A DNA stretch of 64,000 nt from Verrucomicrobiales bacterium (lineage in GTDB: Bacteria > Verrucomicrobiota > Verrucomicrobiia > Verrucomicrobiales > DEV007), in contig JARGNI010000013.1 in assembly GCA_029213195.1 (NCBI GenBank), positions 62,001-126,000 on the forward strand, in the 5' to 3' direction. The notes beneath the pieces were generated by a model. It was not told the DNA's origin, searched no databases, and was given only the letters and a program-made list of their open reading frames with translations. Positions 1-64,000 of the stretch are shown in pieces. The number at the start of each line of letters is the position of its first letter. The stretch's first letter is position 1. Both the position numbers and the translations under genes were made by a program.

Positions 1-110
1 ACCGTTTCCGCGCCCCCCCGATAGGCACGAATCTTAAACGGATTTTCTCCCTTCAATTCCAGGAGAAGTGCGATTTCTTCCAGAGTTTCTACCAGCGTTT
101 CCCTCGTCAT
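1..110 (-). CDS. polX: PolX-family DNA polymerase/3'-5' exonuclease, N-terminus only
   Basis: Reading leftward from the ATG at 110-108 gives about 36 codons before the window edge. They include [19 protein letters not shown], which matches the conserved N-terminal helix-hairpin-helix (8-kDa) region of PolX-type X-family DNA polymerases ([17 protein letters not shown] is nearly invariant there). PolX fills short gaps in base-excision repair and usually carries a C-terminal PHP exonuclease, which would lie outside this window. The gene is divergent from the kinase at 359. The frame stays open upstream of the ATG, so a slightly earlier start is possible. The family call rests on this single but distinctive motif. 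Confidence 0.75.
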
Positions 111-358
111 AGGCTCGGATACTTCGGATTTGATACGCCCTTGGCAGAAGGGACGCGAGAGGGAAATCGAAAAAACGGCGAGCTGTCACCAATTCAGGAG
201 TCGCCCACTCCCCAAATCCTTCACCATGCTCAATATCCTCCTCTGCATACCCGATGCAAAAAGCCCCCTTTTATCCGTGAAATCTTTCTGAATGCCCCCT
301 ATATTCTGCCAGCGACGCCTCCCACAGGTTCTTCAGCCGAGGCGATTTGATACCCCTG

Positions 359-3010
359 ATGAGCAAACGCTACGAAATCCGCGAGCAGATCGGCAAAGGT
401 GGACTGGGCGCTGTCTACAAAGCTTTTGATACACAGCTTCAACGAGAGGTCGCGATCAAGCGGGTTCTTTCCCCGGACCAGGCATCGGATGAGGAAGTCA
501 AGGAGGCTGCCGACAAACTCATTGCCGAGGCCCAGACACTCTCGACGCTGAATCACCCCAACATCATTACCGTATTCGATGTCGGGCAGGATGAAAAGGG
601 TGGGTTTGTCGTGATGGAGTTGCTCAAGGGAGAAACCCTTGACGAGACCATCGCGCGGGGCGTTCTGACCCAGGAAGATTTTACCGAAATTGTCTACCAG
701 ACCATCGAGGCTCTGATCGCGGCACAGGCCAGCGACGTGATTCACCGGGATATCAAGCCGACCAATATCATGGTGATCTGGCAGGCTTCTGGAAAATTCC
801 AGACCAAGATTCTCGACTTCGGTCTCGCCAAGTTCAGCAAGAGCCCCTCTGTGCAGACCATGGACCAGGAGGACTCGGTGCTCGGCTCCATTTTCTTCAT
901 GGCTCCGGAACAGTTCGAGCGAGGCGAACTCGACGCTCGGACCGACCTCTACCAGATGGGGTGCGTCTATTACAATGCCCTGACCGGACAATATCCTTTC
1001 AACGGAGATACGGCCCCTCAGGTGATGAATGCCCATCTCCAGCACAAGGTCATCCCTCTCGAGCAGATCCGCCCCGATCTCCCCCCTGCCATCTGTCAGT
1101 GGGTGATGTGGCTAATCAACCGGGACATGGAACATCGCCCGGCAGATGCGCGGGAGGCTCTCAAGAAATGGCCTCGCGATCCGCAGCCAGCCGGTATCCC
1201 CGTGGCAACCGCTTTGCCTGTAGAAGACACCCCGAAAGTGGCGAGCGATGCGATCAAGATCGTCACGGCAGAGGGCCAGGCATCCGCTCCCCCTGCTCTC
1301 ATCGTAACGGGAGAAACAGGAAATGCGCCCATGGCTACGCCAGCCACGCAAGTGGGCGCCACAACCGGGAAATTGATCACTGGAGCCACGACGGGACGTT
1401 TGCAGACAGGAGCGACTACGGGAAGACTCCAGACGGGTCCCGCCAGAGCCCGGGGAACGGCCCCAGCCAAGAAGGGGGCCGTGGGAGGATCCCGCCCCAA
1501 TGTCCGAAAAACTCCCGCGAAAAAATCAAGCCACAAGGGGAAATGGATTGTCCTCGCCGGAATTGCGGCACTGATCGTAGTGCTCGTCGTCGTCAAATCG
1601 ATGCGCAGTGCTGCTGCAGAGAAGCGAAACGCGCGCATCGTCGAGCTTGCTTCCGACGACGGCCCGGAAATCACTCTGGCCGATGTCGCTTTGGCCGTCG
1701 ATTTCCTCGCCAACCCGGAGACAACACCGTCCCTGCGCAGTGACGCCATGGAGGTGCTCGATCGGGCCGAAGGTGCCAATGTGAACGACCTTCTTCACAC
1801 CCGACTCAAGGAAACCGAGAATACCGTGCTGCAGATGCGGCTTGCCAATATTCTCTCCGAAAAAGGTCATTCCCCTGCCGTTCCCACCATCCTTGCCGCT
1901 TTCCAAGGCGCTCCCGGGGACAAGGAGAAGGTTCAACTCCTCTCTTCGGTCCGCGCCATTGCAGACATGGATCAGATCGGCCAGATCGTGGACGCGCTGC
2001 AGGGTGACCATAGCCAAGCGGTGAGAAATGTGTTCGAGGACACCGTCCTCGCGGTCCTCCGGAAATCCAGTTCTTCGGAGACAGTGGTCGACGATCTGCT
2101 GACTCGAGTTTCCACCACGAGCGGCAGCGAAAGAAAAAGCCTCTTCCGAATCCTCGGAGCGCTCGGAGGTTCCAAAGTGGAAACCCGCATGGCGAGTATT
2201 TATTCGAAGAGGAACGACCCTGAGTACCAGCGTGATGCGATGGTGGCCTATCTGAACTGGAAAGACCGTTCTGCAATCCCCGAGGTCGAGAAGATCATCG
2301 AGACCACGGAGGATCAGCTGCTTCGAACCGCCGCGGTCAAAGCACTCCTGCGTCTTTCCTCCCTCCCCGGCGACGTGACCGAGGCCGAGCGAATCGCTCT
2401 TTGGAAGAAAGTCTTCGAGCTCAATGAGAACCCCAACGATGCGCGTCGTCTCATTGCCCTCACCATCGAGTACCCATCCCCTGCGACGGTGAAGCTCCTT
2501 GAGGAATGGTCGAGTCATGAGAAATTCGGAAACCTTGCCAAGGGGACCGTGAAGACGCTGCAGCAAGCTCTCGCCAACGTTCCGGAAATCGCACCCGGCG
2601 AAGAACTGAAAGGGAACAAAGCACGAGTGCAGGGAGACAATCGGGCCGCGATCAACTCCTTCGTCGAATCCCTGACTTCCTGGATTTCTCCCGACACCTG
2701 GTTCAGTTGGACTTTCAAGGTCAAGGAGCCGGGAAATTACTCCATCTCAGTCGACCAGGCGACCTTGCGAGAAGATCCGAGCGAGTTCCACATCTATCTC
2801 GGAGGTCAGAAATTCTCCGGTCAATCCGCCACCACGGAAACCCTTGAGGAATTCACTACCGTGAAGCCCGGCGGAACCATTGCTCTCGAGAAAGGAAAAA
2901 TCTACACCCTCGTCCTCGCTGCCGGGGAACGAGTCCAGCCCCGCATGATGGATATCCATTTCGTCACCTTGGTCAAGGCTGGCGGTGGCGGCGGCAGTGG
3001 CGAGGAATAA
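359..3010 (+). CDS. Transmembrane Ser/Thr protein kinase with HEAT-like repeats and C-terminal beta-sandwich-like domain
   Basis: Protein of 883 aa. A Hanks-type kinase domain fills about residues 5-270: glycine loop IGKGGLGAVY at 11-20, Lys34 in VAIK, catalytic HRDIKPTN at 129-136, DFG at 153-155 and APE at 182-184, so all catalytic residues are present. It is followed by an Ala/Pro/Thr linker with three degenerate copies of GATTGRLQT (about 332-360), a Lys/Arg-rich stretch and one transmembrane helix (about 395-413). The extracytoplasmic part resembles HEAT/Armadillo repeats (about 430-750) and ends in a roughly 110-residue domain with the look of a carbohydrate-binding-like beta sandwich (FKVKEPGNYSISV). 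The ATG at 359 is preferred over the TTG at 347 because the kinase fold starts immediately after it. Substrate and ligand are unknown. Confidence 0.9.
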   Translation: MSKRYEIREQIGKGGLGAVYKAFDTQLQREVAIKRVLSPDQASDEEVKEAADKLIAEAQTLSTLNHPNIITVFDVGQDEKGGFVVMELLKGETLDETIARGVLTQEDFTEIVYQTIEALIAAQASDVIHRDIKPTNIMVIWQASGKFQTKILDFGLAKFSKSPSVQTMDQEDSVLGSIFFMAPEQFERGELDARTDLYQMGCVYYNALTGQYPFNGDTAPQVMNAHLQHKVIPLEQIRPDLPPAICQWVMWLINRDMEHRPADAREALKKWPRDPQPAGIPVATALPVEDTPKVASDAIKIVTAEGQASAPPALIVTGETGNAPMATPATQVGATTGKLITGATTGRLQTGATTGRLQTGPARARGTAPAKKGAVGGSRPNVRKTPAKKSSHKGKWIVLAGIAALIVVLVVVKSMRSAAAEKRNARIVELASDDGPEITLADVALAVDFLANPETTPSLRSDAMEVLDRAEGANVNDLLHTRLKETENTVLQMRLANILSEKGHSPAVPTILAAFQGAPGDKEKVQLLSSVRAIADMDQIGQIVDALQGDHSQAVRNVFEDTVLAVLRKSSSSETVVDDLLTRVSTTSGSERKSLFRILGALGGSKVETRMASIYSKRNDPEYQRDAMVAYLNWKDRSAIPEVEKIIETTEDQLLRTAAVKALLRLSSLPGDVTEAERIALWKKVFELNENPNDARRLIALTIEYPSPATVKLLEEWSSHEKFGNLAKGTVKTLQQALANVPEIAPGEELKGNKARVQGDNRAAINSFVESLTSWISPDTWFSWTFKVKEPGNYSISVDQATLREDPSEFHIYLGGQKFSGQSATTETLEEFTTVKPGGTIALEKGKIYTLVLAAGERVQPRMMDIHFVTLVKAGGGGGSGEE

Positions 3011-3100
3011 GCCTGATAGCCCCCCCCTCTTTCTCCGAAGCTTCGCCATCAAAGATTCACAACCCGGATCAATCTCGGCAGAAAAAAGCAGAAGAAGCGT

Positions 3101-3814
3101 CTACCTGCGATTCTGATCCGGAGCCTTGAAATCCAGCTCGCGTCCATCCGCCAGCTTGGTCATAGCTCCACGGATCATGTTCCCCCGCTCGTCACGTGAG
3201 AGATTCGGATACGTCTTCATGACGTGACCGATATAGGAACGCAGTTTGTTTCGCTGCTCGTCGCTGAGCGACTTGTAGCGCGCGATATCCTCTTTCGAAG
3301 GCCCCTTTCTTTTCTCATCCTTCTTGTCTCCACCGCCGGAAGAACCGGGAGAAACGCCCCGCGGAAACAACTGGGAAGTCTCGTATTTGAACTCGACCTC
3401 TTGTCCCGCAAAGGTGATTTTTACCGCGACCCCCTCCAGGTCCTCACCTGGGACCACCTCGACCAGTTGCAAGCCCTCTTCGCTAACTTCCTCGGGGGTC
3501 ACGAGGAAGGTTTCTTTGGTCTGACGATCCTGAAGGGTCGCGATCTGAATGTCATCAAAGGCCGCCACCGCTCGAAGAACATATTTTTCCCCGGGGTCGA
3601 GAACGCGAACAAAAGGGCTACCGTTCTTGATCGCCGAAAAATCGTCCCCTTCGACCGGGTCCGGCTGAGGCAGGCCGATCCCCTCTTCCACGACGTTGAT
3701 CAACTGAACGGGCTCTGCCTCGTCCCCCTCGCCTTCAGCGAAAGCCAGGACCGAAGCCATGGTTGCCATGGCCATGGCAGTGAGTCGTTTGAAGAAAACA
3801 GAGGCCTTTTTCAT
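3101..3814 (-). CDS. Secreted hypothetical protein in pilus/secretion-type operon
   Basis: Protein of 237 aa starting MKKASVFFKRL, with a Sec signal peptide ending near LAFA|EG. The GTG at 3832 would put six more residues in front; the ATG at 3814 gives the canonical signal peptide. The mature protein has a beta-rich acidic N-terminal part, a Gly/Ser/Lys-rich linker (about 165-185) and a helical C-terminus resembling DEQRNKLRSYIGHVMKTYPN. It is the last gene of a run after the PilMN-like and PilO-like proteins, four bases after the latter, which is where PilP-type periplasmic partners often lie. I see no clear PilP domain, so the function is open. Confidence 0.7.
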   Translation of the reverse strand: MKKASVFFKRLTAMAMATMASVLAFAEGEGDEAEPVQLINVVEEGIGLPQPDPVEGDDFSAIKNGSPFVRVLDPGEKYVLRAVAAFDDIQIATLQDRQTKETFLVTPEEVSEEGLQLVEVVPGEDLEGVAVKITFAGQEVEFKYETSQLFPRGVSPGSSGGGDKKDEKRKGPSKEDIARYKSLSDEQRNKLRSYIGHVMKTYPNLSRDERGNMIRGAMTKLADGRELDFKAPDQNRR

Positions 3815-3818
3815 CGAT

Positions 3819-4412
3819 CTATCCGCGGACACCGGATTCCTGGGAGTTGGAAGAATTCGTCATAGCTTCAGGAGGTCCTGCCGGAGCAAACCACTTTGCG
3901 AGCGTGATCTGACAGATCGCCTGGGGCTCGGGCTCCTTCGACTTCGTGTCGATCTTGAAAGAGAGAGCCTTGATGACCTGGAACTGGTCCCGATTCTGCA
4001 GCGTCGTCAGCCAATCGATCACCGCCATCTGTTCGCCACGGATCGTGAGCCGAATCGCTACCTCGGTATAAAACGGATCCTTGGTGATCTCCTGGAGACT
4101 CTGCTGCTCGATCCGAATTTTCCGATCAAAGAGCTCGTCCTGGACGGACTGCAGGAGATCCGCCTGTTCCTTCCCGAAATTCTCAGCTGCAGGCATGGTG
4201 GCATTGAGCCACTGCTCGCGCGCAGCCGCCATCTGGGCTTCCTCCAACCACATCTCCTGATCCTTGAGCTGGTTGTCGAGTTCCATGATCCGATCATTGC
4301 TGCCACGGAGCTTGCCTGAAATCGATCGATACGCGAACGCATTCGCGATCAGGAAGATCACGCCAAAACAGATCCCCAGCAGGGCTTTTTCTCTATTCGT
4401 CAGGGCCCTCAT
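3819..4412 (-). CDS. PilO/GspM-like inner-membrane protein
   Basis: Protein of 197 aa with one N-terminal transmembrane helix (LLGICFGVIFLIANAFAYR), then a coiled coil (about 35-70) and a small alpha/beta domain containing TIRGEQMAVIDWLTTLQNRDQFQVIKALSF. This is the layout of PilO and GspM, bitopic proteins that form the inner-membrane alignment platform of type IV pili and type II secretion. Its start overlaps the end of the upstream PilMN-like gene by 20 bases, supporting co-translation. The assignment rests on architecture and position, since the family is poorly conserved in sequence. Confidence 0.65.
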   Translation of the reverse strand: MRALTNREKALLGICFGVIFLIANAFAYRSISGKLRGSNDRIMELDNQLKDQEMWLEEAQMAAAREQWLNATMPAAENFGKEQADLLQSVQDELFDRKIRIEQQSLQEITKDPFYTEVAIRLTIRGEQMAVIDWLTTLQNRDQFQVIKALSFKIDTKSKEPEPQAICQITLAKWFAPAGPPEAMTNSSNSQESGVRG

Positions 4413-5613
4413 TCTTTGGTGTCGCTTCGATCCGGAAATTGGCAGTGTTGTTTTTCTCGACCTTGGTGTTGCTCAGGTCCCAAGTATACTGCGAAAGCTC
4501 GGACATGTTCTGAAGATCTTCGATCAGTCGATTGGCGAGTTGCACATCCTTGGCCTGCCCCTCGAGACGGATGACCCGATTCTCGGTGCGGAACTCGCGG
4601 ATGACCACCCCACTCCCGGGAAGAGCAGAGGTGATCCGGTTCAACTGCACCAGCGGAAACCACGACTTCTCAAAAGCCGGCTCGAGCTTCTTCCAACGCT
4701 GCGAAGCCAGTTGCACCTGCTCGACATCGGGAGCCAAAATCTCGACCTGCTCCTCCAGCGAAGCAATCGTCGCCGCGGTCTTCTTGGAATGAACCCAGAG
4801 CCAGGAAACAGCGACCACATAGACAATGAAGGCGACCGCAAGGCCCGCGAGTGTTCTCGATTTGATCTTGGAGTTCTTTCTCGCCCGAGTCACTTCGGCC
4901 GGCAACAAGCGATCCCGAATCGAAAGCTTCGCTGATGTAAAGCCTTCCGGATTTCCAACATCGACCGGAATAGACATCCCTGCAGCGAAACCGTCGTGAT
5001 CGTCGTCCGGCAGGTTCTTGATCGAAACCTGCAAACGCGAAGGAAGCCGACTTCCCAACACCGGATCTCCCGCCAGGCTCATCAGGATCAACGACACTTC
5101 CTGAGCCGCCCCGGCATCGAGATCGGAACTTCCATTCAATACCTGGAGATGGATCAGGTCTCCCTCGTGATAGAGACCGAGGACCAGCCTTCCCTGCTCC
5201 CGCCATAGGCTCGCGCCTCCGGAAGGCTGGGAACGAAGCGCCGCATACAATTGATAGCCTCCCGCCGACGGGACAATGAACTCTTCTCCAAGAGGGCTCA
5301 CCACGGAAACAAGAAAGGAATCGCCGGCGGCAGTTCTCTGAACGACTCGATAGTCGATCATGCCACTCCCTTCGGCCGAGTGGGCCAGGCCACGCTTCTC
5401 GACCTGGGCAAAAATCATGCTCTCGTGGAGCGATTCATCCGTGGGAGGAAGCTCCACAGCAAAGAGCGAAACGAGATGGGAGGGAATCCCGACGACCACA
5501 TCACTACGACTGCTGGCCAAGGACACGAGATCCTCGCTATGACCCAGCTCTTTGGATCCCGATACAAGGAGCCAACCATGATCAGGAGAAGGAATCGCAG
5601 CAAGGGAAGGCAT
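4393..5613 (-). CDS. PilM/PilN-like fusion protein of a type IV pilus or type II secretion platform
   Basis: Protein of 406 aa. The first 240 residues are soluble with alternating beta/alpha segments, reminiscent of the actin-like PilM/GspL cytoplasmic domain but shorter and lacking obvious nucleotide-binding signatures. A basic segment (KNSKIKSR) precedes a single transmembrane helix (about 255-276), a coiled coil, and a C-terminal fimbrial-assembly-type domain in which RITSALPGSGVVIREFR and VIRLEGQAKDVQLANRLIEDL resemble PilN. The gene lies upstream of a PilO-like gene. A GspL-like protein is the alternative reading. No secretin or ATPase is adjacent, so these must be elsewhere or this is a reduced system. 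Confidence 0.6.
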   Translation of the reverse strand: MPSLAAIPSPDHGWLLVSGSKELGHSEDLVSLASSRSDVVVGIPSHLVSLFAVELPPTDESLHESMIFAQVEKRGLAHSAEGSGMIDYRVVQRTAAGDSFLVSVVSPLGEEFIVPSAGGYQLYAALRSQPSGGASLWREQGRLVLGLYHEGDLIHLQVLNGSSDLDAGAAQEVSLILMSLAGDPVLGSRLPSRLQVSIKNLPDDDHDGFAAGMSIPVDVGNPEGFTSAKLSIRDRLLPAEVTRARKNSKIKSRTLAGLAVAFIVYVVAVSWLWVHSKKTAATIASLEEQVEILAPDVEQVQLASQRWKKLEPAFEKSWFPLVQLNRITSALPGSGVVIREFRTENRVIRLEGQAKDVQLANRLIEDLQNMSELSQYTWDLSNTKVEKNNTANFRIEATPKNEGPDE

Positions 5614-5697
5614 GGGACAAGTAGAAGTCGGGTGGAAACAGTTTCAACCCCGGAACAGCGCCAGAGTTTTCAGGAAAACGCACAAGGTTGCAAGACA

Positions 5698-6573
5698 TCA
5701 AAAGTCGCCAATCGCGTAATTTGCGGTCACGACCAGGCGCTCGGACCATTTCAGGTCTCGCGGTCTCAGGCTGGTCATCCCTGGGGCCACCACCTCGAGA
5801 AATGGCGATCCCGTGAGCCAACGGCCAAAATCCTCGGTTCCCTTCAGCGCCCGAAACGGCTGCTGCCCAGGCTCGCGATGGATCAGGAGATGGTTTCTGA
5901 CACCGCCCCAGGAATCCAGCACCTCGGCGGTGAAACCCAGGCCCTCTCGAATCGGCGAAATCCCCACGACCACCACATTATGATGGTGTCCCGACTGCCA
6001 TCCCGGCTCCCCATTTTCTCCCTCGGTCACCCGAAAAGAACGCAGACTCAGGATGGGAGCCACACCATTCTCGATCGACCGCTCGAAGAGCCGATGAACG
6101 CGCTCGATCATTTCCTCATCGGGTTCATCCTTGCGCCGATCCAAGTAGGCTCCCCGGAAGGCCTCGATGTCGTTCTCCGCCAAGAGCTCATTCAGTCCTG
6201 CGACAAGATCTTCGCTGACGACCCCATGCACGCCCCATCGCTTCTGCCCAGGCACGACCTCGGACCTGCGGTTCCGGAAATAGCGATCGATGACATATCG
6301 CATCCGAGCCTCTTCCGTTCGCCCGAGGAGACCTTGGTAAGCTCCCTGGTAGCGCTCCGAGCTGAACTTCAGCAGGTTGAGGAGACAAGCAGGACCACAG
6401 CCATTCTCCGAATCACGATAAACGCGCTGATCCACGATCGCCTTCTCGACCCTCGGCACAGAAATGGAGAGATTCTCCTCGGCCCACGTCGTTGAAAAAT
6501 TCAGGAACGCAGCTAGCACAGGAGCGAGGAGAAAACACTTCGCAAACCGACCCAACTCATCGTGAAGGACCAT
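5698..6573 (-). CDS. Secreted papain-like (C39-like) cysteine peptidase-fold protein
   Basis: Protein of 291 aa with a signal peptide (about 1-31, ending FSTTWA). NGCGPACLLNLLKF at about 57-70 matches the catalytic-Cys helix of C39-like/papain-like peptidases (Cys59 or Cys63). SGHHHNVVVVGI at about 194-205 supplies the expected His, and DSWGG at 220-224 the third residue, so a complete Cys-His-Asp triad is plausible. It starts six bases after prfB and lies 84 bases before the PilMN-like gene. The C39 family includes bacteriocin leader peptidases, but this protein is exported and has no ABC transporter. Its substrate is unknown. Confidence 0.65.
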   Translation of the reverse strand: MVLHDELGRFAKCFLLAPVLAAFLNFSTTWAEENLSISVPRVEKAIVDQRVYRDSENGCGPACLLNLLKFSSERYQGAYQGLLGRTEEARMRYVIDRYFRNRRSEVVPGQKRWGVHGVVSEDLVAGLNELLAENDIEAFRGAYLDRRKDEPDEEMIERVHRLFERSIENGVAPILSLRSFRVTEGENGEPGWQSGHHHNVVVVGISPIREGLGFTAEVLDSWGGVRNHLLIHREPGQQPFRALKGTEDFGRWLTGSPFLEVVAPGMTSLRPRDLKWSERLVVTANYAIGDF

Positions 6574-6579
6574 GACCTT

Positions 6580-7702
6580 CTACAAATCGTCGTCACTTTC
6601 CCCGGCCACCTTGCCACGTAGCTTGGCCTCGATAAACGGATCGAGAGCGCCATCCATCACGGCCTGGATATTCCCGGTTTCCTCTCCCGTCCGGTGATCC
6701 TTGACCATCTGGTAGGGCTGGAAAACATAGGATCGGATCTGGCTGCCAAAGGCAATCTCGCCTTTCTCGCCATACTCTTTCTCCATCTCGGAGCGCTTCT
6801 TATCCTCCTCCATCTGGAGAAGCTTCGCCTTCAGCAAACGCATCGCGGTCTGTCGGTTCTTCAGCTGGCTCCTCTCTACCGTGCATCGGATTTGGATGCC
6901 CGAGGGAAAGTGCGTGAGGTGAACCGCGGTCTCGACCTTGTTCACATTCTGTCCGCCCTTGCCTCCGCTTCGAGCCGTCTTGATCTCGATGTCTTTCTCA
7001 TCGATCTCAAGCTTGGGTTCTTCCTTGAGATCCGGAACGACATCGATGCTTGCAAAGGAAGTGTGACGCCGCGCCTGGGAATCGAAGGGAGAAATGCGAA
7101 CCAGTCGATGGACGCCTCGTTCGCAGTTGAGATAACCGAAAGCGTTTTCGCCCCCGATCCTCAGGGTCGCCCCACGGACGCCGACTTCCTCGCCCTCCTG
7201 CATATCGACGATGTCGACTTTGAAATCCTGTTGCTGCGCCCAACGCTGATACATCCGGACCAGCATGTCCGCCCAATCGCAGGCCTCGGTACCTCCGGCA
7301 CCGGCGTGAATCGTGATGAAGGCGCTCTCGGAATCGTGAGGCCCATTCAGCAGGGTCTGCAGTTCGATCTTGTCCAGCGCTTCTTCGATCGCCTCGACCT
7401 CGGAAGACACCTCCGCGAGTGAGGAATCGTCCGCCTCTTCCTGGGCGATCTCGACCAGCACAGAAAAATCGTCGAGACGTTCCTCGAGTTCGCGGATCGG
7501 AACGATCTTGTTCTTCAAGGCGGCCACTGACGCCACTTTCTCTTGAGCTCGGGCCTGGTCATCCCAGAAACCCGGAGCGCTCATCTCGGCATCGTATGCC
7601 TCCAGCTCTCTTTCCAGCTTGTCGAAGTCAAAGATACCGCCTCAACTCGGAGAGCCGGGCCTTGAGAGATTCCGTATCGATCGCCTGTAATTCGTCTTTC
7701 AT
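6580..7702 (-). CDS. prfB: Peptide chain release factor 2 (with programmed +1 frameshift)
   Basis: RF2 recognises UGA and UAA stop codons and triggers peptidyl-tRNA hydrolysis on the ribosome. The zero frame opens at ATG 7702 and encodes 24 codons ending ...LSELRRYL, then meets TGA at 7630-7628. A +1 shift at CTT-T-GAC continues as [13 protein letters not shown] and on to the stop at 6580, giving about 373 aa, normal for the family. The SPF anticodon-like tripeptide (RISPFDSQ) and the catalytic GGQ ([13 protein letters not shown]) are intact. The coding sequence is therefore 7702-7631 joined to 7629-6580. It heads a minus-strand run with the cysteine-peptidase-like gene six bases downstream. 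Confidence 0.96.
7627..7642 (-). promoter_or_regulatory. prfB: prfB programmed +1 frameshift site
   Basis: On the coding strand the site reads AGGCGG-TAT-CTT-TGA-C: an internal Shine-Dalgarno-like hexamer three bases before the CTT slip codon, followed by the poorly terminating TGAC. This is the classical RF2 autoregulatory signal. The common form has AGGGGG; here the fourth base is C, which would weaken pairing with the anti-SD. Confidence 0.93.
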
Positions 7703-7819
7703 GCGAGGAGATAAGCTGTCCCACAATTCTGGAATATTTCAAACAATCGCTTACCACTTAGGAAGAGAATCGTAGACCGATGTGAATGTCCCGAGTCTCT
7801 CGGCCTCCATCCATTTTTC

Positions 7820-8347
7820 ATGAAAGCGCTCGGCACCCTGATCCGCCGGTCTCCCCTCACCGAGACCAGCCTCATCGTGCACTGGTGTACGCAGGAAAAT
7901 GGGATCGTGAAAACCGTCGCCAAGGGCGCTCGACGCCCCAAGAGTGCCTTTGCGGGGAAACTCGATCTTTTCTATCGCTGCGAAGTCGAGATCCATCCCG
8001 CGAGAAAAGGAGACCTGCACATCCTCAAGGATCTCACTCTGCTCAGCCCCCGACTCGGTCTGAGACGAAACTACCAGCAAACCCTCGCCGCGTCCTACTT
8101 TGTGAAATTGATCGAAAGGGTCGCCGAACCGGAGACACCCCTCCCCGAGATCGCCGACCTACTCGACCGAGGACTGAATTTTCTCGATGAAAAAGACGCC
8201 ACCTGGCGGGCAATCACCCACTTCGAGACCCAACTCGGTGAATTCCTCGGCGTAGCCGAACCCGGTCGAGAGCCCATCGAGTGTCTCGATCACGTCTTTG
8301 GGAAGATGCCGAAGCAACGAGAGGAATTGGCGGAGCGGTTGCGCTGA
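7820..8347 (+). CDS. recO: DNA repair protein RecO, short form
   Basis: Protein of 175 aa. The N-terminus MKALGTLIRRSPLTETSLIV followed by TVAKGARRPKSAFAGKLDLF is the RecO OB-fold signature, with the KGAR motif; the helical region follows with LRRNYQQTLAASYFVKLIERV. RecO loads RecA on SSB-coated DNA with RecR in RecF-pathway recombinational repair. Typical RecO is about 240 aa with a C-terminal Cys-rich zinc site; this protein stops after the helical domain and has no such cysteines. It is divergent from prfB. The short C-terminus ends at a normal stop with no sign of a frameshift in the bases that follow. Confidence 0.85.
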   Translation: MKALGTLIRRSPLTETSLIVHWCTQENGIVKTVAKGARRPKSAFAGKLDLFYRCEVEIHPARKGDLHILKDLTLLSPRLGLRRNYQQTLAASYFVKLIERVAEPETPLPEIADLLDRGLNFLDEKDATWRAITHFETQLGEFLGVAEPGREPIECLDHVFGKMPKQREELAERLR

Positions 8348-8365
8348 AGGCATTCGCTGGGATCC

Positions 8366-9679
8366 CTACCGCCAGGCCGTCAGCTTCGTTTCACTCCGCA
8401 CATATATCGTGTCATTGGCAATTGCCGGTGTCGTCCGACACAGTTCTCCAAGTCGATTCATCACGACGGGGGTGAATTCTGGCGATGCCGCGAGAACGTG
8501 GACATTGCCACTTTCATCGGCAAAGAAGAGATTCGCCCCGTCACTAACGGGCGAACCAAAGATCGCTCCCTCGACTCCGGGGATTCGCTTTTTCCAGATT
8601 TCCTTTCCGGTGGCCGACTCGACGCAGGTCCCGATCCCGGAATCGTCGATGAGAAAAGCATACTCGCCCACCGCGATGACCGACGGGATATGCGGGACGT
8701 TTCTCTCGATCCTCCAGACTTCCTGCCACTCTCCTGCCTCGATCTTCATCGCGACACAGTGTTTCGGGTTCGCGGTGAACCCACAGGTCCCGATCACGAG
8801 CCCCTGCGTCACGATGGGAGAACTGATCGCCCGCTCATTGGTCTCGAGGTTGAAGACCGATTTCTCGGAAACGACACTTCCATCCTCGGGATCGATCGCG
8901 GTGAAACCGTGCTGCCAGTTCACAAACACGAGAAGCGGTTTTCCCTCGACTTCGTAGACACAGGGAACGGAGTAGGAAATCCGTTGACTGCGACGCTCCG
9001 CGGTCCACTTCACCTCTCCCGTTTTCGCATCGAGCGCGAGCAGGTTTCCGTTCTGCTTCTCCTGGTCATTGTTCAGGATGACGAGGTCTTCGAAAAGAAT
9101 GGGTGAGCCGCCAAAACCGTGCCCTCCGACGACAGGCCCGAGGTCCTTTTCCCACTGCAACTCTCCCTCGAGGGTGAGGGAGACAACGGTAAGCTGGTCT
9201 GCCGTCCCCCACGCAAAGACAACCTGGTCCTCATCGACGGCAGCCGTGGAAGAGGCGGCGCTGTTGAAACGGTGACCTTTGAATCTCCCTTGAGAGAACT
9301 CTTTCGTCCAAACCGTCTTTCCCGTCTCGGCATCAAGACACAGGGTCTGCCAGCGATAGGGTTTTGGAGAATTCCCCTTTCCTTTCTTCTTTGCCTTCTT
9401 GGGATTGGCATCGGGAGCTTCTCCAGGATCTTCGACCGCGCTGAGCAGATAGATGCGATTCCCAGAGACGACAGGAGAACCATGCCCCTGGCCCGGAAGG
9501 TCGACCGACCAGAACTGGTTCTCTTCGCTCCATTCCGTCGGGAGTTCCGCTTTCTCGTTCACCCCGGATCCGTTTTCTCCCCGAAACCGAGACCATTCGG
9601 AACGAGCGAAAACAGGGAGCAGGAAAGCAAGCGCCAGCGCAGAGTGAAGTGCCGGGCGGAGAAGAGTCGAGGGGTTCAT
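8366..9679 (-). CDS. Exported PQQ-like beta-propeller repeat protein
   Basis: Protein of 437 aa starting MNPSTLLRPALHSALALAFL with a signal peptide to about residue 25 (LLPVFARS). The mature part begins with WSRFRGENGSGV, the usual start of planctomycete/verrucomicrobial PQQ-type propellers (W-P/R-FRG-NG-G), and carries repeated blades such as LLALDAKTGEVKWTAE, TAIDPEDGSVVSEKS and CVESATGKEIWKKR. A Lys-rich insertion (about 88-105) interrupts the first blade. Such proteins are often scaffolds or dehydrogenase-like, but I see no quinone-binding residues that would prove catalysis. The frame extends upstream; the ATG at 9679 is chosen because it yields the signal peptide. Confidence 0.85.
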   Translation of the reverse strand: MNPSTLLRPALHSALALAFLLPVFARSEWSRFRGENGSGVNEKAELPTEWSEENQFWSVDLPGQGHGSPVVSGNRIYLLSAVEDPGEAPDANPKKAKKKGKGNSPKPYRWQTLCLDAETGKTVWTKEFSQGRFKGHRFNSAASSTAAVDEDQVVFAWGTADQLTVVSLTLEGELQWEKDLGPVVGGHGFGGSPILFEDLVILNNDQEKQNGNLLALDAKTGEVKWTAERRSQRISYSVPCVYEVEGKPLLVFVNWQHGFTAIDPEDGSVVSEKSVFNLETNERAISSPIVTQGLVIGTCGFTANPKHCVAMKIEAGEWQEVWRIERNVPHIPSVIAVGEYAFLIDDSGIGTCVESATGKEIWKKRIPGVEGAIFGSPVSDGANLFFADESGNVHVLAASPEFTPVVMNRLGELCRTTPAIANDTIYVRSETKLTAWR

Positions 9680-9692
9680 GTTGGGAAAGGAG

Positions 9693-10640
9693 CTAGTCTC
9701 GGGGCACCTGCGCGGTTTCAAAAGCTTTCGCCATCGCCGAATAGCAGGACTGGGTCGCCGCAATAGGATCATAGTCCGGGTCATTTCGCCAGATCTGACT
9801 GCTGACTTCACAGCAAAAATCGCCGCGGTATCCTCCTCGATAAAAAGCGGCAATCATCTCGGCAGGATCCCAGGTCCCGCTGGAACCGGCGAGTGCGAAG
9901 CGAACCTTGCCCCCCTTTTTCACCGCATCTTTGACCGCGATATAGTCAGTCACCGGCAGAGCCTCCTCCACGGTGCGGGCCACGGAGAGTTCCTCTCCCC
10001 GAAAGGCATAGTGACTGTAATCATAGGTCATGCGAAGACGGCGCGGATTTCCAAGCGACTCCAGCAACTGCTTCGCCTGAGTAGGAGTCGACATCGCGTT
10101 TCCCCGATGAGGCTTGATCGCGAGATAGCCTTTCCAATCGGCAAGGATCTGGTTCCAGTTCGCGAGACGATCTCGAAACAAATCTTTGGACTCCTCCCAA
10201 ACCTTCCCACCGAGCACCGTCTGGATCAGGGGAGGATTCTCGGGAGAGAGCTCTTTCGCCATTTCGACGAGATCACGTAGCTCCTTGAGCTGTTCGAGAT
10301 GTTTCTCATCAGACTCCGAAGGTTTCAGGTCGGCCATGAGTGCCGAGACCCGAATCCCGGAGCTTTCGAGCGCGTCTCGGATCTCCCGTCTCGCCTCCGG
10401 CGTGCTCAAAGCTCCGTTCGGATCTCCCGAGCTTCCGGGGAACACGGTGATCTCGATCGCATCATATCCCACCTCGGCGACCAGTTTGATCGCCTCGAGG
10501 ACAGTGAGGTTGGGAAGCCCATAGGTTCCGATCGCCAGCCCACAAGTTCCCGTAGCCGCTGCGGCATACCCCGCTCCCCACCAGGGGAGTATCGCAGTCG
10601 CCATCCCTCCCTGGATCACCCTTCGTCGATCAAATGTCAT
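9693..10640 (-). CDS. TAT-exported sugar phosphate isomerase/epimerase-like TIM barrel
   Basis: Protein of 315 aa beginning MTFDRRRVIQGG, a twin-arginine leader with hydrophobic stretch and AAAATG cleavage region. The body is a xylose-isomerase-like TIM barrel (AP endonuclease family 2): LEAIKLVAEVGYDAIEITVFPG, GYLAIKPHRGN for the metal-binding strand, MTYDYSHYAF and YIAVKDAV. Family members isomerise or epimerise sugars or polyols using a divalent metal. It ends 13 bases before the PQQ-type propeller gene starts, so the two are likely co-transcribed, and it is divergent from the SGNH hydrolase gene. The specific substrate cannot be inferred. Confidence 0.82.
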   Translation of the reverse strand: MTFDRRRVIQGGMATAILPWWGAGYAAAATGTCGLAIGTYGLPNLTVLEAIKLVAEVGYDAIEITVFPGSSGDPNGALSTPEARREIRDALESSGIRVSALMADLKPSESDEKHLEQLKELRDLVEMAKELSPENPPLIQTVLGGKVWEESKDLFRDRLANWNQILADWKGYLAIKPHRGNAMSTPTQAKQLLESLGNPRRLRMTYDYSHYAFRGEELSVARTVEEALPVTDYIAVKDAVKKGGKVRFALAGSSGTWDPAEMIAAFYRGGYRGDFCCEVSSQIWRNDPDYDPIAATQSCYSAMAKAFETAQVPRD

Positions 10641-10723
10641 GCCGCTATCGTGCGAAGATCGCTCCCGGCTGGCAATGCCGGATTTTCCTTGTTCGAGTCC
10701 AGTGCGACGGCCATCCTGATTCC

Positions 10724-11407
10724 ATGATGAGAGCCATTTTCCTCTTTTCCTTTTTTCTGCTCGGCACGATACACGCGCAACGTCCGAAGAACCCTGCCCT
10801 CGTCCCCATCGTAGACGATCCGGCTCTGCCACGAGTCCTCCTCATCGGTGACTCGATCTCGATGGGATACACGATTCCGGTTCGTAAGAAACTCGAAGGC
10901 AAAGCAAATCTCCACCGCATCCCGATGAATGGTGGCCCCACGACTCGGGGACTTTCCCATTTTGAGCGTTGGCTCGGAGATAGCGAATGGGATGTGATTC
11001 ATTTCAACTGGGGCATCCACGATCTTCGCCACATGGATGATGGCAAGAGACAGGTCGAACCTGAAGATTATGAGAGAAACCTCCGGTCCCTCGTCAAGCG
11101 ACTCGAGAAAACCGGAGCGACCCTGATCTGGGCAAGCACCACCCCCATTCCCGATCCTCCATTAAAACCCGAGCGAACTTTCGGAGACGAGACCGAATAC
11201 AACAGGATCGCAGCATCCATCATGAAAGAGCATGGCATCGCGATCAACGATCTTCATACCTATGTCCTCCCCCGTTTCAGCGAACTCCAGGTCCCACAAG
11301 ACATTCACTTCCGACCCGAAGGCTCCGAGGTTCTGGCGGAAAAAGTAAGCGCGGTGATCGCGAAGACCCTCACTGAGCGGAAGAAGCCCGAAACCGGCAA
11401 GCCATGA
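10724..11407 (+). CDS. Secreted SGNH/GDSL hydrolase
   Basis: Protein of 227 aa with signal peptide MMRAIFLFSFFLLGTIHA. The GDS nucleophile block is LLIGDSISMGYT, block II is NGGPTTRG, block III is FNWGIHDLRHMD (GIHD in place of GxND), and the catalytic Asp/His block is PQDIHFRPEGSEVLAEKV. This is the SGNH esterase/lipase fold common in carbohydrate-active loci, where such enzymes deacetylate polysaccharides or hydrolyse esters. The ATG of the next gene overlaps its TGA by four bases, so the pair is translationally coupled. The start at 10724 gives the signal peptide; ATG 10727 is equally possible. Confidence 0.87.
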   Translation: MMRAIFLFSFFLLGTIHAQRPKNPALVPIVDDPALPRVLLIGDSISMGYTIPVRKKLEGKANLHRIPMNGGPTTRGLSHFERWLGDSEWDVIHFNWGIHDLRHMDDGKRQVEPEDYERNLRSLVKRLEKTGATLIWASTTPIPDPPLKPERTFGDETEYNRIAASIMKEHGIAINDLHTYVLPRFSELQVPQDIHFRPEGSEVLAEKVSAVIAKTLTERKKPETGKP

Positions 11408-12468
11408 GACCTGTCCTCTTCCGCTTCCTGCTCGCCTCCTTCCTGGGACTGGCCAGCACCCGCGCCTCCGAAGTTCCAGTACCGGAATCCGCCCAGTCGC
11501 TGACCCAAAAGTATGAAGCGGCGATGGCACCTCTCGATGTCCCACTTCACGAACTGCGAGATGCCTATCTCACCCGAGTCGAGGAACTGAAAAACGAGAT
11601 CCAGGAGCAGGGAGACCTCGAACTTGTCCTGACACTCACTCGAGAAATGGAGTCCATCATCAAGGGCGCGGAGCCTGAAAAAGGAAGCCCTCTTCCGGAG
11701 CACGAAGCGCTCCAGAGGGTCTATCACAACAGCAAGGCCGAACTCGTGCCTGTCGTTCTTGCCCAGAAACAGAAACTCGAGAAAGCCTACCTCGATCGAA
11801 TCAGCATGCTGGTCGAGACCCACACAAAATCCGGCGATCTTGAAACTGCCCTCGCCTTGCGAAAGCTCGAAGAAGCTTCCGCGGCCCGACTCCAGAAATG
11901 GACGGCTCCGGGAGCCTCCTACTCCGTAGGCAGAATGCTCTTCACGGATGTCGACTGGACGACTCTCACTGAGAAAGTGAAAAAGGACGAACTCCAGAAA
12001 ACCTCTCGTGTCGGAGGAAACGCCGGACGCAACGAAACCACTCGAGACGTCCCCGACCCTCCGGCCATTCTTGTCGGATTCGATCTGCACATGGCGCCCT
12101 TTGGGGGTTCGCCCCACACGGTTCGCAAGATGGTTCCCCTCTTTCGATCCCAGGCCAAGCCGCTATTCGAAGGCACTTCCCGAGCCAATGCCAACGGTCA
12201 ATCCACGGAGAGAGTCCTCGCGAAGAAAGGATACGCCCTCACCGAAATCACGACTCACAGCGGCGCAGGCGTACGCAAGGTTAAGTTCACTTTCTCCCGC
12301 ATCACCGGCGTCAAAACCAGCTCCGATGACAGCTACGAAACGGAATTCTACGGAGAATGGGAAGACGGCCGCGTTGCCGCCCTTTCGACCGAAGGTCGGC
12401 TTGCCGTTGGTCTCGACGGCTGGGTCGGGTTGGGAACGGGAGAATTCTGGCTCCTCACGATCGACTAG
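11404..12468 (+). CDS. Secreted coiled-coil protein with C-terminal beta-rich domain, unknown function
   Basis: Protein of 354 aa with a signal peptide (about 1-22, ending STRAS). Residues 28-170 are strongly helical with two similar segments (VEELKNEIQEQGDLELVLTLTRE and ISMLVETHTKSGDLETALALRK), which looks like an internal duplication of a coiled-coil hairpin. The C-terminal half is beta-rich (AILVGFDLHMAPFGGSP, ETEFYGEWEDGRVAALS) and may be lectin-like, but I do not recognise the family. It is coupled to the SGNH hydrolase by a four-base ATGA overlap, which suggests a joint role at the cell surface. Confidence 0.75.
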   Translation: MRPVLFRFLLASFLGLASTRASEVPVPESAQSLTQKYEAAMAPLDVPLHELRDAYLTRVEELKNEIQEQGDLELVLTLTREMESIIKGAEPEKGSPLPEHEALQRVYHNSKAELVPVVLAQKQKLEKAYLDRISMLVETHTKSGDLETALALRKLEEASAARLQKWTAPGASYSVGRMLFTDVDWTTLTEKVKKDELQKTSRVGGNAGRNETTRDVPDPPAILVGFDLHMAPFGGSPHTVRKMVPLFRSQAKPLFEGTSRANANGQSTERVLAKKGYALTEITTHSGAGVRKVKFTFSRITGVKTSSDDSYETEFYGEWEDGRVAALSTEGRLAVGLDGWVGLGTGEFWLLTID

Positions 12469-12477
12469 CGTGAGATC

Positions 12478-13434
12478 CTAGAGCTTGGGAGCGATACTCC
12501 AGAGTTTTGCGCCGGCGGTGATATAGAGAGTCTTTCCCTCCGGACCGCCAAAGCAACAATTCGTGATCATATCTTCGGGGACCGGGATGAAGTCGAGTCG
12601 CTCTCCTTCCAGGGAAATCACATAGACTCCGGACTTGTGGGTATTCGCCGTCTCGAGAGCGCTGGCGAAATTGAAACCGGCCGTCGCGTAGACGTTCCCG
12701 TCAGGCCCCACGGCGATCCCATCTGGTCCGCGCTCCTTTCCCCAATCGTAGAGCATCTTCCGCGAACCAGGATCGACATTCCCCTCTTCATCGAGATCGA
12801 AACGCCAGAGCATCCGCTGCCCTCCCGCCTCGGGTCCATTGTGATTGTCGGCGACGATGAGATGCTTTCCATCTTTTGAAATGGCAATCCCGTTGGGGCG
12901 CTGCACTTCGTGGGTGATCACACGCGTCACCGATCCGTCAGGGTCGATCCGATAGACACCCTCGATCGGCTTTCCTTCTTCGTCGAACTGCTCCACCTCG
13001 TCGGGTCCGCCATAGCCTCCGTAGCGAGGATCGGTAAAATAGATCCGGCCCTCCCCATCGATGACGAGGTCGTTGGGAGAATTGTAGCGCTTCCCCTGGT
13101 AACGATCGGTCAGGACAACGATACGGCCATCGGCTTCCGTCCTCGTCACCCGGCGATTTCCTCCTTCACGGTGACCTTCACAGGCGAGCAACCGCTCTTC
13201 ACGGTCAAAGGCCAGTCCATTCGCCCGCCCCGAAGGATGACGAAAGACTTGGACCTTGCCCGAAGGATCCCGACGCATGATCCGATTGTTCTCGATGTCG
13301 GTGAAAAACACATTCCCGTCGGCTCGCCAGGCCGGCCCTTCGACAAAGGCCACCTTGCCCTCGATCTTGAGATCACCGCCAGCAGCGGAAAGCGAGAGAA
13401 AGATCAGTGCGAAAGAAAGAGTCGGAAACTTCAT
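12478..13434 (-). CDS. Secreted SMP-30/gluconolactonase-type beta-propeller
   Basis: Protein of 318 aa from MKFPTLSFALIFLS, with a signal peptide ending near AAGG. SMP-30 signature segments are FVEGPAWRADGNVFFTDIENNRI, SPNDLVIDGEGRIYFTDPRYGG, RPNGIAISKDGKHLIVADN and GPDGIAVGPDGNVYATA, which supply the Glu, Asn and Asp ligands of the catalytic calcium site. Relatives hydrolyse sugar lactones such as gluconolactone. The location outside the cytoplasm fits the many exported sugar-handling enzymes nearby. The gene is convergent with the coiled-coil protein gene and follows the SsuD-like gene by 55 bases on the same strand. Confidence 0.9.
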   Translation of the reverse strand: MKFPTLSFALIFLSLSAAGGDLKIEGKVAFVEGPAWRADGNVFFTDIENNRIMRRDPSGKVQVFRHPSGRANGLAFDREERLLACEGHREGGNRRVTRTEADGRIVVLTDRYQGKRYNSPNDLVIDGEGRIYFTDPRYGGYGGPDEVEQFDEEGKPIEGVYRIDPDGSVTRVITHEVQRPNGIAISKDGKHLIVADNHNGPEAGGQRMLWRFDLDEEGNVDPGSRKMLYDWGKERGPDGIAVGPDGNVYATAGFNFASALETANTHKSGVYVISLEGERLDFIPVPEDMITNCCFGGPEGKTLYITAGAKLWSIAPKL

Positions 13435-13489
13435 GGGGCGCAGTCTGAAACAGAGGGCGGCGATCTGTAAAGAAGCGATTCCACCCCCG

Positions 13490-14653
13490 CTATCTCCTCT
13501 CGGCAAAGGTCAGCGGCGTCTCCGGAGTTTCGGCCGGAAGTCGGCCCTGGTCGATATTCAGCTTGGTCGTGTCGAGCCGGGGAAGAACATGATTCGCAAA
13601 GAGTTCGCACTCGTCGAGATGTGGATAGCCCGAGAGAATGAAGGCCCGCATTCCCATGTTGATGTAGCGCTGCAACTTCTCATAGACCTGGTCCGGGTTT
13701 CCGACAATGGCACTTCCGCAACCGGACCGAGCCCGCCCCACTCCGGACCAGATATGGTCTTCGATGTAGTCGTTCTCGGACTGCGCGCGCAGCTCATCCT
13801 GACGCTGCACTCCGGCCGACTTGCTGTCCTGGGAACGGTTCTTGATTTCCTCTCCCTTGTCGGCATCGAGTTTCGAGATGAGGCGATCCGCGGCAGCACG
13901 GGCTTCTTCCTCCGTCTCGCGAACGATCATGTGAATCCGCAATCCGAAATCGATCTTTCTGCCGAATCCGGCCGCGAGCGAACTCATCTCGCTCATGGTC
14001 GCGGTAAGTCGCTCCTCGGTCTCCGGCCACATCAGGAAAACATCACAGTGCTCGGCACAGAGTGCCTTGGCTCCGGGAGAAATCCCTCCGAAGTAGAGCA
14101 AAGGTCCCCCATTCTGCTGGTATGGTTTGACCGCGTCGGTGTTCGGGATCTGGAGGTTGTAGAACTCCCCGGAAAAATTGACCTCGTCCTGCGTCCAGCA
14201 CTGCTTGAGAATCTCGATGACCTCACGCGCTCTCGCGTAGCGCGCCTCACTTTCCACTCTCTCTCCGGGAAGGTCGGAGGAAATGATATTCACGGCCATG
14301 CGGCCCTCCGCGATGTGGTCGATCGTCGCGAGATGGCGGGCCAGCATCGGAGGATGAATCTCCCCCATCCGGACCGCGATAAGCTGATTGATCTGCTCGG
14401 TCTGCGCTGCCATCGCTGCGGCAAACGGGAGTGGCTCCTGCCCCACGACAAATCCTGACGGAAGCAGAATATTCTGATACCCGAGACGGTCGGAAGTTTT
14501 CACGATATCGCCGCAATGTTCGAAACTGCTGCGAAGCTTGCCGTCGGGGACCCCGAGAAACTCGTAGTCGTCGGCGCAGAGAGCCGAGAACCAGGCCATC
14601 TCCACCTTGCGGTCGGAAGTGCGGATCGTAATGGGAGGAAGTGTGTCTGACAT
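13490..14653 (-). CDS. LLM-class flavin-dependent oxidoreductase, SsuD-like alkanesulfonate monooxygenase
   Basis: Protein of 387 aa. Luciferase-like TIM-barrel segments include [60 protein letters not shown] and FNLQIP-like [14 protein letters not shown], with [24 protein letters not shown] and [28 protein letters not shown]; this is the SsuD/SfnG subgroup pattern. SsuD uses FMNH2 and O2 to release sulfite from alkanesulfonates. No SsuE reductase or ABC importer is adjacent. The upstream gene, 24 bases away on the same strand, encodes a YeiH-type putative sulfate/sulfite exporter, which fits sulfite disposal. Confidence 0.85.
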
Positions 14654-14677
14654 GGGTAGCTTGGGTGTGGGTTTCGG

Positions 14678-15832
14678 TTAGAAAAAGATTCGGAGCATTG
14701 CGAGCACAAGCAATCCGATGATGAGGGAAGCGAGAACGGCGGCGATCACGGGGCGCAGCCCAATGCTCGCGGCCTGGGAAAAGCGGGTCTGGAATCCGAC
14801 GCCGACCATTCCCACCGCGAGAAGAAACGTGGAGGCGGTCTTGATCACAGAAGCGGTGCTGAAAGAGAGTCCCCTGCCCGCAACAAGTCCCTCCGCTTCC
14901 CAGGTCATTTCCAGGTTGGGAAGAAGTCCCAGCGTTCGGATCGCTGCGAGAATCAGGAATCCCAGCGCAAATCCGGGAAGCAGTGAATACCATTTTCGTT
15001 TCGGCTCACCTGCCCCGGACTTCCGCGCCATCCACCATCCGAGCGCAACCGCGACCGGCGCAAGGAGACAGACGCGGGCCAACTTGGCAACGGTGGCGAC
15101 CTGACCGGCCTCGTCTCCATAGGCAAAACCGGCCGCAATCACCTGGGGTGTCTGGTGAATCGTAAGCCCTGCAAGAAGACCGAACTGGGTTTGAGAAAAT
15201 CCGAGGGCTGTCGCGACGGGTGGAAGCACGACCATGGCCCCAAGCCCGATCAAGGTCACGAGCCCGACTCCCACAAGGATGTCCCGCTCTTTCGCTTTCA
15301 GGATCGGGGCAACCGCAACGATAGCAGTTCCTCCGCAGATTCCGGTCCCCACCCCGAGCAGGCAGGCAAGCGTTCGATCGAGACCAAGCGCCCGGCCCAG
15401 CCCGTAGAGCAACAGCATGGCCAAACCGACCACGGCCACACTCATCGCAAGACCGGGAAGCCCGACCCGGAGTGCTTCCAGAAAATCCATTCGCGCACCG
15501 AGGAGGACAATTCCCGCTGGAAGAAGGCGCCGCACGGCCACACTCATCCCGGGGAGAAGAAAACCGCGCCCGAAGGCATTGCCGACGAGAAGCCCCAGCA
15601 ACATGCTGAGGAGAATCGGGTCGAGAAGTTTCGCCAACGCGCTTCCACTTCCCGCGACCCAGCGATGAACCGCAAACGCCACGACAGCAAGGCCCACCGC
15701 AAGCGCTATCCCCGGAACGACGGACTCTCTCGGTTTTGCCTCGACCGGCTCCCCGCCTTCCATCCAGATCAAGTGCTCAGCCCAGGCATACGCTGCCTGA
15801 CCGGAACCCGTGTGATTGGAAGATTGAGTCAT
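14678..15832 (-). CDS. YeiH/UPF0324-family putative sulfate exporter
   Basis: Protein of 384 aa with about ten transmembrane helices and conserved blocks of the YeiH (UPF0324/PSE) family: LDPILLSMLLGLLVGN, LLPAGIVLLGARMDF, LGVGTGICGGTAIVAVAPILKAKE and GLTIHQTPQVIAAGFAYGDEAG. Members have been linked to export of sulfite/sulfate during taurine or sulfonate breakdown. The first ~30 residues are hydrophilic and poorly conserved, so the internal ATG at 15763 is an alternative start. It precedes the SsuD-like gene in one transcription unit and is divergent from the Gfo/Idh operon. Confidence 0.88.
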   Translation of the reverse strand: MTQSSNHTGSGQAAYAWAEHLIWMEGGEPVEAKPRESVVPGIALAVGLAVVAFAVHRWVAGSGSALAKLLDPILLSMLLGLLVGNAFGRGFLLPGMSVAVRRLLPAGIVLLGARMDFLEALRVGLPGLAMSVAVVGLAMLLLYGLGRALGLDRTLACLLGVGTGICGGTAIVAVAPILKAKERDILVGVGLVTLIGLGAMVVLPPVATALGFSQTQFGLLAGLTIHQTPQVIAAGFAYGDEAGQVATVAKLARVCLLAPVAVALGWWMARKSGAGEPKRKWYSLLPGFALGFLILAAIRTLGLLPNLEMTWEAEGLVAGRGLSFSTASVIKTASTFLLAVGMVGVGFQTRFSQAASIGLRPVIAAVLASLIIGLLVLAMLRIFF

Positions 15833-15876
15833 GTTGAAGTGCCTGGTAAAACGGAAATACCGGTTATTAATTTCAT

Positions 15877-15905
15877 TTGCAACAAAATATTCTTTTTGCT
15901 ACAAG
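15877..15905 (+). promoter_or_regulatory. Candidate promoter with overlapping palindrome upstream of the Gfo/Idh operon
   Basis: TTGCAA at 15877-15882 and TACAAG at 15900-15905 are separated by 17 bases, each matching 4 of 6 consensus positions. The same bases form an imperfect palindrome (TTG...CAAAA-6-TTTTG...CAA), an AT-rich patch in an otherwise GC-rich region. A repressor bound here would cover the promoter; the ROK-type regulator at the end of the operon is the obvious candidate, by inference only. Confidence 0.4.
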
Positions 15906-15927
15906 CTTGCGTCCTGAAAGCCAACAG

Positions 15928-17262
15928 ATGACTTCCCCCACAAAAAAACCGCTACCAAGCCGGAGAGAGGTGCTCGAAAAAGCTTCGACTCTCTCCGCCG
16001 CCTCGATCACGCTCGCCCTCGCTTCGGGCCGCCCCGTTCACGCTGCCAACGGGGACGAAACTCTGAAACTCGGACTCGTCGGCTGCGGCGGCCGCGGGGC
16101 GGGAGCCGCCAATCAGGCGCTCACGGCAGATGACAAGGTGACCCTCTTCTCGATGTGTGACGTCGATCGCAACGTCATGGACAAGGCGAAGGAGATTCTG
16201 GACAAGAACAAGCCGGGCCGCATCGAAGTCCCTGAGGAACGACGGTATTCCGATTTCGAGGGTTACAAGCGCGTCATCGCCGACTGCGACGTGGTCATTC
16301 TCGCCACCTCACCGGGATTCCGCCCCCAGCATTTTGCCGAGGCGGTCAGCCAGGGGAAACATGTCTTCATGGAGAAACCGGTGGCGAGTGATGTGAACGG
16401 CATCCGGCAGGTCCTCGAAGCCGCCAAGGTCGCCAAAGCGAAAAACCTGAAGGTAGGTGTCGGTCTGCAACGCCGTCACCAGCCCGGCTACCAGGAGTGG
16501 ATTCAGCGAATTCAGGATGGAGCAATCGGAGATGTGCTCACGATGAGGGCGCTCTGGAACGGATCTTCCCGTCCCGGGAAACCACGCATGGAAGGCGAGA
16601 GCGAATTGGAATACCAAATCCGGAACTGGTACTACTTCACCTGGCTGTCCGGCGATCACAATGTCGAGCAACACGTCCACAACCTCGACGTCGCCAACTG
16701 GATCAAGGGAGAACAGCATCCGGTCAAAGCCCGCGGAATGGGAGGGCGGGAGGTCCGGAATGCTCCTGAAAATGGGCAGATCTACGATCACCACTTTGTC
16801 GAATACGAGTATGCGGACGGGACGATGCTCTACAGCCAGGCGCGACAGATTCCGAATTGCCAGCGCGACATCAGCGAGTCCGCGATCGGGACACTGGGAC
16901 GGGCCGACCTCATGCAGCGTGAGTTCACCATCACCGGACCGAACCAGGCCAGCAAGCGCTTTCGGAAAAACGAAGACGGCCATCAACTCGAGCACTACCC
17001 GTTCTTTGAAGCGATCCGGCAGGACCTTCCCTACAACGAAGCGGAACGGGGAGCGAACGCCACCATGACCGCGATTCTCGGCCGGATGTCGAATTATTCC
17101 GGCCAGGACGTGACCTGGGAAGATGCGATGGCATCCAACCAAACCCTCGTGCCAAACGATCTCGTCGACTTCTCCTCCCCGGCTCCTGTCGAACCCGACG
17201 CAGAGGGTCGCTACCCCGTTGCCATCCCCGGAGTCACCGATCCCTTCGAAGTCTGGTATTGA
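15928..17262 (+). CDS. TAT-exported Gfo/Idh/MocA-family oxidoreductase
   Basis: Protein of 444 aa. A twin-arginine leader (SRREVLEKASTLSAASITLA) with AxA-like cleavage (VHAAN) is followed by a Rossmann fold, LGLVGCGGRGAGAANQAL, the EKPVA motif at the dinucleotide/substrate interface, and the C-terminal alpha/beta domain (EQHVHNLDVANWIKG). Exported Gfo/Idh proteins carry their NAD(P) through the TAT pathway and act on sugars or glycosides. ATG 15928 is preferred to the non-ATG start at 15877 because it places the RR motif near the N-terminus. The gene is the first of an operon with an MFS carrier and a ROK regulator. Confidence 0.9.
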   Translation: MTSPTKKPLPSRREVLEKASTLSAASITLALASGRPVHAANGDETLKLGLVGCGGRGAGAANQALTADDKVTLFSMCDVDRNVMDKAKEILDKNKPGRIEVPEERRYSDFEGYKRVIADCDVVILATSPGFRPQHFAEAVSQGKHVFMEKPVASDVNGIRQVLEAAKVAKAKNLKVGVGLQRRHQPGYQEWIQRIQDGAIGDVLTMRALWNGSSRPGKPRMEGESELEYQIRNWYYFTWLSGDHNVEQHVHNLDVANWIKGEQHPVKARGMGGREVRNAPENGQIYDHHFVEYEYADGTMLYSQARQIPNCQRDISESAIGTLGRADLMQREFTITGPNQASKRFRKNEDGHQLEHYPFFEAIRQDLPYNEAERGANATMTAILGRMSNYSGQDVTWEDAMASNQTLVPNDLVDFSSPAPVEPDAEGRYPVAIPGVTDPFEVWY

Positions 17263-17284
17263 CCTCCTTGATCACGCCTGACAC

Positions 17285-17315
17285 AACAGGGTTTACTCTC
17301 TCACCAAACCCTGTT
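17285..17315 (+). promoter_or_regulatory. Perfect 10-bp inverted repeat between the Gfo/Idh and MFS genes
   Basis: AACAGGGTTT at 17285-17294 pairs perfectly with AAACCCTGTT at 17306-17315 across an 11-base loop, 22 bases after the Gfo/Idh stop and 56 before the MFS start. No T-run follows, so it is not a classical terminator. It may be an mRNA processing or stability hairpin that tunes MFS expression, or an operator. Confidence 0.5.
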
Positions 17316-17371
17316 TACTCCTTCTCCAAACAACCTCATTCCGAACTACCCAACCCTCTCAGTTCACGACC

Positions 17372-18661
<1,290 letters not shown>

Positions 18662-18676
18662 GGCACTTGCCACTCC

Positions 18677-19780
18677 ATGGACCCCGCTGTCCTGGAACAA
18701 CTGATCCTCCGTGAGATTCGCAAGGAGCCTGCGATCTCACGACGGGATCTGGCCGAGAAACTGGCCGTGGCTCGCTCGACTGCAGGACGTCGTGTCGACA
18801 GTCTCATCGAGCGAGGCTTCCTCGAGGAAACCGGACACGAAACCCGATCCGAAGCAGGCAGGCCACGACGATTTCTCGGCCTGCGAAGCGATGTGGGATC
18901 GTTTCTCGGATTCGATTTCGATGCCCGGTATGTCTATGCCGTCGAGACCGACTTCGACCTGCGGGCCGTCGCGAAAATCCGACTGCGGATTCCCACTCCA
19001 GCAAAAAAAGATCAGGTCATCGGGATTCTTGCCTCCCTGCTGACGAAGGGGCCGGAGAGCTGGAATCCCGGCCCCCTCCTCGGATACGGATTCGGGATTC
19101 CTGGGCGAGTACTCCGTGAGGATCAGATCGCTCTCTCCTATCCGTATATCCAGGGTTGGGAAGAGGTCGACCTCCCTTCCGAACTGGGGCTGCCCCGTGA
19201 GCAAGCCGTGATCGAGAACAACACCCGCAGCATTGCCTTCGGAGAGTATTCACTGGGCAACCCCACCGCGACGGAACACCTCCTCTGTCTCAATGTCAGG
19301 ACGGGTATATCGGCAGCCGTCATCTCCGAGGGGAGGCTTCTTCGGGGACACCATGAAATGGCCGGAGAAATTCGCGGATGGAAAGACTCGATGCCTCCCG
19401 GCTCGCGGAATCTCGAAGAAATCGCCACGGTGCAGCGGGCGCTCGATGAGGGTTTCGAAAGCTGGAACGAATTTGCGTCTCTTTGCCAGGACAATGATTC
19501 CGACGCGAACGAACTGCTTTCGGAGTTGATTGCTCACCACGCAGATGCTCTTTCTCGTCTGATCCAGTTGACCGATCCCGAAAGGGTCGCGATCGCGGGA
19601 GAATTCGAAAAACTGGGACCCGACTATCTCGAACCTCTCCGCTCTGCCACTTCGGAATCCCTGACCGGACATTATTTCACCACGCCCCCGATCGACTTCG
19701 TCGCCCATGGCGAATTCAGTGGAGCGATGGGCGCCGCGGCTCTCAGCGCCCATCACTTTCTTCCGCGAGAGATCGACTGA
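18677..19780 (+). CDS. ROK-family transcriptional regulator
   Basis: Protein of 367 aa. The N-terminal winged helix-turn-helix (about 1-60: PAISRRDLAEKLAVARSTAGRRVDSLIERGFL) is followed by an ASKHA/ROK sugar-binding domain with FLGFDFDARYVYAVETD, GYGFGIPGRV and ENNTRSIAFGEYSLG. The ROK signature HEMAGEIRG is present but the CxCGxxGC zinc cluster of NagC/Mlc proteins is absent. Such regulators repress sugar-uptake genes and are released by a sugar ligand. It lies 15 bases after the MFS gene, so it is likely co-transcribed and may control its own operon. It is convergent with the EamA gene, two bases away. Confidence 0.87.
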   Translation: MDPAVLEQLILREIRKEPAISRRDLAEKLAVARSTAGRRVDSLIERGFLEETGHETRSEAGRPRRFLGLRSDVGSFLGFDFDARYVYAVETDFDLRAVAKIRLRIPTPAKKDQVIGILASLLTKGPESWNPGPLLGYGFGIPGRVLREDQIALSYPYIQGWEEVDLPSELGLPREQAVIENNTRSIAFGEYSLGNPTATEHLLCLNVRTGISAAVISEGRLLRGHHEMAGEIRGWKDSMPPGSRNLEEIATVQRALDEGFESWNEFASLCQDNDSDANELLSELIAHHADALSRLIQLTDPERVAIAGEFEKLGPDYLEPLRSATSESLTGHYFTTPPIDFVAHGEFSGAMGAAALSAHHFLPREID

Positions 19781-19782
19781 TC

Positions 19783-20682
19783 CTACTTCTTCACCGACAC
19801 CCTCCACACCGAGGCGAGGATGAGAATGGCACCGAGGATCTGAAGGGCGACAAAAGATTCGCCAAAGAGAAGGAATCCTCCCGTCGTTGTCAGCACGGGC
19901 CAGAGCATCTGCAGGGACGCCCCTGCTGAAACCGAGAGGCAACGATAACCTTCGTTCATCGCGAGCTGCCCCCACCCGGCGGCAACTCCAGCAATGATGA
20001 GCATGACGATATCTCCCCCTCCCAATTCGAGGAGCTTGGGTCCCGCCAGGAACACCAAGGGGAGAAAGATCCAGACACACTGCGAGAGATAGATCGTCCC
20101 GATCGAGTAGTCGGCAACAAGCCGGCGAACGAGGACCACGGAGGAAGCCGCGAGAATCGCTCCGACGATGGCGAGAATCTCGTGAAATCCGATCCCAAAA
20201 TTCTCCACATCGGCATTCGGCCCGACGAGGAGAATGATTCCGACAAAGGAGACTCCCAACCAGGCAAAGCGAGCCACGGTGAGTTTTTCACCCAGGGCGA
20301 GAACGGCGATGAGCGAAGCAAAGATGACGTAGGTGTTGCAGATCAAGGTCGCCATTCCGGCCCCAAGCGCCGGCACCGTCCAGTAGTAGGCCGCGGTGCC
20401 CAGCAACCCGGTCACCCCCCGCAGGATGAGAAGCCGATCCTTGAAGACCGGAACCAAGCGGGTCGGGCGCCGCCCACGAAAAAAGGCGAAAACGAGAATC
20501 ATCCCGATCATGGCCCGGAACAGCAAGGGGACCTCGGGACCAATACCCCGGCTTTCTCCACTGAGATAACGGAGCAGCAGGGTGTTGATGGTGAACGCCA
20601 GAACGGAAACCAGCATCACGATAACCCCGCGTCGCGTCGAAGCGTTGGGAATCGTGTCAGGGAGTGTCGATGGCGTTTTCAT
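19783..20682 (-). CDS. EamA/DMT-superfamily transporter
   Basis: Protein of 299 aa with about ten transmembrane helices arranged as two EamA repeats: VIMLVSVLAFTINTLLLRYL at the start, FRGRRPTRLVPVFKDRLLILRG between early helices, and LSVSAGASLQMLWPVLTTTGGFLLFGE in the second repeat. DMT carriers move small metabolites such as amino acids, purine precursors or nucleotide sugars. The 259-base gap upstream of it shows no convincing gene. The ligand is unknown. Confidence 0.87.
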   Translation of the reverse strand: MKTPSTLPDTIPNASTRRGVIVMLVSVLAFTINTLLLRYLSGESRGIGPEVPLLFRAMIGMILVFAFFRGRRPTRLVPVFKDRLLILRGVTGLLGTAAYYWTVPALGAGMATLICNTYVIFASLIAVLALGEKLTVARFAWLGVSFVGIILLVGPNADVENFGIGFHEILAIVGAILAASSVVLVRRLVADYSIGTIYLSQCVWIFLPLVFLAGPKLLELGGGDIVMLIIAGVAAGWGQLAMNEGYRCLSVSAGASLQMLWPVLTTTGGFLLFGESFVALQILGAILILASVWRVSVKK

Positions 20683-20941
20683 AATGCGGGATGACCAGGG
20701 AGGTCAAACCAGTGAGAACGCGTGCGTCGAATCGACAAAGAGAAAGCGTGAGACAGGATCAACCTCGTGGAACAATCAGCGAACCCAAATTCGCTCGACC
20801 AGACCAACGAGAAGCGCTGGGCCGTGAGCAGGTTTCGACTGGAGAGGAGAGATCATGTCTTGGAAAAGGACTACGCCATTCCAAGGCAAAAGCAAGCGGA
20901 GGAAATACCGGCGACGAGATCGACCCTCGAAATCAAATCGT

Positions 20942-22015
20942 TCACTCCCCCACCAGGGGAAGCGCCCGCCCCTGCTCCGCACTCTGGAAAGCGGTGTCGA
21001 CGATCTGCTGACCGATGCGAGATGTCTCGACACTCAATGGCCCTTCGACCGGCCTCCCGGACTCGAGACAATCAATAAAATATTCGACGGGGTTGGACCG
21101 TGGAGCAAACAACTCCGGAGCCTCGACTCGCTCTCCTTCCGGCCATCCCGGAGTCTGCACCGTGATGAAGTCGTCGTAGTCGTAGCTGGAGATCGTCCCT
21201 GCGGATCCCCGAATGACGAAACCGCATTTCGGTTGCGGCTGACGAGTCCACGGATCGGAGAACGTTCCCCACCGCGTCTCGAACTTGGACAGGCCGATTT
21301 CATACCGCGCCACCGTGATGCTGTGCTCGTCGACTTCGAGTCCGTTGCTCTCGAGATCCCACATCGCCATGACTTCGACCGGCTTCGTTCCACCGTTGAA
21401 CCAGGTCCCGAGAGTCGTGCCATATCCCAGGTAATCCTGGAGGCTGCCTCCACCTTCGCTTCGCTGGTAGAACCAGCTCTGATCCTTTTCTTCCTCGGTC
21501 GGTTCTTTCTCGATCTTGTCGGCCCCATGCCAAAGGGGGCCGCGATTCCCGTCGTAGAAATGGACTTCGACGACGTCGCCAATCGCTCCCGACCGAATCA
21601 CTTCGTAGGTCTTGGCGTGCGATCGACACCATCGCAAAGGCCAGTTGATCGCAAGCTGCTTCCCCGTCGCCTCCACTGCGTTGATCATCCGATCGGCGTC
21701 GAAGAGACAGGAGGCAAAAGGTTTCTCCATGAGAATGTGGACCCCGGCCGGAGCCACTTTCTCCACCCACTCGGCATGCCGCGCCGCAGCGGGACAGAGA
21801 ATCACGAGATCGGGTTGCGTGCGCTCGAGGCAAGACTCGACCTCGGTAAAAACCCGGTCTTCGGAAAGAGAAAAATTCCCGATCGCCTCCTCCATCCGCT
21901 CCGGCTTTTCGTCGCAGATTCCGACGATCTCGACATCCGGGTGCTCATGAGCCATCCGGAGGAGATCCCCCATGTGAAAATGATCGAAATTGATCCCTGC
22001 AACGCGCCAGTTCAT
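20942..22015 (-). CDS. Cytoplasmic Gfo/Idh/MocA-family oxidoreductase
   Basis: Protein of 357 aa from ATG 22015 (a TTG four codons earlier is the alternative). NWRVAGINFDHFHMGDLL forms the dinucleotide-binding start, with DVEIVGICDEKPERM, VHILMEKPFASCLFDADRM for the EKP motif, and a C-terminal alpha/beta domain (LRWCRSHAKTYEVIRSGAIGDVVEVHFYDG). There is no signal or TAT leader, unlike its relative at 15928. It lies 73 bases downstream of a sugar/nucleoside-type MFS gene on the same strand, so it likely oxidises or reduces the imported compound. Confidence 0.88.
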   Translation of the reverse strand: MNWRVAGINFDHFHMGDLLRMAHEHPDVEIVGICDEKPERMEEAIGNFSLSEDRVFTEVESCLERTQPDLVILCPAAARHAEWVEKVAPAGVHILMEKPFASCLFDADRMINAVEATGKQLAINWPLRWCRSHAKTYEVIRSGAIGDVVEVHFYDGNRGPLWHGADKIEKEPTEEEKDQSWFYQRSEGGGSLQDYLGYGTTLGTWFNGGTKPVEVMAMWDLESNGLEVDEHSITVARYEIGLSKFETRWGTFSDPWTRQPQPKCGFVIRGSAGTISSYDYDDFITVQTPGWPEGERVEAPELFAPRSNPVEYFIDCLESGRPVEGPLSVETSRIGQQIVDTAFQSAEQGRALPLVGE

Positions 22016-22088
22016 CACTTCAGGCAACAGGGTCGAGTCCTTGATTCAACCCTGTCTGGTCGGTATCGAATTCCGGAGAAATTCGAGT

Positions 22089-23435
22089 CTAGAGATCCTC
22101 GAGATCTTCCTCCGTGACCTTGGTCTTGTCCCAGAACGCGACAAAAAAGATCACCGAGATCACTGCAGCCATGATCGCAGGGAAGATCCAGAATTCCTTC
22201 CACTGTTCCATCGTAGAGGAAAGAAGCTCGGAGTCGACCGACTCGGGCATATCGACGGAGAAGAGCTTGGCGAGTTTCTCTCCGGCGCTGAGATCCTGGG
22301 GAGGACGGGCCTCCTTGATCGCGGCATCGAGCGGCTCATACTGCGTCACGGTTTCTCCGAACTTGTTCGCTGCAAAGCGGAATCCAATCAGCATCCCGAT
22401 TCCCTGGGTCACGAAAACGAGAAGACTCTGCGCCTGACCGCTGACGGCCTTCGGAGCGACCTTGTCGGTATACATGAAGCCGGTAACGAAGAAGAAGTCA
22501 TAGCAGATCCCGTGAAGCGCGATTCCGAGGAACAGCATCCAGGCCACCTGGTCGGGAGCGCCGAAGGCGAAAAGGAGATAGCGAGCGACCCAGGCGAGCA
22601 TCCCCACGAGGATCATGTATTTGACCCCCAGCCTCCGGAAGAAGAATGGGATCAGGAGCATGAAGATGATCTCGGACATCTGTCCAATCGTCATCGTCGA
22701 ACCGGCCTCCTCGAAACCAGAGGTGGCGAGGAAGTTCGAGGTGAGGCCGTAGTAGTAGGCCAGAGGGATACAGATCAGCCCCGAACAGATGATGAAGACG
22801 AGAAAGCCTGGCTTGGCGAGAAGTTTCCAGGCATCGACCATGAGAAGAGCCTTCAGGTCGAGTTTCTCCCCTTTCGCAGGTGGCGGAGTGTGAGGGAGAA
22901 AGAAAGCAAATACACCGAGAGCAATCGCACTGACGGCCCCGAGCTGGAAAATCTGCAGACTGGACGACCACCCGAGAAAGCCGATCGTGAGCCCCGCGAC
23001 AATCCACCCGATGGTCCCCCAGACCCGGACCTTGGGAAACTGGACCCTTTCGATATTGGCAAAGGCAATCGTATTTCCGAGGCCCAGGGTCGGCATGTAG
23101 CAAAGCATGTGAGCAATGCAGTAGAAGACGACCTTGTCCGCATCGCCTGCCTGACCAGCCATCCCCGCGAGGTAGAGAAAAACACCCCCGATCAGGAAAA
23201 GAACGCCGAAGACGAACTGCGAAGGGAAGAATCGATCCGCGATCACACCAAGGAAGAGAGGAGCAATGATCGCCCCCCAGGGAGCCGATTCGTAGGCCCT
23301 CCCGATTGCATCGACAAGATCGTTCGACCCCAGGGCCTGGCCGAGAGTCGCAAACCACGCCCCCCAGGTGAAGAACTGGAGAAACATCATGACGCTGAGA
23401 GACAGCATCGGGGATCGCTTGGTATCGGTGCTCAT
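22089..23435 (-). CDS. MFS transporter, nucleoside-permease (NupG)/sugar-like
   Basis: Protein of 448 aa starting MSTDTKRSPMLSLSVMMFLQ, with about 12 transmembrane helices. The N-terminal MMFLQFFTWGAWFATLGQAL is typical of the NupG-type nucleoside:H+ symporter family, as are LGNTIAFANIERVQFPKVRVWGTIGWIV and QSLLVFVTQGIGMLIG. In Verrucomicrobia such carriers usually sit beside Gfo/Idh or TIM-barrel sugar enzymes, as here. The frame is open far upstream, but ATG 23435 matches the family start. The true ligand may be a sugar or nucleoside. Confidence 0.88.
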   Translation of the reverse strand: MSTDTKRSPMLSLSVMMFLQFFTWGAWFATLGQALGSNDLVDAIGRAYESAPWGAIIAPLFLGVIADRFFPSQFVFGVLFLIGGVFLYLAGMAGQAGDADKVVFYCIAHMLCYMPTLGLGNTIAFANIERVQFPKVRVWGTIGWIVAGLTIGFLGWSSSLQIFQLGAVSAIALGVFAFFLPHTPPPAKGEKLDLKALLMVDAWKLLAKPGFLVFIICSGLICIPLAYYYGLTSNFLATSGFEEAGSTMTIGQMSEIIFMLLIPFFFRRLGVKYMILVGMLAWVARYLLFAFGAPDQVAWMLFLGIALHGICYDFFFVTGFMYTDKVAPKAVSGQAQSLLVFVTQGIGMLIGFRFAANKFGETVTQYEPLDAAIKEARPPQDLSAGEKLAKLFSVDMPESVDSELLSSTMEQWKEFWIFPAIMAAVISVIFFVAFWDKTKVTEEDLEDL

Positions 23436-23587
23436 AGATCTTGAGAGTGAAAGGTCGGATGTTGTCGAAAAATCGAAGACCCGGCAACGGCGAAATCGCG
23501 CATTCTTCCGGTTTTTCTTCCCGATGCGAGCTTCAGACTCACCCGCGAGTTTCAAATTGGAGCGCCAGTTTCGGACTGGAGCTCGAT

Positions 23588-24280
23588 CTAGCCCTGCGAA
23601 TAGTCGCGTTGTCCAAAGATGGAGGATCCCACCCGGACGAGAGTGGCTCCCTCCTCGATCGCAATCCGATAGTCGTGGCTCATTCCCATCGACAGCTCGG
23701 GAAGAGCACAATCATGCTTCTCGACCAGTTCATCTCGCAGGCTCCGAAGCTGGGCAAAAAAAGGACGAACTTCCTCCAGGTCATCCGCGAACGCCGGCAC
23801 GGTCATGAGTCCGGCGACCTCGATCCGGGGCAAGGCGAGGATGGTCTCGAACTCCTCGCGAATCTTCTCGGGAGAAAACCCGGACTTGGCCTCATCGCCC
23901 GCGACATTGACCTGCAGGAGGAGGCGTGGACGCAACTCGAGATCTTCCGCAATGCGATTCACCCGCTCGGCAAGCGAAAGAGAATCGATGCTGTGAATCA
24001 TCGCACAGAGGGGCAGAACTTTTCGCACCTTGTTCTTCTGCAGGGTGCCAATGAGATGCCATTCGAGATGGTCGGGAAGAGCGGGTACTTTCTCGAGAAT
24101 CTCCTGCACCTTGTTTTCTCCGAAAATGATCTGCCCGGCTGCCGCCGCTTCCGCGATCCGATCCGCGGGCCAGGTCTTGCTGACCGCGACAAGTCGGACT
24201 TCTGCCGGATTGCGACCGGCGGAGAGCGCGGTCGCTCTCACGGTCTCGTTCACTTCGGCCAGGTTCTCTGCAATGCTCAT
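23588..24280 (-). CDS. YggS-family pyridoxal phosphate homeostasis protein
   Basis: Protein of 230 aa. LVAVSKTWPADRIAEAAAAGQIIFGENKVQE carries the PLP-binding Lys (VSKT) and the FGEN motif. EWHLIGTLQKNKVRKVL, HSIDSL, QVNVAGDEAKSGF and SMGMSHDYRIAIEEGATLVRVGSSIFG are the remaining family blocks. The protein is a fold type III PLP-binding monomer that buffers PLP and affects amino-acid metabolism. Its ATG overlaps the stop of the upstream GNAT gene by four bases, so the two are translationally coupled. Confidence 0.95.
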   Translation of the reverse strand: MSIAENLAEVNETVRATALSAGRNPAEVRLVAVSKTWPADRIAEAAAAGQIIFGENKVQEILEKVPALPDHLEWHLIGTLQKNKVRKVLPLCAMIHSIDSLSLAERVNRIAEDLELRPRLLLQVNVAGDEAKSGFSPEKIREEFETILALPRIEVAGLMTVPAFADDLEEVRPFFAQLRSLRDELVEKHDCALPELSMGMSHDYRIAIEEGATLVRVGSSIFGQRDYSQG

Positions 24281-24780
24281 CGACTCCTTTTCCGAAGACT
24301 ACGAAGCCCGTCGCTCTCCAAACGCACAATTTTCCACTCCTCGAGGATCTCGCCCCCCACCTGGGTGTAGAGATCGATCGCGTTCTGATTCCAGTCGAGG
24401 ACACACCACTCGTAGCGACCCGCTCCTCTTGCTTCGGCGATATCTCCGACCGAGAAGAGCAGCTCTTTCCCAATCCCCAGCTTGCGAAATTTCGGACGGA
24501 CATAGAGATCCTCGAGCCAGATCCCAGCCTTTCCAAGGAAGCTGGAAAAAGTGGAAAAGAAGATCGCATACCCTACGAGCTGGCCATCGACCTCGGCGAC
24601 GAGAGCCTCTGCAGCAGGGGTTTCTCCGAAAAGAGCCTTCTCGTAATCGGCCACCGAAGCGACCATGAGATCCGAAAGTTTCTCGAATTCGGCGAGTTCG
24701 CGAACCATCTGCACCAGATCGGGAACATCTTCCCGGGTCGTAACTCGCACGATGGGAGCGCTTTGTGAACTATCGATCAT
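24277..24780 (-). CDS. GNAT-family N-acetyltransferase (SSAT-like)
   Basis: Protein of 167 aa from ATG 24780 (GTG 24786 is two codons earlier). VRELAEFEKLSDLMVAS near the start, the acetyl-CoA pyrophosphate loop VRPKFRKLGIGKELL, and CVLDWNQNAIDLYTQVGGEILEEW near the end match the diamine/thialysine acetyltransferase (SSAT-like) subgroup. Likely substrates are small amines, but specificity cannot be fixed. It is coupled to yggS by an ATGA overlap. Confidence 0.85.
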   Translation of the reverse strand: MIDSSQSAPIVRVTTREDVPDLVQMVRELAEFEKLSDLMVASVADYEKALFGETPAAEALVAEVDGQLVGYAIFFSTFSSFLGKAGIWLEDLYVRPKFRKLGIGKELLFSVGDIAEARGAGRYEWCVLDWNQNAIDLYTQVGGEILEEWKIVRLESDGLRSLRKRSR

Positions 24781-24833
24781 GGCCACTCTCTTTTCGTTTC
24801 AAGTTGGCACGCGGGGTGCTCTTTAAAGAACTC

Positions 24834-24858
24834 GTTCGAAGGTCCTCGATCTTCGAAC
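24834..24858. repeat. Perfect 8-bp inverted repeat upstream of the GNAT-yggS pair
   Basis: GTTCGAAG at 24834-24841 and CTTCGAAC at 24851-24858 are separated by nine bases, 54 bases before the GNAT start on the minus strand. It may be an operator or the leader hairpin of that transcript. No T-run on either side makes a terminator reading less likely. Confidence 0.45.
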
Positions 24859-24876
24859 AAAGGGTTGAAACCAGAC

Positions 24877-24948
24877 AGCAACCCGGTTGACTACAAGTCT
24901 TTTGCAGGTTTTACGGGGGTTTTTCCTGCGCTTGTCAGCCGGGTTGCT
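24877..24948. repeat. Long stem-loop in the gap between the MFS gene and GNAT-yggS
   Basis: AGCAACCCGGTTGAC at 24877-24891 pairs along its full 15 bp (one G-U) with GTCAGCCGGGTTGCT at 24934-24948. GCAGG at 24904-24908 and CCTGC at 24925-24929 extend the structure, as may ACAAG/CTTGT. It lies 54 bases beyond the MFS stop in the direction of MFS transcription. It could be the MFS transcript's 3' end, a stable small RNA or a degenerate repeat element. There is no T-tract. Confidence 0.55.
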
Positions 24949-25002
24949 TGTTTCATTTTTGGGCGGAACGGGAGTGAAATCCAGTCTCGCGATCGCCGAG
25001 AA

Positions 25003-26517
25003 TCAATGCCCTGCGGTCCCACCACCTTCCAGTTCCACCGGGCGATAGCCACCGCGGGCCTTGAAGTAGAAGAAGAGCAAGAGGTAGCACAGCAGGAGAA
25101 AACCAGGAAGAACGGATTGCCTCAAGAATGCCTCTTTCTTGTTCTCGTTTCGCACCCGTTCGAAAGTATCCTTCTCCTCTCCTTCGAGAGCGTCGACAGC
25201 AGCACTATCCAGGGACGGCAGCGCTCCGAACATGGTGTCTTTTTCCGGGCCTGCGACTTTCTCGTAGATGGCAGGAACCTCCTTGAGATCCGTGTCGACT
25301 CCTTTGTCGAGAAAGTAGCCCATGAGGGGAGCCCCGAGAATGCCCATCCCGAGAACGCCAACGGCGGAGACTCCGTTCAAGGTCAAAGCGCCCCCTTTCG
25401 GAAACTGCTCCGAGACCAGCCCGAGAGTGGTCGACCAGAGAAAGGTTTTTCCGAAAGCGTAGAGGATGGCAGCTGCGATGAGAACCATGCCTGCCGCTTT
25501 CCAGAGACAAAGGAGACCGAGGATCGCCAGCGCGGCACTGATCACCAGCAATCCGATCGAGGAAAACTTGTGCACGATCGGTCCGGCGTAGAAACGCAAC
25601 ACCGTCATGATGACCGAGATCATGATGAAAATCCAACCGGCGAGCTGTGCCCCGAGATCCCCTTCGAGCAATTGCTGCATCCAGGTATCGGTTCCCAGCT
25701 CGGTCGTGGCCAGCGGTCCCATCGTGACAAGGATGAGAATAAACATCCAGTTTCCGAGTGAGCGGGTATAGATGCCGGCAAGAACTCCCACCACTGCGGC
25801 GATCCCAAGAGAAACAAACCAGGCGAGATTTACCCCGGTCATCTGGGCGACGCCCACGGTGACGAGCCAGCCCATGATGAAGAAACCGATCCCTCCGACT
25901 TCCTGCAACATTTCTCGATAGGTCACTCCCGCCGCAACACGCTCCTGCTCGGGGAATTTCCGAGGGATGACGAGAATCGCGTAGATCACAACTGGAATGA
26001 GACACATCGCGAACTGGATCCGCCAGCTCACATCGCCCATGCTGAGGAGGATCGTGAAGAGAGCGCCAAGCGCAAGGCCCATTGGCCAGGCTGCGTGGAG
26101 AATGTTCAACCACTTCGATTTCTCCTTGTTGAAAATCGTCGCCGTGACCGGGTTGATGAATGCCTCCACCGTGCCGTTTCCGATCGCGACGATGAAGGTG
26201 GACCAGTAAAGATCCGAGTAGCCGTCGGCATTCAAGGTCCAGATGATGGAAACGAGGTGACAGCCGACCGCAAAGAAAGCAGCGGTCTTGTAGCCGATTT
26301 TATCAATAATGAGGCTGAAGAGGATGATGCTGAAAGCAAAAGGCCAGAGACCGACCCCGAGGATCTGACCGATCTCGGTCTGGGAGAGATCGAACTCCTT
26401 GCCGAGGCTTCCGATCAGGGTCGATCGAACTCCGAATACAAAGGAGGTGGCGACGAGGGCCACGAAGCAGGCCCAGAAGAGTTTCTTGTTGTCTTTGGAT
26501 ACCGTTGAGTCAGTCAT
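25003..26517 (-). CDS. MFS transporter
   Basis: Protein of 504 aa from MTDSTVSKDNKKLFWACF, with about 12-13 transmembrane helices. FGVRSTLIGSLGKEFDLSQTE, LIIDKIGYKTAAFFAVG (loop 2-3), SMGDVSWRIQFAMCLIPV and WSTTLGLVSEQFPKGGAL are typical of an uncharacterised verrucomicrobial/planctomycete MFS group. A soluble insertion (about 415-470) precedes the last helix, which ends in FFYFKARGGYRPVELEGG. The gene is divergent from the PSD1 gene, with about 150 bases between them. The frame opens earlier, but ATG 26517 fits the family N-terminus. Confidence 0.85.
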   Translation of the reverse strand: MTDSTVSKDNKKLFWACFVALVATSFVFGVRSTLIGSLGKEFDLSQTEIGQILGVGLWPFAFSIILFSLIIDKIGYKTAAFFAVGCHLVSIIWTLNADGYSDLYWSTFIVAIGNGTVEAFINPVTATIFNKEKSKWLNILHAAWPMGLALGALFTILLSMGDVSWRIQFAMCLIPVVIYAILVIPRKFPEQERVAAGVTYREMLQEVGGIGFFIMGWLVTVGVAQMTGVNLAWFVSLGIAAVVGVLAGIYTRSLGNWMFILILVTMGPLATTELGTDTWMQQLLEGDLGAQLAGWIFIMISVIMTVLRFYAGPIVHKFSSIGLLVISAALAILGLLCLWKAAGMVLIAAAILYAFGKTFLWSTTLGLVSEQFPKGGALTLNGVSAVGVLGMGILGAPLMGYFLDKGVDTDLKEVPAIYEKVAGPEKDTMFGALPSLDSAAVDALEGEEKDTFERVRNENKKEAFLRQSVLPGFLLLCYLLLFFYFKARGGYRPVELEGGGTAGH

Positions 26518-26705
26518 AGTGAGAAGCAGTTCAGCAAAGGGGGGAATTGTGGACAACGTGCTGAATTATTCAATCCCGAAATCATCGTCCCGAAAGAAGT
26601 GACGGCATCGCGTGAACCGCTTTCGGACGCAGAACGGTGGGGATTGCGTAGGTTATTTCAGGAATGACGCTCTCGCCCGAAAGGCTCATCCCTCGCCGTC
26701 TTCTC

Positions 26706-29567
26706 ATGACCTTCTCCTGCTCCAGTTTTCCCCGATCCCTCCTCGTCGCTCTCGGCAGCCTGACGTGGACACTTTCTGTTGTTGCCGAGGAGCCGGAGTT
26801 TTCCTCCGAGCAAATCCAGTTTTTCGAAAATTCGATCCGTCCCGTGCTGGCTGACAACTGTCTCGAATGTCACACCGGCACGAAAGCCAAGGTGGGATTG
26901 CAGCTGAACCATCGCAAAGGCTGGCTCAAGGGGTCGGACTACCGCAAAATCATCAACCCGGAGAAGCCTGCCGCCAGCGTGGTCGTCCAGGCAATTTCTC
27001 ATACGGGGGGGAAAGACATCCTGCCCATGCCCAAGGACGGCGAAAAGCTCGCCGCGGAAGACATCGCCAACCTGACGCGGTGGATCGAAATGGGGCTCCC
27101 CTGGCCGGAAGAGGCGAACACGGACGAAATGGACCCGGAGAACCACTGGTCCTTTCAACCCGTCGCTCCCCAGTCCATTCCCGAAGGCGTTCATCCTATC
27201 GATCACTTCGTCCGGGAATCGCATCGCGAGTCAGGACTCAAGGCTGCCCCTCGAGCGGACCGGGCCACTCTCTATCGTCGCCTCCACTTCACCCTGCTCG
27301 GTCTCCCTCCCCGCTATGACGACGTCCAGGCCTTCGTGAACGATCCCCGCCCGGACGAAGAGGCATGGCCCGAATTGATTCGAAGTCTTCTCGGTTCGGC
27401 TCACTATGGCGAACGCTGGGCGCGGCATTGGATGGATGTGGCGCGCTATTCCGACACCAAGGGGTACGAGGCCGGTGGCCGCGAACGCCGGTTTGTCTAC
27501 AGCTACACCTATCGCGATTGGCTGATCCGGGCCTTCAACGAGGACATCCCCTACGACCAGTTCCTTCTCTACCAACTCGCAGCGGAGCAGCTCGTCAAAG
27601 CAAACAGCCCGGAGAAACATCACCTCGCCGCGATGGGATTTCTCACCCTGAGCAAGAATGGCAGGACCGAGCTGGTCGTCGACGATCGCATCGACACGAC
27701 CTTCCGCGGCATGATGGCCCTGACCGTCGCCTGTGCGCGTTGTCACGACCACAAGATCGATCCCATTCCTACTTCCGAATACTACGGTCTCTACAGCGTC
27801 TTTTCGAACTCCATGGATACCGGCTTTCCTGTCATCGGAGAGGAAAAGTCAGGTCCGGAGCATGAGAAGTATCTCGCGGAGCTGGCCAAGAAAAAGAAGG
27901 TCGTGGAGGACTTTCTCGCACCGAAATTGGCCAAGATCGCGAAGGAGAATCCGGAACTGGCCAGCGACCGCTCTCGACTTATGACCAAGCTGGATCGCGC
28001 CTCGCGCCGGGAACTCCAGAACAAGCAGCGAGTGGTCGACAAGTTTGTCGCCGACGCCGGCATGGAAGCCGACAAGGCCATCATCCTGAAACAGAGGAAG
28101 AACCCCTCGGGGCAACAGGTCTACATCCGCGGAAACCCGGCCCGTAAGGGTGATGTTGTCGAGCGCCGGTTTCTCACCATCGCCAGCGATGGTGAACCGA
28201 ATTCCTACTCCTCGGGAGGAAGATTGGAAATGGCCAGGGATATCGCGGACGCAGGCAATCCCTTCACGGCTCGCAACATCGTCAATCGCGTCTGGATGTG
28301 GCATTTCGGCGAAGGGATCGTCCGCTCCATCGATGATTTCGGCATGCTGGGGGAAAAGCCGGACCACCCCGAGTTGCTCGACTACCTGGCTCATTGGTTT
28401 GTCGAGAACGGATGGTCGATCAAGAAGCTCCACGAACTCATTCTCACTTCGGAGACATGGCGACAGGATTCCCGGAACCCGCATGCGGAGGCCAATGTTC
28501 TCGTCGATTCCGAGAACCGCCTTCTTTGGAAGTTCGATCGGAAGCGCCTCGAACTGGAACAACTTCGCGACGGGATCCTCACGGTCTCAGGAGCCCTCGA
28601 CACGCAGATGTATGGTCGGGCCGTCAAGATCCTCGAGCCGCCCTACTCCAACCGGAGATCGGTCTACGCGTTCATCGATCGCCAGAACCTGAATCCCATC
28701 TTTCGGAATTTCGATTTCTCCAATCCGCAGGAGACCACCGGAAAACGCCCCAACACGACGATCCCGATGCAGGCTCTGTTCACCCTCAACAGCGAGTTTG
28801 TTCAGAATCATGCCACTCGTCTCGCCGAGAAGGCCGAAACCAAGGACGATGGGCTCGAGTTTCTTCACCGCGAGATCTTTGCCTCCGACCCCAGGGAAAA
28901 AGATCGCGTCCTCGCCGAGAGCTTTCTCTCCTCCTTTGCCAGCGAAACGGAACGTCTCGGCCCGCGCCAGACGAATACGGAGTGGAGCTATGGATGGGGC
29001 TCGGTAGACGATGAGTCCGCCAAGGTTACTTTCACCCCCTTTCCGCACTGGACCGGAAAGCGCTGGCAGATCGCGAAGGAACATCCCTTGAAAGATGATC
29101 CCCGCAGTTATCTCTACGCCGAGGCTGGTGCCACCCACCCTGGATACACCGCCAAGGAAAGCGCGATCTATCGCTGGCGTGCCCCGGAAGACCTCCGGGT
29201 TACGATTCGCGGGGTCATCCAGCGTGCTTCGGTAGGCAAAGGAAACGGAGTCCGGGTTCGGATCTTCGGGGAGACTTCTGGGAGCCTCTTCGACCAGGTT
29301 CTGGGACCGGATCAGAAACAGTTTCCGGCCGGGGTTCGCGAGGTCGCCGTGTCGAAGGACGAAAGCCTCTATTTCATCGTCGATCCGCACGAGAATAACT
29401 CCAGTTTCGACTCGGTTCGATGGAGCCCGCAAGTCATCGACCTGGCAGGTCGTTGGCCCAAATGGGGACTGTCTGAATCGTTCTCCGGTCCGGCGACCCC
29501 TGCGACGCCATGGAGCGCCTACGCGCATGCCCTGCTCAACACCAATCGCTTTCTCTTCATCGACTGA
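26706..29567 (+). CDS. PSD1 protein: planctomycete-type cytochrome c, DUF1549 and DUF1553 domains
   Basis: Protein of 953 aa. A signal peptide (about 1-28) leads into a planctomycete cytochrome c domain with the heme motif NCLECHTG, then DUF1549 (RLHFTLLGLPPRYDDVQAF; ERWARHWMDVARYSDTKGYE; ACARCHDHKIDPI with a second CxxCH), a coiled-coil insertion, DUF1553 (FTARNIVNRVWMWHFGEGIV; DHPELLDYLAHWFVENGWSIK) and a C-terminal beta domain. PSD1 proteins are among the most expanded exported families in Planctomycetes and Verrucomicrobia and are often found in sulfatase/polysaccharide loci, but their activity is unknown. ATG 26664 would add 14 residues; 26706 gives the cleaner signal peptide. The DUF1501 partner follows 30 bases later. 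Confidence 0.92.
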   Translation: MTFSCSSFPRSLLVALGSLTWTLSVVAEEPEFSSEQIQFFENSIRPVLADNCLECHTGTKAKVGLQLNHRKGWLKGSDYRKIINPEKPAASVVVQAISHTGGKDILPMPKDGEKLAAEDIANLTRWIEMGLPWPEEANTDEMDPENHWSFQPVAPQSIPEGVHPIDHFVRESHRESGLKAAPRADRATLYRRLHFTLLGLPPRYDDVQAFVNDPRPDEEAWPELIRSLLGSAHYGERWARHWMDVARYSDTKGYEAGGRERRFVYSYTYRDWLIRAFNEDIPYDQFLLYQLAAEQLVKANSPEKHHLAAMGFLTLSKNGRTELVVDDRIDTTFRGMMALTVACARCHDHKIDPIPTSEYYGLYSVFSNSMDTGFPVIGEEKSGPEHEKYLAELAKKKKVVEDFLAPKLAKIAKENPELASDRSRLMTKLDRASRRELQNKQRVVDKFVADAGMEADKAIILKQRKNPSGQQVYIRGNPARKGDVVERRFLTIASDGEPNSYSSGGRLEMARDIADAGNPFTARNIVNRVWMWHFGEGIVRSIDDFGMLGEKPDHPELLDYLAHWFVENGWSIKKLHELILTSETWRQDSRNPHAEANVLVDSENRLLWKFDRKRLELEQLRDGILTVSGALDTQMYGRAVKILEPPYSNRRSVYAFIDRQNLNPIFRNFDFSNPQETTGKRPNTTIPMQALFTLNSEFVQNHATRLAEKAETKDDGLEFLHREIFASDPREKDRVLAESFLSSFASETERLGPRQTNTEWSYGWGSVDDESAKVTFTPFPHWTGKRWQIAKEHPLKDDPRSYLYAEAGATHPGYTAKESAIYRWRAPEDLRVTIRGVIQRASVGKGNGVRVRIFGETSGSLFDQVLGPDQKQFPAGVREVAVSKDESLYFIVDPHENNSSFDSVRWSPQVIDLAGRWPKWGLSESFSGPATPATPWSAYAHALLNTNRFLFID

Positions 29568-29597
29568 TTCTCCCGAATCTCATTCGCGCTTCTCCCT

Positions 29598-31022
29598 ATG
29601 AACTCCTCTTTCACCTCGAGACGTGACTTCCTCACCCGTACCGGGATGGGGATGGGTGCGCTCGGTCTCAGCCCTTTTCTCTCCTCGCTGCAGGCCGGCA
29701 ACCGCGACCTGAATCCGCTGGCACCGGGAAAGACCCACTTCCCAGCTCGGGCGAAGCGGGTCATTCACATTTTCGCCAACGGCGGTCCATCGCAGGTCGA
29801 TTCGTTCGACTACAAACCGGAATTGGAAAAATATCACGGAAAAGAAATTCCGGGCGAACACCTCAGGACGGAGCGGAAGACGGGGACGCTGATGAAGTCC
29901 CCGTTCCAGTTCTCCCAGCATGGACAAAGCGGCATCTGGGCCAGCGATCTCTTCCCCAAGGTCGCCGAGCAAATCGATGATCTCTGCATCATCAACTCGA
30001 TGTATGCCAACGTCCCCAATCACGAGCCTTCTCTCATGCTCATGAATACCGGGGCCGAGCGGGTCAACCTCGTTCGCCCGAGTATGGGAAGCTGGATCAA
30101 CTACGGTCTCGGTTCTGAAAACGAAAACCTCCCCGGCTTCGTCTCCCTGTGCCCTGGAGGGGTTCCCATCGTCGAAACCCAGAACTGGCGATCCGCCTTT
30201 CTTCCCGGTGCCTACCAGGGCACTCACATCGACACCAAGAACACGCAAATCAGCAAACTGATTCCCGACATATGCAACAAGCGCATGTCCCGTGACCTCC
30301 AGCGATCCCAGATCGACTTGATCCAGGAGATGAATCGGCAGGACAAGGAAATCGAAGGCCACGATCCCGATGTCGAGGCTCGCATCCATTCACTCGAACT
30401 CGCCTACAAGATGCAGATCGAGGCAACCGATGCCTTCAATGTCGAACGAGAACCAGAATACATCCGGGAACTCTACGGAGAAAATCTCCACGGACGACAG
30501 ATGCTGATTGCCCGTCGACTCGTTGAGCGAGGCGTCCGCTTCGTCCAGGTCTGGCATGGCGCTGGTCAACCCTGGGACAGCCACTCGGAAATCGCCAAGA
30601 ACCACGGAAAACTCGGGAAAGAAGCCGACCAGCCAATCGCGGCCCTGCTCATGGATCTGAAGCAGCGGGGACTTCTCGAAGATACTCTCGTCATTTGGGG
30701 CGGTGAATTTGGGCGGACGCCCACCGTCGAGCTTCCGACCCCGGGTGCGAACGCCGCGAACACCAAGTTGGGACGAGATCACAATCACCACGGTTTCACG
30801 ATGTGGATGGCCGGAGGTGGCGTCAAAGGCGGCTTCCAATACGGAAAGAGTGATGAGTTTGGATTCAAGGCAGTCGAGAATCGCATGCATGTTCATGACC
30901 TGCATGCCACCATTCTGCACCTGCTAGGGTTCGATCACGAGCAACTTACCTATCGCTATGCCGGTCGAGACTTCAGACTCACCGACGTCCACGGGAAAGT
31001 CTTCCACGACCTGATCGCTTGA
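29598..31022 (+). CDS. DUF1501 protein, TAT-exported
   Basis: Protein of 474 aa with the leader MNSSFTSRRDFLTRTGMGMG, an RR motif followed by a hydrophobic segment and cleavage near SLQAG. VIHIFANGGPSQVDSFDYKPEL near the N-terminus and LVIWGGEFGRTPTVE plus DHNHHGFTMWMAGGGVKGG near the C-terminus are DUF1501 signatures, in a family related to alkaline-phosphatase-like metalloenzymes. DUF1501 genes are almost always paired with PSD1 genes, as here, and the two are thought to work together outside the cytoplasm. The role is unknown. It is convergent with the sensor kinase gene. Confidence 0.93.
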   Translation: MNSSFTSRRDFLTRTGMGMGALGLSPFLSSLQAGNRDLNPLAPGKTHFPARAKRVIHIFANGGPSQVDSFDYKPELEKYHGKEIPGEHLRTERKTGTLMKSPFQFSQHGQSGIWASDLFPKVAEQIDDLCIINSMYANVPNHEPSLMLMNTGAERVNLVRPSMGSWINYGLGSENENLPGFVSLCPGGVPIVETQNWRSAFLPGAYQGTHIDTKNTQISKLIPDICNKRMSRDLQRSQIDLIQEMNRQDKEIEGHDPDVEARIHSLELAYKMQIEATDAFNVEREPEYIRELYGENLHGRQMLIARRLVERGVRFVQVWHGAGQPWDSHSEIAKNHGKLGKEADQPIAALLMDLKQRGLLEDTLVIWGGEFGRTPTVELPTPGANAANTKLGRDHNHHGFTMWMAGGGVKGGFQYGKSDEFGFKAVENRMHVHDLHATILHLLGFDHEQLTYRYAGRDFRLTDVHGKVFHDLIA

Positions 31023-31045
31023 GGCTCGCCACTCGGCCGCAGCAC

Positions 31046-32707
31046 CTACGAGTCCCCTCGAGAGAGCGGAAACCGAACCTCAAAGCGGGTTCGTTTCTCC
31101 TCCTCCACGATCAGGTCGATTGTTCCTCCGTGACCTTTGACGACGGCCTGAGCAAGGCTGAGACCTAAACCAAACCCGTCGACACCACGGGATCTCGACT
31201 GATCGACTCGGTAGAAGCGATCAAAAATCTTTTCCTGATCGGCGGGAGAAATCCCCTCACTGGAATTCTCGATCGAGATCATCGCGTGATCGGACGGCAC
31301 GGTAAGAATGACGCTCACATCTCCTTCGGGGACATTGTATTTGATCGCGTTGTTAATGAGATTCAAAAGGGCCTGGCGCAAGAGGACAGGATCACCCCGA
31401 ACCTCGACGTCCGGGGAGAGGGAAGCCGCCACAGAGATCCCCGCCCCCTCGGCGACGATTTCAGCGTCCTCGACCAGGGACTGCAATTCTTCGGAAAGGG
31501 AAATCGGATCGGACTTCCGAATCAGCTCGCCCACGTCCGCCTGGGAGAGAAGCATGAGACTTTGCGTGATCGACTTGAGACGCCCCACCTCCTCCCGGAG
31601 CACCAGCAGTCGAGTCTCTTCGGGAGAGTCGGCGACACTTTCCTGCAAGGCCGTCTCGATCTCCGCCTGCATCACCGTAATCGGTGTCTTCAGTTCATGC
31701 GAAACATCTGCACTGAAACGATTCGCATGAGAAAACCCGGTTTCGAGCCGGTCCATCATCGCATTCAGGACCGTGATGAGATGCTCGATCTCTACATCGG
31801 AATGCTCGACTTCTTCGATCCGCTGGGAGAGAGATTGAGCCGTGACATCACTCGCCATCACCGCAATCTTCCGAATCGGTCGCAGGGCTCGATCCGCTAC
31901 CAGCCAGCCTCCGAATCCGATCAAAAGGATCGCGAGAGGAATCCCGAAGAGAAAGCCGTTCTTGAACCGATTCAGTTCCGCCGTCGATCGCGTCAGGTCG
32001 AGTCCTGCAAGCGTGGAATAGCCTCTCCCCTGGGACACGACGATACGCCACTCCTGGCCTTCGAAATCGATCGTTGCGTATTGGGATTCCATCCGGCCCC
32101 GGGTTTCGAAGGCCTCTGCCTTTCTCTCCCCTTTTCGCTGCTGGGGCCCGAGAGCGAAGAACTCGCGCTCGATCTCTCGCCATTCTTCCTCTGTCAAATC
32201 CAGCTCGTCTGGACGACGACCGGGAGGCGGCGGAATTTCTCGGGGAGGGAAATCCTCTTCGAATCGCGGCGGTCCTCCCTTGCCCTGCTTCCCTCCTTTC
32301 ATCGGTCCTGCTCCCGGTGAAATCGGGGCGTTCCAGTTGGGTCGTGAACCCGGGATCTCCGGCTTCTGCGGAAACCCGGGAGGAAACTGTTCTCGAAGTT
32401 TCTCCCCGTCGTCCAGCGAGGAAAAGACAACCACATCGTTCACATCGTCCTGCACATGGAGGAGCAACAGCTTCTCGAGGATTTCGTCCTCGTGGGTGAG
32501 CTGGATCCGTCTTCCAAGAAGCTGCAGGTCTGCCCGTGGATGGAGATCGCGGAGGATACGCCCACTGATCGCCTCAAGTCGAACATCGACCGACTCGCGT
32601 ACGGCCCTTTCCATGAAATACCAGGCGAGCAGGCTCACACCGACAATCGCAACTCCCGAGACGAGAGTCGAAATCAATACCAGCCGAAGTCGCAGGGAAC
32701 GAATCAT
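31046..32707 (-). CDS. HAMP-domain sensor histidine kinase (CusS/QseC-like)
   Basis: Protein of 553 aa. Two transmembrane helices (about 10-31 and 248-270) bracket a periplasmic region that contains a long Pro/Gly-rich stretch (about 105-165) and an acidic helix ([17 protein letters not shown]). After HAMP ([18 protein letters not shown]) come the H-box [16 protein letters not shown]-box [11 protein letters not shown] and G-boxes [19 protein letters not shown]. It would autophosphorylate and pass phosphate to the OmpR-type regulator encoded just upstream, whose 3' end overlaps this start by four bases. The kinase is intact although the regulator is interrupted. Confidence 0.92.
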
Positions 32708-32925
32708 GCCATGGGTCCACCCTCCGAGACCCGATTCGGAGTGCTGCGAGCGGAATCTGGTTTCCCAATTCGGTAGCCGACTCCTCTCACGGTTTCGATG
32801 AGCTTCTCCGGAAAATCCTTATCCACCTTCTTTCTCAACCTCTGGATGTAGACATCCACAAGGTTCGTGTCGGGATCGAAATTGTAGTTCCAGACATGCT
32901 CACAGATCTGCATGCGACTGAGAAC
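32704..32925 (-). pseudogene. Detached winged-helix C-terminus of the OmpR-type response regulator
   Basis: After the in-frame TGA at 32928-32926 the same frame continues [18 protein letters not shown], then [16 protein letters not shown] and [13 protein letters not shown], the recognition helix and wing of an OmpR/PhoB output domain, and stops at 32704. On its own it could be translated only from the ATG at 32913. The reading frame is otherwise undamaged and overlaps the kinase start by four bases. This points to a very recent nonsense change, a sequencing error, or readthrough. Confidence 0.85.
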
Positions 32926-33426
32926 TCACCCCGGGGAACGCATCAGGAACTCAAGGAGAGAGAACTCCCTCATCGAGAGCAGGATTTCTTCCTCCCCTCG
33001 CACAACATGATGCGCGACGAGGTCCATGGTGAGGTCCTGAACCTTGAGCAGATGGGTAGCTTCTCCGGCGGCTCGACGAACCACGGTATGCAGTCGCGCA
33101 ACCAACTCCTCGATGTAGAAAGGCTTCGTCATGTAGTCGTCGGCTCCGAGATTCAAGCCTTCCAGTCTCTCGTCGAGTTCTCCCCGGGCGGTAAGGAGAA
33201 TTACCGGAACGCTCATCCCCTTCTTGCGCAGGTTCTTCAGAATACTGAGTCCATCCCGTCCCGGCAGCATGATATCCAGGACCATAGCATCATACGGTTC
33301 CGTGAGCGCCAGGCCATAGCCATCGTCCCCATCGCCGCAGACATCGACGACAAAGCCCTGTTCTTTGAGGCCCTTTTCAATGAAGGAGGCGATCCTCTCC
33401 TGATCTTCGACAACTAAGACTCTCAT
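32926..33426 (-). CDS. OmpR-family response regulator, truncated by in-frame TGA
   Basis: Encodes 166 aa before TGA. The receiver is complete: MRVLVVEDQERIASFIEKGL with the acidic pair, phospho-acceptor Asp in YDAMVLDIMLPGRDGL, Thr/Ser in VILLTARGE and Lys in DDYMTKPFYIEELVARLH. The output domain begins (LLSMREFSLLEFLMRSPG) and is cut where family members have R-V-L-S-R: here TGA replaces what is usually an Arg codon (CGA to TGA is a single C-to-T change). Restored, the protein would be 240 aa. It follows the peroxidase gene on the same strand and precedes its cognate kinase. Heavy-metal or copper-stress regulators (CusR, CopR) are the closest type. Confidence 0.88.
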   Translation of the reverse strand: MRVLVVEDQERIASFIEKGLKEQGFVVDVCGDGDDGYGLALTEPYDAMVLDIMLPGRDGLSILKNLRKKGMSVPVILLTARGELDERLEGLNLGADDYMTKPFYIEELVARLHTVVRRAAGEATHLLKVQDLTMDLVAHHVVRGEEEILLSMREFSLLEFLMRSPG

Positions 33427-33555
33427 CTTTCTGGTTCGCCCTTCTACTAATCACTTTTTCAGGAAGGGGGAAAGAAGGTTTTCTCCCCAGAAAGCGGGCC
33501 CGGGCTCGGTGAAACCACACACCGACCCCAGGCCCCATCGTCCCGCACCAAAATT

Positions 33556-35446
33556 CTATCTCCTTCCTCCCCGAGGACCGCCACCCGGACCTCCTGGGCC
33601 GCCCCCACGTCCACCGGGACCTCCCATCATCTCGGTAGGTCTTTCACTCGCCATCCAGGGATCGTCGGTCAGCTCACTTCGAATCTTCGTGTTTCTCTCG
33701 ATGATGCGAGCCAGCGTCTGTTTCTCGATCATGCTCTGGAGCGTTTCATCGAGATGATTCTGATACCAGAAGCGATCTCCATCGCGAAGCCGCAGAAACT
33801 GCTCCCGGAGGATGACGTGCACCGTCTCGCCGACCAGCCCACCACGAAAAGGAGGCTCGGCCAGTCCACCTACCCAGACGTCGATATCTTCGACACTGTC
33901 ATAGACGCTTTCGAGTTTCTCTCGAACCTCGCGGTCCGGGGTGATATCTCGAAAACTTCTCACCGGGCGAAGGCCGAAATTCCGTCGAACCTCATTGTAT
34001 CCGGGTAAGCCGTGATCCCGACCTCGCTGAATGTTCAGGGTGGCAAGATCGAATCCGCCGGCGCCCGGAGGACCGAACAGGAAATTCCTGACGCCATCAA
34101 CCAGCTGGGTATCGATCCTCTGAGCACGCTGATAAGAAAGTCCTCGCAGAATCGGATCAATCCCACCCTCGTCCACAATCCGGCTTGGAGAAAAGAAGGC
34201 AGACGCAAGATCGAGGTGCCCTTCGCGGATTTCGCGCATCCGTCGATCGAGGCGAAGCAATTCGGACGAAAGCATGGAGTGACCGAACCGGTAGGAGGCG
34301 GTCGCGAACACATTGGTGATTCCAGGGTTCAAGTCAGCCCGATATCCACGATACTTGGGAATGGCATCCCTTCCCAGAAGAACGGGAAGGAACTCGTTGT
34401 AGGTAATCGCCTGCATCTCGGCCCCGACCAAGGCGCGCGCAATCTCATAAATCTGGTCCCCGCTGAGACTCGAATTCGAACGCCCCACCAGCTCGGCCCA
34501 ATAGTTGTGCTCCCTCACAAAGATCGTATGCATCGCGGTCAACCCGACCTGTTCATTGGCTCGAAAATCCCCTGCCAGAAAGAAGTTCGGGGCATTCGCG
34601 GATGGAGCGTTGGGAAGCCCTTCGGTATTGAAAGGAAGCAGGTCTCCTTCGCTGACGGCGAGTCGACCGGTTCCATCCTCGAGCCTCAATGCATCGGCTC
34701 GCTCCTGGTCTGATCCGTAAACATTCGAGGCATCGACATAGGCCGTGATCTCATTCACCTGCTGGCGGATTCCGTCGACGATCTCACTGAACGAACGATC
34801 GAGCGCCATTTCCTGCTGGCCAGTCCCCTGCGGATCGAAGAAAGGATCTCCTGCGGGAATGGGAACGTTGAAAGGCTCAATGAGATCATTGGTAGGAGTC
34901 AGGGTAATGTCATGATCCAGGAACTGGCCCCATTGCCAGACGAAATCGGAAGCCCGGCGGGCACCGGGGGTATCCTCCTCCTGCGCACAGACGGCGTTGG
35001 AAATCTCCCGGGGGTTCGGCCGATTCTCTCCCGAGGGAGAATCGACTCCATCGCCGTAGTCCACCGTCGTCCTCCGAAGGAACGGAATCTCGGCGGCTCC
35101 CCACTCAGGATTCCTCGCGTTATTCCCATAACCCAAGATCGTTCGGAACTCCGAGGGGAACCGAATCTTTCGCAATCCCATCCGAACCTCTCCTGGTCGC
35201 TTCATGTTGGGTTCCTGTTCTTCAGGCCCTCCTCGATTCGTTTTTCGAAAGTCATTGGGAGAACCTTTGGAAGCAACTCCGTTGCGGTCGCCTCCCTTCG
35301 GTTTGTTCTGAGCATTCGCGTCCACGAGAGAGAGAATGCTGAGAAGGCCCAGAACAAGCCAAAGAAGAGATCGCGATCCGGTTTTCGCGGAATGACTCGT
35401 TTCGAGAGATCCGGCGCCTACTGAACGGGGGGGAGATTTTCTTCAT
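33556..35446 (-). CDS. Secreted animal-type (peroxidasin-like) heme peroxidase, start out of frame in a C7 tract
   Basis: The frame ending at 33556 holds about 590 aa from GTG 35325. The catalytic core is intact: distal His in WGQFLDHDITLTP, HTIFVREHNYWAE, proximal His in ATASYRFGHSMLSSELLRL, and the invariant LNIQRGRDHGLPGYNEVR; the tail is Gly/Arg-rich. The frame continues upstream of 35325 with a clear signal peptide (LLWLVLGLLSILSLVDANAQ) but has no start codon before the stop at 35443-35445. An ATG at 35446 (MKKIS...) lies one frame away, and the two join if the C7 tract (35433-35427) loses one base. Such enzymes oxidise halides or phenolics outside the cell. The response regulator and kinase genes follow on the same strand. 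Confidence 0.88.
35427..35433 (-). repeat. C7 homopolymer (G7 on + strand) near the start of the peroxidase gene
   Basis: Seven consecutive C on the coding strand, 13 bases after the A of ATG 35446. With seven bases the frame from that ATG misses the signal peptide and peroxidase frame; with six it reads MKKISPRSVGAG and continues into the signal peptide. It is therefore a candidate slipped-strand switch, or the site of a sequencing error. Confidence 0.7.
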
Positions 35447-35468
35447 CCCTACCACTTTTCTCCCTCGG

Positions 35469-35509
35469 AATGACAAATGGGGGAACAGGGAGATAACAAA
35501 ACTGTCATT
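35469..35509. promoter_or_regulatory. Inverted repeat in the peroxidase/glgX divergent promoter region
   Basis: AATGACA at 35469-35475 and TGTCATT at 35503-35509 form a perfect 7-bp inverted repeat with a 27-base spacer in the gap between two divergent genes. Centre-to-centre spacing is 34 bases, close to three helical turns, which would suit a dimeric regulator. Identity of the regulator is unknown; the adjacent OmpR-type protein is a guess. Confidence 0.35.
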
Positions 35510-35642
35510 TTCCCCGAATCTGGCCATTTTCTCGAAATTCGACTCCTCATCTGGCCCCATGTTTGCACTGGCAAGGCCAGCGAAGAGGTCTATGGTTCGA
35601 GCCAAGGGCCATGATTCGTTTCTGGCCCGTTTTCGTCTCTCA

Positions 35643-37721
35643 ATGCCTACTTTTCTTCCAGATTGTGGTTCACACTTTCCTCTCGGAGCAACGGCTCACG
35701 AGGATGGCTCGGTGAATTTTGCTGTCGTCTCCCAGGATGCCGATGCGGTCTTTCTCTGCCTGTTCACGGACCCGGAAAACCCGAATCGGGAAACTCATCG
35801 CCTCGAGCTTCCCGGCAAGTATCGGGATATCTGTTTCGGTCGGGTCACTGGGATCCCAGCCGGCTCTGCCTACGGGTTCCGCGCGAAGGGCCCCTGGAAA
35901 CCGAAATCCAGCCACTATTTCAACGAGACGAAGCTCCTCCTCGACCCGTATGCGAGACACATCGTGCAACCTTCCCGCTACTATGCGTCGATGAAAGGGA
36001 TGCGCCCCGATGGAGATCCCTGTCTCGCCGACAGCGGCTTTCACGCCCCCCGGGCAGCCGTCCCTATCTTTTCGGAGTATGACTGGGAAGGAGACACTCT
36101 TCCTCAAATCCCGATGACCGAGTCCGCGATCTGCGAACTCCACGTCAAAGGCTTCTCGAAGCTGAACCCGGATGTTCCTGAAGAGATCCGCGGAACCTAT
36201 GCAGGTCTCGCGCATCCCGCCAGCATCGACTACCTCAGGAATCTCGGGATTACTTCCGTGCAGCTGCTCCCGGTCCATCAGCACCTCGACGACTCCTTCC
36301 TCCTCGAACGAGGACTGGTGAACTACTGGGGCTACAACACGATCGGATTTTTTGCTCCCGAGGCGCGATATGCCTCCAGCAATGATCCGGTGAACGAGTT
36401 TCGGGACATGGTGAAAGCGCTCCATCGCGCCGGTCTCGAGGTCATCCTCGATGTGGTCTACAACCATACGGGCGAGGCAGGGATTGAGGGGCCGACCTGC
36501 CTGCTCCGAGGTCTCGACAACCGCTGCTACTACCACACCGTGGCGGAGCACCCCGAGCGATACGAGGATTTCACAGGTTGCGGAAACTCGGTCGATGTTT
36601 CTCACCCTCGCAGTCTCCGCCTCATCCTCGACAGCATGCGCTACTGGGTCGAGGAAATGCATGTCGATGGATTCCGTTTCGACCTCGCCGTCGAACTGGC
36701 ACGGAACCCGAAAATGTTCAAGAGAAGGGCCGCTTTCTTTCAAGCCATCCACCAGGATCCTGTGCTGTCACAAACCAAGCTGATCGCCGAACCCTGGGAC
36801 CTCGGTCCGGACGGCTACCAGATCGGAAATTTTCCCAACGACTGGAGCGAGCTGAATGGAAAGTTTCGGGACGATGTTCGGCGGTTCTGGAAAGGAGACG
36901 TCGATGTCATGGGAGACTTTGCTGCGAGGATCACCGGGAGTGAGCAACTTTTCTCCCACAATCGGAGAACTCCCGCAGCCAGTGTGAACCTCATCACCTC
37001 GCACGATGGATTCACCCTCAACGATCTCGTCAGTTACAACGAGAAACACAACTTGGCGAACGGGGAAGGCAACCGAGATGGCGACTCGCACAACCTGTCC
37101 TGGAATCACGGCATCGAAGGTCCCACCGACGATCCCTACATCCGGGAACTGCGATCCCGCCAGGTCCGAAATTTCCTGACCACCCTGATTCTTTCGCAGG
37201 GTGTCCCCTTTCTCCTCGCTGGCGATGAGCGAAGAAGAACCCAGCAGGGAAACAACAACACCTATTGCCAGGACAACGAACTCAACTGGATCTCCTGGGA
37301 CGATTCCCCGGAAGCCACCGCTACGATCGAGTTTGTGCGCCGACTTTTCGAATTGCGCAGACAGCATCCCTCGCTGCGACGAGATGCCTTCTTCACCGGA
37401 AACCCGGATCCATCCACCGGACTCCCCGACGTGTGCTGGCTCCGACCCGATGGGGTCATGAAAAAATCTGCCGACTGGAACGGAAAGAAATCGGGTGCCT
37501 TTTCGATGATCATTCCCGGAGACACCGGAGAAGCGGCCCTGCTTTTCTGTTTCAACGCACGATCCGAAGACAAGACCTTCTCCCTTCCCAAGCTCGAGGG
37601 AGAGCATTGGGAATTGATCCTCGATACCGCCTCTGCCAATCCGGTTCCAGAGGAGGCCAAGTCCTCTTCCGAAACTCTCTTGATTGCAAAATCCTGCCAG
37701 ATCTGGAAGGAAGTGCGCTGA
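35643..37721 (+). CDS. glgX: Glycogen debranching enzyme GlgX (GH13 isoamylase type)
   Basis: Protein of 692 aa from MPTFLPDCGSHFPLGATAHEDG. An N-terminal CBM48-like domain (NFAVVSQDADAVFLCLF) is followed by the GH13 barrel: DVVYNHTGE (region I), DGFRFDLAVEL with the nucleophile Asp (region II), LIAEPWDLGPDGYQ with the acid/base Glu (region III) and ITSHDGFTLNDLVSY (region IV). The enzyme hydrolyses alpha-1,6 branch points of phosphorylase-limit glycogen. FLLAGDERRRTQQGNNNTYCQDNELNW is also characteristic. Earlier ATGs (35559, 35592) exist in frame, but homology begins at 35643. No other glycogen genes are adjacent. Confidence 0.93.
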   Translation: MPTFLPDCGSHFPLGATAHEDGSVNFAVVSQDADAVFLCLFTDPENPNRETHRLELPGKYRDICFGRVTGIPAGSAYGFRAKGPWKPKSSHYFNETKLLLDPYARHIVQPSRYYASMKGMRPDGDPCLADSGFHAPRAAVPIFSEYDWEGDTLPQIPMTESAICELHVKGFSKLNPDVPEEIRGTYAGLAHPASIDYLRNLGITSVQLLPVHQHLDDSFLLERGLVNYWGYNTIGFFAPEARYASSNDPVNEFRDMVKALHRAGLEVILDVVYNHTGEAGIEGPTCLLRGLDNRCYYHTVAEHPERYEDFTGCGNSVDVSHPRSLRLILDSMRYWVEEMHVDGFRFDLAVELARNPKMFKRRAAFFQAIHQDPVLSQTKLIAEPWDLGPDGYQIGNFPNDWSELNGKFRDDVRRFWKGDVDVMGDFAARITGSEQLFSHNRRTPAASVNLITSHDGFTLNDLVSYNEKHNLANGEGNRDGDSHNLSWNHGIEGPTDDPYIRELRSRQVRNFLTTLILSQGVPFLLAGDERRRTQQGNNNTYCQDNELNWISWDDSPEATATIEFVRRLFELRRQHPSLRRDAFFTGNPDPSTGLPDVCWLRPDGVMKKSADWNGKKSGAFSMIIPGDTGEAALLFCFNARSEDKTFSLPKLEGEHWELILDTASANPVPEEAKSSSETLLIAKSCQIWKEVR

Positions 37722-37733
37722 GGCGTCACGAAC

Positions 37734-38588
37734 TCACGACTTCACATCGCGACGCTCGAAGACCAACCACCCGAGCACGAATCCAGTAGCTCCGATTCCA
37801 AGAAGCCAAGCGGCCTCCTGCCAGAACTGAGCCCAGGGAATATCCTGGTAGAGCAAGAGCAGCCACGCATTCATCCGCTCGGTAATGAAGTAATCCCGAT
37901 ACGGATCAAAGGCAGGTAGCGGAATTGCCGAAAGCACCCGGTCTGAAACAATGATGGCTACAGTCACGATCGTAGCGGCAGCAGGCTTGATCTTGAAACA
38001 GCTGAGAAAAAAAGCGATCCCAGTCACGGGCAGGTAAATGAGTGAGAACCCGAGGATCGCGAGAAAGTATCGCTGCATCCCTTCTCCCCAGTCAAAGAGA
38101 CTGATGCGGGGCAATTCAGGAGTCCAGACCAACATCCCTCCTCCCCACCCACGACCGAGGACGCCCACCCAGAGAGCGGTCACCCCGACAAAGAGAAAGA
38201 GGATTGTTGTGTAGATCTGGCAGGAAAGAAACTTCACGAGAAGGAGTCGGAACCGGGAAATGGGTCTCACAAGCAACAGACGCAGATTCCCATCCTCAGT
38301 CTCTTTCGCGACGATATCACCACCGATCAGGGCGACGAAGACCACGCCCAGCAAGAGCATCGTGAAGGCGACGATCAGAAAGGCAAGAGTCAGGGCCGAG
38401 AAATATTCATCGAATCCCCCGGCGACCCGCTGGATGAATCCCTCCATTCGGGCTTCCGCCTTTTCTCGTGTCCAGAGCCAGTAGAAGAGCACTTCGACGG
38501 CCAGGAAAATCGCGAAACCGATGTAGGTCCGACGTCTTGCAAAGAGACGAAACAGTTCCCATCGCAGCTGCTGAAAGAAAAGCTTCAT
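37734..38588 (-). CDS. ABC-2 type transporter permease
   Basis: Protein of 284 aa with six or so transmembrane helices: an N-terminal RRRTYIGFAIFLAVEVLFYWLW, then LTLAFLIVAFTMLLLGVVFVALIGGDIVAKETEDGNLRLLLVRPISR, the conserved helix-2/loop block of ABC-2 permeases (NatB/YhaP-like). Its ATG overlaps the stop of the ATPase gene by four bases, so the two subunits are made together. Cargo is unknown; ABC-2 exporters move lipids, drugs, polysaccharides or ions, or assist gliding-type machineries. Confidence 0.9.
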   Translation of the reverse strand: MKLFFQQLRWELFRLFARRRTYIGFAIFLAVEVLFYWLWTREKAEARMEGFIQRVAGGFDEYFSALTLAFLIVAFTMLLLGVVFVALIGGDIVAKETEDGNLRLLLVRPISRFRLLLVKFLSCQIYTTILFLFVGVTALWVGVLGRGWGGGMLVWTPELPRISLFDWGEGMQRYFLAILGFSLIYLPVTGIAFFLSCFKIKPAAATIVTVAIIVSDRVLSAIPLPAFDPYRDYFITERMNAWLLLLYQDIPWAQFWQEAAWLLGIGATGFVLGWLVFERRDVKS

Positions 38589-39493
38589 GAGCTCTCCCCC
38601 TTCGCGTCGGATTCACTGCAGCGCAGATAGAGTTGTTCGAGGGTATCCCTCTCCGCAGAAAAATGAGACACTTTTCCCCCTCCGTTCACGATCTGGGAGA
38701 GAAGTTCCGAAGCAGATCGATTCTCGGGAAAGAGGATCCCACCCTCCATTTTCTCGCCTCCGAGAGATTCACAAAGCCTCGCAGTCTCTACGGGATTTTC
38801 ACTCTCAATCCGATAGAGCACCCGATCGCTCTCCAATCCCCCGGCCTTTCCTTCGTAGACCTTGTGCCCTCCTTTCAAGATCACCACCTCGTCACACACC
38901 TGCTCCACCTCGGCGAGAAGATGCGAACTCAGCAAGACCGTCAAGCCCAGCCGCTCTCGCAACTCCAGCAACTGCGTTCGAAACTCGACGATACCTTCCG
39001 GGTCCAGTCCATCCGTCGGTTCGTCGAGAACGAGGAGCTCGGGTTGGGGCAGGATGGCCTGGGCCAGGGCAAGACGCTGACGCATCCCGTGGCTGTAGCT
39101 CCCGACTCGATCCTCGATACGACCGGAAAGCCCGACCCACTCGACCGCTTCTTCCATTTCCTTTTTGGAAACGCCACCCGAGTAGGCACTCAGAATCTGG
39201 AGATTCCTCCACCCTGACAAATACTCATAAAATATCGGAGCCTCGAAAATCGCCCCGATTTTCCGGAGGGCCTTCTCCCTCTCCTTTCGCACCTGGACTC
39301 CGCCCACAAAGACATCGCCCTGATCGGGGTAGACCATTCCAAGGATAATTCCCAAAGCCGTACTCTTTCCCGCACCATTGTGCCCCAGGAGCCCGCAGAT
39401 CGCCCCTTTCTCCACCCCGAAGGAAACCTGATCCAAGGCTGGCCCACGCTTCTTCTGAAAGGTCTTGGTGAGCTCGGTGACTTCCAACATCAT
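38585..39493 (-). CDS. ABC transporter ATP-binding protein (ABC-2 exporter type)
   Basis: Protein of 302 aa starting MMLEVTELTKTFQKKRGPAL. Walker A GHNGAGKST, Q-loop IFEAPIFYEYLSGWRN, signature SYSHGMRQRLALAQA (SHGM replaces SGGQ, common in this subfamily), Walker B LLVLDEPTDGLDPEG and the H-loop LLSSHLL are all present. The C-terminal ~80 residues form the accessory domain of NatA/CcmA-like ATPases. ATG 39490 is one codon later and equally good. The gene lies directly downstream of a pseudopilin gene, which may put all three under one promoter. Confidence 0.93.
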   Translation of the reverse strand: MMLEVTELTKTFQKKRGPALDQVSFGVEKGAICGLLGHNGAGKSTALGIILGMVYPDQGDVFVGGVQVRKEREKALRKIGAIFEAPIFYEYLSGWRNLQILSAYSGGVSKKEMEEAVEWVGLSGRIEDRVGSYSHGMRQRLALAQAILPQPELLVLDEPTDGLDPEGIVEFRTQLLELRERLGLTVLLSSHLLAEVEQVCDEVVILKGGHKVYEGKAGGLESDRVLYRIESENPVETARLCESLGGEKMEGGILFPENRSASELLSQIVNGGGKVSHFSAERDTLEQLYLRCSESDAKGESS

Positions 39494-39494
39494 A

Positions 39495-40034
39495 TCAGCG
39501 ATTGTCGACGACGAACTGGACCTCTCGGAGCACATGACCATCCGCGTAGAGCACGTTGACACCGTCCCCGATGTGCTCGTGAAAATTTTCCTTGTCCGAG
39601 ACAACCGGGATCCCTGATTCGTGGCTTTTCATTCCCAGCAGATCCATATTCCCGAGACGCTGTCCATTGACGAGACTGTTCCAGAAATAGCTCGAACCGG
39701 TGCGCTCGAAAAAGTCGGAATGATCTGCCGGGCATTGGAAAATAAACTCATCCGGGACATATTCGAGAAGCACCGTATCGAGAGTGGGAATTTCCTCCTC
39801 CCGTGATTCCCTTGCCGTCGCGAGATCTGGATACCGGCGACCATTTTCGAGGAAGTAATTGTTCAAGCCTATCCCAATGTCCCGCAGCTTCCCGACACAC
39901 TGGGTCGACATGGCGGAAGCCTTCATCTTGGAGGCCGATGGGATCAGGATCGCCGCAAGGGCACCCAACACCGCAAGAGTCACGAGGATTTCCACGAAGG
40001 TCAGACCTCGACTGTTTTCCGATCTCATGATCAT
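39495..40034 (-). CDS. Type IV prepilin-like (pseudopilin) protein
   Basis: Protein of 179 aa. The leader MIMRSENSRG is followed by LTFVEILVTLAVLGALAAIL, with Gly at the cleavage site and Glu at +5: a textbook class III signal for prepilin peptidase. The C-terminal NVLYADGHVLRE is the ADGHV motif of the verrucomicrobial/planctomycete DUF1559-like pseudopilins. The protein should be part of a type II secretion or pilus-like fibre and could use the PilMN/PilO-type platform encoded at 3819-5613. The start overlaps the previous gene's stop by four bases. Confidence 0.9.
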   Translation of the reverse strand: MIMRSENSRGLTFVEILVTLAVLGALAAILIPSASKMKASAMSTQCVGKLRDIGIGLNNYFLENGRRYPDLATARESREEEIPTLDTVLLEYVPDEFIFQCPADHSDFFERTGSSYFWNSLVNGQRLGNMDLLGMKSHESGIPVVSDKENFHEHIGDGVNVLYADGHVLREVQFVVDNR

Positions 40035-40639
40035 CTCGGCCGACCTCCCATTCCTCCCATCACGCTCTGCAACTCTTCCATGAGAGGAGCGAGATCGATC
40101 TTGGTTTCGGCGGATGCGTCGGAGAGGTAGGACTGCAAACCGGCTTCGGCGATTCTTTCCGCAATTTCGGGATCCGCTTCTTCAAAACGATTCTGCCCAT
40201 CTCGACCAACACCCTCCTCGCTACGAATCCGGCTGAGCGCCCGATCCACCATCTGCTTTCTCTCTTCGCGATCCATCTCGTTGAAAGTCTGCATCATCTG
40301 CTGAAAGGCTCTCCCGATTCGCTGTTCGAGGAAGAAGATCTGCTCCTCTCCGTTCAATTCACCGAAGAAATTCCTTCTCGGATCGTCTTCTTCCTGCTCG
40401 GCAAGCTTCGCAACCTCTTCCGCTTCCATTGCGTTCAGCATCTCGGCCACCCTCGAAATCACCTGCTTCCGCTCCTCGGGATCTTTCATTTCCTCCATTG
40501 GATTCTCCTCCTGGTAGGCGACCAGCCGCTCGATGGTGGGCTTCTTTGATCCGGCGATTTTGACCACAGCAAAGACCACCCCCCAGACGAGGAGCAGAGC
40601 CACGATACCACGGACTACGATGAGGTTTCTGGCATTCAT
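40031..40639 (-). CDS. Single-pass membrane protein with helical acidic domain, unknown function
   Basis: Protein of 202 aa. One N-terminal transmembrane helix (IVVRGIVALLLVWGVVFAVVKI) is followed by a long charged helical region rich in Glu, Arg and Gln, with coiled-coil character around EMLNAMEAEEVAKLAEQEEDD, and a Gly/Met/Arg tail. I do not recognise the family. It is coupled to the pseudopilin gene by an ATGA overlap, so it may be an assembly or stability partner. Confidence 0.75.
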   Translation of the reverse strand: MNARNLIVVRGIVALLLVWGVVFAVVKIAGSKKPTIERLVAYQEENPMEEMKDPEERKQVISRVAEMLNAMEAEEVAKLAEQEEDDPRRNFFGELNGEEQIFFLEQRIGRAFQQMMQTFNEMDREERKQMVDRALSRIRSEEGVGRDGQNRFEEADPEIAERIAEAGLQSYLSDASAETKIDLAPLMEELQSVMGGMGGRPR

Positions 40640-40672
40640 TCCTGAGAAGAGACGAGAGTCGACCTCACGAGG

Positions 40673-42220
40673 TTACGTCTGCGGGGGTCGTTTCAATCGG
40701 CTTTTGAGTTCGGACAGCGTGTAGACCCGCGTCACCACCACGGAAAGGAGATAAAGAACCACCCCTGCCATGACCAAGGCAAGAAGCACACCGACCCGAA
40801 TCAGGAAACGCCCATCCTCAAACAGGATGGGGGCAGCAAGCTTTGCCAGCCCCCACACGGCGCCCCCCATGAGCAGGGAAGCGAGCAGGATGCGAAAGAC
40901 TCGGCTGAAGAAACCCTTCACGATCCCCATGAAATTCGCATTCCTCAGACCAAACCAGAGCAGGACCACATTCACCCACCCGGCGATCGAGGTCGCCAAG
41001 GCACACCCGACCGGTCCGAGCCAGAGGAACAACGGATAGACCAGGACCATATTGGTCAACGCCGTCGCGATGGAAAACCGCATCGGAGTCTTCGTATCCT
41101 CTCTCGCGAAATAACCAGGCTGCAGGACTTTGGTAAGCACATAGGCGGGTACCCCCGGGGCAAAGGCCATCAAGACCCAGCCTGCGGTCACCGCAGCTTC
41201 CTTGCTGAACTCTCCCCCTTCGAAAATGCCATACATGATCTCCTGGGGAATCACGAGCATCGCAACGGTCGCGGGAAGAGAAAGCAGCAACGCCATTTCC
41301 ATTCCCTGGTTCAGGCATTTCTTCGCGCCCTCGTCATCTCCTCCTCGAAGATTGCGGGTGATTTCAGTGAGAAGGACCACGCTCCCGGCCATTCCGATAA
41401 TGCCAAGCGGAAGCTGCTGAATGCGATCTGCGTAGTAGATCGAGGCCTGCCCGCCCACGTCGAAGGAAGCCACCGCCTGCCCGACCAGGAGATTGAGCTG
41501 CTGCACACCGGCACTGAGCAATCCGGGAGCCATGAGGATCCCAAGCCTCTTCATATCGGCATTAATCTTTGGAAGACGAGGACGGAGCCGAACGCCACGA
41601 CGCAGGGCGGTGAATAAAACCACGGCCAGCTGCAGGACACCACTTACGACAACGGACCAGCAGAGCACCTCGAGAGGCTGACCGGTCCTGGGAATAACGA
41701 AGAGAAGAGCTCCGAGAAAAACCAGGTTCAAGACCACATAGGCAAAGGCGGGAGCTCCGAAGACTCGACGACTGTTCAAGACCCCACTGAGCGCGGCGAC
41801 GAGACAGATGAAGACGAGATAGACGACCGTGATCCGAGAAGCATCCACTGCCAACTCGAGTCGCCCGTCTTCCGCATAGCCCCAGTTCGTGTATCTCACA
41901 ATCGGCTCCATGAAGATGAAGGCGACCACGAAGCAGACGAGCAGGATCGTCGCCATCAGGGAAAGGGTGCGATTGGCAAAGGCATCGGCAGCCTCGTCGC
42001 CCTGCTCCTCGAGACGACGACTGTACATTGGCACGAAGGCGGCGTTGAAAGCTCCTTCTCCGAAGATTCGTCGAAACACATTGGGAAACCGGAAAGCCGC
42101 CACCCAGACGTCCGCCATCGCTCCCCCACCAAGATGGACGGCAATCAACTTGTCCCGGACAAAACCGAGAATCCGGCTCAGCAAGGTGAACCCTCCGACA
42201 GTGAATAGAGATCGGATCAT
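40673..42220 (-). CDS. murJ: Lipid II flippase MurJ
   Basis: Protein of 515 aa with about 14 transmembrane helices of the MVF/MATE-like MOP fold. The N-terminus SLFTVGGFTLLSRILGFVRDKLIAV has the essential Arg and Asp of TM1, then VAFRFPN-like AAFRFPNVFRRIFGEGAFNAAFVPMYS, and QLPLGIIGMAGSVVLLTEITR in the second half. MurJ flips lipid II across the inner membrane for peptidoglycan synthesis. Its presence indicates a peptidoglycan-containing cell, as known for Verrucomicrobia. It ends 33 bases before the hypothetical membrane-protein gene on the same strand. Confidence 0.96.
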   Translation of the reverse strand: MIRSLFTVGGFTLLSRILGFVRDKLIAVHLGGGAMADVWVAAFRFPNVFRRIFGEGAFNAAFVPMYSRRLEEQGDEAADAFANRTLSLMATILLVCFVVAFIFMEPIVRYTNWGYAEDGRLELAVDASRITVVYLVFICLVAALSGVLNSRRVFGAPAFAYVVLNLVFLGALLFVIPRTGQPLEVLCWSVVVSGVLQLAVVLFTALRRGVRLRPRLPKINADMKRLGILMAPGLLSAGVQQLNLLVGQAVASFDVGGQASIYYADRIQQLPLGIIGMAGSVVLLTEITRNLRGGDDEGAKKCLNQGMEMALLLSLPATVAMLVIPQEIMYGIFEGGEFSKEAAVTAGWVLMAFAPGVPAYVLTKVLQPGYFAREDTKTPMRFSIATALTNMVLVYPLFLWLGPVGCALATSIAGWVNVVLLWFGLRNANFMGIVKGFFSRVFRILLASLLMGGAVWGLAKLAAPILFEDGRFLIRVGVLLALVMAGVVLYLLSVVVTRVYTLSELKSRLKRPPQT

Positions 42221-42255
42221 CGAAGGGAACCCGTCGTCTCCGGAATCAAAACGCG

Positions 42256-43335
42256 CTACTCACCACCGTCCGCAGGCGCAGCCTTTGCTTTCTCCGCTTC
42301 CGGCTCGGCTTTCTCGCCCTCCGACTCAGCAGGCTTGGGAGCAGGTTTCGCCGATGGCGGAAGATTCTCGATACGAGGTCCGGGCAGTCGGGGCCCAGGC
42401 TGTCGAGCCCCGGGTCGCTGCGAAGACGCGGGCTTCTCCCCACCTCCCCAGAAAACCGCAGGCGGTTTCAGATCATTGGCCCCGTCCTCGAATTTCGTTC
42501 CAACTTCCCGAAGGGTGGGAATCTTCTTCACCGCTTCGATCCCGTTCTTGATGTCGGCAGGATCAAACACGAGGCGAGTGAGTCGCAAGCCACCAAGCGG
42601 ACTGAGATCCGTCACATCCGTATCCCCGATGTGAAGACGTTGCAGATTGGTTTTGGCGAGAGGGGAAAGATCCGTCACCGGAGTGCGATGCAGAGTCAGG
42701 CTGACCAGTGGACTGGCCGAGAGCGGTGAAATATCGCGGACCGGAGTATCGGTGAGCCACAGCATGCTCAGCGGCATTCCTTTCAGAGCAGAGAGATCCG
42801 TCACCGGGGTATTGACCAGGTTCAATTCCGTGATCGCCAGACCCTCGAGCGGGGAAAGGTCTTCGACCATGGTTCCGCTGAGATAGAGCTTTCGCAGTTC
42901 TGTCATCCCTTTGAGAGGGCTCAAATCCTTCACCACCGTATTCTCGAGGTAAAGTTCCACCATGGGCATCCCCGCGAGCGGTTTCACATCAGGCACCGGA
43001 CAGCCTTGCAGATAGAGTGCCCGCAGAGCCATCCCCTCGAAAACCGTCAAGTCGGTCATGCCACAGTTGTCGAGCGCGACGCCGAGGACCTGGCCGGACT
43101 CATCGATCTGAAACTGACCATTCCCCGAATATCCCGGGTTCTTCTCTCGAATGGCTTCGTGGAGTTTGAGTTCACTCCAGAAAACGGGTTCGGCCGGAGG
43201 TTTCGGAGCAGGTTTCGGCTCCGCTTTTTCAGAAGCCTGAGCTTCCTTCGGCTTCTCGAGAGTTTCCTCGGCCTTCTCACAGGAGAAGCACAGCAGGGCA
43301 AAGGACACGGCGACAAGCGGAGAAAGTCTGAACAT
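42256..43335 (-). CDS. Leucine-rich-repeat lipoprotein
   Basis: Protein of 359 aa from MFRLSPLVAVSFALLCFSCE, with a lipobox (LCFS|C) for lipidation at Cys. After an Ala/Glu/Lys/Pro linker comes about nine repeats of 21-23 residues of the form L-x-L-x-x-T-P-V-x-D-L-S-P-L-x-G-M, as in LVNTPVTDLSALKGMPLSML, the compact LRR type. The tail (from about 300) is Pro/Arg- then Glu/Lys/Ala-rich. Probably an exported protein-binding surface. It is divergent from parE. The frame is open to 43455, but only the ATG at 43335 gives the lipoprotein signal. Confidence 0.88.
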   Translation of the reverse strand: MFRLSPLVAVSFALLCFSCEKAEETLEKPKEAQASEKAEPKPAPKPPAEPVFWSELKLHEAIREKNPGYSGNGQFQIDESGQVLGVALDNCGMTDLTVFEGMALRALYLQGCPVPDVKPLAGMPMVELYLENTVVKDLSPLKGMTELRKLYLSGTMVEDLSPLEGLAITELNLVNTPVTDLSALKGMPLSMLWLTDTPVRDISPLSASPLVSLTLHRTPVTDLSPLAKTNLQRLHIGDTDVTDLSPLGGLRLTRLVFDPADIKNGIEAVKKIPTLREVGTKFEDGANDLKPPAVFWGGGEKPASSQRPGARQPGPRLPGPRIENLPPSAKPAPKPAESEGEKAEPEAEKAKAAPADGGE

Positions 43336-43458
43336 GCTCCGATCTTCCACGATAGAGCCGATCCGATCAAGGAGTCTCTCATGAGAACCTCGGAGTTTTC
43401 CGTGCTGGTCTTGCTCTTGCCTCATATTCCAGTTTTTCTGGTTTTCCCGACTCAAGGG

Positions 43459-43487
43459 TTGAATTTATTTCACTTTTCCTAAATACT
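43459..43487 (+). promoter_or_regulatory. Candidate promoter of the parE-parC operon
   Basis: TTGAAT at 43459-43464 and AATACT at 43482-43487 are spaced by 17 bases, each with 4 of 6 consensus matches, in an AT-rich patch just before parE. The distance from the -10 to ATG 43513 (25 bases) allows a short leader. Confidence 0.4.
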
Positions 43488-43512
43488 GAAAGATCTCACC
43501 CCTCTGAATCCC

Positions 43513-45405
43513 ATGGCTGCCGACTACAACGAAGAGCATATTCGCTCGCTGGAACCCCGTGAACACATCCGCCTCCGCCCCGGGATGTATATCGGAAAGC
43601 TCGGAGACGGAACCCAGCAGGACGATGGAATCTACATCCTGCTCAAGGAAGTGATCGACAACTGTATCGATGAGTTCGTGATGGGGAACGGAAAGCAGAT
43701 CGATATCGATATCGAAGAGCGTTTCGTTCGAGTCCGCGACTACGGTCGAGGAATCCCCCTGGGAAAGCTCAAGGATTGCGCCTCCATCATCAATACGGGA
43801 GCCAAGTATGACAGCGAGGCATTCAAGAAATCGGTCGGGCTCAATGGCGTGGGTATCAAAGCCGTGAACTTCCTTTCCGAGTTCTTCGAAATTGCAGCTT
43901 TTCGAGACAAGCAGACGAAAGGCATCACTTTCGCAAAGGGCCACATCACGGAAGAGATGAAGCGGGCCGTCAAGTCGCCCGATCCCAGTGGCACCATGGT
44001 GTGCTTCGAGCCGGACGAAGAGATTTTCGGTCCCTACCAGTGGAACCTCGAATACGTCGAGACCATGTTGAGAAACTACGCCTATCTCAACACCGGACTG
44101 ACCCTGTCGCTGAACGGGAAGAAGTTCAAATCCAAGAATGGCCTCCTCGATTTGCTGAACGAAAACCTCGAGGGCGGAGAAAAGCCGATCTACCCTATCA
44201 TTCATCTCGCCGATAAGGACATCGAGGTGGCCTTCACCCACACCGAGCAAACGGGGGAAGAATACTACAGCTTCGTCAACGGCCAGCACACGACGATGGG
44301 AGGAACGCATCTCGCGGCTTTCCGCGAAGCGATCGTCACGACTGTCCGGAACCACTTCAAAAAACAGTATGACGCTCCGGACATCCGCTCCGGAATCGTC
44401 GCAGCCGTTAGCGTCAAGGTGGAGGACCCTGTCTTCGAATCCCAGACCAAGACGAAGCTGGGCTCGACCCACGTGGCCCCGGACGGGGAAACCATTCGAA
44501 CCTTCGTCGGTAACTTCGTCGGTCAGCAGTTGGACAACCATCTGCACCGGAAAAAAGAAACTGCCGATGCGTTTCTCGACAAGGTCCAACGCTCCGAGCA
44601 CGAGCGGAAAGAACTCAAGGGCATCAAGAAACTGGCTCGCGAGCGCGCCAAGCAATCGAAGGTCCACAACAAGAAGCTCCGGGATTGTCGCGCTCACCTC
44701 AATTCCAAGCACAAGCTGAGGCTCGATTCGACCCTCTTCATCACCGAGGGTGACTCCGCCAGCGGCTCGATCACCAAGGCCCGCAATGTCGATACCCAGG
44801 CGGTGTTCTCACTTCGAGGAAAACCGCTCAACTCGTATGGCATGAGCCGCAAGGTGGTCTACCAGAACGAGGAGTTCAACCTTCTCCAGGCTGCCCTGGG
44901 CATCGAGGACGGGCTGGAGGGTTTGCGCTACAACAAGGTCGTCCTCGCAACCGATGCCGATGTCGATGGAATGCACATCCGGCTCCTCGCGATGACCTTT
45001 TTCCTGCAGTTTTTCCCGGACCTGATCCGCGAAGGACACCTCTACATCCTCGAGACTCCCCTCTTCCGCGTGCGGAACAAGAAGGAGACGCGATATTGCT
45101 ACAGCGAGGAAGAACGGCTCCAAGCGTTGGAAGAAGTTAAGACCCCCGAGATCACTCGATTCAAGGGTCTTGGTGAGATCTCACCGGACGAGTTCAAGTT
45201 CTTCATCGGAGAGAATGTCCGACTGGCTCCCGTCGAGATCCCTCCAAAGCCCAAGCTGATCCAGGATCTCCTCGCTTTCTACATGGGCAAGAACACACCC
45301 CAGCGGCAGGATTACATCATCAAGAATCTCAAGGTCGAAGCAGATATCATCGAAGAGGAAGAAGAAGAGCGCGCCGAGGTTCCCAAGGCGGCGAGTGCGG
45401 CTTGA
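43513..45405 (+). CDS. parE: DNA topoisomerase IV subunit B-type (ParE)
   Basis: Protein of 630 aa, the usual length for ParE and shorter than most GyrB. The N-terminus [17 protein letters not shown] and [16 protein letters not shown] (ATP-site Asn/Glu), [11 protein letters not shown], and [18 protein letters not shown] form the GHKL ATPase; the TOPRIM domain has [17 protein letters not shown] and [13 protein letters not shown]. The pattern matches Bacteroidetes-type ParE. With ParC it decatenates chromosomes and relaxes supercoils. It is the first gene of an operon in which parC follows after a four-helix-bundle gene. Confidence 0.94.
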
Positions 45406-45446
45406 GGGGGTCTTTTGTTCTCTGGATCGTCTTTGTCTTGCTTGCC

Positions 45447-45936
45447 TCTTTTTCCTTATCCTACTCCTTTTCCTTTTCTTCCGAAAGGTAATGAAACCAC
45501 TCTTCGACCACGAAAAACTCGAGGTTTATCAACGCTCCATTGATTTTGCAAAATGGTGCGTTCCTGTTCTCGATTGTATTCCTGCATCAACCTCGATTCG
45601 CAGCCAACTTGATCGTGCCTCAGTTTCCATCCCTCTCAATATCGCTGAAGGAAATGGGAAATGGTCGCGAAAAGATCGCTGTCGCTTTTTCGATATCTCA
45701 AGAGGAAGTGCCTTGGAGTGCGCTGCGGCACTGGATATCGCATCCGCCAGAGGCCTTCTCGACCCTCAACAAGTCACGGAAGGAAAATGCATACTGATCG
45801 CAGTTGTTCGAATGCTCATCGGCTTGATTCAAGCGAATGATCCAGAACGAGGACTGGAACGAGGAGAGTTTAAGGTAGGCGAAAACCTAGAAGAGTATCG
45901 AACGGAAAAGGAAAAGGAGTAAGAAAAAGAAAAGGA
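45447..45936 (+). repeat. Intervening-sequence-like element: four-helix-bundle gene bracketed by complementary arms
   Basis: The left arm (45447-45478, pyrimidine-rich) and right arm (45905-45936, purine-rich) can pair over about 32 positions. Bases 45462-45478 and 45905-45921 are a perfect 17-bp complement; the outer part has 10 Watson-Crick pairs, one G-U and four mismatches. The arms enclose a gene of the S23/four-helix-bundle family. This is the layout of intervening sequences in bacterial 23S rRNA, but here in a protein operon. The right arm also contains the AAGGA that would serve as the parC ribosome binding site. Confidence 0.6.
45491..45922 (+). CDS. Four-helix-bundle protein (S23/IVS-encoded family)
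   Basis: Protein of 143 aa from MKPLFDHEKLEVYQRSIDFA, preceded by AAAGGTA. The LEVYQRSIDFAKWC, IRSQLDRASVSIPLNIAEGNGKW and RFFDISRGSALECAAALDIA segments are diagnostic of the four-helix-bundle proteins found in 23S rRNA intervening sequences and dispersed in many Verrucomicrobia and Bacteroidetes genomes. The biochemical role is unknown; nucleic-acid binding and similarity to diversity-generating-retroelement Avd proteins have been proposed for the family. The gene is visibly poorer in GC than parE and parC, and its stop codon lies within the right arm of the flanking inverted repeat, which suggests insertion. Confidence 0.9.
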   Translation: MKPLFDHEKLEVYQRSIDFAKWCVPVLDCIPASTSIRSQLDRASVSIPLNIAEGNGKWSRKDRCRFFDISRGSALECAAALDIASARGLLDPQQVTEGKCILIAVVRMLIGLIQANDPERGLERGEFKVGENLEEYRTEKEKE

Positions 45937-45943
45937 ATTTCTC

Positions 45944-48211
45944 ATGCCAGAACCCACCCAGAATCCCCTCAAGGGAATGTATTCCGACTGGTTTCTCGAC
46001 TATGCCAGCTATGTCATTCTCGAGCGGGCAGTCCCGCATATCAATGATGGTCTGAAACCCGTTCAGCGTCGCATCCTGCATTCGCTGAAGGAGAAAGACG
46101 ATGGACGCTTCAACAAGGTCGCCAACATCATCGGTCACACGATGCAGTATCACCCTCACGGGGACCAGGCGATCGGAGATGCCCTCGTCAATATGGGCCA
46201 GAAGGAACTCGTCGTCGACACCCAGGGAAACTGGGGAAATATCCTCACCGGTGACTCCGCGGCGGCTCCGCGATACATCGAGACAAGACTTTCCAAGTTC
46301 GCCAACGAAGTGCTCTTCAATCCGAAGACAACGACCTGGGCTGCCAGCTACGATGGACGGAACAAGGAACCGGTTACGCTTCCCGCCAAGTTCCCTCTCG
46401 TTCTCGCGCACGGCGCCGAGGGCATTGCCGTCGGTCTTGCCTGCAAGATTCTTCCCCACAACTTCAACGAACTCATCGACGCCTGCATCTCCGTGCTACG
46501 AAAAGAGGAGTTCGAAATTTTTCCGGACTTCATTCAGGGCGGGATCGCCGATATGTCGGATTACAACGACGGTCTCCGTGGAGGGCGAATCCGTGTCCGG
46601 GCTCGTATCGAACGGGTCAAAGCCCGCCAACTCGTGATCCGGGAGATCCCTTTCGGAACGACCGCGACCAGCCTCTGCGACTCCATCCTCAAAGCGAACG
46701 AGCAGGGCAAGGTCCGAGTCTCGCGACTTGAGGACTGCACCGCAGAGAATGTCGAGATCCATGTCTATCTTCCCGCAGGAGTCGACACCGACCAGACCCT
46801 CCAGGCACTCTATGCCTTCACCGACTGCGAGGTCAGCATCTCCCCCAACGCCTGCGTTATTCAGGACAACAAGCCCCGCTTTCTCGGGGTCAGCGAGATT
46901 CTCAAGCACAGCGCCAAGCAGACCCGGGAACTCCTCAAGCAGGAACTCGAAATCAAGCTGGGAGAACTCCAGGAGAAGTGGCATTTTTCCAGTCTCGAAA
47001 AAATCTTCATCGAGAAGCGGATCTATCGACGCATCGAGGAATGCGAAACCTGGGAAGCGGTCATCGAAGAGATCTGGGAGGGCCTCCGCCCTTACCTCGG
47101 CATGTTTCTCCGCGAAGTCACCGAGGAGGACATCGTCCGGCTCACCGAGATCAAGATCAAGCGTATCTCGAAGTTCGATTCCTTCAAAGCCGACGAATTC
47201 ATCCGCGGCCTCGAAGACCAAATCAAAGAGACAAAGAAGCACCTCCGCCGCCTCACTCAATTCACGATCAAGTACTACGAGAGCATCAAGGAGCGCTACG
47301 GAAAGGGTCGCGAGAGAAAGACGGAAATTTCGACCTTCGATCGCGTCGAAGCCAAGCAGGTCGTGGTCGCCAACGACACCCTCTATGTGAACCGCAAGGA
47401 AGGGATGGCGGGCTACGGCATGAAACGGGACGAGGCCGTCGAAAAATGCTCACGTCTCGATGACATCATCGCCTTTTCCCGGGACGGCACGATGCGAGTC
47501 GTCAAGGTTGCGGACAAGGTCTTCATCGGAAAAGACAATCTCATCGTCCACGTCTTCAACAAGGAACAGCCCAAGTTCTACAACATGATCTATCGTGATG
47601 GCCGCGGTGGGCGGGCCATGGCAAAACGCTTCCAAGTCAGCGGAGTCACTCGGGAGAAGCTCTACGATCTCACCGCAGGAAAAGCAGGAACTCGGGTTCT
47701 CTGGCTGAGCGAACACGACACCGAGGAAGACGCGAACATCATCGTTCGAGTGCATCTGAAATCCGATCTAGGGCTTCGCAAACTCCAGATCGATTTTCGC
47801 TTTGCCGATCTTGGGGTCAAGGGGCGCGGCGCACGAGGAAATATCCTGACCAAGAACCCCGTGGATCGCGTCTCCCGCATACCCAAATCGGAACAGGAGG
47901 AAATCGAAGGCAAGACAAGCTCCGCTCCTCCCGAAAGCGCAAAAAAGCCTGAGCCGCCTAAAAAGGCGGCTACCCGCAAAAAAGCTCCCTCGAAAAAGGC
48001 TGCTCCGAAGAAAGCTCCGAGTCAAAAATCGGTAGCCGGCAAACCTTCGCCAAAGAAGAAAACCGCAGCTCGAAAGGCCTCGCCCCCTAAGCCAGCAACT
48101 CGCAAGAGCCCGGCAAAAAAGGCGGCTTCGAAGAAGAAATCGGCGACCAGGAAGACGAGTGCGAAAAAGAAGAGCGCTTCGAAAAAGGCGACTCGAAAAC
48201 GCTCCAGGTAG
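45944..48211 (+). CDS. parC: DNA topoisomerase IV subunit A-type (ParC) with histone-H1-like tail
   Basis: Protein of 755 aa. The breakage-reunion domain opens with MYSDWFLDYASYVILERAVP and PVQRRILHSLKE; the catalytic Tyr is Y111 in AAAPRYIETRLS. In the quinolone-binding helix the usual Ser is Gln75 (PHGDQAIGD). The family core ends near residue 650, then about 105 residues consist of Lys/Ala/Pro repeats (KKA, KKAP, RKSPAKKA), resembling histone H1 C-terminal tails. The Bacteroidetes-type sequence pairs with the ParE encoded upstream. Its ribosome binding site lies in the right arm of the element at 45447-45936. Confidence 0.94.
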   Translation: MPEPTQNPLKGMYSDWFLDYASYVILERAVPHINDGLKPVQRRILHSLKEKDDGRFNKVANIIGHTMQYHPHGDQAIGDALVNMGQKELVVDTQGNWGNILTGDSAAAPRYIETRLSKFANEVLFNPKTTTWAASYDGRNKEPVTLPAKFPLVLAHGAEGIAVGLACKILPHNFNELIDACISVLRKEEFEIFPDFIQGGIADMSDYNDGLRGGRIRVRARIERVKARQLVIREIPFGTTATSLCDSILKANEQGKVRVSRLEDCTAENVEIHVYLPAGVDTDQTLQALYAFTDCEVSISPNACVIQDNKPRFLGVSEILKHSAKQTRELLKQELEIKLGELQEKWHFSSLEKIFIEKRIYRRIEECETWEAVIEEIWEGLRPYLGMFLREVTEEDIVRLTEIKIKRISKFDSFKADEFIRGLEDQIKETKKHLRRLTQFTIKYYESIKERYGKGRERKTEISTFDRVEAKQVVVANDTLYVNRKEGMAGYGMKRDEAVEKCSRLDDIIAFSRDGTMRVVKVADKVFIGKDNLIVHVFNKEQPKFYNMIYRDGRGGRAMAKRFQVSGVTREKLYDLTAGKAGTRVLWLSEHDTEEDANIIVRVHLKSDLGLRKLQIDFRFADLGVKGRGARGNILTKNPVDRVSRIPKSEQEEIEGKTSSAPPESAKKPEPPKKAATRKKAPSKKAAPKKAPSQKSVAGKPSPKKKTAARKASPPKPATRKSPAKKAASKKKSATRKTSAKKKSASKKATRKRSR
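47952..47971. repeat. Perfect 8-bp hairpin inside the parC tail
   Basis: AGCCGCCT at 47952-47959 and AGGCGGCT at 47964-47971 flank a four-base A loop. It encodes part of the Lys/Pro-rich tail (EPPKKAAT). The GCCGCCT/AGGCGGC palindrome looks like a REP-type unit captured by the reading frame, but only one copy is visible here. Confidence 0.5.
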
Positions 48212-48351
48212 GGAAGCCTGCCCTGGACCGATCCGCTCAAGTTGCAGAGCCGCAATCGCTTAGGCAGGACAGGTGCGAGGGAACCTCATCCGGCCGGAAT
48301 CTCGCACGATCCAATTGATGCGGTTTCATCAACAAATGATGCAGAGCCGCT

Positions 48352-48417
48352 GGGAATAGGGAGTCTATCCTCAGGCTGGCATGTTTCTGTAGAGAGAAAT
48401 AGCCAGCGCCTATTCCC
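48352..48417 (+). promoter_or_regulatory. Candidate structured 5' leader of the cytidylate-kinase-like gene
   Basis: GGGAATAGG at 48352-48360 pairs perfectly with CCTATTCCC at 48409-48417, three bases before the ATG at 48421. Enclosed are a small GAG/CTC hairpin and a nested stem GCTGGC (48375-48380) / GCCAGC (48402-48407) topped by TTTCT/AGAAA. The outcome is a compact three-way-junction-like fold that occupies the whole ribosome landing zone, where no SD is visible. Confidence 0.45.
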
Positions 48418-48420
48418 TTC

Positions 48421-49191
48421 ATGATCCATCGAGATTTTCACCGTCAACGCATGATGACGTATCTCCGCGGCCAGCTTGCGGAGACAGGACCCAGTGCGGA
48501 ACAACAAGACCGAGCTCCCTCGTTGACGATCTCGCGACAGTGTGGATCCGGAACCAGCCGGATCGGGCGTGCGCTGGTCGAGTATCTCGATGAAGTCGAT
48601 GAATCCGCCATTCATGGCTGGGCCTTCTTTGATCAATCGCTGATCGGAAAAATCATCGAGGAAAACCTCCTCCCCGAAACCGCCGACCCCTACGCACTGG
48701 ATCAGGCCAAGTTTCCCATTTCGCCACTGTTGCAGGAGACCCTCGATCGTCCACGGTCGGAGTGGTGTCTTTTCAACCACTGCGCTTCGACAATTCGCAG
48801 TCTTTCCCGCATGGGCAATGCTGTGATCGCAGGGCGGGCCGCCAACTTCGTCACCTCCGACCATCCCAACACGTTTCATGTGCGACTGGTAGGGTCCGAG
48901 GCCAAGCGTATCGCCTACACGCGAAATCGATTCGAGATGACCAACGAAGAAGCTGAAAAGCTGGTCCGGAAGACGGATCAGTCGAGAGCTCGATTCGTCC
49001 GTCGCTACACGGGAATGGAAGTCGATGACCCTTCGGCTTACCACCTCATCCTCAATACTGACAATCTCCGGGACGAAGTGATCGTTCGCATCATCGGTGA
49101 CTCCCTGATCGAGTGGGCCAATGAACGTGGCCCATCGAGTGTCTCGAGAGGCCATTTCTCCCAAGCAATCTCTGAAGAGACTGTCTTGTGA
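48421..49191 (+). CDS. Cytidylate kinase-like family protein
   Basis: Protein of 256 aa. SLTISRQCGSGTSRIGRALVEYL is the P-loop region of the cytidylate-kinase-2 family (ISRQxGSGG/T replaces the classical Walker A), followed by a helical lid, GNAVIAGRAANFVTSDHPNTFHVRLVGSEAKRI and YHLILNTDNL, which match the same family. Members are predicted nucleoside monophosphate kinases or related phosphotransferases whose substrate is uncertain. It is followed 50 bases later by a cytochrome-like domain gene. The putative leader fold overlaps its start region. Confidence 0.82.
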   Translation: MIHRDFHRQRMMTYLRGQLAETGPSAEQQDRAPSLTISRQCGSGTSRIGRALVEYLDEVDESAIHGWAFFDQSLIGKIIEENLLPETADPYALDQAKFPISPLLQETLDRPRSEWCLFNHCASTIRSLSRMGNAVIAGRAANFVTSDHPNTFHVRLVGSEAKRIAYTRNRFEMTNEEAEKLVRKTDQSRARFVRRYTGMEVDDPSAYHLILNTDNLRDEVIVRIIGDSLIEWANERGPSSVSRGHFSQAISEETVL

Positions 49192-49240
49192 TCAGACGTG
49201 AGCGCCTGGTGGCCCCCGAGGAGCCCCATTTCTTTCCGTC

Positions 49241-49684
49241 ATGAACCCCCAGCCAAACTTCTCCACCCCACTCCTCACTTTCGGTTTCGTCATCGCCCTG
49301 ATGCATGCCTCTCCTTTCGAGACCGTTGCCGAAGAAGGCGATCCTGTCTCCTTTACAAAGACGATTCGTCCCATTTTGCGGGAAAAATGCACCCACTGTC
49401 GCAACAAGAAGACCCTGCCGGAACGGGTCAGCTTCGAGTCCGCAAAACAGGCCTTCGTGAAATCCAAAGGCGGACTGCCGATTATCGTTCCAGGTTCTCC
49501 TGAGAAGAGCTATCTCATGCTCTCCCTCACTTCCGCCCGGGTTCATGAGAATGCCATGCCCATGGTCGGCCCTCGCCCCACCGTCGGGGGGATCGAGTCG
49601 ATCCGAAAATGGATTCGCGAGGGAGCCGATTGGCCCAAGGGACTCCGAGGGCGGATTCGCCCCACCTTCTACCCCACCGTGTGA
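49241..49684 (+). CDS. Planctomycete-type cytochrome c domain protein with CxxCR instead of CxxCH
   Basis: Protein of 147 aa with a signal peptide (about 1-30). The domain layout VSFTKTIRPILREKCTHCRNKKT, SPEKSYLMLSLTS and ENAMPMVGP then IRKWIREGADWPKG matches stand-alone PSCyt1-type cytochromes. In these the motif is normally Cx(2)CH; here residue 54 is Arg (CGC) rather than His (CAC), a one-base difference that removes the proximal heme ligand. The distal Met (AMPM) is kept. Covalent heme attachment is therefore doubtful. The gene precedes a tandem repeat and convergent terminator-like hairpins. Confidence 0.8.
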   Translation: MNPQPNFSTPLLTFGFVIALMHASPFETVAEEGDPVSFTKTIRPILREKCTHCRNKKTLPERVSFESAKQAFVKSKGGLPIIVPGSPEKSYLMLSLTSARVHENAMPMVGPRPTVGGIESIRKWIREGADWPKGLRGRIRPTFYPTV

Positions 49685-49732
49685 TCCAGAATCGTCTTGT
49701 CCGGGATCTCCAGAATCGTCTTGTCCGGGATC
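49685..49732. repeat. Perfect 24-bp tandem duplication after the cytochrome-like gene
   Basis: Two identical adjacent 24-base units at 49685-49708 and 49709-49732 begin immediately after the TGA. Both contain CAGAATCGTCTTGTCCGGGA. The GTCTT core recurs in the hairpin at 49804-49827. Probably a recent replication-slippage duplication in a non-coding 3' region. Confidence 0.85.
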
Positions 49733-49780
49733 AGATCCGGAAGATTCCAATGCCCCTTCCCTGCTTAGCTGTCGAGCTGT

Positions 49781-49800
49781 CGGAAGATTGGCATCTTCCG
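49781..49800. terminator. Hairpin between convergent genes (cytochrome-like and AraC)
   Basis: CGGAAGAT at 49781-49788 and ATCTTCCG at 49793-49800 form a perfect 8-bp stem with a four-base loop in the 154-base gap between two convergent genes. There is no T-run, so factor-independent termination is uncertain; a stable 3' end for either transcript is plausible. Confidence 0.5.
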
Positions 49801-49803
49801 CTA

Positions 49804-49827
49804 CATCGTCTTACCAAGACCGACGAT
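49804..49827. terminator. Second hairpin between convergent genes
   Basis: GTCTT at 49808-49812 pairs with AAGAC at 49816-49820 around ACC, or alternatively ATCGTC at 49805-49810 with GACGAT at 49822-49827. Together with the hairpin at 49781-49800 it makes a tandem structured intergenic 3' region. The terminator role is inferred from position. Confidence 0.4.
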
Positions 49828-49838
49828 CTGGGGTCAAC

Positions 49839-50783
49839 TCAGGCGGCATTCATCTCGCGCAAGCGGGATGCCGACTCCTGATTCTCGCGGAATCTCGTCG
49901 GGCTTTCTCCCACATACTTGAGAAAGCTGCGATTGAACTGCGAGATGGATTGGAAACCAACATCGAAGGCGACTTCCGTAACCCGAGCCTGGGGATTGAG
50001 AAGCTTTCTCTTCGCCCACTCGACTCGACGGCGATTGACAAACTCGGTCAAGGTCATTCCAGCAGACTGCTTGAATACCTTGCAGAAGTAGTAGGGGCTC
50101 ACGCCGACGTGCTGCGCAACACTCTCCAGTGAAATCTTGTCCTCGAGGTGAGCGTTCACGAATCGCTTCGCTTTTACCACTACCTCAGGTTCCGCGTTGG
50201 CCTCTTCGATGAGGAGACGGTTGAGGATATCCGCCAATTGAAGGGCAAAGGCAGCGAGGAGCGTGACCGTTCCCTGATACTGGTCGATCGTCAGAACGGA
50301 AGTCTCACGCCAGAGTTTCTCCAGCGTTCCTCGCTCTGCCTCGGTGATACGAGGGTCAGCCAACGCTTCCTTCAAAGCGAGCGGAACCCGCTTGCCTGGC
50401 TTGCTGGTAAAAATCTGTCCGATGCTCAACATCGCGAAGGTGCGCTCTCCCGAACGGACTGGAATCAGGGTTTCCCGCATTCCTGCGAAACAGGTCGCCG
50501 TGTTGGGACGACCGCAGGCAGATTTTGCAAGGCTCCGATGCGAGGCTTTGCAACTCGCACATCCGCCCTCCCTCTCATTCATTTTACGACAGAAGGCATT
50601 GGCATGACTTCCGATCGACCGATCGGAGACGACCTCGCCCTCTTCGTGATCCGCAGGCAACAGGGTCAGATTGAGACCTGTCGCATCGTTGAACGCTTTG
50701 CGGTAGGTCTGAAAAAAGGGTGAGTCTGCCAACTTCTGGAAGATTCTCTCGTCGGCTCGATTCGCAGTTTCTTTCACATTCAT
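49839..50783 (-). CDS. AraC-family regulator with N-terminal PocR ligand-binding domain
   Basis: Protein of 314 aa. The N-terminal PocR domain (about 20-190) is marked by CRKMNEREGGCASCKASH, ATCFAGMRETLIPV and LSIGQIFTSKPGK, a PAS-like sensor with conserved cysteines that in the founding protein responds to 1,2-propanediol. The C-terminal double helix-turn-helix (about 215-300) is typical of AraC: ISLESVAQHVGVSPYYFCKVFKQSAGMTLTEFVNRRRVEWAK and VTEVAFDVGFQSISQFNRSF. The region upstream (50784-50958) separates it from the signalling operon on the same strand; its targets are unknown. Confidence 0.92.
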   Translation of the reverse strand: MNVKETANRADERIFQKLADSPFFQTYRKAFNDATGLNLTLLPADHEEGEVVSDRSIGSHANAFCRKMNEREGGCASCKASHRSLAKSACGRPNTATCFAGMRETLIPVRSGERTFAMLSIGQIFTSKPGKRVPLALKEALADPRITEAERGTLEKLWRETSVLTIDQYQGTVTLLAAFALQLADILNRLLIEEANAEPEVVVKAKRFVNAHLEDKISLESVAQHVGVSPYYFCKVFKQSAGMTLTEFVNRRRVEWAKRKLLNPQARVTEVAFDVGFQSISQFNRSFLKYVGESPTRFRENQESASRLREMNAA

Positions 50784-50958
50784 GGTCAGCAGTTCAATTC
50801 GGGGGGTTACTTACTGCTAGGACCCTAAGACCCAACCCTCCGCATGAATAGTGAGCGCGGTTCGGAACGTGGACTAGGGTTCTCCGCCCATGTCGAATAC
50901 GAAAATCTCGTAGGCTAAATCCGAGGCCAACCAAAAGCCGTCACAGGACCTTCTTGCA

Positions 50959-51612
50959 CTAACACTGGGACTCGACCCACCGAATCGCTTCGTAGGTCAA
51001 TTCTGCCGCATCCCGGAAGTTCATTTTCTCCTTAATATGGGTGCGGTGGGCGTCGACGGTGCGCACGCTGATCCCCATGATTCCCGCAATCTCACGGGAA
51101 CCTTTTCCCTCACCGATCGCTCGGTAAACTTCCAGCTCACGATCGCTCAGAGAAGAAACAGAAGCCGTCGGACCGCCCCCAGCAAGCACCTCCATCAGTC
51201 GCGAGGTCATCTCCTGGCTGACGAAAATACCGCCATCGAGAACTTGTTTCACGGCAGACTCCAAGAGCTCGGGAGCACGGTCTTTCATCATGTAGCCACG
51301 CCCTCCAGCACGAAGAACCCGCTCCGCATAGACCCCCTCATCATGTGAAGAGATCACGAGGCACTTCAGATCGGGATTCCAAGCCCGCATATCCTTGAGC
51401 AATTCCAACCCACTTCGATCGGGAAGAGACATATCAACCAGCGCCAGATCAATCTTATCGAGCGACTCCACCAAGGATAGCGCTTCGGTTGCCGAGCCTG
51501 CCTCCCCCGCGATCTCAACCCCGTCGATCGATTGGATGAGCTGGCTCAACCCCAATCGCATAATGGGATGGTCGTCGATGATGATGACCTTCTTGGATTC
51601 GCAATCGCTCAT
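50959..51612 (-). CDS. NarL/LuxR-family response regulator
   Basis: Protein of 217 aa. The receiver has VIIIDDHPIMRLGLSQLI (acidic pair), the phospho-acceptor in DLALVDMSLPDRSGLELL, and YMMKDRAPELLESAV. The LuxR-type helix-turn-helix is LSDRELEVYRAIGEGKGSREIAGIMGISVRTVDAHRTHIKEKMNF. It overlaps the upstream hybrid kinase gene by four bases and is its most likely partner, since that kinase has a NarX-type transmitter. Confidence 0.94.
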   Translation of the reverse strand: MSDCESKKVIIIDDHPIMRLGLSQLIQSIDGVEIAGEAGSATEALSLVESLDKIDLALVDMSLPDRSGLELLKDMRAWNPDLKCLVISSHDEGVYAERVLRAGGRGYMMKDRAPELLESAVKQVLDGGIFVSQEMTSRLMEVLAGGGPTASVSSLSDRELEVYRAIGEGKGSREIAGIMGISVRTVDAHRTHIKEKMNFRDAAELTYEAIRWVESQC

Positions 51613-52994
51613 GAGTCTTCTACTACGAGAGATAAGCAGATTTCGGTCCCATCGCCAATGGAAGCCTCGATCAGAAACGTCGCTCCAATGATCTCGGATC
51701 GCCGCTGCATCGTAAGGAGCCCCATCCCTCCACTCGTCGAATCCGGAGGCATTCCTTTTCCGTCATCGCGGATCCGGAACTGCAACTCCTCATCGAACTG
51801 GCGAGATTCAACGAAGATCCTCTCAGCATCGCTGTGTTTGACGGCATTGTTGACCGCCTCCTGGACGACTCGATACACCTGCACTGCGATCTCGGTATCG
51901 AGTCTGTCTACCGCTGCGCAGTCATCGATTGAGGCCACGCAATCGATGCCAAAGGTCTCCCTCTGCCGTTGCGCGAGTTCCTGAATCGCCCCGCTCAATC
52001 CCCGGGTCTCCAGGACGGTAGGCACTAGACCCTTGGCGATCTCGCGTGCTCGCACCCCGGCGTCCGCCACCATTTCGGTCACTTTCTTGACCAGTTCCGA
52101 TTCATTTCGTCCCTCCTGCTCCAGTTTCTGTTCGAGAACCTTGGTGAGGCACCCTATTCCGGAAAGCTGAGAGCAGAGATCATCGTGAATGTCCTGCCCG
52201 ATCCGTTGCTGCTCCTGCTCGCTGATCCTCACCAACTCCGCCTCGAGACGTTTCTCATTGGTGATATCACTCGCACAGAATACATATCCGGCGGTCCCAT
52301 CCTGCCGCATCGGTCGAACCTTCGCCCGGATGTAAATTTCGGCGCCATCAGTCCGCTCGCAATGGATCACGATCTCCGCATTTCCCTTAGCCTCGATCGC
52401 CGGAATGATTCGATCGTGCAGGGGATCCCCCGAGTGCGCGCAACACACTTCGTAGATGGAGCGCCCGATCGCATCGGGAGCCTCCATTCCAAACACTCGG
52501 CTGGCTCCCTCATTCCAATCTCGGATCTCCCCCTGCTCATCGACGTAAAAAACCGCGTCGTGAACATTTTTCAGAATCTCCGACTGAAACTGAAGCCGAG
52601 CCCGACTGCGCTCCTTCTCAATTGCATAGCGAATCGAACGACGCAGGATTTCGGCACTCGTCTCTCCCTTGATCAGGTAGTCCGAAGCTCCCAGCTCCAT
52701 GGCCGACTGATCGACTCTTTCATCTCCCTGGCCGGTGAAAAAGATGATCGCACGGGACACTCCTTCGTCGGTCATCTTCTGGAGCAGATCCAGCCCCGTG
52801 TGCGCCCCCAGCCGATAGTCGATCAAGTAAGCGTCGTGTTTCCCGGCGAGAAGAGCCTCGATCGCATCGTCAAAATCGGCAACCCAGTCCAACTGGAAAT
52901 GCGGATTCCGGATTTCGCTGAGAAGATCCCGATTCAGGACGAACTCGTCCTCATCATCGTCGATCAGCAATACCTTGACCAAGTCGTTGCTCAT
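51609..52994 (-). CDS. Hybrid kinase: receiver-PAS-HisKA_3 (NarX-type transmitter)
   Basis: Protein of 461 aa from MSNDLVKVLLIDDDEDEF. An N-terminal receiver (about 1-125; Asp in DAYLIDYRLGAHTGL, Lys in ASDYLIKGETS) is followed by a PAS domain (about 150-260; ILKNVHDAVFYVDEQGEIRDWNEGAS) and a HisKA_3/HATPase_c transmitter with the phosphorylated His in EQQRIGQDIHDDLCSQLSGIG, then QEAVNNAVKHSDAERI and DDGKGMPPDSTSGGMGL. No transmembrane segment: a cytosolic sensor. The receiver is likely phosphorylated by the upstream PAS kinase. The frame extends to 53042 but ATG 52994 places the receiver properly. Confidence 0.92.
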   Translation of the reverse strand: MSNDLVKVLLIDDDEDEFVLNRDLLSEIRNPHFQLDWVADFDDAIEALLAGKHDAYLIDYRLGAHTGLDLLQKMTDEGVSRAIIFFTGQGDERVDQSAMELGASDYLIKGETSAEILRRSIRYAIEKERSRARLQFQSEILKNVHDAVFYVDEQGEIRDWNEGASRVFGMEAPDAIGRSIYEVCCAHSGDPLHDRIIPAIEAKGNAEIVIHCERTDGAEIYIRAKVRPMRQDGTAGYVFCASDITNEKRLEAELVRISEQEQQRIGQDIHDDLCSQLSGIGCLTKVLEQKLEQEGRNESELVKKVTEMVADAGVRAREIAKGLVPTVLETRGLSGAIQELAQRQRETFGIDCVASIDDCAAVDRLDTEIAVQVYRVVQEAVNNAVKHSDAERIFVESRQFDEELQFRIRDDGKGMPPDSTSGGMGLLTMQRRSEIIGATFLIEASIGDGTEICLSLVVEDS

Positions 52995-53010
52995 CCAAGT
53001 ATCGTGCCGC

Positions 53011-53460
53011 CTAATTACTTCTTGGAAGCTGCACAATTTCAAACCAATAACGGTGAAGACCCTGCGCCATCTTGACGATCTCGTCGAAACTCGATGGTTT
53101 GGTCACAAAGGAATTCACCCCGAGATCGTAGGTTTTTCGAATATCTTCCTCCGAATCGGAAGTGGAGAGAACGACGATGGGAATCCGGCGAAGTTCCTCT
53201 CGCGACTTGATAAAGGCGAGGGCCTCCTTTCCATCCATACGCGGCATATTCAGGTCGAGCAGGATCAGATCCGGCACCGGAACCTCTTCCCGTTCCTCGA
53301 AACGCCCCGAGTGAGTCAGATAGTCGACGAGGTCCGCCCCGTCCTCCACGTAGCGGAAGTCCCCCTCGAAACCACACTCATCGAAAGCTTCGCGAACGAA
53401 CTCGCGATCATCCGGATCGTCGTCCGCCATCATCAACACACATCGCTTCATCGCACTCAT
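53011..53460 (-). CDS. Stand-alone receiver protein (Rcp1/CheY-like)
   Basis: Protein of 149 aa consisting of one receiver domain: CVLMMADDDPDDREFVREAF, phospho-acceptor in VPDLILLDLNMPRMDGKEAL, IPIVVLSTSDSEEDI, and NSFVTKPSSFDEIVKM. The DDDPDD start and S-T-S-D-S are typical of Rcp1-type regulators that shuttle phosphate for PAS/phytochrome kinases. It lacks an output domain and lies between a PAS kinase (four-base overlap) and a receiver-PAS-kinase (16-base gap), suggesting a phosphorelay intermediate or a phosphate sink. Confidence 0.93.
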   Translation of the reverse strand: MSAMKRCVLMMADDDPDDREFVREAFDECGFEGDFRYVEDGADLVDYLTHSGRFEEREEVPVPDLILLDLNMPRMDGKEALAFIKSREELRRIPIVVLSTSDSEEDIRKTYDLGVNSFVTKPSSFDEIVKMAQGLHRYWFEIVQLPRSN

Positions 53461-54653
53461 AATTGATCTACGGAGTTTTCCTGAACTTGAATCATGGGCA
53501 GACGAATCTCAAACACAGATCCCTCCCCCAGGACACCGGATGCCGTAATCGTTCCCTCGTGACGCTCGACGATTTTTTTGCAAATAGCCAATCCGATTCC
53601 GGTTCCCTCGAATTTTCCTTTCCCATGCAGGCGCTGGAATATGGAAAAGATTCGATCCTGGTATTTTTCGTCGAACCCGATGCCATTGTCGGAAACCTGA
53701 ATCCGGCAGACCGCCCGATCGCCTTCTCCCTCCACCGAGGCATCGATCTCGATTCGAGGGGGCACATCGGCACGACGGAACTTCACTGCATTTCCGATCA
53801 AGTTCTGGAAAAGCTGGATCATCTGCCCCTCGTCCGCATCGATCGCCGGGAGATCCCCCAAGCAAACCTCCGCGTCGGCCTCGTCGATCGCGACCTCCAG
53901 GTTCGAGAGGGCTTCCTTCAGGGGAGTCGCGAGGTCGATGCGAGCGAACGGCTGGGCCCGAGTAGCAACCCTCGAGAAAGCCAGTAGATCCCGGATCAAC
54001 CGATGCATGTTGTCACTCGCCTTGACCATTCTCTGCAGGTAATCCTGCCCTTTCTCATTGAGCCCCTCTCCACTAACTTGTTGGAGTCGCTCGCCCATCG
54101 TTCGAATCTTCCGGAGAGGCTCCTGCAAGTCATGCGAGGCGACCGAGGCAAAACTTTCCAGTTCCGCATTGCTTCGCTCCAATTCCTGTGAATACCGATG
54201 CAAGCGCTCCTCGGAACGCTTGCGCTCGGTGATATCGATGATCGAGGCCAGGACATGCATTCCGGTCTTTTTCGACAGCGGGGTCAGGGCAATCTCCACC
54301 GGAAACTCTTTCCCATCCTTCCGCACAGCAAAGAGATCCCGCCCCAATCCCATTCCTCGACTCTCGGGAGCCGCATGAAAGGAGGTACGCCTTTCGACAT
54401 GTCCCTCACGATATTTCTGCGGCACCAATTTCTCGATGCGCATGCCTTTAAACTCCTCCTTGGTGTACCCGAAGAGCCGTTCCGCCTGGGGATTCACAAG
54501 AGTGATCTCTCCATCCCGATTCACGACGATGATTCCATTGGGCGCAGACTCCACGACCAGTCGAAACCGATCATTCTGGGATTTCTCCATCACCTCGGCT
54601 TCCAGTTCGGCGACTCGCCTTCGCAGGCTGCTGATTTCGTCTTCGGGTGACAT
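53457..54653 (-). CDS. PAS-domain sensor histidine kinase
   Basis: Protein of 398 aa without transmembrane helices. A short coiled coil is followed by a PAS domain with PAC (about 30-145; VESAPNGIIVVNRDGEITLVNPQAERLFGYT; DGKEFPVEIALTPL), a second coiled coil (QELERSNAELESFASVA) and a HisKA/HATPase_c transmitter: ASHDLQEPLRKIRTM, NLIGNAVKFR, DNGIGFDEKYQDRIFSIFQRLH and GTGIGLAICKKIVERHEG. This phytochrome-like SHDLQEPLR H-box usually partners with Rcp1-type receivers, which is what follows. It is the first gene of the signalling operon. Confidence 0.93.
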   Translation of the reverse strand: MSPEDEISSLRRRVAELEAEVMEKSQNDRFRLVVESAPNGIIVVNRDGEITLVNPQAERLFGYTKEEFKGMRIEKLVPQKYREGHVERRTSFHAAPESRGMGLGRDLFAVRKDGKEFPVEIALTPLSKKTGMHVLASIIDITERKRSEERLHRYSQELERSNAELESFASVASHDLQEPLRKIRTMGERLQQVSGEGLNEKGQDYLQRMVKASDNMHRLIRDLLAFSRVATRAQPFARIDLATPLKEALSNLEVAIDEADAEVCLGDLPAIDADEGQMIQLFQNLIGNAVKFRRADVPPRIEIDASVEGEGDRAVCRIQVSDNGIGFDEKYQDRIFSIFQRLHGKGKFEGTGIGLAICKKIVERHEGTITASGVLGEGSVFEIRLPMIQVQENSVDQL

Positions 54654-54968
54654 TACGGCAGGGCTGGAGAGAAGGTGGTGTTGGAGATCGATGCGTTAGT
54701 CTTTCGCTCCTGATGTCTCGAGGACACAGGGAGTGGCTTATGGCTCAACGGTGTCTGGAAGTGCTCAGGCATTTCAAGTTTGCTCCCCCATACTCCACCA
54801 TTTCTTACGATCAAGGCAACCAGGATCGATCTCCCTTTTCCTACACTCGTCGCTTCCGGCATCTCGAACCACTACTTCCTGATCCTCCGTAAGTAAGCCA
54901 GCAATAGGAGAGAAGCGAACGGCAAGGGATGGTGAGAATCATTTTTCGATTTCCGATAGAGTTGCAGC
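54654..54968. other. Intergenic region between divergent signalling operon and universal stress gene
   Basis: 315 bases without a convincing gene. It must hold the promoters of the PAS-kinase operon (leftward) and of the universal stress gene (rightward). The last 70 bases are the AT-richest (AATCATTTTTCGATTTCCG before the stress-protein start). I found no strong inverted repeat, tRNA-like fold or homology-bearing frame in it. Confidence 0.6.
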
Positions 54969-55805
54969 ATGGAACTGAAGAAAATCCTCGTCCCCATCGA
55001 TTCCTCCGTCTACACCGATGGAGCCACTGAAACAGCTTGTCGAATCGCCTTGGCACACGAGGCCCAGCTGTATGGAGTCGCCGTTCTCGACTCACCAGAG
55101 ATCCGTTCCAGCGTGATCCCTGCGATCGGCCCCTACTACCCCATGATGATGGACGCCGTACAGGCCAAGCTCAAACACGCCGACCAGGTGCTCAATGAAA
55201 GCTTGGATCGATTCGCCAACATCTGCGCCGCCGCGGGCGTTTCCCATATCGAAACCGAATACGAAGGCATTCCAGCCCAAACCCTGCTGCAATCCTCCAT
55301 TTTCCATGATCTCCTCATCATCGGTCTGGAGACTTCCTTCCATTTCGAGACCCGGTCAGGCCGTGGAGACACGCTCGACAAACTTCTCGATCGCACCGCT
55401 ACTCCAGTCCTCGCCGTACCCTCCACCGGGATGGGCGAACCCAAAAAAGTTACCATCGCCTTTGACGGTAGTTTTGGTTCGTCGCGGGCTCTTCGCGATT
55501 TCATGATCTTCGGTCTCCCCTTTCAACCCGAGATCACCCTTGTTACCGCGGCGCTCCCCTCGGAGGAATCGCATTTCCTCCTAGAGAACGCCCGCGCGCT
55601 TCTTCAGCTGCATGGCTTCGAAAATGTGAACACCTACTCGAGCGATGAATCGGTCGAGAAAACCTTCACGGACGAATTTGTCGAATCCTCCGACCTCATT
55701 GTCGCTGGAATCCATTCCCGGAAGCGGTTTAAGGATATTTTCGTCGGAAGCTTCACGAAGCACCTGATCCAGGAGTGCAATACGGCCTTGTTTCTTTCTC
55801 ACTAG
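54969..55805 (+). CDS. Universal stress protein with two UspA domains
   Basis: Protein of 278 aa. Domain 1 (about 1-150) opens with MELKKILVPIDSSVYTDGA, DLLIIGLETSFHFETRSGRGDTLDKLLDRTATPVLAVP; domain 2 (about 155-278) has KVTIAFDGSFGSSRALRDFM and ends GSFTKHLIQECNTALFLSH. The GxxG...GS ATP-loop residues are partly present (GRGDTLDKLL; GSFTKHL), so nucleotide binding is possible. Such tandem Usp proteins respond to energy or redox stress. It precedes an RNA-like structured element and a small membrane-protein gene on the same strand. Confidence 0.9.
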   Translation: MELKKILVPIDSSVYTDGATETACRIALAHEAQLYGVAVLDSPEIRSSVIPAIGPYYPMMMDAVQAKLKHADQVLNESLDRFANICAAAGVSHIETEYEGIPAQTLLQSSIFHDLLIIGLETSFHFETRSGRGDTLDKLLDRTATPVLAVPSTGMGEPKKVTIAFDGSFGSSRALRDFMIFGLPFQPEITLVTAALPSEESHFLLENARALLQLHGFENVNTYSSDESVEKTFTDEFVESSDLIVAGIHSRKRFKDIFVGSFTKHLIQECNTALFLSH

Positions 55806-55811
55806 GAGACT

Positions 55812-55945
55812 GCCGAAAAAGGCTGGAAGAAAAACTGCACGTCATTTTCTTCACCCGACGAGGCGTGACAGGGGAAAGTAGCCAGGCTACCTGACCCATT
55901 CGCAAGGAAGGCAGGTGGGCTTTTTCGGCCCTGAAGATTCGGGCC
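55812..55945 (+). ncRNA. Candidate structured RNA element with two mutually exclusive folds
   Basis: GCCGAAAAAG (55812-55821) and CTTTTTCGGC (55920-55929) close a perfect 10-bp P1 around about 98 bases. Inside: an 8-bp hairpin (55826-55833 with 55845-55852, 11-base loop); a small TCAC/GTGA-based hairpin near 55851-55868; TAGC/GCTA with an outer CAGG/CCTG (55869-55893); and CCCA/TGGG near 55895-55919. The 3' P1 strand bases 55927-55929 can instead pair in GGCCC (55927-55931) / GGGCC (55941-55945), 24 bases before the next gene. An aptamer-plus-switch layout is plausible, but nothing here matches a known riboswitch class well. Confidence 0.45.
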
Positions 55946-55969
55946 AACTCCTCCGATTCCTGATCAGCC

Positions 55970-56398
55970 ATGCTACTCCCCATCCTCCTCCTCGCTTGTC
56001 TCGCCTACCTTGGTTTCGCCATCCATGCGACCTTGAAAAACAGGAAGCGGCCCCAGAAGGAAGGCGCGATTCATCCAGGGGTGAAGTTCTTTTTCGGAGG
56101 AGGCATCCCCGTGGCGGTAACCGCGACGATGACCTATCTTTTCCTGATCGTAGGCGGAGCGACGACTGTGCAATTCAACGCGGGAAGCTCCTCGCGGATG
56201 AACGTCTGGTCGACCTGGGTCGATCTCTGGCCGCTTTTTCTTCTCCTGACCGCAGCCACCGGATTGGGCACGCTCGTGTGGACCATCGCATCCGCGGTCA
56301 AAAAAGAGTCTCGTGTCGCCCTCCCGGCGGCAATTGCCTCTCTCCTGCTCTCTATCCTCGCATTCTTCACCGTCGCGAGCTACTTCCCCTCGGCATAG
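55970..56398 (+). CDS. Small four-helix integral membrane protein, unknown function
   Basis: Protein of 142 aa with four predicted transmembrane helices (about 2-22, 42-64, 86-108, 116-138) and a short basic loop after the first (KNRKRPQKEGA). I do not recognise a family. The structured element at 55812-55945 lies immediately upstream, so its expression may depend on that fold. It may be co-transcribed with the universal stress gene, 164 bases upstream. Confidence 0.72.
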   Translation: MLLPILLLACLAYLGFAIHATLKNRKRPQKEGAIHPGVKFFFGGGIPVAVTATMTYLFLIVGGATTVQFNAGSSSRMNVWSTWVDLWPLFLLLTAATGLGTLVWTIASAVKKESRVALPAAIASLLLSILAFFTVASYFPSA

Positions 56399-56519
56399 CG
56401 CATCAGCAGCGGTTCGCGCCGAGTCAGGATTTCAGCAGATCAGGAGAAACTTGCAGGCTGCTTCCCACCGAGTGGATCAAAGGGAAAGCGATTCGACCAA
56501 GGAGTCGTTGATCGAGATC

Positions 56520-56834
56520 CTACAATCCCACGACCGAGAGCGCCTCCGCCATTTTCCCGATCACGAGGGTTACTCGAGGATGATGATCCTCCCACTCTTC
56601 CACATGATCCTTGAGGGAGTGCCACTGTTCCGATACGGCAGCCTCCCGCCCCTTGGCATCCGCATGAACTTCGGAAGCGGTGTCGGAAGCCACGGATCTC
56701 AATTTATCGGCAGCAGGATGGGATTCGAGCTCGTCGATCGACTCTTCCAACTGGACAAGTGCTGCGCCGGTTTCTTCATCCAACGCATCGATCGAAATCA
56801 ATGCTTCGCGAATATCTTCAATTTCTTTTCTCAT
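56520..56834 (-). CDS. DUF4404-family small helical protein
   Basis: Protein of 104 aa from MRKEIEDIREALISIDALDE. It is almost wholly helical with a coiled-coil first half, and ends VEEWEDHHPRVTLVIGKMAEALSVVGL, matching the characteristic EAEHPxLTxxIxxIxxxLSxxGI end of DUF4404 proteins. Function is unknown. It lies 26 bases downstream of the cytochrome c gene on the same strand, so it is likely co-transcribed with it. Confidence 0.75.
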   Translation of the reverse strand: MRKEIEDIREALISIDALDEETGAALVQLEESIDELESHPAADKLRSVASDTASEVHADAKGREAAVSEQWHSLKDHVEEWEDHHPRVTLVIGKMAEALSVVGL

Positions 56835-56860
56835 GAGACAGGGGAAACGGGGGGAATGGA

Positions 56861-57316
56861 TCAACGCTTCGATTTTTCGTATTTCACTCCGGACGTCGCG
56901 TAGACTCTGTCCAGGAACACAACGAGATCCATGAGTTGTTTTGCACTCATATCGGAGGTCATATCCGGCATGAGGGGCTCAATGCTCCCCGCCTGCTCCG
57001 TCGCAGTCAGGATATCGCGATACCGCTTGGTGACGACGTGCTTGGGGTTCGTAATTGCGCGAATGATGTCCTCGTAGCTTCCGACGAACCGCGCCTCGGC
57101 AGCAAGCTCCAAATTCAGCGGCATACTTCCCTTGGGCTCTTCCAAATCCACTCCTTTGACCGTGTGACACTGGATGCAATTCAACGAAACGAACGCTTTT
57201 TCGCCAGCTTCAGGATCACCGCCGGGAAAGCGGAAGGCCTTATCCTCTGCTCCGGAAGACAATGGGAGGCAGCAGGAAAGAAGAAGGAGGACCGGGGGGA
57301 TGATTCGCTTACTCAT
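56861..57316 (-). CDS. Exported c-type cytochrome
   Basis: Protein of 151 aa with signal peptide MSKRIIPPVLLLLSCCLPLSSGA. The heme motif is CIQCH in KAFVSLNCIQCHTVKGV, the distal axial Met is likely in EPLMPDMTSDMSAKQLMDLVVFLD, a typical class I cytochrome c C-terminal helix. An electron carrier of the periplasm. The frame extends upstream to 57472, but only ATG 57316 gives the leader. It is divergent from the sensor kinase at 57471. Confidence 0.9.
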   Translation of the reverse strand: MSKRIIPPVLLLLSCCLPLSSGAEDKAFRFPGGDPEAGEKAFVSLNCIQCHTVKGVDLEEPKGSMPLNLELAAEARFVGSYEDIIRAITNPKHVVTKRYRDILTATEQAGSIEPLMPDMTSDMSAKQLMDLVVFLDRVYATSGVKYEKSKR

Positions 57317-57470
57317 ACGTCTCTGATTATGGCGGCTTCTTCGATCCAAGTCGAGGCATGGATTGCTCGATCGTGCCCGCGATTTGCCGGGGAAAAAGAC
57401 CACGCTCAGGTCCCTACCCTGGCAAAGGCGGCTCTTGCAGAGTGTGAGCCGCGACCCGAATGTAGGGGGC

Positions 57471-59513
57471 ATGATTTCACCGCGAGTATTCGCCCCGACC
57501 TTCCGCCATCGGATGTCCGGTCACTTCGCGTCTACCTGGATCATCCTCGTCCTTTCGTCCCTTGCCCCCAGTGAAGCTCGTGAATTGAAAACCGCGAGAG
57601 AGGTCAGATCCCTCTCCGCAAAGGCCGCTGAGAAAGGAGAACCCGTCGCGATCGAGGGGCAGGTCATCTTCTCCGACCCTCCCAACACAGTCTTTCTCCA
57701 GGACGAAACGGCCGGGACATTTTTTCGGCTACAAGGCAAGCAACCCCCAGCACCGGGCGACATCCTCTCGGTCAGGGGCGTCACTTTTCCCGGACTCTAT
57801 CTCCCGGGTATCGAAGAGGCCACTTTCGAACAAATTTCCTCGGAGAATCTTCCTCCCGGGATTCCCGCCACCTACGAAGATCTGCAGGATGGGCGCTATC
57901 ACTATCAAAGGGTCCGTGTCCAGGGGATCGTGAGATCCGTTCGCGCCGAGGAAGAAGGAGTCTCCCTGGTGGTCCTCTCCATGGGATCTTCCCTTCTCCG
58001 TATCCGGGTGGAAGCTCCAGAAAATCCGGAGGTCGCCCTGGTCGACAGCCAGGTAGCGATCTCCGGGCTCGCGGCAGGCTTGATCAATGACCGCCGACAA
58101 CTGGTAAGCCCTTACTTGCGCGTACGAAATTGGGAGGAGTTCGAGTTCGTGGAAACAGCACCTCCCCTCGAACAAATCGAACCCGTATCAACGACAGAAC
58201 TTCTCACCTTCGATTCGGAAACACGAGGTGGGCATCGAGTTCGGATTGCTGGCCAGGTTCTCGGCATTTTTCAAAACCGAGAAATGTATCTCCGCGACGA
58301 AGACTCCTCTCTCTACGTGGCCCTGGAAGAACCGGCACCGTCGCTGGTTTCGGGTCAATTTGTCGAAGTCGTCGGCTTTCCGGAAATGGCAGAGTTTCGC
58401 CCACGTCTCTCCAATGCCGAGATCGTCGCAGAATCCGAAATGGCCCAACCTCCTCAGCCGCAATTGGTTTCCCTCGAAGAACTCTACGACGGAACCTGGG
58501 ATGGCAATCTTGTCGCAACCGAAGGAATTGTTTCGGAAGCTTTTGCGACAGATCGGGGGATTCGCCTGACACTCCGAGAAGGCAATCGGAATCTTCGAGT
58601 CATCACCCCGGATCCCAAGGAATCCATCGATCGCGGAATGCGAATCCAGGTCGTCGGAATCTGCCGAGTGGAACAAACCAGGAGTGAACAATATCGGGCC
58701 GCGCCGGAACTTGTCTCGATCCGATTGCGTTCCCCGGCGGATCTCGCGATCCTTCGGAAAGCTCCCTGGTGGACCCCGCGACGCCTCACCATGACGCTCA
58801 TCGCGATGCTCCTCTTTTCGGGTCTTGCCATCCTCTGGATCACGATTCTCCGTCGCCAGGTTTCACGACAAACCTTGGCGCTGCGATCTAAGATCGAAAA
58901 GGAAGCGGTCCTCGAGGAGCGACAGCGGATCGCACGCGAATTTCACGACACCCTGGAACAGGATTTGGCCGGACTGACCCTGCGTCTCGATGCTGCGACG
59001 ACCCAGACGGAAGACGAGAAACTCTCTGGTTTTCTCCAGGGCTCCCGTCATCTCGTCACCCGGATCCAGACGGAAACCCGAAACCTGGTCTCCGACCTGC
59101 GCGACGCCCGCGGAGACAATACCGAGCTCAACGAAACCATTGAATCATTACTCGAAGAACAGCCCAAAGGCATCGGACCGCGTATCCAGCTCGATCTCGA
59201 TACCCTGCCCCCTCTCCCCCCCCGCACGGCACATCACCTGAAAATGATGACCCGGGAAGCGGTCACGAACGCGCTCAAGCATGCTGACGCTTCTCACATC
59301 CTGATCCAGACGCGACAGGCCACCGACCACTTCGAGATCCTGGTTCGAGATGACGGCAGAGGCTTCGACGCCGGAGAGCTTGATCGTCGCAACCCCGGTC
59401 ATTTCGGATGCATGGGAATCCGGGAACGTGCCCGAAAACTCAATGCGGAAGTCTCGTGGAACACCGCTCCGGGAGAGGGAACTTCGATGCTTGTCAGGAT
59501 TCCCTATCCATGA
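57471..59513 (+). CDS. Sensor histidine kinase with large extracytoplasmic OB-like region (HisKA_3 type)
   Basis: Protein of 680 aa. A signal-anchor near the N-terminus (HFASTWIILVLSSLA) precedes about 400 residues outside the membrane, made of repeated beta-rich modules with the theme VxIxGQVxxxxxxxxxFLQDE..GxFxR (AIEGQVIFSDPPNTVFLQDE; RIAGQVLGIFQNREMYLRDE; ATEGIVSEAFATDRGIRLTL), resembling OB-fold units. A transmembrane helix (about 441-462) leads to the transmitter: RQRIAREFHDTLEQDLAGL with His492, REAVTNALKHADASHI and RDDGRGFDAGELDRRNPGHFG. The NarL-type regulator follows 13 bases later. The ATG at 57513 is an alternative start. Confidence 0.9.
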   Translation: MISPRVFAPTFRHRMSGHFASTWIILVLSSLAPSEARELKTAREVRSLSAKAAEKGEPVAIEGQVIFSDPPNTVFLQDETAGTFFRLQGKQPPAPGDILSVRGVTFPGLYLPGIEEATFEQISSENLPPGIPATYEDLQDGRYHYQRVRVQGIVRSVRAEEEGVSLVVLSMGSSLLRIRVEAPENPEVALVDSQVAISGLAAGLINDRRQLVSPYLRVRNWEEFEFVETAPPLEQIEPVSTTELLTFDSETRGGHRVRIAGQVLGIFQNREMYLRDEDSSLYVALEEPAPSLVSGQFVEVVGFPEMAEFRPRLSNAEIVAESEMAQPPQPQLVSLEELYDGTWDGNLVATEGIVSEAFATDRGIRLTLREGNRNLRVITPDPKESIDRGMRIQVVGICRVEQTRSEQYRAAPELVSIRLRSPADLAILRKAPWWTPRRLTMTLIAMLLFSGLAILWITILRRQVSRQTLALRSKIEKEAVLEERQRIAREFHDTLEQDLAGLTLRLDAATTQTEDEKLSGFLQGSRHLVTRIQTETRNLVSDLRDARGDNTELNETIESLLEEQPKGIGPRIQLDLDTLPPLPPRTAHHLKMMTREAVTNALKHADASHILIQTRQATDHFEILVRDDGRGFDAGELDRRNPGHFGCMGIRERARKLNAEVSWNTAPGEGTSMLVRIPYP

Positions 59514-59526
59514 AATCGTTTCCATC

Positions 59527-60162
59527 ATGACCGAATCGGATGTCATCTCACTGATGCTCGTCGATGACCACTTCGTCGTTCGCAGCGGCTTGGCCTCGTC
59601 CCTCGAGTTGGAAGCCGACCTTGTCATCGTCGCGGAAGCGGACCGAGGAGAGGATGCGCTCGCGCTCTACGAGAAGCATCATCCGGATCTCGTCCTCATG
59701 GATCTGCAACTTCCCGGGATCAACGGAATCGATGCGACACGTGAACTCTGCCAGGCAGATGATTCTGCGAAGATTCTCATGTTCACGACCTTTGCCCGCG
59801 ATGATGAGATCCTCGCCGCCATCGATGCCGGGGCCTCGGGCTACCTCCAGAAATCGTCCGGTCGTGACGAGTTGATCGAAGCCATCCGGCGAGTCCACGC
59901 CGGGAAAACCTATTTTGCAGAGGACATTTCGGAACGCATCGAAGGGCTGCAGAGCGGTCCCTCCGTGACGCTGCGCGAACGAGAAATCCTGCGCCTGATT
60001 GCACAGGGACAGGCCAACAAGGAGATCGCTGCCGCTCTCGGGATCGCCGAAGACACCGTGAAGCGGCACGCCAGCAACATATTCCAGAAGTTCGGAGTGG
60101 CAGACCGAGCCGAGGCCACCGCCGAAGCGATTCGAAGAGGGATCGTCACCGTGGACTCTTAA
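59527..60162 (+). CDS. NarL/LuxR-family response regulator
   Basis: Protein of 211 aa from MTESDVISLMLVDDHFVVRSGL. The receiver shows phospho-acceptor Asp in PDLVLMDLQLPGINGID, ILMFTTFARDDE, and ASGYLQKSSGRDELI; the LuxR helix-turn-helix is VTLREREILRLIAQGQANKEIAAALGIAEDTVKRHASNIFQKF. It is the cognate partner of the HisKA_3 sensor kinase gene just upstream. The target genes are unknown. Confidence 0.95.
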   Translation: MTESDVISLMLVDDHFVVRSGLASSLELEADLVIVAEADRGEDALALYEKHHPDLVLMDLQLPGINGIDATRELCQADDSAKILMFTTFARDDEILAAIDAGASGYLQKSSGRDELIEAIRRVHAGKTYFAEDISERIEGLQSGPSVTLREREILRLIAQGQANKEIAAALGIAEDTVKRHASNIFQKFGVADRAEATAEAIRRGIVTVDS

Positions 60163-60173
60163 TATCTGAAGCC

Positions 60174-60755
60174 CTAGTCTCCGGCCCCGAGGTTCTCGAA
60201 ATCGGCCACGAGATCCATTCCCATGAGAACGTAGTCATGGGACTCTGCCTTCATGTCACGGATGTAGTCGGGGATCCTGACAAGCTCGCGAAATCCCATC
60301 GCTCCGAGTGACTCGATCGCCACGGTTCTTTCTCCGTTCAGCTCGGACTCGAGCTTGGTCAATCCAAGTTCTCCCGACATCTCGATCAGCCTTTCGAGAA
60401 GGGCATCCAGCAACCCAAGCCCTCGGTAATCCGGATGGGTCAGGAAATATACCTTCCCGATGTGGCGCTTCCATCCGCCAAGACGCTGATGCAGGGAACC
60501 GATCGCGACAAGGTTTCCATCGACGAAGGCGAGAAGGGCAATGTGCTCTTCGCCATTCGGATCTGACATCCACTCCTCGAAAAGACTCCCGTCGCGGATC
60601 TTCGATTTGATAAAGAGCTGCTCCTCTTCCGGAATCACGGCATGAAAACCTCGAAAAGCAGGTTCGTCACCTTCTGTCATCTGGCGAATCGAACACGGAG
60701 TGCCATCGCTGAGTTCGATTCGTAAGACGTTTGATTCTGTTTCCATCACGCTCAT
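60174..60755 (-). CDS. GNAT-family N-acetyltransferase
   Basis: Protein of 193 aa from MSVMETESNVLRIELSDGTP. GNAT core: IRQMTEGDEPAFRGF, HIALLAFVDGNLVAIGSLHQR, KVYFLTHPDYRGLGLLDALLERLIEMSGELG (acetyl-CoA loop RGLGLLDALL) and LESELNGERTVAIESLGAMGFRELVRIPDYIRD. The acceptor is unknown; the ending resembles enzymes acting on protein or amino-acid amines. ATG 60746 or 60785 are alternative starts. It is convergent with the response regulator and divergent from the DASS transporter. Confidence 0.85.
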   Translation of the reverse strand: MSVMETESNVLRIELSDGTPCSIRQMTEGDEPAFRGFHAVIPEEEQLFIKSKIRDGSLFEEWMSDPNGEEHIALLAFVDGNLVAIGSLHQRLGGWKRHIGKVYFLTHPDYRGLGLLDALLERLIEMSGELGLTKLESELNGERTVAIESLGAMGFRELVRIPDYIRDMKAESHDYVLMGMDLVADFENLGAGD

Positions 60756-60983
60756 CCTTGTTCCGAGCAGCAATTCATGTGCCATTTGCCTCACCCCGTT
60801 CACCCACGACTCTCCCTCGAATCGAGGGATTTCTTTTTCTGAGAGTTTTCTTTCTCTCTCGGCACAAATCATGCCTTGCGATTGGGGAGAAGCATGGGAA
60901 CGAAGCAACTTCCTCCTTTACCTCCACCCAAGGCCCGGCGGAGGTCAGGGAAGCGTTCCCTCTCATTTCCCTTTCGCTCTTCC

Positions 60984-62465
60984 ATGAAGCCTGTCATTTC
61001 CCGTGCCGATACCCGGGCCGAATACAAGCGGATCCTGGGGCACCTCGAGTTCAGCTCAGGTGCCGCTCTGCTGAAATTCCTGGGATGCTTGCTCGCGGCC
61101 AGTCTCATCGCCTTTCTCCCGACCTACCCGGACCTCAGTGAAGGAGGTCGATGGACCCTTGGGATCATTGTGTTCTGCGGTCTTCTCTGGATGACAGAAG
61201 CGATACCCGCTTTTGCCGTTGCGCTCCTCGGGATTGGTCTCCAAATCGTCATCCTCGGAGCTCCTGGAGGAGTTCTCTTTCCGGAAGGCGACGCCAAGGC
61301 GTGGGAACGATTTGTTGCCCCGTGGGCAAGTCCTTCGATGTGGCTCTTCTTTGGCGGTTTCATCCTCGCTCGCGCTTCGGCGCGAACCGGCTTGGACCGT
61401 GACATCGCGGAGCGCCTCCTCATCCTGGGAGGCACCAAACCCGATCGCATCCTTCTTGTTGCCATGGGCACCACGTTTGTCTTCTCGATGTTCCTCTCCA
61501 ACACCGCAACGGCCGCCATGATGGTCGCCATCCTCGGACCGATGCTCGCCAATTGCGGTTCTTCGCGGGCCTGTCGCGCCCTCATTATCGGAGTGGCGTT
61601 TTCGGCCAACCTCGGGGGTATGGGAACCATCATCGGCACCCCTCCCAACGCCATCGCCTCGGGCTTGCTGGAAGATGTGCGCCCAGTAGATTTCCTGACC
61701 TGGATGCTCTTTGGCCTGCCTCCCGCAATCCTGCTGGTGGCCGGACTCTGGTTTGTCTTGAGGCGCCAGGTGCGAACCGCAAGATTTTCCCTGTCTCCCG
61801 ATTGCATGGAAAACGAATCGGAGGGCGAAGAGGAAACGAACCCGGCTTCCGAGTCCCTGCCCCGATGGCAACGCTGGATGGTCCTTTTCGTTTTCGTGGC
61901 CACCGTGGCCCTTTGGCTCAGTGGCAGTTGGCATGGGATTCCGACTGCGATCGTCTCCTTCGTCCCCATCGTCATTCTGTCGATCACGGGAGTCATTCGA
62001 GGGGTCGACATTCGAAACCTCGATTGGGACATCCTCATCCTCCTCGCCGGGGGGCTCTCACTCGGGGTCGGTGTGTCGGAAAGTGGACTGGCGGAATGGC
62101 TGGCGGGACGCCTCGGCGAGCTTGCCATCCCCCCCATGGCCATGGCCATGGTTTTCGGACTACTCACCCTGTTGCTTTCCAATTTCATGAGCAACACCGC
62201 AGCGGCCAACATCCTCATTCCGATCGGGATCGCCGCGGGAGCCGCCTCGGGCGGAAGCGAGGAAGCTGCCGCCTTCGCCATTCCCATGGCCCTGAGCGCC
62301 TCCGCTGCCATGTGCCTCCCCATCTCGACTCCGCCGAATGCCATCGCCTACGCGAGCGGCCGCATCCAGGCAAAAGACTTCCTTCTACCGGGTGCCGTGA
62401 TCGGCCTCCTTGCCGTTCCCTTGACCACACTTTGGGCGCGATGCCTGCTGAATTGGATGGGATAA
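60984..62465 (+). CDS. DASS/SLC13-family sodium-coupled carboxylate (or sulfate) transporter
   Basis: Protein of 493 aa from MKPVISRADTRAEYKR. About 11-12 transmembrane helices. Both SNT motifs that bind sodium and substrate carboxylate are present (SNTATAAMMVAI and SNTAAANILIPI), each followed by a conserved TPPNAIA block. WMTEAIPAFAVALLGIGLQI is the family signature near TM3. DASS carriers import di- or tricarboxylates such as succinate, or sulfate. Earlier in-frame starts (60876) give a Pro/Arg-rich extension not seen in the family. Confidence 0.92.
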   Translation: MKPVISRADTRAEYKRILGHLEFSSGAALLKFLGCLLAASLIAFLPTYPDLSEGGRWTLGIIVFCGLLWMTEAIPAFAVALLGIGLQIVILGAPGGVLFPEGDAKAWERFVAPWASPSMWLFFGGFILARASARTGLDRDIAERLLILGGTKPDRILLVAMGTTFVFSMFLSNTATAAMMVAILGPMLANCGSSRACRALIIGVAFSANLGGMGTIIGTPPNAIASGLLEDVRPVDFLTWMLFGLPPAILLVAGLWFVLRRQVRTARFSLSPDCMENESEGEEETNPASESLPRWQRWMVLFVFVATVALWLSGSWHGIPTAIVSFVPIVILSITGVIRGVDIRNLDWDILILLAGGLSLGVGVSESGLAEWLAGRLGELAIPPMAMAMVFGLLTLLLSNFMSNTAAANILIPIGIAAGAASGGSEEAAAFAIPMALSASAAMCLPISTPPNAIAYASGRIQAKDFLLPGAVIGLLAVPLTTLWARCLLNWMG

Positions 62466-62508
62466 GGGGCGGCTGGTTTCCAACGGTGACTCCCCACCCA
62501 CCGGAGCG

Positions 62509-63411
62509 TCAGCCAAGCTCCTTCATGACCTTCTCGATCAGTCGCTTCGTTGCGTTGATTCCTTCGACGGGAGAAATGTCGTGACCTTCGAACTCGATTC
62601 CGATCGAACCCCGATATCCGCTGTCTTTGACAATCTTGAGCATTCGTCGGTAGTCGACGTTTACTTCATTTCCCTGCTCATCGAACTTCTTCGATTTGGC
62701 GCAGACGATCTTGGCCCAGGGCATCATTTCCTCGACCCCGAGATAGGGGTCGTAGCCGTTGAAATTCTGAAAATCCGGGAGTGTCCCGCATCCTACCAGA
62801 TCGACCTGTTTCATGACCTCGGCGACCCAGGCCCCATTGCTGGAATGATTGCCATGATTTTCGACGACGATCTCGAGACCATACTCGTCTGTCGCCACGG
62901 GAGTCAGCGCCTGCAATCCCGCAACGGCATGCCGTTTTTGTTCCTCGGGATCTCCTGGAGACCGAACGTCCACCCGAATGCATTGCCCACCGAGAATCTT
63001 CATGGCCTCCAGCCAAGGACGATACTCTTCCACAGCACGCTCGCGCTCTTTCGGATCCGGAGAGTCGAGCGCTGCCTCGCTACGACAGAGCATCATGGTA
63101 TTGACCGCGCCGAGATCATCGGTTCGCTTCCGTAGCTCCCGGAAGTAGTCGGTATTTCCCGCGCGATTCTCCATATGACCGTTGAAATATTCCAGGACCT
63201 TGATCCCCGTTCCCTCGACCACCGTTTTCGGGTAGTCGAGAATCAGTAGCTCTCCCGATCGGAGCTGGCGATTGAAGCTGTATTGCTGCACCGCCAGGGT
63301 AAGCCAGGTCTCGCTGTCCGTTTCGGCGGCACTGCCGAAGGAAAATATGGAAGGAGCAGCGGAAGCCATCGCTCCAGTAACTGCATGAGATAGGAAATTT
63401 CGGCGTTTCAT
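62509..63411 (-). CDS. TAT-exported sugar phosphate isomerase/epimerase (TIM barrel)
   Basis: Protein of 300 aa. Leader MKRRNFLSHAVTGAMASAAP has the twin-arginine motif. Barrel elements include LTLAVQQYSFNRQLRSGEL, LDYPKTVVEGTGIKVLEYFNGHM, IRVDVRSPGD, LEIVVENHGNHSSNG with metal-ligand Glu, and RGSIGIEFEGHDISPVEGINATK. It belongs to the xylose-isomerase-like superfamily, is distinct from the protein at 9693, and is convergent with the DASS gene. Substrate unknown. Confidence 0.87.
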   Translation of the reverse strand: MKRRNFLSHAVTGAMASAAPSIFSFGSAAETDSETWLTLAVQQYSFNRQLRSGELLILDYPKTVVEGTGIKVLEYFNGHMENRAGNTDYFRELRKRTDDLGAVNTMMLCRSEAALDSPDPKERERAVEEYRPWLEAMKILGGQCIRVDVRSPGDPEEQKRHAVAGLQALTPVATDEYGLEIVVENHGNHSSNGAWVAEVMKQVDLVGCGTLPDFQNFNGYDPYLGVEEMMPWAKIVCAKSKKFDEQGNEVNVDYRRMLKIVKDSGYRGSIGIEFEGHDISPVEGINATKRLIEKVMKELG

Positions 63412-63544
63412 CGCTTCGAACTCTAACGAAAGCCTTCAGCCATCGGCAAGAGTTTCCTGACTATGAGAAGGAACTCTTTGCCTCCGATAGACTGATCTGA
63501 AACTTCGTTTTCAGAAACCAGCGAAATGATCGCGAGGATGGAGT

Positions 63545-63757
63545 TCACTCCGCTTGCCGAGTTCGCTGGGCCGGGCTCAGGAGGTATCCGGTCGCCTTCC
63601 CTCCAGGAGGGTCCTCAATAACGAAGATCAGTGGGAGCTCCTGACCGGGAAGACTGAGAACTCCTTTCCACTGCCCCGTAAGGCTGGATTCCTCCTCCGC
63701 GATGAGACTGGAGGAAAGAAGCAGCAATCAGGCGAGAAAGTGAAAGCGGGTGATCAT
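63545..63757 (-). pseudogene. Remnant of a secreted alpha/beta-hydrolase-type gene
   Basis: From ATG 63757 the frame reads MITRFHFLA, then TGA, then LLLLSSSLIAEEESS, so an in-frame stop splits a signal peptide. Afterwards LTGQWKGVLSLPGQELPLIFVI and a Gly-rich turn, SPAQ, match the small N-terminal domain of bacterial secreted alpha/beta hydrolases (xGxWxGxLxxxGQxLxLVFHI...DSPxQG). The frame ends at 63545 after 40 residues of that domain, and the catalytic domain is missing. Both defects point to a decaying gene. Confidence 0.55.
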
Positions 63758-63841
63758 CTTGTGGAAAGAAGACTCCCGATCGTCGCTTCCAGCTACACCC
63801 TGTTTCCTTCTTTCACTTCCACCTCGCACCCACGACCGAGC

Positions 63842-64000
63842 TCAACCAGCAGTTCGAAGCTTTCGTGAACGTCTTCGACGTGCCTGCAGATAGAGAAATC
63901 CGAGGAAAGCCATCACGACCCAGATGACCTGGGGCTCCGGAGCCTCCATGAAGTCGAGCGCCTGGTTCCCCTTCAACTTCTCTTTCTCCTTCCTCTTCAA
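63842..64000 (-). CDS. C-terminus of a PEP-CTERM-anchored protein (cut by window edge)
   Basis: The last 52 residues of a gene that enters from the right. After LKRKEKEKLKGNQALDF comes MEAPEPQVIWVVMAFLGFLY and an RRRR cluster: a Pro-Glu-Pro motif, a transmembrane helix and an arginine cluster, the layout of PEP-CTERM sorting signals recognised by an exosortase. Frequent in Verrucomicrobia with exopolysaccharide. The function of the rest is not visible. Confidence 0.55.
   Translation of the reverse strand: MKRKEKEKLKGNQALDFMEAPEPQVIWVVMAFLGFLYLQARRRRSRKLRTAG

Follow-up and report, generated by a model that had tools for sequence, protein, structure and literature searches.

A four-helix-bundle gene with complementary phased-repeat arms between parE and parC, an intervening-sequence-like element in a bacterial protein operon

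The window analysed here is a stretch of 64,000 nt from a Verrucomicrobiales bacterium (GCA_029213195.1, JARGNI010000013.1, forward strand 62,001-126,000), in which a small element lies between the two topoisomerase IV genes. Its sole gene is an ORF (45491-45922) for a four-helix-bundle (4HB) protein, and this ORF is bracketed by two complementary arms composed of phased repeats. The features of the locus, in window coordinates, are the following.

43513..45405, plus strand: parE (topoisomerase IV subunit B), the upstream host gene, an ORF; gyrB/parE family models match upstream neighbours of this type
45447..45478, no strand assigned: left arm of the element (inverted repeat); its own right arm is its best partner among 110
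45444..45479, minus (bottom) strand: left-arm phased array AGAAAA GGAAAA GGAGTA GGATAA GGAAAA AGAGGC, six RG at 6-nt spacing
45491..45922, plus strand: 4HB ORF (S23p / 23S rRNA IVP), 143 aa, recognized by PF05635 and TIGR02436, with an AlphaFold2 model and matches to 2GSC, 2RLD and DGR Avd
45905..45936, no strand assigned: right arm of the element (inverted repeat), in which lie the stop codon of the 4HB ORF and the AAGGA that precedes parC
45904..45939, plus (top) strand: right-arm phased array GGAAAA GGAAAA GGAGTA AGAAAA AGAAAA GGAATT, six RG at 6-nt spacing
45944..48211, plus strand: parC (topoisomerase IV subunit A), the downstream host gene, an ORF used as the query in the junction survey

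The arms (45447-45478 with 45905-45936) form an inverted repeat of 32 nt that is 88% complementary and has a perfect 17-bp core (45462-45478 with 45905-45921). A first-pass annotation of this DNA had pointed out an inverted repeat around the 4HB gene, and the repeat is confirmed: the left arm scores 24 against its own right arm (rank 1), and all 109 foreign right arms fit worse. The same annotation assigned to the right arm both the stop codon of the 4HB ORF and the AAGGA ahead of parC, and they are indeed found there (TAA at 45920-45922, AAGGA at 45932-45936, followed by the parC ATG at 45944); it also correctly described the insert as lower in GC (46%) than parE (55.5%) and parC (55.9%). When the locus is folded as RNA, as had been proposed, the minimum-energy structure pairs both arms, with a whole-fold z-score of only -1.95. 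An Rfam scan of the locus gave no match above cut-off, and the region is without an rRNA match.

The 4HB ORF matches PF05635 at 6e-24 and 76 bits (curated cut-off 24) and TIGR02436 at 2e-21 and 84.7 bits (curated cut-off 33.8). The AlphaFold2 monomer model of the protein has a pLDDT of 91.6 and matches two solved relatives, 2GSC and 2RLD, with Z-scores of 18.0 and 17.9; both of these structures contain five chains. The model also shares its four-helix-bundle fold with Avd of DGR reverse-transcriptase ribonucleoproteins (4DWL, 8UB7) at Z 14-15 and 12% identity, where Z-scores of helical bundles are telling only above about 13, a value that unrelated pectin methylesterase inhibitors reach. The dN/dS ratio is well below 1 in most close pairs of 4HB genes, so the protein is under purifying selection in most pairs. 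We know of no catalytic motif for mobility in the 4HB protein.

Arm pairing was scored by aligning each left arm with the reverse complement of its own right arm, and mismatched pairs served as controls. The relative set consisted of 110 distinct elements taken from 57 related genomes. The cross-phylum set (Bacteroidota, Chloroflexota, Planctomycetota, Poribacteria, Acidobacteria, Desulfobacterota, Patescibacteria and others) was collected with a narrower 4HB alignment (the broad one lacked enough conserved stretches), which biases the 80 retained loci towards the canonical NIAEG subfamily. Among the 110 relatives the median score is 21 for own pairs and 9.5 for mismatched pairs, and 63% versus 1.3% score at least 20; in 78 loci of other phyla, 63% of own pairs and 2.2% of mismatched pairs score at least 18. 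A score of at least 16 is reached by 86% of the real elements in the relative set, compared with 1.7% and 0.3% of pseudo-elements of the same geometry shifted by 850-1000 nt. At seven recurrent sites, own arm pairs score 1114 versus 757 +/- 39 for arms from the same site in other species (0 of 20,000 permutations), and the left and right arms therefore change together. In some elements the arms are identical over 24-31 nt, free positions included, and the end of the left arm lies a median of 14 nt before the 4HB start codon. By these scores most 4HB genes come with a pair of complementary arms of their own, and this holds across phyla.

The arms are built of short repeats. Arm self-match peaks at a lag of 7 (0.526 versus 0.266 for host DNA), with echoes at lags of 14 and 21, and 253 rotation-aligned arms have the consensus RGYNNTN in common (fit 542 versus a null of 410 +/- 17). 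Phased arrays occur once in 346 kb of this genome compared with 61 of the 110 elements. Because the solved relatives are pentamers, the in-phase units in each arm were counted: among the cross-phylum left arms, 7 have four in-phase RG, 27 have five and 8 have six, the corresponding numbers for right arms being 9, 36 and 7, and five RG are found in about 1% of shuffled sequences. In the Verrucomicrobial set alone, whose elements share ancestry, the five-RG peak is weak (p=0.06 for left and p=0.02 for right arms). The RG count also peaks at five in the 17 elements of period 8 (9/17 and 11/17), so it is the number of units and not the length of the arm that is kept. The RG phase in the right arm is at least as strict as in the left, and both arm polarities occur. 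Taken across the sets, these counts show the arms as phased repeats with a period of 6, 7 or 8 nt, most often 7, and in the usual case five RG in phase, and the arms of the element and its ring protein appear to be matched in number. Two heptamer arrays were seen apart from a 4HB gene. An AGAGGTC array beside a tRNA (G000:C5, L152, 9561-9635) runs into an assembly gap with no 4HB gene visible, and may be a collapsed or ORF-less element; a CCCACTT array lies upstream of a gyrA-like gene in G038 (L136), with no adjoining 4HB gene seen.

The window element lies between parE and parC and not within a 23S rRNA gene, and it carries the complementary phased arms with an RG core that define the RG-armed class. 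Most members have the common form with a period of 7 or 8 and five RG, while a 6-nt period with six to seven RG is seen in the window copy and in its two relatives at parE-parC; the RG strand is reversed in two of these three elements, one of them the window copy. Judged by its arms, the window copy is a divergent subtype of this widespread class (period 6, six RG, reversed polarity). In one of the relatives, the parE-parC element of G006 (L127 / L117), both arms are palindromic in their own right over about 90 nt, which makes them direct as well as inverted repeats.

The same anatomy is found in 23S rRNA. The 4HB locus of the Azospirillum plasmid AZO_p2 lies inside a 23S rRNA gene, and both of its arms have five RG at 7 nt. 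The intervening sequence (IVS) in Coxiella 23S rRNA has tandem GACAGAT heptamers before the S23p start, its ends form a 28-bp stem, and RNase III cleaves at the first heptamer (PMC4990558). The 5x7 arms of Azospirillum, together with the heptamers and stem of Coxiella, therefore make the rRNA and operon elements look like one class. Like the 23S rRNA IVSs of Coxiella, Leptospira and Azospirillum, the window element encodes an S23p-family protein, has complementary ends, belongs to a class with phased heptamers and falls in the range of about 430-500 nt; unlike them, it occupies the intercistronic gap of a protein operon with a period of 6, six RG and reversed polarity. RNase III excision has been demonstrated for the Coxiella IVS (PMC4990558), whereas for the parE-parC element it would be expected by analogy only. 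TAACTGA heptamers in Beggiatoaceae, Cyanobacteria and Bacteroidetes have been reported as direct repeats with S23/4HB genes unmentioned (PMC4679880). Like the 4HB arms, these repeats fit the right-arm strand of RGYNNTN and sit just before start codons, and we infer that they are linked to 4HB elements. In the open-access literature we found no account of arms flanking free-standing 4HB genes, of five-RG arms or of the operon habitat.

A profile search identified four TIGR02436 genes above cut-off in this genome, the window copy included, and all four lie on the same strand between partner genes (parE-parC, gyrB-gyrA, sucC-sucD and cysD-cysN). All have low-complexity complementary arms, the three other copies included, as the first-pass annotation had proposed to check for other 4HB genes of the genome, and the four arm motifs differ. 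With four copies carrying four different motifs, the elements lack the uniform terminal inverted repeats of a classical transposon or MITE. In the clade the recurrent neighbours are cysD-cysN, pheS-pheT, metK-ahcY, gyrB/parE-gyrA/parC, nuoI-nuoJ, sucC-sucD, GDP-mannose dehydratase-type pairs and two planctomycete-type pairs, PSD1-DUF1501 and PSD3-DUF1552. Both flanking genes are co-oriented with the element in 82 of 95 clade cases versus a background of 43%, where recurrent sites are not independent; co-orientation is weaker outside the clade (44/74). The neighbours listed here show that in the clade most elements occupy the space separating two operon genes of the same orientation, often those for subunits of one complex. 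On cyanobacterial plasmids, copies lie between cas10/cmr3, parA-like/parB genes and cas6/cas4, and some plasmid copies run antisense between partner genes, as between both ribonucleotide reductase subunits. The arrays of the cas6-cas4 element on a Pseudanabaena plasmid (L248) are very long, with 14 and 18 in-phase RG. A 4HB gene between gmk and nadD of Flavobacterium columnare is included in a table of phage elements (PMC5524665), and a search of phages for 4HB gave one match only, a DGR Avd.

Occupancy of the sites is patchy. When the parE-parC junction was read in 16 genomes of the same genus, only the window genome and G006 were occupied (2/16), and the junctions of closer relatives are empty, with short spacers and no evident replacement; a third carrier, G032, was found via its 4HB gene (L111). 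The metK-ahcY site holds an element in G012 and none in G014, and the two genomes are 97% identical beside the site. The gyrBA elements of G020 and G031 are 97.5% identical in hosts that are 92.6% identical, while the pheST elements of the same two genomes are only 72.8% identical (hosts 92.8%) and differ in arm motif. In the cysD-cysN spacer of G020 (L265) a right arm, about 35 nt long, stands alone with neither a left arm nor a 4HB gene, apparently a decay remnant. The patchy sites, the replacements and the occasional solo arm make the element look mobile. The GC content of the 4HB gene is below that of the host in 109 of 110 elements. The nearest 4HB relative is found at the same site in 61 of 67 cases, so movement to new sites would be rare or old, and among recent copies sought at different sites within one genome the best pair has about 67% identity. 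No exact target site or duplication is readable at the empty sites, where the spacers have diverged too far to align. A broken match in cysN of G009 (193 nt) proved to be an assembly gap. In G004 (L134) only 63 nt separate parE from parC, and they include a short hairpin, CTTTTCTTTTT / AAGAAAAAGAG, a possible ORF-less element remnant.

The explanation that we favour, with a probability of roughly 0.6, places the locus among mobile elements of the IVS class, in a minimal form. Its ring protein would read the arms, each subunit taking one RG, and RNase III probably cleaves the transcript hairpin. Such an element would consist of a phased-repeat arm, one 4HB gene and an inverted copy of the arm. 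The 4HB ring, a homopentamer in the solved relatives, would bind an arm in single-stranded form, with each subunit contacting one RG, in a TRAP-like manner. TRAP has 11 subunits, a motif spacing of about 5 nt and a fold unrelated to 4HB, and it is used here as a working analogy only, for a ring protein that recognizes short phased motifs, one per subunit. Arm recognition may help the element to move or to be maintained, and perhaps also acts on the expression of the element; with the left arm directly adjoining the start codon of the 4HB gene, autoregulation of 4HB is possible. In the transcript the arms would pair and RNase III would excise the element as in 23S rRNA, presumably leaving the host genes usable, and this reading calls for no dedicated part in ParC control. 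A different ring may be formed in the parE-parC clade, where the arms hold six or more RG spaced 6 nt apart, which in the window copy lie on the opposite strand. A bolder formulation makes each arm a tally of the ring, with one RG per subunit of a 4HB homopentamer read on a single strand, the 23S IVSs as the members that dwell in rRNA, most copies in the gaps between operon partner genes, and a hexamer predicted for the six-RG parE-parC clade; we put this forward tentatively, at slightly less than even odds.

The first-pass annotation had proposed instead that the arms pair in the mRNA and either mask the parC ribosome binding site or serve as a target of RNase III, which would set the level of ParC; a regulator of this kind might be a domesticated element. 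The predicted fold does pair the arms, the AAGGA before parC sits in the right arm, elements are mostly co-oriented with their operons, and the Coxiella IVS is cut by RNase III at its first heptamer (PMC4990558). Against such a regulator, most relatives have no element at parE-parC and no evident replacement, the same elements occur between many unrelated gene pairs, and the G002 junction has an AAGGA without the element; right arms of standard polarity are pyrimidine-rich, with no purine-rich ribosome binding site. A stem selected in sense RNA was expected to accumulate G-U-compatible mismatches, yet these are fewer than the reverse type (221 vs 316), and a strand-specific wobble test without the R position still gives slightly fewer of them, with a weaker bias. 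The right-arm RG phase, no less strict than the left, is likewise unexpected if only sense-RNA pairing mattered. Taken together, the strict right-arm phase, the occurrence of both polarities and the rarer G-U-type mismatches argue against selection on sense-RNA pairing alone, and the mismatch and phase data leave room for recognition of the arms as single-stranded DNA. We consider an RNA-level regulator unlikely, and dedicated ParC control is not supported. What stands of the earlier proposal is the IVS-like element in a protein-coding operon, with which the arm anatomy shared by a true 23S rRNA IVS and the within-site covariation of the arms agree.

The arms could also be a passive product, with slippage yielding the phased repeats and template switching copying one arm to the other, and a protein that does not read them. 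Tandem repeats do slip and quasi-palindromes do homogenise as a general matter, and the identity over 24-31 nt at free as well as constrained positions in some arms fits such copying. Slippage alone would not be expected to yield an RG core common to phyla, a count of five at periods 7 and 8, or arrays that are nearly absent elsewhere in the genome, and we regard a purely passive origin as improbable. A retromobile accessory, in which the 4HB ring partners a reverse transcriptase in trans, like DGR Avd, and the element moves via RNA, would agree with the fold match to Avd of DGR RT complexes and with the sense orientation in operons. Unlike the DGR systems, the window genome has no RVT_1 match, nor do the genomes with 7-9 copies (G009, G026, G032, G040 and G054), and the DGR Avd gene examined as a control is without such arms; this explanation appears very unlikely.

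S23p/4HB genes occur in many phyla and are annotated merely as 'four helix bundle protein', and to our knowledge no origin or function has been agreed on for the 23S IVSs in the approximately 35 years since their description. A countable motif in a common anatomy joins the 23S IVSs to the S23p/4HB genes, and the role of the protein becomes directly testable. The gaps between partner genes in operons would then be a preferred home of a mobile element.
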